A stretch of DNA of 64,000 nt from Pagrus major (lineage: Eukaryota; Chordata; Actinopteri; Spariformes; Sparidae), in contig NC_133220.1 of assembly GCF_040436345.1 (NCBI RefSeq), positions 8,446,664 to 8,510,663 on the forward strand, in the 5' to 3' direction. The position numbers and the translations under genes were made by a program. Position 1 is the stretch's first letter; every line of letters starts with the position of its first letter. Shown in pieces: positions 1 through 64,000 of the stretch. The notes beneath the pieces are model-generated. The model was not told the DNA's origin. It was given only the letters and a program-made list of their open reading frames with translations, and did not search any database.

Positions 1-210
1 CTCTAACTTCTGCCAACTTCATTTCCCCTCTCGTTTATCGGGTCATCATTTCAATCTGAGCCTTTTTATGTTTTTTCCATTGGTGGATGCCAAACTGTCA
101 CTGAAATGTCGACCTTACAACAAGAGTTACAAAGACTTTTGTTTTACTTCTTGTTTCTGTTTAAGAAACATCTAAATCAGCTGACTGACGTTAACTAACA
201 GACAGTGGGG

Positions 211-1275
211 GGAATGTAACTAAATACATTTACTCAAGTACAGTAGTTAAGCACGTTTACCTCAGTAGTTCCATTTAATGCAACTTTATACTTCGACTCC
301 TCAACATCTCAGAGGTCAATATTGTACTTTTTACTCCACTACATTTGTCTGACAGCTTTAGTTACTGTTTACTTTTCAGATTACAACGTGTCATACCCTT
401 CCTGTCCAGTAAAAACCACGATGAAGTGTTTGATTATGGGTGGAGGAAATGCTCTCACTTCTTCAGTGTTGTAAAAAAAGTACCCAAAAGTCAAACTTAA
501 GTAAAAGTAAAGATATTGTGTTAAAATATACTTCGGTAAAAGTACAACTCAGAGCAAATCCTACATATATTTATAATAATGTATATATTGTACACTATGG
601 ATTGACTGGTTATCAACCAGCTGATTATCTGAAACATTTTTAAAATCCAGTTGTTAAAAAAATGTAAAGAGCAGAAAATGGAAATATTCAAAAGTAAAGT
701 ACAAGTACATCAAAACTGTACTTAAACACAGTACTTGAATTATACATATAAACTTTGACTATAAATCCCTTGTACGAGTGAGACTTGGCCATGGACGTGT
801 CAGGACAACAACCACAATAACAACAAAAACATCAAATCAAATCAAATCACAATAGTCGTAAGTATATTAATGCTTTAAATAAGAAAGTGCATAGACAAGG
901 CAACAATGTGTATGCATTTGTGAAGTAACAGAAGGTGGCAGTGTCTTTTTTCCATTATTCTGCATTAAATGAATGTAAAGAAACGGGGGTTTGCATAGCT
1001 GTAGATTACACTACCCAACAGCATATAAAGTAAATAAACATGTTAAACATCTGCAGCAGTAAAATACGACATGAACATTAATGCAGCAGTATATTAATCC
1101 AAAAACATCAGATATAAAAGTAAAATACTTCCACTATCGATACTATTCAGACATTTTGCTGATTTACATACTTTAACTTAGGTAAGTTAAAGAACGCAGG
1201 ACTTTTACTTGTAGTGAAGTATTTTCACAGTTGAGTATTAGTACTTTTACTTAAGTAGAGGATCTAAATACTTCT
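211..1275. repeat. Fragments of an ACTTAAGTA-rich teleost dispersed repeat
   Basis: The stretch opens with runs such as TTTACTCAAGTACAGTAG and closes with ACTTTTACTTAAGTAGAGG. The same signature recurs at about 1640-1760, 19962-20052, 45415-45732, 53515-54010 and 55006-55340, in both orientations. This identifies an interspersed teleost repeat, here probably two neighbouring fragments with AT-rich filler between them. I do not assign a family name. Short open frames inside it (for example 440-643) show no coding character. Confidence 0.6.
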
Positions 1276-1503
1276 TTCACAGACAAAAGAGAGCACAGAC
1301 ATTTTTGTTGGACTTTTTTAGGAAACATAAAAAAAGGTCATTTGGTATTCCTTGAACAATTAATAAGTAACCCGTGCCAAACTTTCCCTCCTTTTCCCTC
1401 CAGATGGTTCGCGCCTTCAGGTTCTGCCCCTTTGCTCCGTGCACTCGCCAATAAAGCATTCAGACCTCTTTTGTGATCCACAGATCACAGCTCCAGGATT
1501 CAG

Positions 1504-1511
1504 TGTGGGAA
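1504..1511 (+). promoter_or_regulatory. Candidate CSL (RBPJ) binding site TGTGGGAA
   Basis: TGTGGGAA fits the core CSL/Su(H) consensus (YRTGGGAA). It lies about 800 bp upstream of a hes5/her4-type gene, and this gene class is typically a direct Notch target. A single 8-mer can occur by chance, so this rests on context. Confidence 0.35.
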
Positions 1512-1639
1512 ACTCTGACTGACGCTTTACTCACTGGAGCAACTTGTCAAAAGACAGAAGGCACATCTGTCTCATCTGGAGGACTTTCAGCTGAATGGGT
1601 TTGACTTTACTGATTCAACTGGTGAAGTGGTGGAGGAAC

Positions 1640-1765
1640 TATTCAGACTCTTTACTTAAGTAAAAGCACTACACTATGAAAATACTCTACTACAAATAAA
1701 AGTACTGCACTGAAAACCTTGAAATATTCAAGTATTATCAGAAAAGTGTACAAATATTAAATAAA
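1640..1765. repeat. Short ACTTAAGTA-family repeat fragment
   Basis: The sequence contains CTCTTTACTTAAGTAAAAGC followed by AAATACTC and AAAGTACTGCACTG. This matches the internal signature of the fragments at 211-1275 and 19962-20052. It separates the distal candidate CSL site from the proximal promoter of the her gene. Confidence 0.5.
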
Positions 1766-1919
1766 TATTACTGCTGTAGGTCTTTGAGGTTGAGCTCATT
1801 TTAACTATGACTGTATTTTTTGACACCGGTCAACTTCTCACAGACTGAAACTTTTAAATAAATGCATCACCACCTCTGAGGAATGCGGCGGTTTTGATGT
1901 TGAGGACAATCGCCCAGTC

Positions 1920-2240
1920 ATTCTCCCACGTGTGTGATGTGATGATGGGCGTGTGCTCAGTCAAAGTCATTGATCCCAGCATCAGGCAGCAGATCTGCTC
2001 TCTCTACAGGGTCACCACTTTCCCAGATTCACACAGAGCTCTGTGAGTCTCTCTCCATCACCCCCCCAGTCCTCCACCTGTTCCCCTGAGACCTAACTAT
2101 TGTCCCTGAAGCAATTCAGCGTGCTGCTGCTCCACATGCCTTTTTGTCTCACCGAGCTCTCTGATTGGCTGAGACTGTGAGAAACTCCAACCAGACCAAG
2201 ACCCACACATTCATATGGAGATGTGGGACTATATATAGGA
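1920..2240 (+). promoter_or_regulatory. Proximal promoter of the her/hes5-type gene
   Basis: A TATA box (TATATATA) lies at about 2230-2237, some 70 bp before the start codon, so transcription should begin near 2260. An inverted CCAAT box (ATTGG) lies at 2164-2168. A CACGTG E-box (1927-1932), a possible site for Hes/Hey repressors, overlaps a reverse CSL-like TCCCACG (1924-1930). A further reverse CSL-like TTTCCCA lies near 2019-2025. Known hes5/her4 promoters are compact, TATA-containing and Notch-responsive; this arrangement is consistent with that, but binding is inferred. Confidence 0.55.
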
Positions 2241-2303
2241 GGGATGAAGCCAGCAGAGATCAGATTCTCTCTACAGAGACCTCTACAGCACAGAGATCCA
2301 GCC

Positions 2304-2812
2304 ATGGCACCTACAATCACTGCAGCAATGACCAATTCTCAGGAGCATCTCACTCTGACCCACAAGGTAAATTCAAGATTCAACAACATTTAAATATTGT
2401 TAATGACAGGTTGTCCTTGTTCATGCTCACACTTGACTCCAGAATAAGTTGATTAATGATTTTCTTCTTCTTTCTGCAGCTCAGAAAGCCTCTGGTGGAG
2501 AAGTTACGCAGAGAGCGAATCAACAGCAGCATTGAGCAGCTCAAGTCTCTCCTGGGTCCAGACTTCCTCAAACAGCAGCCAGACTCCAAGCTGGAGAAAG
2601 CAGATATCCTGGAGATGACAGTTTGTGTCCTGAGACGACTGCAGCAGCAGCATCAACAGCAGAGAAGACTGCTGAACCACTTCAACAAGCTGCAGTCTTC
2701 CTCTGATAACAACCTGACAGAGGCTGACTTCTCTCCTCTGAGCTCCACAGTCCAGACCAGCATCACCAAAGACAAGAGTCCAGTCAACAGCGCCCTCTGG
2801 AGGCCGTGGTAG
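2304..2812 (+). CDS. her4-like: Hes5/Her4-type bHLH transcriptional repressor lacking the Orange domain
   Basis: Coding exons are 2304-2366 and 2480-2812, joined in phase 0 by a GT-AG intron; the product is 131 aa. The start sits in a strong context (GCCATGG) just after a TATA promoter. Residues about 22-75 are a bHLH domain with the Hes-type proline in the basic region ([14 protein letters not shown]) and the [13 protein letters not shown] helix 2. The protein ends in WRPW, the Groucho/TLE recruitment motif. Hes5-class proteins act in the nucleus as Notch-induced repressors of proneural genes. Family members are usually about 150-166 aa and carry an Orange domain after helix 2. Here helix 2 runs through a glutamine-rich stretch (residues 75-82) straight into the C-terminal linker, so the Orange segment is missing without loss of frame. 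This could be a real deletion, a diverged paralog or an assembly collapse at CAG repeats. The family call is secure; the exact her paralog is not. Confidence 0.92.
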
Positions 2813-3546
2813 ACACCTACACACTGGAGTTACTACCACACAAACTCACATGACCACATTGGTCAAAGATTACTGGACTCAATTCTTTGAAATTTGATGG
2901 ACTTGTTCTTCTGTATGTACAGAAGGCTGTATTTTGTGTGTTTGTGTTTGTGCAAGATGACATTTCCTGAGGAAATGACAGCAACAATATCTTTCAAGTT
3001 AAGAAAGAGAACATTTTGTCATGCATGTTGCATGAACAACATCTGATTGCATCAGCAATTATTATTATACCTGCCTGTACTTCATGTGTTGGTAGTAAAT
3101 GCTATTGATTTATCAATAGAATGAGAAATTGGTCAATACTGGCCAGCTTTAAGTCCTGTTAGTTTTCTGTATCAAGTTTGATTCAGGAACATTTGCAAAT
3201 CTTAGCTACTTTCTGGTAGCATCATTTCCTTTTTGTTGTACTTGATTAGCTTTTTACTTTGTAAAAGATTACTGACCCATGTTGGGTCTTGAAGTCTTCT
3301 GTTCTATCATCAACATGTTTTGTTGTGTCAACAGTACAAATTAATATTTGAACATTATTTTCTCTCAGTGTAAGAGAGTTGATTCACCTTGTTTAGGTTG
3401 TGCTAAACGATTCCCTGTCTTTTGTAAAGACACTGAAGTTGTTCACTTTACTCTACTTGAGTACACTGTCTTGGACTACAAGCATTCACTGTGATGGATC
3501 ATCACCACTAGTGCCTCAATTTTGAGGCCAATTTACTCCCTTTTTG

Positions 3547-3552
3547 AATAAA
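3547..3552 (+). terminator. Polyadenylation signal of the her gene
   Basis: AATAAA lies 735 bp after the stop codon and is the first canonical signal downstream. The 3'UTR is AT-rich with several TTGT motifs. From here to 4550 I see only AT-rich sequence, including poly-T runs near 4411-4427 and 4499-4512, and no gene. Confidence 0.6.
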
Positions 3553-4550
3553 AAACATTAACTGAACCTTGAGCTGAGTCGTTTCATTCTGAATGCAATC
3601 ACATTTACATTATTTACAGGGTACTGTACTGGATTATATTAATTTGCATGGCTGCTATGCTTTATTGTCTCCATCTAGGTCTCCACAATATGGTTATAAA
3701 ATCATATTGCGATTATTTTGACAGATATTTTGATTGCAAAATGATTCATTATTAGTGGGAATGGTCATTTTTGCATCACGATTTTCATTTTCAATGAAAA
3801 AGAATATATATCATGATGATGGGATGTTTCCTGGGGTCTGTACCAGGCAAATGTTTTCTTAACTCTGGAGAAACCTCAGTAAATCATCAATACATTTTAC
3901 AATGTTACAGGTTCTACAATCTGGATATTGCACTTAGCCATATTACGAATTCAATTATATTTCAATTATGTTTGTACAACCATCTTCCAGCCCTTTGAAG
4001 TCTGTAGTCTTCTGTAGAAGCTTTCAATGAGAACAATTCATATTTCTGTTATGGCTGGACAGCACCATCTAGTGGTTAGTTTGTGTACATGACCTTTAAC
4101 ACAAAGAAATACAGTACATGGAAATGCATTATCTAATGGAGCTGTGAACACAATTGATGCCTTTAAAGACAGTTTTTCTCTTTTATCTTTTCAGTAGCTT
4201 CAGAACATCTTATTCCACACTGTGCCACAGTATCTCACATCTACATGAACTGTACCAGCTTGTTTCAACCCGTCAGTGATGCTTCAAGATGTCATCACCT
4301 GGTGAAATACCCAAACCCAAGACCTGCTGCACATTTTCATCATAAAATGGAAATATTCTTCATGTGTTGTGCATCAATTATTCAGACTGACACATTTAAT
4401 ATTTTTGGAAACTTTTTTTTTTTTTTAATCTCAACTAGCATTAAAAAAATTAAGCTATGTAGGTAGGTCTTTTTTATCTGGATTTTAGTACTTGTCATGT
4501 TTTTTTTTTTAAATTATTAATATCATTGTTGACAAAGAATCTTTATATTC

Positions 4551-5658
4551 CATGCCATGTGACCCACTGACTCAAAATCAATGCCAAAATGTATTCCTAC
4601 ACTAGTTAAATGACAGATACCTCTTATTTATTGGATTTTAATGGTTCTTCTATTTCTTTTGGAAGATAAAACGTTAAAAAAAAATATCACAAGCACTAAA
4701 ATCCAGTAAAAAGAGGTTTCTCTCATTTTACTAGTGTAGGACGATAATGGGTCACATGACATGGAAGCTGATTTTTCATCAAAATATTGATATAAAATAG
4801 GACAAGGACTAAAATTCAATATAAAGAGGTGTGTCTCATTCAACAAGTGTAGGAAGACACTTCGGCATTGGTTTTTGAGTCAATGGCTCACATGACATGG
4901 AATCTATTGAAAAAAAAGCTGATTTTTCATTAAAATACTGATATAAATTAAAACGAGGACTAAAATTCAATATAAAGACGTGTGTCTCATTCAACCAGTG
5001 TAGGAAGACACTTCGGCATTGATTTTGAGTCAATGGGTCACATGACATGGAATCTATTGAAAAAAAGAGCTGATTTTTCATTAAAATACTGATATAAATT
5101 AAAACGAGGACTAAAATTCAATATAAAGACGTGTGTCTCATTCAACAAGTGTAGGAAGACACTTCGGCATTGGTTTTGAGTCAGTGGGTCACATGACATG
5201 GAATCTATTGAAAAAAAAAGCAGATTTTTCATTAAAATACTGATATAAATTAAAACGAGGACTAAAATTCAATATAAAGACGTGTGTCTCATTCAACCAG
5301 TGTAGGAAGACACTTCGGCATTGGTTTTGAGTCAGTGGGTCACATGACATGGAATCTATTGAAAAAAAAAGCAGATTTTTCATTAAAATACTGATATAAA
5401 TTAAAACGAGGACTAAAATTCAATATAAAGACGTGTGTCTCATTCAACCAGTGTAGGAAGACACTTCGGCATTGGTTTTGAGTCAATGGGTCACATGACA
5501 TGGAATCTATTGAAAAAAAAGCTGATTTTTCATTAAAATACTGATATAAATTAAAACGAGGACTAAAATTCAATATAAAGACGTGTGTCTCATTCAACCA
5601 CTGTAGGAAGACACTTCGGCATTGATTTCGAGTCAATGGGTCACATGACATGGAAGCT
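4551..5658. repeat. 151-bp tandem array with an inverted terminal arm
   Basis: The marker TTCGGCATTG recurs at 4861, 5012, 5163, 5314, 5465 and 5615, giving a period of 151 bp (last step 150). Units carry CATGACATGGAATC, a TTTTTCATTAAAATACTG segment and GTGTCTCATTCAA. Later units are nearly identical; the first direct unit (about 4700-4860) is degraded. The left end (4551-4650) is an inverted copy of the half unit that ends the array, so the block is bounded by inverted repeats, as in a short DNA transposon whose interior has been amplified. Minus-strand open frames of 64-103 codons here are by-products of the periodicity and are not genes. Confidence 0.9.
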
Positions 5659-5740
5659 ATTGAAAAGTTTTGCTGTGCTCATGCTGTGACTGAAATATTT
5701 ACAAAACTTACACCATGGGCAACATCCGCCCCCTCAGACT

Positions 5741-5813
5741 GTACGTGCATGCTGATTGGACGGCTGGGAGCAGGCACGTACGCTACGCACGCAGCGTCAA
5801 ATCGTTGTCGACC
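5741..5813 (+). promoter_or_regulatory. pank4 proximal promoter and short 5' leader
   Basis: This CpG-rich stretch directly before the start codon holds an inverted CCAAT box (ATTGG, 5755-5759). The box is flanked by exact 8-bp inverted arms GTACGTGC (5741-5748) and GCACGTAC (5774-5781). There is no TATA box, as expected of a housekeeping promoter. The repeat array ends only about 85 bp upstream of the first arm, so the promoter must be very compact. Confidence 0.45.
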
Positions 5814-16521
<10,708 letters not shown>

Positions 16522-17235
16522 GCCCGACAGAGCTCGAGTTTGAGCAGGACAGAACGCCGAAGTCGAGCAGCCAGAAAGGATCAACTGGAGCTCTGAATGT
16601 AAGGATGGTGATTGTATACTGCCACTGAGTGAAAGACTGATTGCAAAGCTGATTGTAAAATTGAGGCAGAGTTTTTAAGGTGATCATTAACAGGGAGACT
16701 TTATGTTTAATTTTGACACACTGTTGATTTTAGTGCCGGTTTCATGAACATGGTTTACAATGCTTTCTCGCAGGTCTCTGTTCACCATCCTGTTCAATCA
16801 CTTAGTTTGCTTCCGTCATCCAGTTTTGTTTTCGTGGCTGTGTTCAGTAAACTTGAACAGACTGTTATGACAGATGAGACGTTCAGCTTGCAGAAAAATG
16901 AATGAAAAACAAAAAGTTTATTTTGAGATGTTTTTGCATCAGTCATTGACACGCTGCCAACACACAACACTGAGCAGCCATATGGGCAAATTGTTTGGTT
17001 GGAGTGTGTTTGTGTGTTAAGAGAGCGAGAGCTGCAGCAGTAATTACAGCTTTCAGCGGTAACACTTCTAACATGAAGTGTATTTAATGTGCCTTGAGGC
17101 TGATGTGATGAAAGCATCATTCACTTAGACTGCTTTTAATTTAAGGCAATCATACCACACAAAATATCTGCTTTTTGTTTCCCAGCAACCTCACGCCATA
17201 GTCTTGGGAGAATCCATGAGACTCCTTTTGTTTCA
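16522..17235. other. pank4 3' region, convergent with a minus-strand candidate
   Basis: This is pank4 3'UTR followed by unique-looking sequence. No plus-strand AATAAA is visible. The reverse strand has AATAAA (16917-16922), about 315 bp beyond the stop of the minus-strand candidate at 17236. The open frame 16794-17120 (minus) shows no coding character. Confidence 0.45.
16917..16922 (-). terminator. Candidate polyadenylation signal of the minus-strand gene
   Basis: TTTATT on the + strand reads AATAAA on the minus strand. It lies downstream of the TAA at 17236-17238 at a distance normal for a 3'UTR. One hexamer in AT-rich DNA is weak evidence alone. Confidence 0.3.
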
Positions 17236-17828
17236 TTACTGCCAGTGAATGATTTGAGATTTAAGAAATGAATCATTGTCACTGTCACTTGTGTAGCTGT
17301 TAAAAGTGGCGTCAGGGAAAAATCGTTTGATCAGTTGAGAGAAGCAGCACTTTATCACAAAAGAGATTTGGTCGTGTTCCTCCACAAGGTGGCAGTATTC
17401 TACTGTGACGTAGTTGCTCATGATATCTTTAAATCTTTTCCCAAGGTGCTTGGTGTCAAAAATTAACACTGCATATTTCAGGTTAAATATTCTGTCTCTG
17501 ATCAAAAAAAGCATCACTTGGAAGTCGTTGTCACTGAGCTGTCCGTGGCACGAGTCCAGGGTTTCATTGTAACTAACCGGCATGTTCAAGTACAAGCTGT
17601 AATCCATCTCTAAATCAGAAATGCAATTGTTTGAAGGCAATAATACTGCAGCACGTAGTCGTAACGAACATCGAACACTGTGTGATTGTGAAGCGGTCGA
17701 CTTATACCGGTGACTTCGTCGTAAATATCTGAATTCAAGGCAGGATCTGAATTTAAAAGCCTAAAATGTTTCTCCAAAGTTACAGCTGCTTGACATGTGG
17801 ACTCACATTGCAATATTGTAATTGTCAT
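17236..17828 (-). CDS. Unrecognised minus-strand candidate gene (two ORFs, about 176 aa if spliced)
   Basis: Two overlapping minus-strand frames read like real protein. The 3' one (17645 down to 17236) has a mixed, balanced composition with motifs such as NDFQVMLFLIRDRIF, AVLIFDTKHLGKRFKD and SQLIKRFFPD, and ends SQIIHWQ. The 5' one, from ATG 17828-17826, includes VTLEKHFRLLNSDPAL. Removing 17646-17707 (GTATAAG donor, CTGCAG acceptor, 62 nt) joins them in frame to give 176 aa. That intron is very short with a poor pyrimidine tract, and its own frame also looks coding, so a frameshift (pseudogene or sequence error) is equally possible. It is convergent with pank4 and has a plausible AATAAA at 16917. 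The alternating hydrophobic strands suggest a small alpha/beta fold. I considered a SPO16-like (XPF-like) meiotic protein from length and strand pattern only; that is a guess. Confidence 0.45.
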
Positions 17829-17876
17829 TTGTACATACATGTGATATACAAGTGTGAGTGTGTGTGTATGTGTGTA

Positions 17877-17925
17877 CATATATATAAATATATATATAGA
17901 TATACATATATCTATATATATAATT
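17877..17925. repeat. AT-rich (TA)n microsatellite
   Basis: Interrupted ATATATA runs, directly upstream of the minus-strand candidate gene and next to a short GTGTGT tract (17853-17876). Confidence 0.8.
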
Positions 17926-18300
17926 GATTTGCCTCACTTCAGTTCAGCACACCAAGCACAACGTTTGTGTATTATTATCCTGACAATCAATTTTAATTAA
18001 ATGGTGAAAACCTTTTTATTTTATTCTCGTTGTGTGTGTGCGTGTGTTCATTCCTCATGTGTCGGGTCAGGTTGCAGTCGTGTAGAGGGAATAAGGAAAG
18101 TTGAAAGTTGCCCCATATTAAAAAGCCGAACCTGCCCCCGGCGGTATAAAAGCTCGACACCCTGGTATGTGCTGGTTGATGCCTGCTGGGGAGCTGCGGG
18201 TTGATAATGCATGAGGACGCCTGGCAGGGGGTCCCCCTGCTTTCCCTCTCGCTCATCACTCTGACTGCCAAAACACATGCACACACATGCACATGCACAT

Positions 18301-18301
<1 letters not shown>

Positions 18302-18364
<63 letters not shown>
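18302..18364. repeat. (CA)n microsatellite
   Basis: About 31 CA units, preceded by a degenerate ACATGC run (18275-18301). Several open frames on both strands cross it with His-Thr or Cys-Val runs; these are repeat artefacts. Confidence 0.95.
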
Positions 18365-18365
<1 letters not shown>

Positions 18366-18761
18366 AGTTCTGCAAGATGCCCTGGTGGATTTCGTGACAT
18401 CTATGTATGACGTACGTAAGGTCTGCCCTGGTTTTGCCTTTGTGTTTTTTAATAATATTCAGTGCAGGATTGTTTTCCTCCAGTATCAGTGCACTTATGG
18501 ACAGATTATAAGATTATTAGGACTGTATGTTGTTCCTGCAGCTAGCTGGGTCTCTCAATTAAAACAAAACTAAACACATAACTAGTGTGGGCTCATGGGA
18601 GTTGTTGTCTTTACTGTTCGATAACCACCATCGCTGATGACAATCTTCAATTGTTTGAAACTTTTATTCACATTATGTTTCAGTCACGTTTGCTGACGTC
18701 CTTCCTGATTCTGTCCCTCAGGAGTTAAAGCGACAGGTGACCAGATGAAACACAGTTACCT

Positions 18762-18844
18762 TCCATGAAGACTCTGTGAAGAGCCGACTTGTTTCCTCGA
18801 ACGACTCGAGGAAACAAGTCGGCTCTTCACAGAGTCTTCATGGA
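18762..18844. repeat. Perfect palindrome: 39-bp arms with a 5-nt loop
   Basis: The left arm (18762-18800, beginning TCCATGAAGACTC and ending GTTTCCTCGA) is the exact reverse complement of the right arm (18806-18844). The loop is ACGAC at 18801-18805. All 39 pairs match by eye. No surrounding repeat explains it. Possible natures are a hairpin RNA precursor, a young inverted duplication, or a foldback or assembly artefact. Confidence 0.93.
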
Positions 18845-19032
18845 TGACTTTGCAAACATTGTAAGCAGCCATTTTTGTCTCTTTTCCATCCTTGTATTAT
18901 TAATGTCCATTTGTGTCTTTTTAAATATAATGTCACAGGATATAACATCCATTCGGTCAATGTACAAACGCAAATACTCTGTTTACTTGTGTACAAAAGA
19001 CCAAAAAAGCATAGGAAAAGCTACTTTTTGAG

Positions 19033-19062
19033 GAGGACCTGTGGACCTGTGGACCTGTGGAC
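19033..19062. repeat. Short GGACCTGT tandem repeat
   Basis: Three perfect tandem copies of an 8-9 bp GGACCTGTG unit plus a partial copy, ending in GGACCGGGCC, 190 bp after the perfect palindrome. Confidence 0.85.
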
Positions 19063-19961
19063 CGGGCCTACGTCTTGATATATTATATATTTAATCGTTT
19101 TGTGTGTCCGTCAGTAATGTTTTGCAGCTGAACCACAACTCCCAGGTGTTGCACATGAACTCCAGTATTTAGTTCAGAACCACACCGACACTTGAATGCA
19201 CAGAACACGGGCCCTCGTACAGTTTCAATAGACTCGTCTGTGCAGCTGCAGCGGGACTAAACATTTAACGCCTGGCTTTTTCACTGTCTACGTCTCTTAA
19301 TTACAGGCAGGGCTGATAACACAGGCCCTGAGAAAACAGAGCAGCATTGACTGCAACTGTTTGCACAACACTAATTACTGTATTTACAGTAAACACTGAT
19401 TTGAAAAGATGTTTTTTTCTTCAGCTTTGAATTCAGCACACTGAAGCTGAACCTTTTGTGGATTCTGACTAACAATAAACATCAATTTGATTGGACATGT
19501 GACCTTAAATGTACAATACGGTGCATTGTGTGTCACCTTTTTCTTTTTTAAAGTAAATACAGTAAATTCTTCTTGTGTCTCCGGGGGGAATTTGTCATAA
19601 CTTCATCCTGACATCATTATTTACCAGTGATTTAAGCTTCTTTATGTGTGAGAAGGTCGGAGCTTACAGGACTGGGATGTTCAGATAATGTCAGGTATGT
19701 CATAAAAGGCTTAACTATAACTGGAAATAGGCCACATTCCTCTGGCTCTTACTATAATAGCTATTGCAGTGGTCACCGACCTTTTTCAACCGACACACCT
19801 GATGTTACACATCGATCCTGGATTTGTTGGCCACGGTTCGGACAGGTTTGCATCCTTGTTACTACCATTTATCCATAACTTTTAGCTCACTAGTGCGACT
19901 TCTCTGATGGCTTTCAATAGTTTTCATGTACTCAGTCTCAGCAGGTGGTGTGCAGGTGTTA

Positions 19962-20052
19962 CTGGAGGACGTATTCGGATCCTTTCTTTTATTAAATGCA
20001 CTAATACCAAAGCGTTAAAATACTCTGTTATAAGTAAAAGTGCACTGAAAAT
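19962..20052. repeat. ACTTAAGTA-family repeat fragment
   Basis: ACGTATTCGGATCCTTTCTT, TTAAATGCACTAATACC and TATAAGTAAAAGTGCACTG match the internal part of the family seen at 211-1275 and 1640-1765. Confidence 0.5.
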
Positions 20053-20307
20053 TAGGGATGGGACAATATACAGTAAGATTTATTTGCAAGCACAATAAAA
20101 AAAAACACTCCTTGTGACTTGAGTTTAATTTTGGATTGACTGTTCCCTAAAAAAAGATGTGTCCTGTCTGTGATGCAGTAAAAATATTTGTTTCTTATGT
20201 ACTACTATGTTTTGTTGTCAAGATATTTTGATGATTATTGGGATGATATCATGAATCAAAATGACATAAATCGTCATTGTCACGATTTTAATGTTGTAGT
20301 TTGTTAC

Positions 20308-20602
20308 CTCCAACAAGGAGGTGATGTTTTCGCTCATGTCTGTTTGGTGATTGGTTTGTGTGTTTGTCAGCAGGATTACATAAAAACTGCTGAACGGATT
20401 TCCACCACACTCGGCTTGAGGACGGGTCTCAGCCCAGAATAGACCCAGTTAACTTTTGGTGCGGATCTGGACAAAGGGACAGATCCAGGAATCAGGTGTA
20501 TTTAGGTGGCTGGTATCTACGAGCGAGTGCAACTCAATGCAGATAAAGGGGACTGTTGGGCCTTGATGGAGGTATGCGCTCTACTGAATGCTATTCTAGT
20601 TA
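20308..20602 (+). repeat. Dispersed teleost repeat, copy 1
   Basis: It contains GGATTACATAAAAACTGCTG, AACGGATTTCCACCACACTC, AACTTTTGGTGCGGATCTGG and GGTATGCGCTCTACTGAATG. A second copy lies at 43690-43955 with the same blocks in the same order. It is non-coding and of a type common in fish genomes; I do not name the family. Confidence 0.75.
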
Positions 20603-22459
20603 AAATAATTAAACAATTTAATAGTAATGCAGCAAAATCTTCACCTTAAGATGAAACCATTAAATGTTTTTACATGAAAAATGACAGTATTTCAGTAAAT
20701 GCACTTAGTTACAGGACGGTGGAAGGTTTCTCCTCTTCTGTGCAGCAGGTATAATTCATGGCTGGTGTTTATTTTCCTCCCACACTTAAATACATATGGA
20801 TTTCTACTTTTTCACCCAGAATCTGAACTTTTAAATTTTTTTTTAAATAAGTTGAGCTGCTCCACAATGTTTCCACAAACCCCTGGGTGAAAAAATCACT
20901 GATCTACAGCTACTAGAATACTGGATTAACCTGCAGCGATGGTTCACAGTTGGCAGAATCCGTCTTGGCAGAATCCAGACCTGTGAGAATACAGAAGTCA
21001 AAAAACATTTTTTTGATTCCAGCATGTGTGCCACTGACACCACCTCCCACCAGGATCTCAGTCTCACAGGAGGCACACAGCAGCAACAGGGGGTCCCATT
21101 CAAATGCCATCTCGTAACTTCACAGAGGTGTTGATATCTTGCTCAAAATTTGCCTGACAGAGTGTGTAATCATGAAGCAATATGTGGAAATCTCAACTTG
21201 GAATGGAAACCAAAAAAAGTGCTTTATTAATGTGCTTTAGATGGATACAAGTGTGTATTATATGCTGTATGTAACTATTTCAACACAGTTTGCTTGTTTG
21301 AACATACGTGAATTCGCTCAAGTCGAAAAATTGGACCCTTTTCAAATGTAAGATGTTGGGAGCACATTTCTAAAAAGGCATTTTAAATGTTTAGCCTGTT
21401 ATCTTCCTTCAGCAGACTCGGTCCCTCTGTGCAACACTCACACTTTCACTAAGTGGCTTGTCAGCATTGTTTGTATTCACACCAAATGACTATAAAGCTC
21501 GTTCATTGCTCTCAATAACGCCAACAAGCCATTTTTCAAAGGCTGACACGCACAAAAAAAATAAGAGACTAAAAACTCTAAATGTCAACCAATTCCCTCG
21601 AGTGATTTACAAACAATCATTCTGCGAATATACAGCATTAAATCTGTCCACACACAACAGGCTCATAGTGTAGACTTACAATTAATCTTGCCGGCGCTCT
21701 GCAGTCAATTGACTTTGTAACATCAAGAAAAGAACAGGCCATGAAAAATGTAGCTGCAGAGTTTCACTGCAGAGGATATCCAACAAAGTTACTCTGAAGG
21801 TTTCTGTGGCTGTATACTTTTTAAGAAGAGCGTGTTTCATGTCAGGTGCAACCATATATTTAAGTAATACACAGGAATAAACATCAAGTCACCAGATTTT
21901 GGACGCCGGCTGCAGGGATTTGCTCCCATTCAGCCACAAGAGCACAGATATTGTATTCAAAGTCGGAGCTAGCATTAAGGACGCTGAGGTGTTTATCTGT
22001 TTAAATTCTGAATTTAAGGTTTTAGCTAATGATTTTTATTTCATGAAGTCTCAAAGACCTTCATGCTGGGAAACAAAAATCAGCAGAAGGTATAACTTAA
22101 CAGCTAACTAAATGAATAAAATATTAAACATCTCAGTGGTTCAGAGACCTTCTTTCTGGGTTTTCTGGTCCAGAATTTCTGAATGAAGGAATGAACTTGT
22201 GACCTCAGCATTTCTATAATCCTTTCTAAGGCGCTTGTTGGACCGGCTCTGTCAGGGCTCTATGGTGACCAATCAATGTCTTCCACTCTGAACAGGGAAA
22301 ACTCATGCAGGTGTGCAGTTCAAGATGTTCAAAAAGTCAAAAGTCTTTGTCGGACTGCCACCACAAGGTCTTAATGTCATCGAGAACATCAGTGTGTGCT
22401 GTTTAAAGGCATTAAAGGCAAACTACACTGAGGTTATACATCAAAGTCTGTCATTAGAT

Positions 22460-22850
22460 CCTCGGCTCTGCTAATGGCTAGCGGCTACATTAGCTGATAC
22501 TAGCATAATTCATCCGTTCGATGCTACAACCATCCTGGGATCACTCATTAGCTGCTACTCACTCATATAGGCCCCACTTACTTACTATAACTCACTCATT
22601 AGCCGAGACTAGCTATCTATAGCGCACTCAGTAGCAGCTACTAGCATGCTGTAACTCACTCATTAGCTGCTATTAGCATAATTTAGCCTTTAGCTGCTAC
22701 TTATCTTATGTAACTCATTCCTTCCATTTACTCACTCATTAGCTACTGCTACTATACTGTAACTCGCACATTAGCTGCTATTAGCACGACTAACTAATTA
22801 GCCGCCACTTGCATAACTCACTCATTAGCCACTACTAGCATAACTCACCC
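22460..22850. repeat. Degenerate minisatellite of CTCATTAGCTGCTACTAGCAT units
   Basis: Blocks of about 25-50 bp containing ACTCACTCATTAGC and GCTACTAGCATA recur at least eight times with point changes and length variation. There is no open frame of interest. Confidence 0.75.
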
Positions 22851-22871
22851 GAATCCCCACTTGAACTGACT

Positions 22872-23010
22872 GCAATTGATTTGCATTGTGGGTAATGTAG
22901 GCGCCAGATTCGCTCAAGGAAAAAGATTTTCCGGGAAAAGATTTTTTCTAAAACTAAAACCATCCTGAGTCTGACAATGTTATAAGAGTGTAATGACACA
23001 TCAGTGGAGA
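22872..23010. repeat. TGCATTGTGGGTAATGTAGGCG repeat, copy 1
   Basis: GCATTGTGGGTAATGTAGGC recurs at about 45078-45098. In both places it is followed some 80-130 bp later by a related GAGTCTGACAATGTTATAA or GAGTCCAACAGTGTTATAG block. This marks another dispersed element. Confidence 0.5.
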
Positions 23011-23032
23011 ACTGGTTACAGACTATATATAT

Positions 23033-23061
23033 ATATCTATATATATATATATATATATATA

Positions 23062-23141
<80 letters not shown>
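23033..23141. repeat. (AT)n microsatellite, about 110 bp
   Basis: A long alternating AT run broken by two CTAT interruptions. It lies about 200 bp upstream of the CpG-rich candidate first exon of draxin. Confidence 0.95.
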
Positions 23142-23143
<2 letters not shown>

Positions 23144-23339
23144 TCGACATTTGTCTAAACTAAAGTGAGTTCAGGAGATGATTTTCTTGGCATTTAAAGG
23201 TAATTCCCACCCGGTTAAAGCATTTTGTGCATTCAGATCTGGTGTCTGGCTGATGTGATGGGAACACTTCTGACAGCTGTGATAAAATCATGATGGATTA
23301 AACTCACACTGAAATACTAATGACAACACAAACTGACTC

Positions 23340-23646
23340 CTTCCTGTCTCACTCGCCCCTCCAAGTCAGTCAGTCAGCCAGCCAGCCGTGATGTGGACGC
23401 GCACTCGGGAGCGCGCCCTCGGAGCCGGCGGTGACTCTCCTCTTAAGAAGCAGGAGACGGTCCGGATGCTCGGCACATCCCGGGGCGCACGGAGGAGCGG
23501 ACTACAGAGGTGCTGCTGCTGCTGCTGCTGCCGTGTGTCGGTCCTGTCCGCTGTCAGCCTGCAGCCTGTATGACTGAGCTGCTATTCAAACCGTAAACAA
23601 CAACAACAAGAAAGGAAAAACAACAACAACAAACAAACAAACGCGG
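23340..23646 (+). other. draxin: Candidate non-coding first exon and CpG-rich promoter of draxin
   Basis: The base composition changes sharply to CpG-rich (GGACGCGCACTCGGGAGCGC). After a CAGT/CAGC-repeat stretch the sequence runs to a consensus donor CGG|gtaagg at 23647. The first draxin coding exon has an acceptor immediately before its short leader (34607), so an upstream non-coding exon is required. This is the only promoter-like island between pank4 and draxin, and I infer it is that exon. It includes an upstream ORF (ATG 23391 to stop 23571-23573, 60 codons) with a CTG-repeat-encoded run of seven Cys. A second CpG-moderate zone follows into intron 1. RNA evidence is lacking. Confidence 0.55.
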
Positions 23647-24735
23647 GTAAGGAATTATCTTTTTAACACTAATTGCGTGATTCCCAGTGTGCGCGCGGGG
23701 GCTGGTTATCAATGAAAAGCCCATTAGTGGCGTTTCTTTTGTGTCTTGGATGCGTTTGTGGTTTTTATCTGATGCTCTAATGAGTTTGCTGTGACTTTAT
23801 GGTGATTTATGTTATTTAATATATTTCATTTTTGGGTTATTCATGAAGTATTTGTCTGTAGATCTCAGTTCTGAAGAGATTTTATGATTACGCGCATGAT
23901 TTAGGCTGCATGCGCGCGTAAAAACGCACCAATAATGATGTCACAAAGCTTAATAACTTAATTAATGCACATTGTTCCCTCCCAGTATCACAGATTATAT
24001 ATATAAAAAAAGGCAGTTTGACTTGCAGAAAGAGTGTCGATCATCACCAGAGCAATCAGCAAAACATTAGATTTGGTTTTGATACCAGAGAAACTGAGTT
24101 AAATTGATAATCGGTTCAACTTTTGTGCCGGTGTTTCCTGCTGTCAGGCTTTAAACTCAGATCAACATCACAAAGGAATTTATTGGATGAATGGTGAAGA
24201 GAATCAGAAATGATTGCAGCGATTATCTCTTCCTGACAGCTCATTGTTGCTCCCTGCACACACACACCAAAGACAGTGTTAACAGTGTGTGTGTGGTGTG
24301 TATCTGTGTGTGTGTGTGTGTGTGTGTGAGAGACAGATAAAGGAAGGAAGGAAAGGAGGGAGGAGGGGGAGGAGGAAAGAGAGAGATTAAAGTTGGGAGT
24401 CTCAGTGTGACACCGTGCAATTAAAAAGTGGAACATGCTGCAGAGCACCAAATATTTGTGGACTCACATTAACGAGTTGATGTTAATTAATTGCAAGTCG
24501 ATCAGCAGGGAAGCATCAGACGTGATCAGGACCCCACAGTGAGTCGACCTCGGGGCCAAAACAAAGCTCGGGATGCGCTTTAATACCTGATAAAGACGAG
24601 ACAACCCGAGGAGACGCTAACATTTGATGTTCGCGCGGAAATTAATTTAGTCTTTCCCCCCCAAAATGTGCATTTTTTACATAATTAGCTGACACACTTC
24701 AAGACTTCAAGTCTAGAACAAGGACTCAAACACCC

Positions 24736-24951
24736 TTTAGAGGAGCACTGTGTAGATCCAAACAGTAATAATGAGCCAATAACACAAACAAAGACGGCTC
24801 TCAGAAGAAAATAACGTCCCAGATAGCAGTTTTTGAAGCTAGAAAGGTGGCAGGGTCCGCCACATATAAACAAAGTAAAACAGTATGATGAAGGTCTTTC
24901 TCTTCTGATTAAAATGTCTTCCCCGAAATCTACATACTGCACCTTTAAACA
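24736..24951. repeat. Short inverted-repeat element (GCACTGTGTAG family), copy 1
   Basis: It opens TTAGAGGAGCACTGTGTAG and closes CTACATACTGCACCTTTAA, imperfect terminal inverted repeats typical of a MITE. The interior has GGTGGCAGGGTCCGCCACAT and AAGGTCTTTCTCTTCTGATT. Related copies lie at 39338-39540 and 52425-52775. Confidence 0.7.
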
Positions 24952-25518
24952 TCTTATTTTCGACACACAAACAATTTAATTTCTTTCATCCTGAGTTTGA
25001 GTTTCAGCCAAACAGCTACATCACTGAACACCCGCCCGGTCTCCTCCACCTTCACCGGCGGTGGTGGTGTTAAAGCTGGTGGCTGCATCTGTTTGATGGA
25101 GACTCTTTGAACACTGGCAGGCGGTCAGCCAGCGCTGCTCGCCGCCACCCGGAGGAGGGAGGAGAGAAAACTTTGGGCTCATATAATGCGTTTACATGCT
25201 TCACTTGATCGTCTCTAAACACGAGTGTTTCCCTCCCGCTGACCGGTCAAACTGTTCCCATGCACACACACACACAGACACACACAGACCCAGGTGTCCA
25301 CATTTAACAAGTTGTGTTGCTGGTTTTTCAGAAGCCAAAGCTTTGTTGTTGTTGTGTGTTAGAGGGGATTCAGCTGGTGTCCTTATCTGCCACCAAATGA
25401 AAGATGCCACCGACACTTTGTTCTAATTAAGACGGGATAAATCCTCCCTCCGTCTCTCTCTCCTCTCTGTCCTCCCTCTCACAGCGTTACATCTTATTTT
25501 CTCCTTTCCTCTCAGTTT

Positions 25519-25573
25519 CTTCCTCCTCCTCCTCCTCCTCCTCCTCCTCCTCCTCCTCGTCCTCCTCCTCCTC
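25519..25573. repeat. (TCC)n microsatellite
   Basis: A run of TCC/CTC units with one CGT interruption. It encodes a spurious Glu-rich minus-strand frame. Confidence 0.95.
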
Positions 25574-28262
25574 CCTTTTGTCTCTCTCATTCTCCCTCCT
25601 CTCTGTGGGACGCCTCTTGCTCTGCTTCTGGTGCTGTTTGTGTCTCACAGCATTTTTGGATCCTGCCTCTATGTGGGTGTCTGGAGGAGGTTCCCCCCGC
25701 TGTGACTGAGCGAGTGTGTGTGTTTGTGTGCATGCATTGATTGTCACGGAGAGAAAGTGAGTGTGTGAATGTGAAGGAGATAAGGGGGGCCACGTCGCAG
25801 GATGTTACCATGCATCAGCGACAATGTTCTGGTTCTCGCCCCACATCTGTTGTTACCTGCGACCGAATTACCGGTGAATCATCGGGTGTCTCCCTGCTCT
25901 CTGCTCCGGCTCACTCGCTGACAGATGGACCTTCCTTATGGCTCTTGTTTTTTTGTTTTTTTATCACCCTGTGTCGCTTCCAGGGGCCTTTGCCATCCAA
26001 TACACACCTAAAAGCTGCAAACCCTCCCAGTCGGTGCGTGAATCCCCAGTCCTGATATTGTTTTGCAAGAGGATTTCGGGAGACAAAGCACTTTTATATT
26101 GCTGAAGTCAGGTGCTATTGGCCCTTTAGGAAATGAAGTTTTATGGTGTTAACTGCAGCTTGGCAGGGGTGTTTATTACGCAGAGGCGTTGACTGGAGCT
26201 GTAATTTGGGCTGCTTGTTATTGAGCTGATATTTATGATAATTTTGTGGCGCAAACTCGACGTTTTTTACCCCGAAAATGAGAGAAATAAAAGTGTTTGC
26301 TAGTGCATCAAATGTTCAGCATTATTACCTGGAGATGAATGTCTCTGTTTGGAGCCCAGCTGAATTGTGTTTGTGACATATCTTTTTATTTGAGTCTATT
26401 ACACTTAATCACGCACTTTCTTCTTATTATCTGTCACAGAACAGATACTTAAGCTGTTTGCTCGCTGAGCCGAGAAGCTGAAAGGAGATATTTAGTTTGT
26501 TCTTGTGGAGCTTCGCACGACCAAAAGTGACCTGTGATTTCTTTTTTCCCCCCCTTTTTTTTATTCCTTTAGTAGGATCATTTCTTTGGCTTTTACCCAA
26601 AGCAAACACATGACAGTACAGAGTTAACGTCAAATCAAAGCGGAAACACATTTTCTTCCCACCTTGCGTTTCCAAAGTGGTGTTAAGGCGAGCGGATTGT
26701 TTCAACAACACAGGACAAAACGTGAGTTCATTCGTTAATTTAGTCTCTAACGGACACGTGAAAGAAGATAGAAATGGTGCCAGGCTACATCGGAAGTCAG
26801 GCTTCATTTTCCAACGAGATTTTGTGCCCGACAATGGCAGACAGTGTGAGTGAAAGCGAGCTCTATATGTGCAATCAACATTCACTTCCTGATGGTACGT
26901 TAAAGCAAAAAACTTGTCTGTTGCTAGTTTAAGATAGACACCGTCCGCAATAACAAAAACGTAAAGTAACTCAACGAGATAAGACAAAACATCGAGACAC
27001 GGGGCAACGTCTCAGTCCAAGGATCGTATGATCAACATCCTCAAAACAGAAAGATCAACAATCAATCTGTTTTGTTCGTACAGATCGATAGAAATGATCC
27101 CAACAACGGTTGCTACGCTTGTAAAACGTTTTAGCTGTTGTTCAGGTTGGAGTTAGTGAAGTTAAACAAATCTCTGGATGTGATGGAAAGAGAAAACCAT
27201 GAATGCTGGGTTACTGGTGTATTTTTTTAACTGGGAGCAGAAACTTCCTGGAGAAAGTCACATGGATGAAACAAACAAGATTAAAAGTGATAATTGAGCT
27301 TTTTTTTCAAATGCTGGTATTTAGATTTTGTTACTTTTCGGCAGAGTCAAGCGAGCTGGTTCCATTGATTTTCAGTGTTAATGCTAAGCTAATTGCCTCT
27401 GGCTAAAGCTTATTATTCAACACATGCAGGTTTTGTACAATAACCAGACCAGATTCTCACAGTATCCTGGTGTATGATATTATACAATTATTATTATTAT
27501 TGTCACTTACAATGACCCTTAAGGGAATGAAACAAAAGACTCAATTATAATCTCACACAAAAAACTGTCCTGACAGACATGAAACTCGATATAAACTGAC
27601 TGATATATATTTTCTTCTAACACTAATATGTTAGAATTCATTACTTTATATAAGCAAACTTACAGTTTTCATGCAAAACCGCTCTACTGCTGAAACCCTG
27701 TGAACTCTGGAAAAGAAAGCACATTTCCCCAAATCCTGAACTTTTCCATTAAACCTTTAATCTCAGCATGCGGCCAAGAAGAAGAAGAAGAAGAAGAAGA
27801 AGAAAAGAAATCCTGAAGGTGGCCTCTGCCTGACATGACAGCTCTGCTCCGACAGCCTGTTTGTGGGGTCTTTGTTTGCTGGATCCTTATGGCCCCGCTG
27901 GTTGCTATGAGAGATAAAACAACAGGAGCAGATGGCTCCTGGAGGTTTGGTGTCCCAGCAGGTGAAAGCTAAGAGATGCACACGTACAGCAATTTAATAC
28001 CGGGGGTCGCCTCCTGCTGCACCTCGCTGCTCTTTCCTCTCAAAGTGAAGTATATTTTTTATAACGCCGTGCTTTAGGGACTGACCGATTGATCACACGC
28101 TGGAGAGAGGTCTCTGATCTCATCACAGCTTAATCATCCAGCCCTCCGATAGTGCCCTCCTTTGCAAGATTATCTTTCACTTCATACTCATCTCGCTCCG
28201 CTCTGATCCACGTGTCCCCGGTGGCCGTCTCACACTGTACGCTGTGCTTATAAAAGCGTCTG

Positions 28263-28265
<3 letters not shown>

Positions 28266-28319
<54 letters not shown>
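28266..28319. repeat. (CA)n microsatellite
   Basis: About 27 CA units in draxin intron 1. Confidence 0.95.
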
Positions 28320-28324
<5 letters not shown>

Positions 28325-29620
28325 TGTGTTTTCTGCAGAATATCAACAATAATAAACCAATGTAAGGTTCCCTGCACCGGCTTCCTAAAGATGCAGAATT
28401 GATTTTGAGATTTCATTATGTTTTATATAGCTGCACATATTTTCTCTTCAGACGTCAATAAACTCGACATCACCACCTCGAGATCTGAGCGGCAGATCTT
28501 TAAATCCTGTCTGAGGTCAAAGTGAGACATAAAGTTGTCCCGCAGCTGTCGCGTTCCTTTTCAAAAAACGTTCAGTTATTTATTTGATGCTTTACGCTCG
28601 ATTACGTCCGCGCTGTAAATTTCCCCCTGACATTGCGATTATCTTGAGGATGTCCTGAGACGACACACACCTTTTACAGCCCGCTGTGAACTCCAGAGTG
28701 TGTATGCTGGTGTGTGTCACTGCAATAACACACCTAGTGTTGTTTTATTTCTACCACTGCTTCCATTTTGCTGTTGCTCTGTTGGCTGTAAGGACATTTG
28801 ATTGGCTGTAAAGTCACTGTGTTATTGATGCTGCGATAAAATTGTGAATGGATTTCTAATGTACAACATCTAAACCAGGATAATGTGCTATTTTAATGCA
28901 AGTCAACTTGGACTGGACTCGTTTATTTCACTGTTCACGTATTTGTTCGATTGGTAGATATTCGGTCTTTTTGGATTTGGATAATCGGATATAGGGTTTT
29001 TGTGTGTTTATTTGTTTGTTTTCTAAATATAGCCAATCAATACCTTGTTTAACTAAACACTCGGGGATCACAAACCTGCAGAAAACACACCAAACCTTTT
29101 TGGAAAATGTAGGGTCATGCTCAGCGCTCCCTCCTCCCCCTTACAGAGGCTTTGAATATTCGCTGCTGATTACTACGGAAGCTCCAGAGGCCCAAAATGG
29201 CATTCGGACGGCCATAAATTCAGAGTAGAGGGTCGTAACACTCTGTGGTTGGAGCTAGCCCGGCAGCTACTGTGACTTTTTTCTACTTTTGGCTACTTAC
29301 CGCCACCTACTATGACAAAGCGAGCACAGAAAGACACAGAAACGATTAACGAGGTGCTGGATTATTTACACAGTATCATCATATGTGTATTTTAAACAAG
29401 ATACTGATATTTCATTGTCAATACCAGTATTGATTAAAAAGATACATTTGTAGTCAAATTGAAGAAAACGTTTGCATAAATTCAGATGTCAGTTTTTCCT
29501 CCCTTATGTTTTTAAGTGGATGAAAACGAACATGAATCTCTTTAACGAGCACTAATTGAAGAATTTGCTGGATCGACATTGAGACTCTCAGCTCACGTTG
29601 GTTGCAGGAATAATTCAGTC

Positions 29621-30062
29621 CAGTGGTTCCCAAACTTTTTCTGTAGGTGACAACAATTTGAAGCCCCTCTACTCCTCGTCTTCTGCTTCCAAACTCCTTT
29701 AGAAATGACTTTAAACATTGAACTGCAAATGTAGTGTGACATCTTACTGATTAAAACTAAAAATAGACCAAGTCGTCTTTATAGTGGATGATATTAAAAG
29801 GAAGCATTGATCTAATGTTTTACGGTGAAACAGTCTTCACTGCTTTCAAAAGATTTTCTCAAAATCGCTTCCCACGTTTTCTTTGCAAGAAACACACTGA
29901 GGGTGAGATGTTCCTCGTCATGTTTTCTTGTCTTTCATTTGGTGTCGTCTCTTCACAGACTCGTCCAATCTCTGCAGAAGCATGCCTCATTCATTTAGCC
30001 TCACCCTGATATAACTCCAGGCCCTCCCTAGGGGTCGCGCCCCCTCACTTTGGGAACCACTG
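29621..30062. mobile_element. hAT-like non-autonomous DNA transposon (MITE)
   Basis: The left end CAGTGGTTCCCAAACTTTTT and the right end TCACTTTGGGAACCACTG are terminal inverted repeats. The flanking 8-mers ATTCAGTC and ATTTAGTG agree at 6 of 8 positions, consistent with the 8-bp target duplication of hAT elements. The 440-bp body has no transposase frame and carries the subterminal GGGGTCGCGCCCCC common to this type. Confidence 0.8.
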
Positions 30063-31254
30063 ATTTAGTGCATCCAGTCCTCGGCTTCAGCAAATTATAA
30101 TAAATCCTTGAAGTCAAACATTTATATAAAGGCTCTATATTTACTCTTAGAAGGTCACAACAGTGTCTCAACTTGAAAGCTCGGTTTCAAATCTTTATTA
30201 TTTTTCTACAACAATGAATATTTATGACTGAATAAACTAAATTTAAAGTTAAAACTCGGCATCCTTGAGGATTATTTATGAAGAGTTCAACATTCAAAAC
30301 ATCTCCGAATCTGCTTCTGTAGGACTGTGTGGAAACTGCTCCACGTTTCTGTCATCAGACTGTGATTTAAATATTGTTAAATCCTGACTCATGCACAGAA
30401 ATACGTGACATCATGTCTCCAACAGCGAGCAGATGAGCACAGACAGAGAAACATCTCCAGTGAAATAAGCACAACTTTGTAACTGGCGGATAAGTAGGTG
30501 ATTGAATTTCACATGTTGGACTCTTTTAAAGCCATGAAATCTTAAGTCCAAACGATGACTCTTTCAGTGTTTCCGTACGGCGTCAGCGACTGTTTAAATG
30601 TTGCATTATCTCCAACTCGTCAGTTCCAGGCCACTTGTTTGGCCTCCCATCGCCTCAGTAGCAGATGCTCGCCCTGCTGTGCCCTGCCGACAACACACAG
30701 CCATGTATAATACGAGCTCTGGCAGGAGGCTGTGTTGTTCGCAGAGGTTGTTTATCACACACAAGAGACTGTGCTTAAAACCCGGAATGCCACCCAGAGT
30801 GCTCCATTATCGTCCCCATCCTGCGTCTCCTCAAAGGACCACCTGTTAGCGGCACATGAAAGTCTAAAAGAGGAAAACAGGGCACTGCTGTGCCGAGATA
30901 CTCGGTCGCCCTCCATCTCCGCCCGCCGCCTCTTTTCTCATGACAGGTCTATTCAGGCTTTAGATTTGATGGGGTTGACGCATGGTGCCTTCTGTTTCTA
31001 TGGACGTGTCGCATCTTTCTTTTATGTCTGGAAAATTAATTTTTCAAAGGGTCATGTCGATGTGCTGTCGCTGCTATTATCTCCACCTCGGTTGATTCTT
31101 CTCCGGCTCTGTTGCTGCAGACACTTAGAGTGTTAATCCTTATTGAGATAAGCAGGTACAAGCAAGAAATGGTTGGGTCTGTTTTGTTATCTCTTGAGAA
31201 AAGAGAAAAAAAAAATCTCCCGGATCTCGTTCACATTCAAGGAATATCCCACCA

Positions 31255-31490
31255 AAGATCCACCTCATTATTTGATCATTAATCTGCTGATTATTTTCAC
31301 GATAAATCAATGAATCCTTTAGTCTATAAAATGCCAAAACATTGTGAAAAATGCTAATCACAATCTACCAGAGCCCAAAGTGACATGTTCAGATCGCTCT
31401 TTATGTTCAACCAACAGTCCAAAACCAAAAAACTCTGCATTTACTGTCATAAATGACAAAGAAAAGTAGCAAATCCTCACATTTTGGCAT
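31255..31490 (+). repeat. Dispersed teleost repeat (CTATAAAATG family)
   Basis: It contains GATCATTAATCTGCTGATTA, TAGTCTATAAAATGCC and CCAACAGTCCAAAACC and corresponds block for block to 46551-46740. Reverse copies lie at 7950-8190 and 38950-39125. Confidence 0.65.
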
Positions 31491-31929
31491 TGGCTCTGTC
31501 CAAAAGCACCTCTAAAGCTCTCAAATCAACACATTTTATTCTTGTTTGTTTAATTTCCACGAAATAACAAAACATGAAAATGACACGTTGTGGTTTTACG
31601 GGAGGTTTTGTGCAGGACTTTGTTTTCAGACAGTCTCTCCTAGAAGACATTCACAGCATTGCACTCGCTTGTTCACACGAGAAGTGACAGAAATAGCTGT
31701 GTAACAAATGAAAAAAAAGAGCGAGGAGGGAAGTTCAAACCCAGCTTCACTTTCTCCTCCTCCTCACACCTGATCAGTCGCTGCATAAAGTGGGTGACAA
31801 TGTTGGTTTGTGTGTTTCAGAAAGTTACACTACCACTGAATGTCGTGGTGAGGAGGTTTCTGAAGCTGCTGGACCATCGAAACATTTCACAGTCTCGTTT
31901 TTTGGAGATGGTTAATCTTCATGTGTCAT

Positions 31930-32285
31930 GTTTTACTTTCCACTTCCTGTCTTTGTCTGTTTCCCAGCCCTTTTTCTGTGTACTCCTGTGTTTCGTGTCT
32001 TCATTGGCTCTTGTGTATTTCAGTCTGTGGTTTTCCTTTACTCTGCGTTGGCTTGTCTGTTTTCATCCTAGTGTTCCTGTGCCTGTATTCCCCAGTCGTC
32101 GTATGTCCTCTGTCTTCCCTTATTGTCCTCCATGGTTTCTGGTTTGTCCTCAGTTTTGTTTTTCTCTTTAGTTTTTTCTTGGACTTTCCTTTGCCTGCAT
32201 TTTGGATTTTTGGACTTTGGACCTTCCTGCCACTGTGTATCTTGCATTTGGGTCCATGTTTACTGTACAAACTTAAGATCATCTA
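31930..32285 (+). repeat. Pyrimidine-rich possible LTR remnant
   Basis: A T/C-rich run (CCTGTCTTTGTCTGTTTCCC through GCATTTGGGTCC) resembles the U3/R region of fish Gypsy-type LTRs in base skew and in the CTGCATTTTGGATTTTTGG and GCATTTGGGTCC phrases. No second LTR, primer site or pol sequence is seen. The hydrophobic open frames here (31659-32286) come from the T richness. It may instead be an unrelated skewed repeat. Confidence 0.3.
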
Positions 32286-33489
32286 ACTCTCGGGAAGCAA
32301 GCAAACTAGCGTATCTTCCAAAGTGTTGAACCGTTCCTTCAATAGATATCTATCAAAGCCTCATGTGACGTGACCCTCTATCTCCACTGCCTCACCCAGA
32401 GTCCACTTCGGATTGTTTTCTTATTAAATGACCCCTTTGGTCGTACGAGGTCCAGACCACTCTGCAGCAGCAGCACCTCATGTGTCAAGCAGACAGAGTG
32501 TAATCCCAGCTAAACAGTTTGTGTGTGACACGGCCGACTGCCCTCCCCCCCCCCGACACTCTGAAGGCCTGTTTGGAGATAAAGGTCTCACCTCAGCAGC
32601 CAGCCTCACACTCTTGTTTGCAAACTGCACAGCTGGTCGAACTCCCAGAGGCCAGCCGACGCAGTCTGCCTCTAAATCCCCCCGGGGCGCCGCCTGCGCT
32701 CGCACTGCAAATTTCCCCCGACATCGGCAGCATCCTCTCCACCACCACACACGCACACAAATACACACAACCTTGGTCCTGTTTTTAGAAACAACTAAAT
32801 AACCCAGTGTAAACCCAAGGGTGGGTGTTTTAAACTTGGTGCGTGTCAGCGTGATGAAAGAGCAGAGATCTTATCAACCTCCCCCAACGACACACACAAC
32901 AAAACACAACACACACACACCATCACCAGCAGCTCAATACTTCTCCCTCATTGATTTTCTGTATGCTCCGCGCCGCCGTTTGTCTTTTAACACAAAGGAG
33001 TCGCCTGCCACAGCGCCATAATGTGAGTGTGTGTCGATGGATTGTCGCAGCGTTTGAAAGTGGACGACCAAACAAACCAGATCCTATTTAGAAACAACAG
33101 CATGACCTGTCATCTGACATGACACAAGGAGAACTGGTGTTCACTTATCTGGTGTGTAGTGCAAGGAATGAAGACGGCAAAAAATTGGACACTTTATTGA
33201 TTTTATATCAAATATAGAGTTTTAGTGGAATAGTATTGTATCTATATGATCATCATGGAGTTTTCTATCCGTTGAGTTTGCTTTGTTTTCTTACTGTTTC
33301 CCCCTTTGCCAACACTAAAATCTACTTAGTGTCGGCCAGAATCTGAATATTTGAATCCTTATATGAATGATATTTGCTTGAAATCATTTAGATTTTGATC
33401 AGACAAAAAAAAAACTAACATATGTTGTCATTTAGGTGTTAGACGTGTTTTCACTGTGGTTGTGAAGTAGCGTGGGATCATGGGAGCCG

Positions 33490-33870
33490 CCGACCTCATT
33501 GTTGACCTAACCGGCCTTTGTGTGGGTTGCTAGGGCTAGGTGAGCCCAGGAAGAGGAAGAGGAGGTGGCCTATGACACTTCTTATCACCCAACTACAATG
33601 CAGTACTGAGTTCCCTCCCCAGACAGCTTAACAACCACTTACACCTGGGCTCACCTAGCCCTAGCAACCCACATGAAGGCCGGCTGGGTCAATGACCTGT
33701 AAGGACACTCCCACACAGTGGCCTCCAGTTAGTCAGAACTGAGGAAGCCTCTTGGATGAGAGGTGAAACATCTTCAACAAACTGAAACAAGTCCAGCTGC
33801 CTACGATACAGCACTTAGAAACATCCAGGTCATGGTCATTGTAGGTGCTGTATCGCAGGCAACTGGACTC
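33490..33870. repeat. Repeat element with nested inverted repeats
   Basis: Arms 33511-33550 and 33644-33683 are complementary at 38 of 40 positions (core GGTTGCTAGGGCTAGGTGAG) and extend outward imperfectly. A second pair follows at about 33791-33815 and 33843-33867 (GATACAGCACT and GGTGCTGTATCGC). Between them is GAAGCCTCTTGGATGAGAGG, a phrase I recall from a dispersed fish repeat. The structure can form two strong hairpins. Confidence 0.75.
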
Positions 33871-34628
33871 GTTTCAAACTCTTGTTTCCTTTTTATAACC
33901 GCTCAAAATACACGTACAGCTGAATGACTGAACAAATAAACCTTTAGTGACATTAAATCACAATTTGAATTTCGCCTGACTTCACACTTTAATATATAAA
34001 TAAAAAAAGGTGAAGTGCTTCCACTCCACACCGTCATTTTCTTCACGTTTGGACAAGCTGCCGGGCCTTTAATGCGGACACACAGAACCTCATATTTCAG
34101 TTCAGTCACACCTCACAGATATGTTGACTTTTGTAATGAAAGGTACGGTCGGACGGCTCTCGAGACCACTGAATAGGAGGTGATGAAGGATGTGCGCAGT
34201 GCAGTTTCTCATACTGAGTAAGGGGTGCAGGAATGAAGGCTGGGAAGTCATTTCTAAAAAGTGTCTGTCCGTCTCTTTATCGTCTCCTCAAACCCACCAA
34301 GTCCAGATAAATGGGCCCACTGAAGAGGCCGAGAGGGATGTCGTCTGAATTCGTAGGACGGGTGATGGAAGAAGGAAAACAGCAGGACAGATCACAAAAA
34401 TGGAGGACTTGCGGGTTTAGATCAGGGCTTCTGCATCAGCATCAATTATGATGATGTACTCGATATAATCCTCCGAAACCACCGGATTGTTCTGTAGGTC
34501 CTGTATGAACAATCACTAGTGCCGCTTAAATCTACATTAAGTTTCAGCGTCAGTGATTTGAATCTGAATGTGAGCAGTACTGAGATGTATTTTCTCCTCC
34601 CAGCAGGTGGAGTTGTGCTTTACAGACA

Positions 34629-37600
34629 ATGGCTCTCTCCTGGAGTCTTCTGCTGGCGTTCCTGTTTGCCACCCTGGTCCTGTCGCACAGCGCCGAGCCC
34701 GGAGCCCCTCACGGCAAGAGGAGACAGGGACAGACCTCAGCTGGTGGCAGCAACACCCTGCAGCACCCTCTGCAGGGCCTCCAGGGCCACCGCTACAGCA
34801 GGGAGCGCGGAGGTCACGGGGGCCAGGGTGCCCGCGGTGCCAAAGGAGGAGCCGGGCTGCTCTCCCACAGGCCCCTGCACCCCCTGGCCAGGCCTGAGGA
34901 CGATGGGACGGGCCTGGAGAGTTTGAGCCCGGTGAGACTGGAGATGGGCCCGGGCAGGGACAGAGACAGAGCTCGAATGAGTATGAAGAGTCCGCAGCAG
35001 GCCCGGGACAACGACCTTCTGGGGACACGCAAAGGGAGGGGGCATGGACACGGGAATGGGCACGGACACCACTTTGAGCACAGGAGACAAGGGAGTCGGC
35101 ACGAAAAGGGGCGGCATGGAAAAGGTGAGTCCAGTGATCCAAACATACAAAATATAGACCCCTGTCTGACTAATTATCCACTGCAGCAACAAGGAGCTAA
35201 AGGGATTTTTTTACAGAAGACGTTGTGACATATAACAGTAGTATCCCTTTCACACTGGATCCACAGACACCCACGAACACCTGGCTTTTGTCTTCAGTGG
35301 GAATGGGTACAATTTTCATTCACTCCAAGATCAAATGACTCTGCAGTAGTCACAGGTGTTTATCGGCTCCAGCTCCGACTGGCAGTGATGGAAACATGAT
35401 TTAGTGCCGCTCTCTGCTCCGTTAACAGAGAGCAACAGTAGCTAACGTTATTTTAGGAAAGGAGTCTGCTAATATAAACTAAGTTCCACGAAGCACCTTT
35501 TACAGCAACATCTCTATCCATAGACAACGTCCTGCTTGGTGACTCCAGATAATTTACCATCCTCAGTGTGAAGAGTAACTAAATTGAAGTGTAACTAGTC
35601 TCTACAGTATAAATGGTCTGTGTGACACCTGTTGACAGTGAGGTCTGTCGATTATTCAGAATAAACGAGACCTTGTTTCTGGGAATTATTGTTGTTGAAA
35701 AAGCTGAAACCGTAGATTGGAAGGGTTTTTTGTTAAAATATGAAAAGTAAACTGGTTCCAAGTTTGTTAGAAAATGGTGCATTATGTAGTCATAACACAT
35801 CCAAGTCAATTTGGGCGCCACCTGAGCCAAATTATTATAAAGATCAATCTGGAGAGAATCAGAACTAACTAAATGACAGATGGTTGTCATTAAGCCTTGT
35901 GGGTGTTGATTATTTATTATCTGCTCCAGCTTTTCCAACTTTTTGTACACAGATATGATAATAAAAATGGTCTGAAAGTATGTGAAACTGCCTCCCACAA
36001 ACTGTAATATCTTCTCTTTTTGTCCGTCCTGTCTGTCCAGGGTTTCTGCCTGAACCCGAGCTCAGCTCTGCGTTTAGGGACAGAGATCTGTTCGACGATC
36101 CTCCCTCCTCCTCCTCCGCCGCCTCCCCCTCCTTCAGCGTGACCCCGCCCAGCGAAGCCCCCTCCCCCATCGCTGCCGTCTTTGGCTCCGGCTCCTCCAT
36201 GGTTACCACGGTGATGAACGAGCATCCCCCAACGCTGCCCCCGGCCTCCACCAAACCCCAGGTAACCCCAACGAAACCCAAGTGCTTATTAAAGGCTGCG
36301 TCTGTTGTGGCTCAGTGTGATCCCAGTGTGCGGGGGAAGTAGAGCGAAAATGGGCCCCATTACTGCCGTTATGCCGCCGCAAACCTCATAGCTCATCTTG
36401 GAAATGACACTCTCTGCGGCGTGAACCTGAAAGTGCCGCTTGTGAAAAATATCCTCCAGCAGGCCAGACTCACTGGCTCTTGGTCACAGCGTGTGTATGA
36501 TAAATATGGCCGCGTTTCTGTATAATAAAACGACGCCTCCGGGATCAGAACCACACAGTTCACATTTTCTATAACTACCTTCCTTTATTAGAAACCATGG
36601 CAGGGCAAAATGTATGCGAGCTTGGAGAGTCTTTTTTGTGCTCGTGGGCACATGCGCTGAAAAAACCTGCAGGAGTGCGTGGGGCACCACTCACCACCTG
36701 TCACACTCCCCCAGCGTGATGCTTCAACAGTATGCATAAACAGCATTTAAGAGAAAAAAAAGAGACTCGCACGTGTTTTCCCCAACCTCCTTTTATGCTG
36801 GAACCGGTACAAATGAGACTCTTTAAGACAAGATTGGCACCTGATATCAATAGATGTTGAGCCAGTGCCCACTTTGTCAAAGCGTTTTGTCACAGCTGCC
36901 GCTACAAACACCCAACAGCTTGTAGGGCGTTGGTGGGAAATAAAAGGCCGAAGTTACAGGATCACCCACATTGTTTGATTGACGTGTTGTTTTGTTGAGG
37001 ACTGCAGCTCAAGACGACGCAGTACAGACGTCGCTGGATGTTTGTTTTAAAGGCACACTATGCAGGATTTGTCTGTTGCTGATGCATCGAGTGATTCTGA
37101 AGAAAGATTGTCGATTTTTGAGTCGTCAGATATTGATGCTTTGGGTTAAAGTGTCGGTGTTTGACAACAAAATAAAATAAAATAAGAAAATACAGATACA
37201 GACACTATAACACACATCTAGTGGGTCATTTACATTGTTTATTGAGGGGAAATCCTGCAGAGTATACCTCGAAAGAATCTGTTGTATTGAAGTCGACTTG
37301 AAACTTGCAATCGAGAACATGAACTCATTAGGAAACTGTTTACTGAGGGAATAAATCAAGCGAGAAGTAGGGTCATTTTCTCATAGGCTTACATACAATT
37401 GGATTTCTTTTTGAAACCGGTGGAGGACATTTGAAAGTTTGCAGGATTAAGGCACTTAATAATAGGCTCCTCTTTGCTCTGTCCGGTGTTCATACAGTCA
37501 TTGATATCACACTCTTGCACTTCTTTAGCACCTGCTTGAGATTTTAAATTCACGGTGGCTCTGTTTGACTTCCCTGGTCCGTCTCTATGTTTGACGACTG

Positions 37601-40600
37601 TAGATTGGACTGTCAGTCTGTTTGGTCTTCGATGTCTGAGAGTCCAGCAGTCGTGAGTCTTTGCTTTTCAGAGCAGTCAGATATTATCGCACCACAGAAG
37701 GAAAAAAAAGCCTTCCCTAATCCTTGGTTCAGTGGCACGACCGTGCGGCAGGGCTTCTTAATTAATGTTCGATCTTCTGCTGATGGTTTAATGAGCAGCG
37801 GAGCACGAGCAGGTATCCCCCTGCAATTAATCTAATTGATATTTCCATATAGGCTCATTTCCTGAGGGCGATGGGAAACAAGTATGGATCTGTTTCCATG
37901 AGGATGTTGATTCTCATTTTTTGATGGATGTCTTTCAGGGACCAAATATTCCTCTGGAGACCTTTCAAAGTCCTGCTGACTTCATTAGACTGTCTAACAT
38001 TTCTGTTTTGTTTCCTCTGTGTGAGTAAAAGAGACGGTGGCAACGTTTTTATGGCTTTTATCGTGGAAAGTTATGGCTGCTGAATCCACGGGGGGAGTTT
38101 TGTTTTACAGCAGTGTCATCACATACTTATCTGAGAGACATTATTTTACTGAGGCAGAATATTTGAGCTTATGATACTCATACCTTTATATGATTTTATG
38201 GATCAGTCCAAAGATACCCAGCTACTGACTTTAACTCTTAAGGGGGCTGCAGAGATTTAAACTGCTCATCAAATTTTTATTTTCTTGTTATTGGAACTAC
38301 ACTGAAACATACAAGACAATGAAAATATGGAAAAAGCGTGACTACTACAAACAAAATGGAGTCATTACACATCAGTGCTGGAGGTTAAGTGTTGGAGAAG
38401 TCAGTTCTTGCAATCACAATGCAATATATTTGTAATGACTTAAAGTCTAAAGCTCGAAATAGCAGCCTCACCCTGCATTGTTAAACATACCCCACAGTAT
38501 GTAAGTGTTAGAAAGGAAGAGCAGTTTCCTGTACTGATAATTTTTCTATTCTTAGAGTCGTATTATCGCTGCCAGAGGGTGAAAAGAACATATCTTTGCT
38601 TGAGGGTAGTTTAAGAGTACAGATCATGGTGTCAGTGAAGTTTAAAGGGATTATCCCTTTGGGAGCATGAAAGTACTCAGCTAATTTTTTTGACAGTATG
38701 CTTTCTTGATGATCTGATATCAAGTGTGGTCTGCTGACGATTTGGCAAAAAGGTCTGTTTGAACAGAAAAAAGGTGGAGGAGTTTCTAAAATAGAAGGTG
38801 TTTATTCTCTGGGAAAAACAAAACATGTCTTTATTAGCTTTAGATTTGTTCTCATGTGGCTCTGATCAAAAGTACAAACTGACTTTAACATCAGAGGCTA
38901 CAGTTTGCATCCTGTATCCCACCGACAGTCAATGATTGTTTTAGAGGTGAGCTATATATTGATTAATTGATTAGTCGTTTGAAGGAAGAATTGCTTTTCT
39001 TTGTGATTTATGACGGTAAATGAAAAATCTTTTGGGTTTGAAGCAATTTGAGGATGATGGTGATGAGCATTTTCACATTTTTGCTGCACAATTAGTCAAA
39101 GTAGTATCGTAATCCCAAGAAATTAAGATATACAACCTTTTTTTGATAAAGGCGATGAAGTACAGTAGCGCTGCAGAGACGTCCTGACGTTTGAATCTTG
39201 TTCTCCAGATGTAAGAACGTTTATTTGGTACAGAACGTCACATCAGTGATCAGTGAATAATGATTAGTAATTTCTAATTAAACGATTAGCCCTTGTTGTT
39301 TTGTTTCAACCGTGACCAAGATCTTTCTTGAACATTAAAGGAGCACTCTGTAGTTTTTGGGATGACATTTGAATCAGAAGACAAAGATCTTCACCGACTG
39401 ATTGTTTTTATGCCTAAACAAACTAAAATAACAAACTCTCTTTGTTTTCATGGCTGAAGAAACTGAAAAAACAACCCGACCTTAAAGGACAACACAGTTT
39501 CATACTGTTTGGCGGACCCTACCACGGTGCCCCTTTAATCAAGGACTTTTAGTTGTGTCACAATGAGAACAGACAAGGTGGAAACACAGGAGAAAGTAGG
39601 TTGGCAGATCAGCTGCAGAACGTTTATCCAAAATAAACTACAGGAGCAGGATCAGGATCAGGCGAACAGAACAGAAAATCAGGAAGGGGGACAACACAAC
39701 ACAGACTCAACACAGACTCAACTAACGAGGGGATGCGGTGCAGGTGGAGAAGCACAGGTGAGGGTAATGAGAAAGGAAGGAGCTGATAGGCTGGGAAGAA
39801 CGATGGCAGAAGGGCTGAGCCAACGAAGGTGATGCCGTGCAGGTGTGGAGGGAAAAGCAGAGCGAAAAACACCACGAAAAAACAGACAACACAAATAAAA
39901 TGAAACTAAAAGTTGCTTCAACTAAATAATCACAAGCTGTTCAAGCTGTTTTTTTAACAGTCATATTGTTTTAGAAGTCAAACAGCCTTAGAATAATTTG
40001 ACACTTTTAATCAAAGTCACTGGTTTACTTGAAATAAACATTGCATGTGTTTAATTATCTGACTAAAATACAGTACAGGAATAATAAAATGTCCACCCAG
40101 GACCGCTGTTGACTCGCAGGCTGCATTAGAAATAAAGCCTGCGGTTGTGTGTAATGAACCGCATGTTTAAATCCATACGTCTGTACGTTGTGTGTGCATT
40201 AACAGCACAAATGTTGGTGGTAAATATTTGTATTCCAGACTGTGGGCAGTCATGCTCTCTGTCACCAATCGATGGGTTTTTAAAGCTCTGCTGCTATCTC
40301 TGTCGACTCTGCGAGGGCATTTTATGAATCAATGAAGCGGCTCGGACTGCCGCTGCCTCTGCTCGTCGCAACACGAGTCCGACGTGTGAACCCCCCCGAA
40401 CGTGTTTACTCGCAATGCTGATAGAAAAACACTGTCGACAAATCAAACCGCAGTCATCTGCTGCAGCTGTGGTTGTAATTGCAGTAACTGAACATTCATC
40501 TGAGGCGACAGAATTGATCTCTCTACAGCAGCTTATACGCTGGATTGAGTCAAACCTAGGATTAGTTTTTAATGCACATCTTCATATTCTGATCACAATT

Positions 40601-43077
40601 GTATTTGAATACATAAATAAAGCAGATATTTCACATATTACCATGGAGGCAGACCTTACACAGCATGCTGAGACATAATTGAAGCTGGGATTAGGTGTTT
40701 ACAGATCTGCATATCAGCATGTTTGAGCTGCTCTGTGAGGATTTCTCACATAGAACGTATGCAAATGCTCCCGCTGAGATGTAGGGTTAGTCGTAAAATG
40801 TAAAGACTCGCTTCAATGTTATGTTTTCTTTCTCAGAGGTCTGGAAGAGGGAAAGGACAGGGAGAGGTGATGCCAACGTTGGACATGGCGCTCTTTGATT
40901 GGACAGACTACGAGGACATGAAACCTGTGGACACCTGGCCGTCGTCCAGGAAGAAAGGTCGGTAATTAGCTTTAATTGTAAATTTGCAACCGATTTTGAT
41001 TTGAAAACAGGATACGTGGAAATAATCCATATCAAAATCAAATTATCCCTATTATATTAAAATATTTGAATATGTTTAAGTTGACAAAACTGTGTTTCTT
41101 TCCTGCTGCGGTAGACAAGAGGCGGAGTAAGAACCTCAGCAGTGGAAACGTGACTGTAGACGCCGACGCCATCGAGCCGTGTGACCACCACCTGGACTGT
41201 CTCCCAGGTCAGTCTGCATCCCACATGTCACCATACGACGCTGTGAGGCTACAAAATACAAAAGATTTACGTCATAAGATTCAATTATCATTATACAACG
41301 CAAGATTGTATAACAAACTTATTATGTGCAATAACTAGAAACTGTGGAAAAACGTAGAAAGAAGCTGATTCAGAAAATCCGTTTTCAGAGATGACAATGA
41401 GCACGACATTCCTTGTAGAAATGATCACTAATACTACTTTATTTTTTATTTTTCAGTATTTCTTATATATCATCTCAATTGAAATATCTGTTGAAAGTAA
41501 TGTGCTTCTTCTGTTAAAGGTTCTTGTTGTGATCTGAGACAACACGAGTGCAAACCTCACAACAGAGGCCTCAACAACAAATGCTACGACGACTGCATGT
41601 GTGAGGAAGGTGAGTGAAGAAACTGTGCTACAGTGTTGAAACAGTGTCACGACAGCACAGTATCACATGACAAGGGGCACGGCTTGAAGGAAAAGTGCAA
41701 CATTTTGGAAAATAGACTTGAGCGTATTGATACCACTGTCTTATCTGCAGCAAACATTTTTACACTGTGGTTTATATATATATATATATTAAACAAGCAA
41801 GATGAGCTGCTAATTAGTTCATTTTGTAACCTTCTGAGAAAGCTAAGCTAGCTGTTTCCCTCTGTTTCCAGTCTTCATATTAAAGCAGCTGCAACAAACT
41901 TTAATTTTCAGCTGATTTTGGCGGCCCCTCTGGACAGAGGCGGTAGAGTTTCCATCACCTCAACTCATAAAGACCTTAATCTGGCTAGCAGGTGTATTTG
42001 TTTTGGAAGAGAAATACCTCGAGACAGTCAGTTCATGATCGGGTTTGAATCCTTTCAGATCCAGTTGTCCTCTTCCTTTTATCGGAGGTCGACAGAGGAT
42101 GACTTGTACTTTTCTTAGTGCTCTATCACTGTCCCTTTTAGCCTTTTTATTTTGTTCTTCATTCAAGTTTTTCCTTTCCCTTTGGCTTTCTTTTAATTGG
42201 CTAACATACTCACTGCAAAACTTTGCCTGGGCAAATGAAAACATGGGCTCTTTTTGTCTGCATACCCTGAATTGTTTTGGCTGATTTTCACGGGGACTCA
42301 AACATGGTGACTGTGGAAATAGCCAAACTTTAAGCTGATGGTCTTGTTTCCTTATGAAGGACATGCGTAGTGCATTTACCTCTCCATCAGACTCCACAAC
42401 TTCACCTTTTAAAAGCAGTGCTCCACTCGGTGGCACTTTCAGCATCTGTGTAAGAGTTTACAGCAGCAGTTTGTCTCTTCATGTGCACTCGTGTTTCAGA
42501 CACATTTCCCCAAGTCTCAGTGTTTATAATTAAGGTTTTTACAAAGTCATTGACTGGCGATGGGTAAGGGTCCCTGGAGTGGCCAATTAGTGGCAGACTG
42601 ACGTGGTGGTAAACAGAAAACGTCCCAGTGTTAATAAATGTTGATTTTCATGTAAAATTGTTTTGAGTTAATAAACGCTGAGTTGATAGATCGTTCATGA
42701 GCTCCAGAGGCAGATTTCACTTCAGGGTTTGTTTTTTATTAAAATACATAAACGTGGCAAAAATCCCTCAGATGGGTTTAGAGTTGATTTTTTTACTCTT
42801 GGCGTCTATAACACTGCAGATGTCGCTGTTTATATGATCCAAACAGCCTGTAAAAACTTAAAGACTTACAGTTTATCTGAGTCATTGGACTTCCTGTATT
42901 TCACAGCACATTCACAGCTATCTGTTGAATCTGTTCAGATAACAGCTTATTTGTGATGTTTCAGGGTTTCGGTGTTACGCAAAATTCCACCGGAAGCGAC
43001 GTGTGACCAGGAGGAGGGGTCGCTGCGTGGTACCGGAGTCGGTCAGCAGTGACCAGGGAGGCTTCATCACCATCTGA
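34629..43077 (+). CDS. draxin: Draxin, secreted axon-guidance protein and Wnt antagonist
   Basis: Coding exons: 34629-35124, 36041-36261, 40837-40957, 41115-41207, 41520-41609 and 42965-43077. All phases agree and give 377 aa (human 349). An acceptor (AG 34605-34606) precedes a 22-nt leader. Residues 1-22 are a signal peptide (hydrophobic [12 protein letters not shown], likely cut after SHSA). Residues about 23-165 are basic and Gly/Arg/His-rich, with a Gly-His run near 138-148. Residues 166-239 are Ser/Pro-rich and likely disordered. A short conserved acidic block ([14 protein letters not shown]) lies in exon 3. The C terminus (302 to about 364) is a Dickkopf-like domain with ten cysteines ([14 protein letters not shown] through RRGRCV). 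One sequon, NVT, lies at 291-293. Draxin is secreted, repels growing axons through DCC and netrin interaction and antagonises Wnt through LRP6. The neighbour agtrap is also its human neighbour. Confidence 0.97.
38950..39125 (-). repeat. Diverged CTATAAAATG-family repeat in draxin intron
   Basis: GATTAATTGATTAGTCGTTTG, ATGACGGTAAATGAAAAATC and TTTTGGGTTTGAAGC are reverse-complement matches to blocks of 46551-46740. It lies in the 4.6-kb intron between coding exons 2 and 3. Confidence 0.45.
39338..39540. repeat. GCACTGTGTAG-family inverted-repeat element, copy 2
   Basis: It opens TTAAAGGAGCACTCTGTAG and ends near GGTGCCCCTTTAA, with GTTTGGCGGACCCTACCAC inside. It shares CAAAGATCTTCACCGACTGA-like text with 52425-52775. 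The draxin intron immediately downstream (39560-39900) is purine-rich with many ACACA/GCAGGT phrases and no gene. Confidence 0.65.
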
Positions 43078-43525
43078 GAAGGAGGACAAGATGGAGGAGG
43101 TTGAAGGAGGATGAACAGGAAAAATGACCCCATGACAGAGTAGATAGTATCAGCCAAGACATCACATGACACCAGTAACAGATCAAGTGCTGAAAGGTGG
43201 CGACTTGCTGGTTTTAAAATCGATCCAACAGTGTAAATAACAGCATCTAGTCTGTTAAAACAAACTAACAGGTGACTTAACTGGATTTTTGTTTGAATGT
43301 TGCATTGTTGGATGAGCAGGGAACATCTTTAAGCACTTACTAGGTTCAGTTAAAATCCATACATCCGTTTTTAATTCAGTTTTGGTAACTCCAGCCTCAC
43401 TACAGGATCATTTTTAAAGAAAACACGCAGAGGGGTCAGTCCACGATGACCTATTTTTTAGAAAAAGAGCTTTTTTTTGTCACTTTGCAGGGGACTGTGG
43501 AGGACTGGAAGTGCTAAAATCTAAA

Positions 43526-43531
43526 AATAAA
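43526..43531 (+). terminator. draxin: Candidate polyadenylation signal of draxin
   Basis: AATAAA lies 449 bp after the stop codon in an A-rich run that contains further AATAAA copies to about 43613. An ATTAAA at 44721-44726 would give a longer 3'UTR; which is used cannot be told from sequence. Confidence 0.4.
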
Positions 43532-43689
43532 AATAAATAAATGAATAAATTAAGATTCAGTAAATAAATTAAAATGCCATGAAATGCACCAAACATAATA
43601 TTAAAAATAAATGTACGCATGAATTCATTTATAAAATGTTACATACATTTATATTTCTATTTGATTCAAACCGCCCAGGAGATTATGCT

Positions 43690-43955
43690 TTCACCCGCTA
43701 GTTTATTGGTTGGTTTGTGACCAGGATTACACAAAAACTACTGAATGGATTTCCACGAAACTTGGATGGACGATGAGTCTCGGCCGAGAATAGACCCCAT
43801 TAACTTTTGGTGTGGATCTGGATAAAGGGACGGATCCAGGAATGTTTTTTCTCACTTTCTTTAACTTTGCGCTACAGGATGTTTTTCAACATTTTTCTTA
43901 AAGGGGACTGTTTGGCCTTGGCTGAGGTATGCGCTCTACTGAGTGCCATTCTAGT
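43690..43955 (+). repeat. Dispersed teleost repeat, copy 2
   Basis: Same block order as 20308-20602: GGATTACACAAAAACTACTG, GGATTTCCACGAAACTTGG, TTAACTTTTGGTGTGGATCTGG, GGTATGCGCTCTACTGAGTG. This copy retains a CTCACTTTCTTTAACTTTGCG segment that copy 1 has lost. Confidence 0.75.
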
Positions 43956-44916
43956 TGCTACCTTATTTACTTACTGCCAAATTAAAGCAGAACAATAATT
44001 TATGTCACATTTTATAATTTAAATAACGTCAAAATGTACTTTATTACTATTTTTGGTGCATTCATGAATATTAGCGTATTTATTGGTCCATTATTTCTTT
44101 ATTTTTAGTTTTGGTACTTTCAGTCCTCCACAGAAAACATGACTGAGTGAAATTTGTAAACTTGTCATTGTTTATGTGTTTATGTTTACCACCATTATGG
44201 GGCCTGTTGATGATTTGGTTTCATTTTTTAATGAGTTGTGGAAAACCCTCTTTCTGATGTCTCTCACTGTTTTTTTTTCCTGCATCTGATTGTCTCCGTC
44301 TCTGCCGATCTGAGTCAAACAATGTTTACAAATCATTTTTAGTTTTGAATTACTGCTCGGAGTCCCTGATGGGAGACTTCAGGATCATACAAATGAGTCA
44401 CGTAAGCTTCTCTTAAAATACTAAAATTACTTTGAAATAGTTTCTGTGTGAGTTCTCTGCTACATTTTATCCCTAAAAATCATTTGTAAATGCTTTTTGG
44501 ACCCAGTCTGCCGTCCTGTATTGTAAATATGAGTGTGTTTGAATTGCCAACAACTTTTTGTTACATTGACACCACTTCTCTTGTATTTAACAGTAGAGTG
44601 ATAAACAAAGATGCTTGTCTGACCTCCCTTTTACATGTCTTAATATATGTTTTATTTATACTGTACTTAAAAACATGTTTGTCTATATATTGTGTTTTTC
44701 TGTCTTTTTTTGTTTTCATGATTAAACACTTACTAGGATATTGTGTCCGTTGTCGTATTGGATTGGACAGAGTACTCATGAGTACTCGACAGACGCAGTG
44801 ATGGTGGACGAAGTGCTCAGAGATAACAATAACTATTCATAAATAGACTCAATGATCTCATCACTGATGGTCTGCAGACTGTTTCACGACAAGTTAAAAG
44901 TTCCCTGAAGTACATT

Positions 44917-45290
44917 TAAAGGGTAACTCCACCAATTTTGCACATTAAAGTTTGTTTGCAGGTGTTTTATGAGTACTACGTTATGTGTGAAAAAGTGTTA
45001 TAAAGCCTCTTGTGGCTCCAGAGGAAGCTGCATGTAATCTGATAAATTGCCTCCAGCGATGTCACTCAGTGGCTAAGATGCATTGTGGGTAATGTAGGCG
45101 CTAGGTTTTAAAAAGAAAGAAGACTGTGAAATAAAAAAGGTGATTTCTCTGGTTCTACGGTATCGATTTGGATAATTTGTTTTTAAATGGTCAGTCATGA
45201 GTCCAACAGTGTTATAGTTCAATGTAAGAACAGTGGACTGCTTTTCAAGACCTGGAGCCTACATCACCCACAATGCAACTTTGATCCAAA
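44917..45290. repeat. Dispersed repeat beginning TTTAAAGGGTAACTCCACC
   Basis: It contains CCAATTTTGCACATTAAAG at its start, and the GCATTGTGGGTAATGTAGGC block shared with 22872-23010. A reverse partial copy of the same phrase (CCTACATCACCCACAATGCA) lies at about 45258-45278, so parts of the element are in inverted arrangement. Confidence 0.55.
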
Positions 45291-45414
45291 ACGTGTAACT
45301 ATCATAAACTTGATCCAATTAAAAAATCCTGCAGGCTTTTTGTCGAGGGAACCAGGGCGATGATATCTTTCAGGTTAACCTACAAAAACACGTCATCGCT
45401 ACACCACTCTCTTT

Positions 45415-45732
45415 ATGTAGTTGAGTACAAAGTACTACCCCTGCAATGTAGTGGAGTAGAAGTATAAAGAAGCATTACATTTTGTCGTTCAGTACAGCTC
45501 TGAAGTAACTGTAATGGGTTAATCTCTACCACTGGGTCAGAGCATGTGGCTGGACTGAGGACGTAAATGAGCATCAAGAGTTCTGCTCTCAGTAAAAGGT
45601 CTGCTTTTAAAATATTACTTCAGTAAAAGTGATATATACTAAGTAAGTATAAGCATAATCAAATTGCATAAAAACCTTAAATTTGTACCTAAGTACAGTA
45701 CTTAAGTAAATGTACTTAAGTTACTTTCCACG
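45415..45732 (-). repeat. ACTTAAGTA-family repeat, reverse copy
   Basis: It runs from TATGTAGTTGAGTACAAAGT to GTACAGTACTTAAGTAAATG and ends TTAAGTTACTTTCCA, the reverse complement of the start of the element at 211. Confidence 0.7.
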
Positions 45733-46550
45733 GCTGGTTTAATATCTTGTTTCCTTCCTTCACTTTCTGCCTCAGAAGAATAAAAACCATCACTTTGCTT
45801 TTATGAGCTCCCATGTGACGTTTTCCTCGAACTGCTTTTGTCACATAAATTTATTCCAAACACGTAATCTTTTCTTGAGAAATGAGGATTTGGGAGTCAG
45901 TATTAAGAAGCCATCTATCTCCATATGATAAAAATGAAAGCCACAATCTTTGAAGCTCATTATCTCCAAACCACCCTGAACTGTGTCAGAACCTTTTAAT
46001 GCAAAAGCTTACGACACATTAGAGCAAGTACAAGCAATAACATTCAGCACGTCTCTGTCCCGAACACACAAGGCCGCTGGAAATCTATCCGTATCAATAT
46101 TTGATTAGATGGAGAAAGTGAGACTCATTTTTCTTTCCTAACCACCGGCTCAGTCGGACTGTGATTGTGCCATCCTGATTTACGGCCCTGGAATAAAAGC
46201 AGTAGTGATGTATTTTTAATACTTACCTCTGACAGAGTGCTCTGGTGGAGTGCCCTGTTGAAACCTGGCCAACAGCCAGCCGAGTGATAGATTACACGCA
46301 GCCACATCCCGGCAGAGCTGCAGCTTCACATCACAAACACAAAGGCACTTCTTACCTTTCTTAGGGCTTTCTTCGAGTAATTAATTACCAAAGTTTCTGT
46401 CTGAGCCCAAGTTTTCAAGATCAAGACACTCTCAGAAGGACACAGGTACGACAATGAGAGCAATTTACATACCAGTAAACACAGCTGCAGGAGGCTCTCT
46501 GCAGCTTCACAGACAATAAAACAGAACATAAAGCGTTTCACAAGAAGAAG

Positions 46551-46740
46551 GGCTGCAAATACTCATCATTTACATTACTGATTAATCTGATGATAATGTG
46601 CACGATACACTGAATAATAATTGTCTATAAAATGTCCAAAGTGACGTCTTCAAATTGCTTCTTTTGTCCAACCAACAGTCCAAAACCCAAAGACTCTTCA
46701 CTTACCGTCATTAATGAAGAAGAAAAGCGACATTTATAAA
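46551..46740 (+). repeat. Dispersed teleost repeat (CTATAAAATG family)
   Basis: It begins GGGCTGCAAATACTCATC and contains AATTGTCTATAAAATGTCC and CCAACAGTCCAAAACCC. It is the clearest of the four copies seen in this window. Confidence 0.7.
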
Positions 46741-46767
46741 AATTTAAGAGGATGAAACCATGAAAAT

Positions 46768-47640
46768 GTAGTTATTATCTTCTCACCCACATGCTGACTG
46801 AAAGTGGAGTTTCGTAGTCCACAAAACATTTCTGGAGCTTCACAGGAAAACAGTGTCGCTGTGATTAGACATTTTCTTCCACCTTCTTCACTGCAGCTGC
46901 TAAACTAAAAGCATGCCGCCATGCAGTCGTGGCGCCGGGATATCGTTTTAGAAGTCAACGTCGACCACAGTTCAAGTCACAGCGGTGGATGTTTTTAAGG
47001 ACGCCTGGAGACATTTTCAGCTGTTTTTATCACGTCAAAAGTGAGTGTTTTTGTGGGGAGACCTGCAGACATTTCCAGCCGCTGTTGTGGCGTCAAAACC
47101 AGGAAGACGGATCATCTTCAACCGTGATCGTGCCAACCAAAACAGGCATTTTAAGCCAAACTGTGATGTTTTTCTAACCCTAACCAAGTGTTTTTTGTGC
47201 CTAAAACTAATCAGAGGATAAGCAATGTGACAAGAGAAGAGAGGAATAGACAATTCAACCTGAACAAACGTTAGGTTGCGACATAAAGAAAGTTGTAACT
47301 TATCTGTGCTTTTACTTACTTAACTGACATTTCTTTCTGGCAGTTGGGTTGTGCACAAGCTTGGCGACATGTGAAGGGTGTAAATAGCATCTTTTCAGAT
47401 CAGTTTTGGATCTCAGAGCTTCTGGAGACTTGGATTATGCCAGGCGGCCTGTTTTTTCTTCCCCCAGCTGTTTCTTCACGTTTTAAAACAAACCCCTCTC
47501 TACTTTAGTTGTTTAGGTAAACGCTGCATTGCTGTTTTACTGTGAAGCTCCAGAAATGTTCATTGACTATGAAACTTCACCTTTCCATCAGCATGAGGAT
47601 GACATAATGTCTGAATTTTAATTTTGGGGGGGTGAACTTG
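46768..47640. mobile_element. Inverted-repeat element of about 0.9 kb
   Basis: The left arm (about 46768-46853) and right arm (about 47528-47622) are complementary at roughly 80 percent, with the shared core ACATTTCTGGAGCTTCACAG. The interior holds two diverged direct copies of a GACATTTTCAGC / ACGTCAAAA block (47006-47040 and 47068-47098). No transposase frame is seen, so this is a non-autonomous element or an old foldback. Confidence 0.65.
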
Positions 47641-47976
47641 TCCTTTAACACAATCTGTGCTCTGGCATCACATTTATTCGCTCTATCATCCACCTGTCAA
47701 GTCTGTCACAGCAGGTTAGGATGTAAAAAGGGACTTCTACTTGCAATCACATTATCTGCAGCAGTAATTGCTTTTTCCTCAGATGCTTAAAGACATTACA
47801 CCTCAAATTAAATAACATGTCACACATTTGTCTCACTGCAATCTCATTTTGACACGCACATACATAAAAAAGCACATTCGGCACAGAGCATTAGACTCCT
47901 AAATTTGGCTCTGAAGTGTTTGAAAGCATAAATACTTCAATCAGAGAGAGAAATCATGTGTAGTGTGCATTCACAG

Positions 47977-48007
47977 AGGTCAGAGGTCACCAGGAGGTCA
48001 GGGTTCA
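47977..48007 (+). promoter_or_regulatory. Two tandem DR1 nuclear-receptor elements
   Basis: AGGTCA-G-AGGTCA (47977-47989) is a perfect DR1. Five bases later AGGTCA-G-GGTTCA (47995-48007) is a second DR1 with one changed half-site. DR1 sites bind RXR heterodimers (PPAR, RAR), HNF4 and COUP-TF. The cluster is 3.3 kb upstream of agtrap. Function is inferred. Confidence 0.5.
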
Positions 48008-48009
48008 CG

Positions 48010-51000
48010 CTGGATGCGGGAGCTACAGGGGCCATCTGCCGTGCCCGAAGCACACAATGGCTCGTCTCCTTCAAGGTATAAGAGGACAGAGGCACGCAGG
48101 AATGAGTCAGACTCGCAGAAAAGAAATCACAAAGAAGACGTCCCACATTAGCATTTTAAAGACTTGGCCGCTGCGCTCGTCCTCTGTGTTTACAGTGTGT
48201 TCAGTCTGTTTAAACCCAGAGACTGAGGTCATTTTAGAGAAGCAACAGCGAGGAGGGCAAATGTAAATATTTCATGATTTTTGGGAATTTAGAAAAGTAA
48301 GAGATGAAGGGCCAAAAGTGAAAAGAAGATATGTTTATCTGTAATACTGTTTATATTATTTATGGGCACAAGAACAAGGACTTTGAGTGTGCAACTCCAG
48401 GCTTGATCTCGGAAATAACTCGAAGTTTCAAATGCATCTCAAGGTCTTCATCAATGTGTGGAATTTTGCCAACCTGATCTCCAGAATAAATTTTGCCTTC
48501 CATAAACCATGGTTACAACTCTTTATTTTAGTTCAATGCGGTGAACGGTTGAGGAAATGTTTGTGGACCAGCCAAACAACAGAGCGACCCATAGAGCTGC
48601 TGGTCACAAAAAAAAAAAGATCACAGATATAATACATTACTACACCATGTGTCCTATTTTCCTTGTTCGTTCATCATTATTATCAGTAAAGCTTTCCGTT
48701 CCTAAGATCTATCTGATCATCTGATTGCTTGTGTTTTTTGCCCCTGTGGACATAATTTGTGGGTTGTTGGTCTGTTTCCAGACCTCAAGCATCTTCTGAG
48801 TGAAATGTTACCAATAGAGATGATGGAAAATAAGATCCAAGAGGTCATAAATTGGACGTATTCTTTAATTGGCATTTACCACAAACTCTGATCTCTTTCT
48901 TCCAGTCATAGATGTGCAGCTGCAGTTGTGTGTCTCCCATGAAGAAGAGATACGTGACCACAAGACAATAAAAGATAAGATCAGAGGACACTGAATATTG
49001 TTTGACATGTTGAATTTCGTCTTGACTCTGGCACAAGACAGAAAAGTCGGAGCAGCGGGGTCACTTGAAATCAATAGCAGTCATCCTCTGGGGATCATGA
49101 ATCTATGAATCTATATTAATTTCATGCTGCAGTGAGCAGCAGCTGTAAAGACAGATACTGTATCCTCAGTGGAACAAAGCGTTTGAAGGATGGATGGGCG
49201 AACATCTATCTGCATTTTCGAAATGCCACAGACGAGCTGACAGATACGGCACGACCGCAGAGCATCGGGCTGACAATGGTTACTTCAACGTCTAATTTAA
49301 TCAACTGTGAGCTAAATCTGAATCAGTCCTATTCAATCTGTATGTGTTATAAACGTCTTTACTCACTCGAACCTAAACTAACCTTATTTCTGCTCAGAGG
49401 TCACTTATACTCCAGAAACAGTGAGAAAGTGTTCTTACTCACAACAGTGGCCTAAAGGGGAAGTTGCAGGGAACAGATTACATTATACATTAATCATTCA
49501 TGCCACACACTTTCTGTTGGGAGACTGAACTTCACCAGTTTTTATTGATACTTACAGGGCTATAGTTCATGTCTACTGAGGCCACTTTGAAGAAATGTTG
49601 TGTATCTGCCTCAATGACTGTTTGATTAATAGGCAGAACACCAAAGCAAAAAAAAAAAAGGTGGTCAAGAGGTCAAACATAGATGTTTTTAGCATGCTAG
49701 CAGCACGGCTCAAGGGATGAAATGTTTATATCTCAGTTGGCCCACTGAAATATCTCAACAAGTATTGGATGGATTGCCATGACTTTATGTACAGACATTC
49801 ATGATCCCCACAACATGGTAAATATTATATACATAGGACACCAAGAACTGCAAACAAGGGTAATGATGACTCTTACTATTATTCATTTTTGATACATGGA
49901 GGTTCTATATTTGCAAAACTTTCCTTGAGCCCAGAAAAGTAGCTTAAAAATCTGTGACATCATCACAATGTAAAGTCCATGGGCCGAGCGGGAACTCTCG
50001 CTGGGGACCAGTCTATATTCAGTCAGTTGTATAACCAGGAAGTAAAGCTGTAAGCAACATCTTTGTGTTCATTATCTAGTTAGCTCAATCTAGTTAGTTT
50101 CACTCAAAGCACCGCTGTATCTAAGTACCGCCTCACAGAGAGGCTTGGGTGGCGGTCAGTGGCTATTATATTATGATCACGCTACGAGAAACAAAGTTAC
50201 AAGATGGCCGAGCATTGGCAGCTACATTGTCATCAGGTTGTCCTACTGTTTGCCTCGAATGTGCTGCCTTCATAAGTTGGGTATGACAATGAGTGAAACG
50301 TTTGAGTCAAGCATAGAGGCTGTCTTATGTGTAGCTCTGGTTGTGTCTGAATTTTTCTTGCGGTTGGTTTGTACGACTCAAAAACAGCCAGAGTCGTTGC
50401 TGATGCAGCAGATCGTGAGCTGTAGTTTCCCTGGTAAACACACCGACTTCTTCATGTGAAAAAACCTGGCCTGTACGCTCTCCTATAGCCTTTTATCTCA
50501 TAGTCCTTCAGAAAACATTGAACAGTAACGTTAATTTCATCGTGGTCTCATCTAAACTGGATAATCATAATCATTATCAAGTCTGTCGCTGTAGAGAAAA
50601 CACACCGTGCAACACATCTTCATGAAAGTTTGAAGTCTTTAAAGGCTTAATCTTTCTTTATGAAGATGCTTACCAATTTCAAATATTTTTATGTAAATTG
50701 CAAATTTTGATTGAAATTTTGACTGCATAGATGAAAGGTCTTGAATATAAACACAAAATAATTCAAAATATTAGTACGCCTTTCAAAAGTTTCCCCTAAA
50801 AGTCCCTCCTAACTCACCATACCGGCTCTGACAATGATGTGCTGTATTTAATTGTTCAACTAACAAGTAAAAATAATAAAAAACACAAATCTCTACTCAA
50901 CTTTTAAAGATAAATATAAAATATATATCAAATGAAAAGCCGAGCAGGCAGTTTTACTTTCATATTTCAAATGTTCTGACACGCTACATTCCCGATCATT

Positions 51001-51316
51001 CATAGCGATCCACTAAAGCGACACCACGCTCTCTGAAAACTGGAACTAAAAAAATCACAAAACTGTGACCAACGTTGACGCTCATGTGGTTTCTTCCCTC
51101 TTGAAACACTGGGCAGGAGGGGGGGAGGGATGGGTGAGGAGGGAGAGAGTCACATGGGTGGCAGTCAGGCTGCTGTCACATGGTTCATGTTTGCAGGCTG
51201 AGCTGACTGGAGGAGGAGGAGTTTTGGTTAAAAGTTTGTGCAAGAGGAAACTTGAAGTCTTCTTTCATGTGGCCCTCTCAACAAGTTGAAGAGCAGCTTG
51301 CACCAAACAGCCTGTC
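48010..51316. other. Intergenic DNA and proximal agtrap upstream region
   Basis: No gene or clear repeat is seen from 48010 to 51060. The last 230 bp before the agtrap start codon (51090-51316) hold a G-rich purine block (GGAGGGGGGGAGGGATGG), CACATG E-box-like motifs and no TATA box; the agtrap 5' leader and start site lie here. Confidence 0.45.
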
Positions 51317-54300
51317 ATGGAAATCCCTGCCATCAATCTAAAGGTGAGTTTAGTGTTTGCTTAATTATAATGTTGAATGTGCTTTTGTGCAGTGTTTAAC
51401 AAAGACTGGTGTTAAATTGTGTGATGATGTCAACTTTGTTGCTCAATTCTCTCTTGGTAAATCCTCTGTGTGGTAACAACCTGCCTCAGCTTGAGGCACA
51501 GATCACAGGGAAGTAGTGAAACGTTGGTTATTCTTGGGTTAAGTTGTGGATGAAAAGCTCAACGTACTTAAAGATGTATGGCCTCCAAATATACGTTAAA
51601 GTGTGTTTAAGATCATAGAGTGCGCTGCTGTGTTTTCAGTGATGGAGTAAATGCATTATTGGATGTTAGAAACACAAACATGGTAATGAAAGATATATTT
51701 GTGCACAGCTTCTGCAGCCGTTAGCAAAATATAAAGAGTAAATTTAACACTATAAATAGGAAGAAAAGTGTCATTAGTCACATGAAACATAACAAGTAAA
51801 GGCTGTCAGAGGCGAAGTGAACTGAAGTTTGCGTGTCATTGTAACCTTTAAAAAGGAGGTTTTAATTGAAACTGTGCCTCTTTTCTGTTGTTTAAAGCCT
51901 ACAAAGGTTCAAAAGCAGCTCTTATTTAAAGCTCAGTAACTTTGACTGAAACATGTGACGTGACAAGTGAGTGAGGAGGCAGCATGATTCATAATTTGGG
52001 AACAAATATGTCAGAGCAGTTATCTGTGGAGGCATGAAATCAATCATGCTGCTGCAGCTTCACATCACATGTTTCACATTTAGTTCTGGAGTTTCTGGCT
52101 TTGATTCTTCTGAGCTCACGTAGATTGAATTAAAGCATCTAGAAGTTATTTTCAGCATCATTTTTAACTGTTCATTCATGTTTTGGTCTAGAAAATGTTA
52201 GACAATAGTGAAATAGTGTCTTTATTAAAACTGTAAAACAAGATTCTGTTTACAATGATATAAAACAGAGATCGTCACAGCGGAGACGCTGCTGCCTCTG
52301 GATGTTTGGAGATGTTAGCTGATAAATGACTGATGGATTGTCAAAATCGTTGGTGATTATTTTCCTTACAAGTGACTAATCCTTCCAGCTGCAGACCTCA
52401 GGGAAAGTATTAAAATAATCCTTAAAAGTGCACCGTGTAGTTCAGGGGAAGAAGGTTTAATCGGAGGAGAAAGATCTTCGTTGACTGATTTTTTTTTTTT
52501 TTTAAATAGATAAACAATAGTCTTTGTTTTCATGACTGAATAAACAAACTGACCTTTTAAAGACAACACAATTTCATGCTGTTTTACTTTGTTTATATGT
52601 GGCGGACCCTGCCACCTTTCTAGCTTCAAACAGTGTTCTGGGACCTTATTTTCCTCTGAGAGCAGCTTGTTTATTCAGTCATAGAAAAAGTAAATATTCC
52701 TGAGTTTGTATTATTACCTCATATTAAAAGTCTGGGATTGAATTTCTTCTCCAAAACTACGTAGTGTCTCTTTTAACACTCCTGCATTTCTTCTCAACAC
52801 TTGTCTGTTATCCTCGTTCACAGGCCATCGTCCTGGTGCACTGGCTGTTTACAATATGGTGAGTGCGAGCACAGGTTTTTCTCTTTTCACAAACCTGAGG
52901 AATTTCTCTCCTCTTCTGACGCACAAACAGTCTCACAGTCTCGATTCAGGCTTTAAGCTCCACATCCCGAACTCATAGAGTCAAACCTAATGCTTTAAAT
53001 GTGACTCTGTCTTGTATGAACAGGGGCAGCATGGTGTGGCTGCCTCCCTCCTTCGCGTGGGGGAACTTCAGCGTTTTAGCTGTCGGGCTCTGGGCCATCG
53101 CACAGAGGGACTCGATCGACGCCGTGCTCATGGTGAGTCTTTGCCTCGATTCCTTCATGCAGGCTGCGATCTTCACATCATGTGACACGTACAGGAGTCT
53201 AACTATAGGCACAGCGACGCGTATCCGTGCTAACCTATTTGTCTGTGGAATCTAGGACAATCTGTGAGCGTCCCTTTGAGAAGCAGGCCTTCCCTTAATT
53301 CAGCACAAAGTACAGTAGCTGAGGCTTTCATGGTGCATCGGCTTACAGGACCAGTTGCATAAAGGTGTTTTACGCTGGTCTGTGGTGTCTTAATGCAGAG
53401 GGTCAGGTCACCATTATCATCATCCTCTATCTCACAGGTGGTGGTGGCTCCTTCACTGATGCTAGCTACATCTTGCCACATAATGTTGGACTCTGGTCAA
53501 CGTAGAAGTGCTGATTCAACTTCTTTACTCAAGTAAAAGTAATAAAGTACAGGCTCTGAAATGTACTCAAAGTAAAAAGTATCCCTCTGAAGGTTATTTC
53601 AACCAGCCATTTCTTTGCAAAGCTAACTGAAGCTCACGTCATATTAACATAATTCAAAGACTACTAGATTTGTCCCAGCTGTTCCTAAACACACCACAAA
53701 TATAGTCCAGGAAGTTGAATACTGACAGTTTTGGTTGGTAAAGTGTCCTGAGCACAGAAACAAACAGAGAAAACAAGTAAATCCAGGCAGAGGGCTGCAG
53801 GGTGTCTGCAGATACGAGACACTGACACTAACGTAATTCCCTTCAAATGCATTGAAACTAAATTAACGAGCCTGTTTTTAAAATGTAAGGAGAAGAAAGT
53901 ACAGATATTTGTGTTCAGATGTAGGGAGGAAAAGTAAAAAGTTGTCTGAAAAATAATAATCAAGTTAAGTACAGACACCTGAACAATCTACCTAAGTACT
54001 CTCCAACTACGTTAGCTTATAGGCTATCGTTCGCTTCTTCAGCCTGGCTGGGAGCAGCTTTCTGAGCTGACTGAAAAAAGTTGGTCATTACATTATTATT
54101 TGGGTCAAAAGCTTTTCACATGCAGCCCCTGACATGGCAAGATAATTCACTCATCAACTAATTAACCAATAATTAACGAATCAATTCAGATCAGTACATT
54201 TCTCAGGTCATGTGGCTGCCCGTGGTGCACTTTTGATGTTTTGACTTTGCGTACAAAAGAAAATGACTGATACAGAGGTTTTCATTATGACACAGGCTCG

Positions 54301-57300
54301 ATTTCACTCAAGGCAGCACTAAATTAAATGCTTATTTATTTATTTTTTAAATTAATGGTGAGTATTTAGGTTCAGACCATGTTGAACATGGTTTTTGCTG
54401 TCCTCCATGGGTCCCCCAGCAGCTGGTCCCCCTTTTCCCTCTGATGTCAGCTGCTGATCAGTGGCACCAAATTACAACAAACGCTTTGCTAACACTGTTG
54501 TGGGGCGAGTAATCAGACGGAAAATAGTTTTTAGGGAGTGTAGTGAGCTGTTGGAAACATGCAGCAGTGAGTCAGTCATTTTCATTTGTCCAAATGTGCC
54601 TGACTGATGGGTTGGCAGAAGTACTGAGCTCCGTCACGTTAGGAAGCCACAGCCTCTCGGCTCTGCTGCAGGTCCGTACTCTTGTGATGCAGGAAGAATG
54701 CAAGAATTTAAGTCCTTGTAACTGTTGAATATGTGCAGAAAGTCTTTAATGGGACAGTTATTATACAGACACACATTATACATACATATTTTCTCAAGAT
54801 AATCCACTGACCTTGTTGTGAGCAGTTTCATGTAGGACCTATTTTCTCTCCTGTGAACCGTATCACTGCACAGAAGGAAGTGTGCATCCACTCATGGGCG
54901 AGAGGCTAACCAATGAAGCTAACTGTGCTAGTGAACGTCACAGCTCAGTCGTGTAAGACGATATTAATGTCAGCAGGAGACTTTCATCCCTGAGTGGATG
55001 AATCAGTGATGGAATGTAACCAAAGTAAATATACTCAAGTAGCCTGCTGTACTTAAGTACAACTTTGAGGTATTTGTACTTTTCTTGAGTATTTCTATTT
55101 TCTGCTACTTTATACTTTGGAGGTAAATATTGTACTTTTTACTTGTTGATGTATTTTATCTGTAATCAGATAATATAAATAAGAAAAACCTGATAATCAA
55201 CAAATTACTGAGTATCAGATCCAATAATCATTCAACCCATAATATATCTGTACGTGTAAATATGTATGTATGATTTACTTTTGATACTTTAGCACATTTA
55301 CGTAGATTTGGGTGACTTTTACTCTTACTAAAGTAATATTTTGACACAAAATGTTTCACTTCATATGACTTCTAGTTACTTTTGAGAGCACTGGGTGTAA
55401 TTTGATAAAAAGAAAATAGTTCCTCAGTCTGCTCACAACAATATATTTGGATTATCTTGTGTAACTGGGTCATGGTTTCTGTAAAGAGACATGACTCTTG
55501 AGTTTTTCAAATATATTTTCTTGGCCCTTTTGACCGTCTAGCTCAGTTATATTTGAGAGAAGGCAGCCAAAATCTCCGAACTCTGCAACTCATACCAAAA
55601 TAATCTAGATGGATTAATTGCGCTACAGGTAAGAGGGAAATTAAGTTGCTTTAATTTCCTACAAGGATTCCTACAAGTCCTCCTCAACATAGTTAAGAAC
55701 TAGAAGGCTTCATGTGATGGATGAGTTTAGACGTCTATCAGAAGTCAGACTGTCAGTTTAATCTAATAATCCATAGTCTGTCTGTCTTTGTGGGAGTGGC
55801 CCCATACTGGCTGTGAAGTTGAGGGTCAAGGACGGACTCCTCAAGAAAATAAAAATAAAAACTGTCCAGTGTCTCTTTCAATGACAGTTTTGACAGTAAT
55901 GGATTCGGACTGTCACTGCCATCAGGAAGTAACCATAGGGGAGCCTTTTACCTTGTGTACTTTGTGTCACTGTTGCTCACATCCAGGGTCCCTCTGGAGA
56001 GACGGAGGTGGCCAAAGTGGGAAAAGAAAGTTGATAAATAAATAAATATATATAATCACCATACATCATGAAAGTCACTCACTCAGTTGTACAAGATCTC
56101 AGAGATTGTCCTGTTTCCTCACGTGCTCCGTCGCCTACTACATGCTTTATCTTTTATTAACACAGAGTTTCTTCAGGTGTCTACACTAACGTTTAATACT
56201 TTTTATGAGCTTTTCAAGATATTTTTTAAACAAATGTTTGTAGGACAAATGATCTTTTGCTTATTCAAGCACTGCAGATGCATATAAAGGTAAGTATGTG
56301 GTCCTGTGCAGAGGTGGGTTTAATGGAGGAATATGGTAACTAGAGTTGAGTTGGGTTAATCTACATTATGTGTGCGTGTTAGTATAACAAGTGAAAAGAA
56401 ACTGTATTAGGTTTAAAGATTTGTAACATCAGAAATGTGGATTTAAACATCAGAAATGTGGACCTTTTACACAAAAGGGCGTAAAGAAGAAATTAAAAGA
56501 TGGATAAATAAAACTAGATTAAATGTTTGCAGCAATTAAGATCCAACAAATTTAATTTATTTCAACTGTTCAGCTTTACTTCCCTTGAGGTGTCTGAAGT
56601 TATTTCAGTGTACCTTTTTGTCTTTGGCTGCTGGAGAATTATTTTGCATCCCAAAATATGGTTTTGACTGGCCCAGATAACTTTAGGCAATTGAGAATTT
56701 TCTACATTCAGTGTTTTGTAACTTATTTTCTTCTAAACTGATTGCTTTTCTTTTCATTCTGACCTCCAGGCACCACTTACATTTTTATCTCATTTCCCCT
56801 CACAAAGCTCTCTTTTCAGAATGGGAATGAGCTTATTTTCCACACACGTTTTCGGTGCAAAGAAGATTTCCCTGCGGCATAATTATCAGATTTTTTGGTA
56901 CTTTTAAGAGCATGAAAAACACTTTCCTCGCTGACATGTGCAGTTAAAGTGTGACTGTTGTTGTTTTCCCGTAGTTTCTGATGGGGATGGTCGTGACGAT
57001 ATTGACCGACATCGTCCATTTTGGGATCTTTTACCCGGTAAATGACTTCGCAACAGAAGCACGGAGGGACGTGTTTCGCTTCAGCGCAGGGATGGCCATC
57101 CTCAACCTGCTGCTCAAACCGGTGTCCTGCTTCTTTGTCTACCAAATGTACCGCGAGCGAGGAGGAGATTACAACGTTAACTTTGGTAAGTGCTTCACGA
57201 TGAGTCGAGGACAGTAACATGAGGAGTTTGCAGACTCATGAGGAATATCAATATCACATCCTCAATTTTCCATATTACTGCACATGGCTACCTTTTCAAT

Positions 57301-60300
57301 ACCTGGACTCGCTGTATCTGGCTAATGTGGTTCCTCAGATTTGTTCTGTTACCAGGTATTTAATTTTTGTGAGACAGTTTTTACAAACACTGTGTCCTGT
57401 CCACTTTGTGCTTTTTAGTAAGTTCATGAAATATATTTATAAATATATGTCCAGATGTAGATTATCACCTGTTTCCTCCCACCGACACATGTCCCCACAT
57501 ATAAAAGTAACACTGTGCACACATTTAAATGCAAGAGAGCGATGTTGCAATGTAAACGCGTAACTTTACAACTTTATTTTCCAGGTGAGGCCGGAAAATA
57601 GTTTTTTAGTCCGCGGCTAACTTGAATAAAGATAAAATGATTTAATCGGGCAGCACTTGTAGACGTTCTGAATGTGATTGGACCGTATAGATGAAATCAC
57701 GACAGTTCTCAGTGGTTATGATGCTCAGACATTTGTTTCCACAGTTTTACATCCCCGTCTTTCGTAGCTCATGGAAACAAGTATTTTTGAGCCCCAGTGC
57801 ATCACGTGACGTTGTAATTACACAGCTTGGCCACTATGTTTAATTAGCTTCAAAGCCTGGCGCTCTTCCTGAGGACCTCCTCAGCCTCCGACACATCTCA
57901 CAACATATAAAAGTAAAGTTTTCCTAATATTTGTCTGCAATTTAATGAAAGAGCGTGACATTGCAACATAAAACGTAACAACTTTATTGTCCTGCCAAGG
58001 TCGGAAAATGAACAATCAACATTAGTGGGCTATAATATTGTTTAGGCTGCAAACTTTTTTTGGCCTTTCATGGCTTTTTTGATATGAAGGCTTGAGAGAT
58101 GACAGGGGATGGGATGAAAGAGAAAGGGGGATGACACGCAGCGAAGGGCCGCAGGTTGGACTCGAACCCTGGGCTGCTGCAGCCATGACAAAGCCTCTGT
58201 ACATGGGGTGTGAGCTCTACTGCACCAACTGAGCTACCGGGGCGCCCCGGGCTGCAAAACGATGCATAATCTTGAACGTCACACCTCCTTATATGGCTTG
58301 TTTATAAAGAACCACCGGCAAAATTAAATTCTTACAGTGGAAACCGATGCTGTTTGCAAGCATACTGTAATTCATACTCGACTAAGTAAATTCCCATTTG
58401 AGAAACAGATGACACAGAAATTGACTCATCACATAACAAATCAAGTTTTCAATGAGCGAGTATAATTTCAGAACCGGTGAGAAATGACCTGAATATGTGA
58501 GGTATCCTCCGTCTTCCCACAGAAAAAGAGCTCCACGGCCCCGAGTGTGACCAAAGCTGTGGGCACAGTGTGATGCATGTGTCCAGTGGTGCTTTGAGAT
58601 CCTCCCTGTGTTGTTTTATGCAGTTTGTCATGAAAGGCCCACCAAGTCTAGCACATACTGTGAAGACTCTGTGCTTAAACCACTGGCAGATGATCCCACA
58701 GTCAAACTCATTAGTTACAGTCACAAGACATTTCAAATGCAGCAAAATATCTGAGCCGCAGTTCGGCCTGGCAAGGAAATCACTTCTCCACGAGTTGTTT
58801 ATAACGGTTGTGTGCCATCCCCGACTCTGCTTTACACTGCGTGCAGGAACATATTAAACCCATGTAGGCTGAAAAAAGCTAATAATCTGCCGTGATGGAA
58901 AAAGTAGCACAGGATTGATGTGAAAGAAGATGGAATCTGCATCAGAGCAGCGTGTTTGTGCACCGAAATAGAGATTTCGTGACGTTATTGACCGTCGAGT
59001 ATATTCCTCTCGCTCCTTGTGGGCCAACAAATGAAAAGTACACTTCTTCCATTGACTGGTCAGGAGATACTCGAGATGTGTTCTTTGATTATCCGTGTGT
59101 GGCCATTGATTTTTTTTTTTTGGACTTGGACTTGCACTGCTGAGAGCTTTTCAAGCAGGAATCCCACTGAGCTGCGACATCCGCTGGACTCTGGTGTTTA
59201 TTCGTGGCTTCATCTGTTTGGATTAACCAAAACTAGTGTAGGAATTTGACGGTTCGATGGCTTTTCTTGCCTGGACTCATCAAAAAAGAACAATCAAAAT
59301 GTTAAAAATAAACCAGGAGAAGGAGGATGTAATGTATTATTAACTCTAACATCAGCAGCTAAAACAGTAATTTATCACTCTGCACACTGAGGGAAAGTAA
59401 TGACATTTCTCCTACATTGCCACCAACACTTGACATCACCTCTCCTGATCTGACTGTTTGGAGGATGATTGAATACTGATGAGTCTGCTCTCTCCGTGGG
59501 TTTTACGTTTAACGTCACATTCACACAGCAGGTACATCCATTAGGCTGTGATTGGCTGCGTTCGTGACTGATGAATGCAGCTAATGTTGGTTTCAGACAA
59601 TGTGTATTTTAATTGCAGTCTGATTGCGTGGCTCGCATTAACATGGTTCCCTGCTGCACCGAGCCCTCGGTGAACCAGGCCATCAGGTGCATGTGAGTGA
59701 ACTGTTGATTCGGGCATACAGGAGGGAGCACACTGAATTCTGATTGGCGGCCCTCTTGAAGCTGGTTTCAATCACTCAGGGGTTGTGTGTTTAGTTTTAT
59801 TTTTACAACACAGGCTGTGGAACAGAGCCGTCATACAGACAGTTTGCTAAATAACACCTCTCCTGATCGTTGTCCAATCACCGCTTCATCATCATCAAAT
59901 CATCAAAATGCATGTAGTCAGGTCTGTTAGCCTCGGATGTCACGTGCTGAAGCAGTAATTGAGTTTGTATATCTGTTTTAGGGTCGTCTTCCTGTCTGCC
60001 TTTCCAAAATAAAAAGCAGAAGAGCAAAATTATAAGGAATGGATAAACAGTGTTAGCTTACTGGGCTACCTACAGTAGTAACATTTGCCACCAAGTTAGC
60101 TTGTCATTAGCTAAATACATTATTTTGTTTCGTGACTCTTTATATTAGAGTTCAGGGGAACGTTCACACTTACCGAAGCCAAACTGAACTAATTACCCAA
60201 GATGGGGTTTTCACTTCAGTTGTGTTTTTTATTGTCAGCATCCAAACAGCGTAGGAACAAGAGTTTTTGCCTGTTATCAAACTTTACTTTAATGCTACCT

Positions 60301-62295
60301 TGCAATACCAAGCATCATTACATGGCACTGGTTTAGCTATCATCTGATATCACAGTGTTGCTGTTGCTCCCACAGTATCTTAATTAATGTTGCTCCAGGA
60401 CCATTACTTCAACTTTAAAAAAATAGGAAAACTACCCGTCTGAAGCAAACTATCATTGCTGAATGGACAAACATGCATCAAACGCATATTTAAGACTCAT
60501 TTGCTGGTATTCTCATTTTGACACATGTCAGCTGGAGAAGATTAAAAGTCAGTCATACTTCATGCAATACACGGAGTAAACGTTAGTCAGCTGACTATCT
60601 GTAGCTGTACACGTCTGCCAGAGACGGTTCATTTTAGCCCAAAAACCTTCCAGTCGCCAGATAGAGATAAAGATCTGTTTAAATCATGGACCAACTGTGC
60701 TGAAAATTAACAATAATTTTGATCGGCAAGAATGTGAAGCTCGACAGGTATAGTAACAGGCACGGTAATTGCCTCGCCTGCATTTCTCCTGAATGTTCTC
60801 AGCTGTCTTGTGATTACGCAGTTACTTAGCGTGTCATCCTCGTGTCACAACCTAAATTTCCCTGTCCTTTCCTGCATGTCATCATTTCTAACCTCACATT
60901 TCTAACCCCCCTGTTTTTTTTCTAAGTGAAACCTCGTGTTGTCTCGTGTTTCTCTGCTATGATCTGACCATTTGTCTTCTCTTCTCTTCTCTTCTCTTCT
61001 CTTCTCTTCTCTTCTCTTCTCTTCTCTTCTCTTCTCCACTGCTGACCTTTGACCTCTCAGACTTTGAGACCTCTGTGGACAGTCGATGCACTACGGACAG
61101 TGCTGACAGTGCCTTTATTGGCCGCCGCTATTGACCCCGGCCTCTTCCCCTTTTTTTTTTTTCTCATCTCTCTTCTCCAATCATCCTCTTCCATCCTCTC
61201 CCACACAGGAAGTACGATTACAAATCAGGCTGCAGGACAAAAAAAGGAACTTCTTTCTCTTGATATTGTTTCCTTGTTGATGTTTTGTGTCCATCTTTGT
61301 CTTTCGAGGTATTTATATTAATGTATCTGTCTGTTGTCTTCTTCCCATGTCTGCATGACTCTGTGTTCGTCAGTAAAGTATGTTTGTATTCATGTCTGTT
61401 GTTTTATATGGGCTCATATGATTCTGCAACTTTGCATCTATGTTTTATTCATACTTTTACTCTCCTGACACCTCATTTGTGTTAGTGTATTCTGTTTGCA
61501 TACATTTAAAGCAGAGCCGCATGATGGTGCACAATCTCGAACCAGCCTAATTAAAGTCAAGATTAATGTTCGCTCGTAATAGACGATGAATGTGACCTGT
61601 TTGAAATGCACATTAAGATCAAGACAGGTTATTGAAGTTATGTGAGCAACACGAAGCAGTTTTTCTTTTTTAGAGTGATTAATGTGTTTTTATGCTTTTG
61701 AATAAAATAAAATAATAAAAGTCACGTTTTTTTTTTTTCCCACCAAAACTCTCTGCGATGAAGGTAATGGCTTCTTTGATGAGCATTACTATGTGCATGT
61801 TTGTCACAGTAATAACACTCGGGGCCGTGCAGAGGTAAGAGTGTGCAGGTCTTTGAACTTCCAGAAAACATGTTATTGGTATTCTGGACGCACCGGAGTC
61901 GGGGATGTTTGTTTGTGAGCATCACAGGGAGTCCTATCAGACTTTTCAGGTGGATTATACCGGTGTACTGGCTTCATGGAATTCATTAAAAATTATAAAG
62001 CACATGAAATATAATGCACCTAGCTGGGTTTTGAGTGGATTCCGTGTCGGAAGATTTTTTTTAGAGTTATTCTCGGATCATTGGTGGCTTTACCTTCATT
62101 TAGCCACAATACAAGCAGCGAGTCAGACAGTAGTGGATGTAATTAAGTGAGTAATTTCAATGGAAGTAATTTCAGGGATGCTGAGAGGTCAGCCTATAAA
62201 ATAATGATGGTAATAATAATAATAACTTTATTTATATAGCACCTTTCATGCAAAGAGGCAGCCCAAAGTGCTGGACAAAGACAGGATAAATAATA

Positions 62296-62370
<75 letters not shown>

Positions 62371-63671
62371 GAAAAGTAGAAATAACAGGTTAAAACCAGC
62401 AGCAATTGCTTTGAATTAATATACTGACATCGTAGTAAATAGTAGTGTGTGCTGTTCATGTTTTTTGTATTAATTTGAATGGCCAGGATAATTTATATCC
62501 AGGCCCACACGATATCTGCTGTTGTGCACATGTGGGACAGTCATGTGTCGTTTCCAGTTAGCGTTGAGATCAAATTTACTGCTGAGGAACCAAGTACAAA
62601 ATATATATTTCAACCTGCTTGAGATAATTTAAGGTTGTTATAATATATTATGTTTGCTTTTTTTGGCTCAAAAACAATATTTGTTATCTTAAATGAATAT
62701 TCTCTATCACTTTACAAGTAAAGAAACAAATCTGCAGATTCTGTTTGGTTCTGCTCATATCAACAGCAAGGAGATGACGAGGGAGAGAAATTCCCCAGAC
62801 TCCCTTTTAAAATCTCTCAATTCTGTGAGTTTTTGAGTCAGGAGAAACTTAAACTTTGCGAAATGCTTTCTATGCTGACAAATTCTTAATTATTTGGGCC
62901 TTCTTGTAAATTCGGCAAATGTTATACATGATGTTATTTCTTTCCTTTTCGTGAAAAACATTGTTTCGTAGAGGAGAGGAGCATATATAACACGGATCTG
63001 CCTGTTTGTCACTGTGAACAGAGACTCTAGTCTGCAGTGTAGTTCAAACACTTGACTGATAAGCCAGAGAAAAGTTTTCACATCATGTGGACAATCAGTC
63101 AATGGAAGGTTTGTATATTAATGCATGCAGCACCAATACTCTCCATGTCACCACTCGACTTTTTTGGGATTTAATTTGCTGTTTTCTCAGCCCAGCGTCC
63201 ATCAGAGCCAATGTGTGCTTTAAATACTGTGTGTTGGCACAGTTTCCAACAATCTATATTTATCCAGAGGGGGCCAGATGCTCAAGTCAAGATAACAAAT
63301 CTGCCCGACTGCGTCATGAATCTGCGTGTGTGAGGAGAAATGAGTCCGAACCTTTTGAAAATCAAGACAAAATAAGTCGTGTAGAAGCTTCTTTCCTTCT
63401 GCAAACACTTTTAATATGTATATTGCGACGTCCTTGATTAGTCGCGGTGTTTCAGATACGATGATGAATAATACATTTGCATAGCAGGGGTTGTGTGCAT
63501 GTGTGTGTGTGTGTGTGTTGAAGACTTTTTTGGCTTGTGTCTGCAGGTTTCCCCTCTGTATCACGAAACAGAGATGCCTACCAGTCCATCGACCAGCAGG
63601 ACGAGTCGACCAGCCCAGCGAACCCCTTCAACCAGGCCCAGGATGCCAAACAACCAGGTCGCACATACTGA
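51317..63671 (+). CDS. agtrap: Angiotensin II type-1 receptor-associated protein
   Basis: Exons: 51317-51343, 52824-52858, 53024-53132, 56975-57185 and 63547-63671. All junctions are GT-AG and the frame closes to 168 aa (human 159). The start MEIPAINLK matches the family N terminus. Hydrophobic segments lie at about 10-28, 33-47, 58-77 and 93-113, consistent with the known small multi-pass membrane protein. The IAQRDSIDAVLM, TDIVHFGIFYP and MYRERGGD blocks are family hallmarks. The cytosolic tail, read in the frame set by exon 4, contains YQSIDQQDE and ends GRTY, comparable to the human tail. The protein sits in endosomal and plasma membranes, binds the AT1 receptor tail and promotes its internalisation. 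Intron 4 (6.4 kb) contains a candidate alternative last exon at 61061-61134. Confidence 0.96.
52425..52790. repeat. GCACTGTGTAG-family inverted-repeat element, copy 3
   Basis: It opens AAAAGTGCACCGTGTAG and ends CTACGTAGTGTCTCTTTTA. Inside are GTGGCGGACCCTGCCACC and ACAACACAATTTCATGCTG, shared with the copies at 24736 and 39338. It lies in agtrap intron 1, just before exon 2. Confidence 0.7.
53515..54010. repeat. ACTTAAGTA-family repeat in agtrap intron 3
   Basis: It begins TTCAACTTCTTTACTCAAGT and ends ACCTAAGTACTCTCC, with AAAGTACAGGCTCTG inside. Edges are approximate. Confidence 0.55.
55006..55340. repeat. ACTTAAGTA-family repeat in agtrap intron 3
   Basis: GTGATGGAATGTAACC through CTGTACTTAAGTACAACTTT, then TTGAGTATTTCTATTTT, gives the best match in the window to the start of the element at 211. 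The rest of intron 3 (55341-56974) shows nothing recognisable. Confidence 0.7.
57475..58013. repeat. Pair of about 120-bp direct repeats, 290 bp apart
   Basis: The left copy (about 57475-57606) and right copy (about 57885-58013) share ACATATAAAAGTAA, a GCAA-rich middle, GACATTGCAA or GATGTTGCAA, ACTTTATTGTCC or ACTTTATTTTCC and GGCCGGAAAAT or GGTCGGAAAAT. The arrangement could be a terminal-repeat element in miniature or a local duplication. Confidence 0.6.
58045..58250 (-). mobile_element. tRNA-derived SINE
   Basis: Read on the minus strand it starts GGGGCGCCCCGGTAGCTCAG. It has an A box TAGCTCAGTTGGT (58224-58236) and a B box GGTTCGAGTCC (58158-58168), spaced as in a tRNA-like promoter with an insertion. 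A GGGATGACACGCAGC-type body follows. It cannot fold as a true tRNA. The family name is not assigned. Confidence 0.8.
58251..60974. other. agtrap: agtrap intron 4, unremarkable section
   Basis: No gene, clear repeat or strong motif is visible; short open frames here lack coding character. Confidence 0.4.
60975..61036. repeat. (CTTCT)n pentanucleotide microsatellite
   Basis: About 12 perfect units. It supplies a long pyrimidine tract 25 bp upstream of the candidate acceptor at 61059-61060. Confidence 0.95.
61061..61134 (+). other. agtrap: Candidate alternative terminal exon of agtrap
   Basis: Acceptor CTCTCAG follows a possible branch site (GCTGAC, about 61041-61046) and a pyrimidine tract. 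The exon joins exon 4 in the correct phase (G|AC) and reads 24 codons, DFETSVDSRC through FIGRRY, before TGA at 61132-61134. The isoform would be 151 aa. Its end (RRY) resembles the RTY end of the main last exon and the RGY end of human AGTRAP. AATAAA signals lie near 61701-61712. No transcript evidence is available. Confidence 0.4.
62205..62369. repeat. Retroelement-like 3' tail followed by (CA)n
   Basis: TAATAATAATAATAACTTTATTTATATAGCACC with AGTGCTGGACAAAG is a tail sequence common at the 3' end of fish SINE/LINE copies (62208-62280). A pure CA run of about 35 units follows (62299-62369). Confidence 0.7.
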
Positions 63672-63850
63672 GAGGACCAGGCAGTGAACAGTGTGGTGTT
63701 CTCCTCTGGTTTTTTTTTTTTTATGCAGCAGTTCGGTGCTGAGGGGCAATTTTCACAATCGATTCCTGTGTTTCGCACAGTCGGCCTTTATCGGAACAAA
63801 TCGAATACTTTTATTTTGGTAGATCATTAGCTCTGAGTTTTGCAATGAAA

Positions 63851-63856
63851 AATAAA
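63851..63856 (+). terminator. agtrap: Polyadenylation signal of agtrap
   Basis: AATAAA lies 180 bp after the stop codon; a second AATAAA follows at 63919-63924. Either would give a short 3'UTR. The remaining bases to 64000 show nothing else. Confidence 0.55.
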
Positions 63857-64000
63857 CCCATTTAATTTTTTCCTTCAAAGGTGGTAATGTTATTTGCTGA
63901 GGCGGCACATCACTGCTGAATAAATCCAGAGGAAGCACTGCCCTGCCGCCTCCATGCTGTGTTGCTGTTGTTTACGCCTGCTATTTTTAGAAGAGAGGTG

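Follow-up and report, generated by a model that had tools for sequence, protein, structure and literature searches.

Within a 64,000-nucleotide stretch of Pagrus major DNA (hereafter the window), about 370 to 400 bases lying opposite the end of pank4 probably belong to a small unrecognised gene. On balance, we favour a genuine coding segment, which would most probably form the final or sole coding exon of a small and fast-evolving fish gene that none of the profile libraries searched recognises. Transcription of the candidate would use the minus strand and proceed towards pank4, and the secure part of the candidate would run from 17607 to 17236, encoding 123 aa; its transcription, translation, intactness and all of its function are what we infer from the DNA. 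The first-pass annotation had proposed an unrecognised gene convergent with pank4 at this place, and of that proposal the coding segment now has statistical support from both the codon-position chi2 and the frame contrast, while the proposed splice and the proposed kinship with SPO16 do not stand.

Reading frames and codon-position signal

Two adjacent minus-strand frames had been described here, and both are present. Frame A starts with the ATG at 17828 and ends at a stop at 17612-17610 (72 aa), and frame B stays open over 174 codons (17760-17239). In 17239-17643 frame B alone is open, with 5 to 13 stops in each of the other five frames. The coding core, from ATG 17607 to the TAA (17236-17607, minus strand, 123 aa), has GC1/2/3 of 0.40/0.26/0.55, and its ATG stands in the context GAGATGG, with G at both -3 and +4.

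The codon-position signature of 17239-17643 (minus strand, GC1/2/3 of 0.39/0.27/0.53) is real and goes beyond chance. Three backgrounds were simulated, each with 4000 chance ORFs: its chi2 of 28.7 was equalled or exceeded 5, 0 and 1 times, respectively, and its GC3-GC2 difference of 0.27 not once under any of them. Along the window, 27 of 4240 segments of 405 bp had the same chi2 or a higher one; with tandem repeats left aside, 16 of 3457 did. Besides the candidate itself, the 27 cover exons of hes5, pank4 and draxin as well as low-complexity DNA. Frame contrast was scored after training a model on ten exon pieces from the window, most of them assigned by our own reading and not by Pfam. It reached 41.4 bits for 17239-17607 as against -23.8 and -17.6 bits in the other two minus-strand frames. 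The non-coding maximum for this 369-nt core was 33.2 bits, and the core was matched by 0 of about 11,500 overlapping minus-strand segments from 18.5-23 and 26-33 kb, which were taken as non-coding. The limits of the core were not tuned, being those of the second exon in the first-pass annotation.

Length was rejected as evidence of significance, since simulations yield equally long ORFs by chance: by four Markov simulations, of 60 sequences of 24 kb each, 64 kb should hold 0.4-0.8 chance ORFs that are 174 codons or longer, and the window has 5. This expectation is what speaks for an open frame arisen by chance in AT-rich DNA, an explanation made improbable by the codon-position composition and the frame contrast. 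The balanced codon use put forward earlier also fails as absolute evidence, with codon-usage scores slightly negative, at about -0.1 per codon for the candidate versus +0.24 to +0.28 for the hes5, pank4 and draxin exons. A zebrafish codon table and a first-order model trained on in-window exons each gave negative or weak absolute scores, which we attribute to the AT-rich composition; the frame contrasts alone were informative.

By a composition-sensitive coding score, the best subsegment of the candidate ranked only 103rd. The entire 174-codon frame B had a scaled chi2 of 11.1, placing it 22nd among 53 ORFs of at least 100 codons, a low rank because the signal ends near 17640, leaving the upstream third of the frame without any frame B signal. 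By period-3, the core is outscored by two ORFs taken for non-coding. One of them, 25490-25804, is a GAG-rich repeat, and the other, 40328-40675 on the plus strand, is a 116-codon frame with a scaled chi2 of 32.1, yet with GC3 lower than GC2.

Where coding begins

The coding signal stops somewhere in 17608-17645, a transition zone between frames A and B on the minus strand with no clear frame preference (-0.4/-0.7/1.0 bits), and the best frame-switch points are 17631 and 17608-17613. The in-frame join that had been suggested does exist, in that excising 17646-17707 (GT...AG, 62 nt) keeps the frame and gives 176 aa. The first exon of that model, 17708-17828 (minus strand, MTITILQ...DEVT), carries no coding signal, with GC1/2/3 of 0.40/0.38/0.33 and a contrast of -0.8 bits that is equalled by 57% of non-coding segments (null standard deviation 4.9 for 121-nt segments and 3.5 for 62-nt segments). 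The remark that the skipped segment itself looks coding was apt: these 62 nt score +6.5 bits in frame A, a value matched by 3.1% of non-coding 62-nt segments, and this is the opposite of what is expected of an intron, which disfavours the splice.

The splice sites of the 62-nt intron are ordinary. Its donor, CCG/GTATAA, scores -1.1 bits and ranks at the 84th percentile among all GTs; its acceptor, on the 17645 side, scores -1.8 bits and ranks at the 81st percentile. The best acceptors beside the ten in-window exons score 0.3 to 11.6 bits, all above the proposed acceptor, and the five clearest in-window donors score 2.5 to 4.9 bits, the other five best-nearby donors, which may not be true sites, scoring -2.2 to 1.1; this comparison is uneven, setting the best of several sites at known exons against one given site at the candidate. 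The length also falls below the 76 bp that is given as the likely (putative) vertebrate minimum, under which intron frequency falls rapidly, in a study of teleost introns (PMC9438311). Given the ordinary sites, the short length and the coding-like segment, the 62-nt intron is disfavoured, and the frameshift that the first-pass annotation had named as its alternative explains the segment at least as well.

A gene in decay (pseudogene), or else an error in the assembly, in which frame A would be read to about 17631-17609 and, after a frameshift, frame B to 17236, is also to be weighed, and we hold it to be possible but distinctly less probable than a genuine coding segment. Such a model would have a single coding exon, possibly starting from an acceptor near 17746 or 17728 (91st and 84th percentile, respectively). 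It gains from the frame A contrast of +9.8 bits over 17612-17728, together with the score of the 62-nt segment, and from the total of 43.9 for a continuous model versus 39.9 for the splice model. The frame A signal is only about 2 standard deviations, however, and the core has stayed stop-free for 123 codons with its codon signature kept, nor does a long homopolymer lie at the switch point, all of which argue against decay or error.

For a genuine coding segment, translation would start at ATG 17607 or in a short upstream exon joined by a splice other than the one first proposed. One such exon, 17807-17828 on the minus strand, could end at the donor AAT/GTGAGT at 17806, which stands at the 99th percentile of window GTs, and a 161-nt intron to the acceptor at 17645 would then give 143 aa, the frame arithmetic having been done by hand. 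A start at ATG 17607 (123 aa), the 161-nt intron (143 aa) and a frameshift near 17609-17631 are the three possible models. At the other end, the AATAAA reported downstream on the same strand is present (minus, 16922-16917). It is not significant alone, with a chance expectation of about 0.4 per 500 nt at this composition by hand estimate, and ATTAAA at 17140 and 17088 lie closer to the candidate stop.

Neighbouring genes and other features of the window

The gene order in the window appears to be hes5, pank4, the candidate (minus strand), draxin and an agtrap-like exon pair. Pfam matches place hes5 at 2453-2809 (plus strand, HLH), the Fumble domain of pank4 at 6505-6921 (plus strand) and draxin at 34584-35225 (plus strand), and the agtrap-like pair, near 53.0 and 57.0 kb, is a putative assignment from our own reading of the translations. 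The convergent neighbour of the candidate is the last coding exon of pank4 (16192-16521, plus strand), with a Pfam ARMT1-like domain at 16192-16518 (E 7e-4, under the curated cut-off). On the plus strand, neither AATAAA nor ATTAAA was found in 16522-17995, that is, from the pank4 stop to 17996. Because plus-strand poly(A) signals are absent as far as that, the pank4 3' UTR may span the candidate, with a possible tail-to-tail overlap of the two transcripts.

Within the window, to which the single-copy status applies, blastn found no second copy of the candidate, and an unrecognised repeat-borne gene may be conceivable. No Rfam match at gathering score was obtained in the window, and the portions of the literature consulted name no gene at the place of the candidate.

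Other features were seen along the window. At 18145-18152 (plus strand) TATAAAAG resembles a TATA box in locally GC-rich surroundings, and no downstream coding frame was recognised for it. A 42-codon ORF at 24119-24244 (minus strand, MSCQEEIIAAIISDSLHHSSNKFLCDVDLSLKPDSRKHRHKS) lies 9 nt past the acceptor-like TGTGTGTGCAG; its frame leads the other two by 14.1 and 2.2 bits, and no good internal donor was seen in it. Near-identical translated blocks (SIDSMSCDPLTQNQCRSVFLHWLNETHVFILNFSPRFNLYQYFNEKSAFF) recur in minus-strand ORFs at 4839-5678 and are probably a minisatellite.

Comparison with known families and possible roles

Searches of Pfam and of PDB sequences gave no significant homologue of the candidate. 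As the first-pass annotation had said, no family is recognised, the Pfam search yielding the sub-cut-off Ctf19_RWD2 (PF22462) alone. This profile matched all four core-containing constructs at E 0.02-0.05, and the frame A piece alone (72 aa) matched no Pfam family. The likeness to the second RWD domain of Ctf19/CENP-P lies in a stretch of 27-35 residues around DLEMDYSLYLNMPVSYNETLD, but its 14.2-15.4 bits stay below the curated cut-off of 26, and alignments with human CENP-P do not beat those with shuffled sequences, so that a Ctf19/CENP-P RWD domain was rejected. Among PDB sequences, Ctf19 (5mu3_B) was the only match; frame B retrieved it at E 0.85 and the spliced model at E 0.37.

SPO16 (C1orf146), the partner of SHOC1 in meiotic crossover formation, had been suggested, with its XPF-like fold, from length and the order of hydrophobic strands alone. 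A highly diverged SPO16 would agree with the length of the candidate, near the 180 aa of human SPO16, and with an order of helices and hydrophobic strands that is similar by eye, and blastp against a five-protein test set gave a 38-residue piece at E 0.42, a piece that draws on the doubtful upstream portion of frame B. The SPO16 profile PF15162 (SCRE), however, reported none of five constructs, whereas human SPO16 as a control scored 287 bits (E 4e-86). In alignments, the core and the spliced model scored below the shuffle average, and frame A was matched by 101 of 1000 shuffles.

Sequence from another fish bears on the same suggestion. PMC11144346 gives qPCR primers for Carassius c1orf146 ('chromosome 31'; product 141 bp). 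Read in the sole stop-free frame that keeps the human spacing, the primers translate to KPQSTE...AKATSK over 46 codons, a spacing identical to that from LHGPEE (95-100) to AKTTSK (135-140) in human SPO16. At least one fish therefore keeps, as far as these primers show, a recognisable SPO16 with a motif that the candidate lacks: AKxTSK, common to human and Carassius, was not found in the three minus-strand frames of 17200-17830, a comparison resting on the primer ends and not on the full Carassius sequence. Lacking both the profile match and the motif, the candidate is very improbable as a SPO16, and the suggestion was not sustained.

In mammals, mad2l2 adjoins DRAXIN and AGTRAP, and mammalian MAD2L2 has several introns. 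MAD2L2, DRAXIN and AGTRAP are likewise neighbours in a pig table (PMC8523896). A remnant of mad2l2 (REV7, HORMA domain), or a copy of it that has diverged, would fit the position of the candidate by draxin and agtrap, and a loose collinear alignment with MAD2L2 was equalled by 3 of 400 shuffles. Once the gap penalties were made stiffer, however, 72 of 400 shuffles scored as high, and three unrelated ORFs among 87 in the window (two of the 87 being the candidate's own frames) align better. Pfam gave no HORMA match, the candidate core is uninterrupted, whereas the mammalian gene is split, and human MAD2L2 searched by tblastn against the 64-kb window had a best match no better than E 1.2. We thus regard descent from mad2l2 as hardly credible.

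The shuffle tests used sequences of SPO16, MAD2L2, MAD2L1, CENP-P, FAAP24, ERCC1, XPF and SHLD3. For SHLD3, shuffles scored as high in 6 of 1000 cases with the spliced model, 33 of 1000 with the second exon, 16 of 400 under one end-free setting out of three, and 350 of 2000 with the core alone; the alignment registers disagree from one construct to another, and SHLD3 was rejected as not significant given 24 comparisons. CENP-P, FAAP24, XPF and ERCC1 gave nothing consistent and were set aside. A scan of viral contigs found no relative of the candidate, and a scan of prokaryote contigs found one 29% match, on a Chloroflexi contig and antisense to an ORF read as coaE (dephospho-CoA kinase), which was taken as chance.

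By our own reading, the hydrophobic pattern of the candidate protein would be helix-strand-helix-strand-helix, and neither a signal peptide nor a membrane segment was seen by eye. AlphaFold, run on single sequences without relatives, was uninformative (mean pLDDT of 35.7 and 37.8 in two runs). With low confidence, the product would be a small soluble protein, probably alpha/beta and about as large as a typical subunit or adaptor, and its hydrophobic pattern could suit a small alpha/beta adaptor whose binding partner would be a protein or a nucleic acid. It would be a rather unlikely outcome that the candidate is an intact and expressed fish-specific protein of 123-143 aa from an undescribed family, or a fast-evolving XPF-, RWD- or HORMA-like subunit of chromosome biology standing where mammals have mad2l2.

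Neither an intact nor a broken gene would change a field without relatives or expression data. If broken, the candidate would present a clean case of gene death between well-conserved neighbours. If intact, it would add another short, fast-evolving vertebrate gene of the kind that homology-based annotation would miss, and its position opposite pank4 would make it easy to trace across fish.
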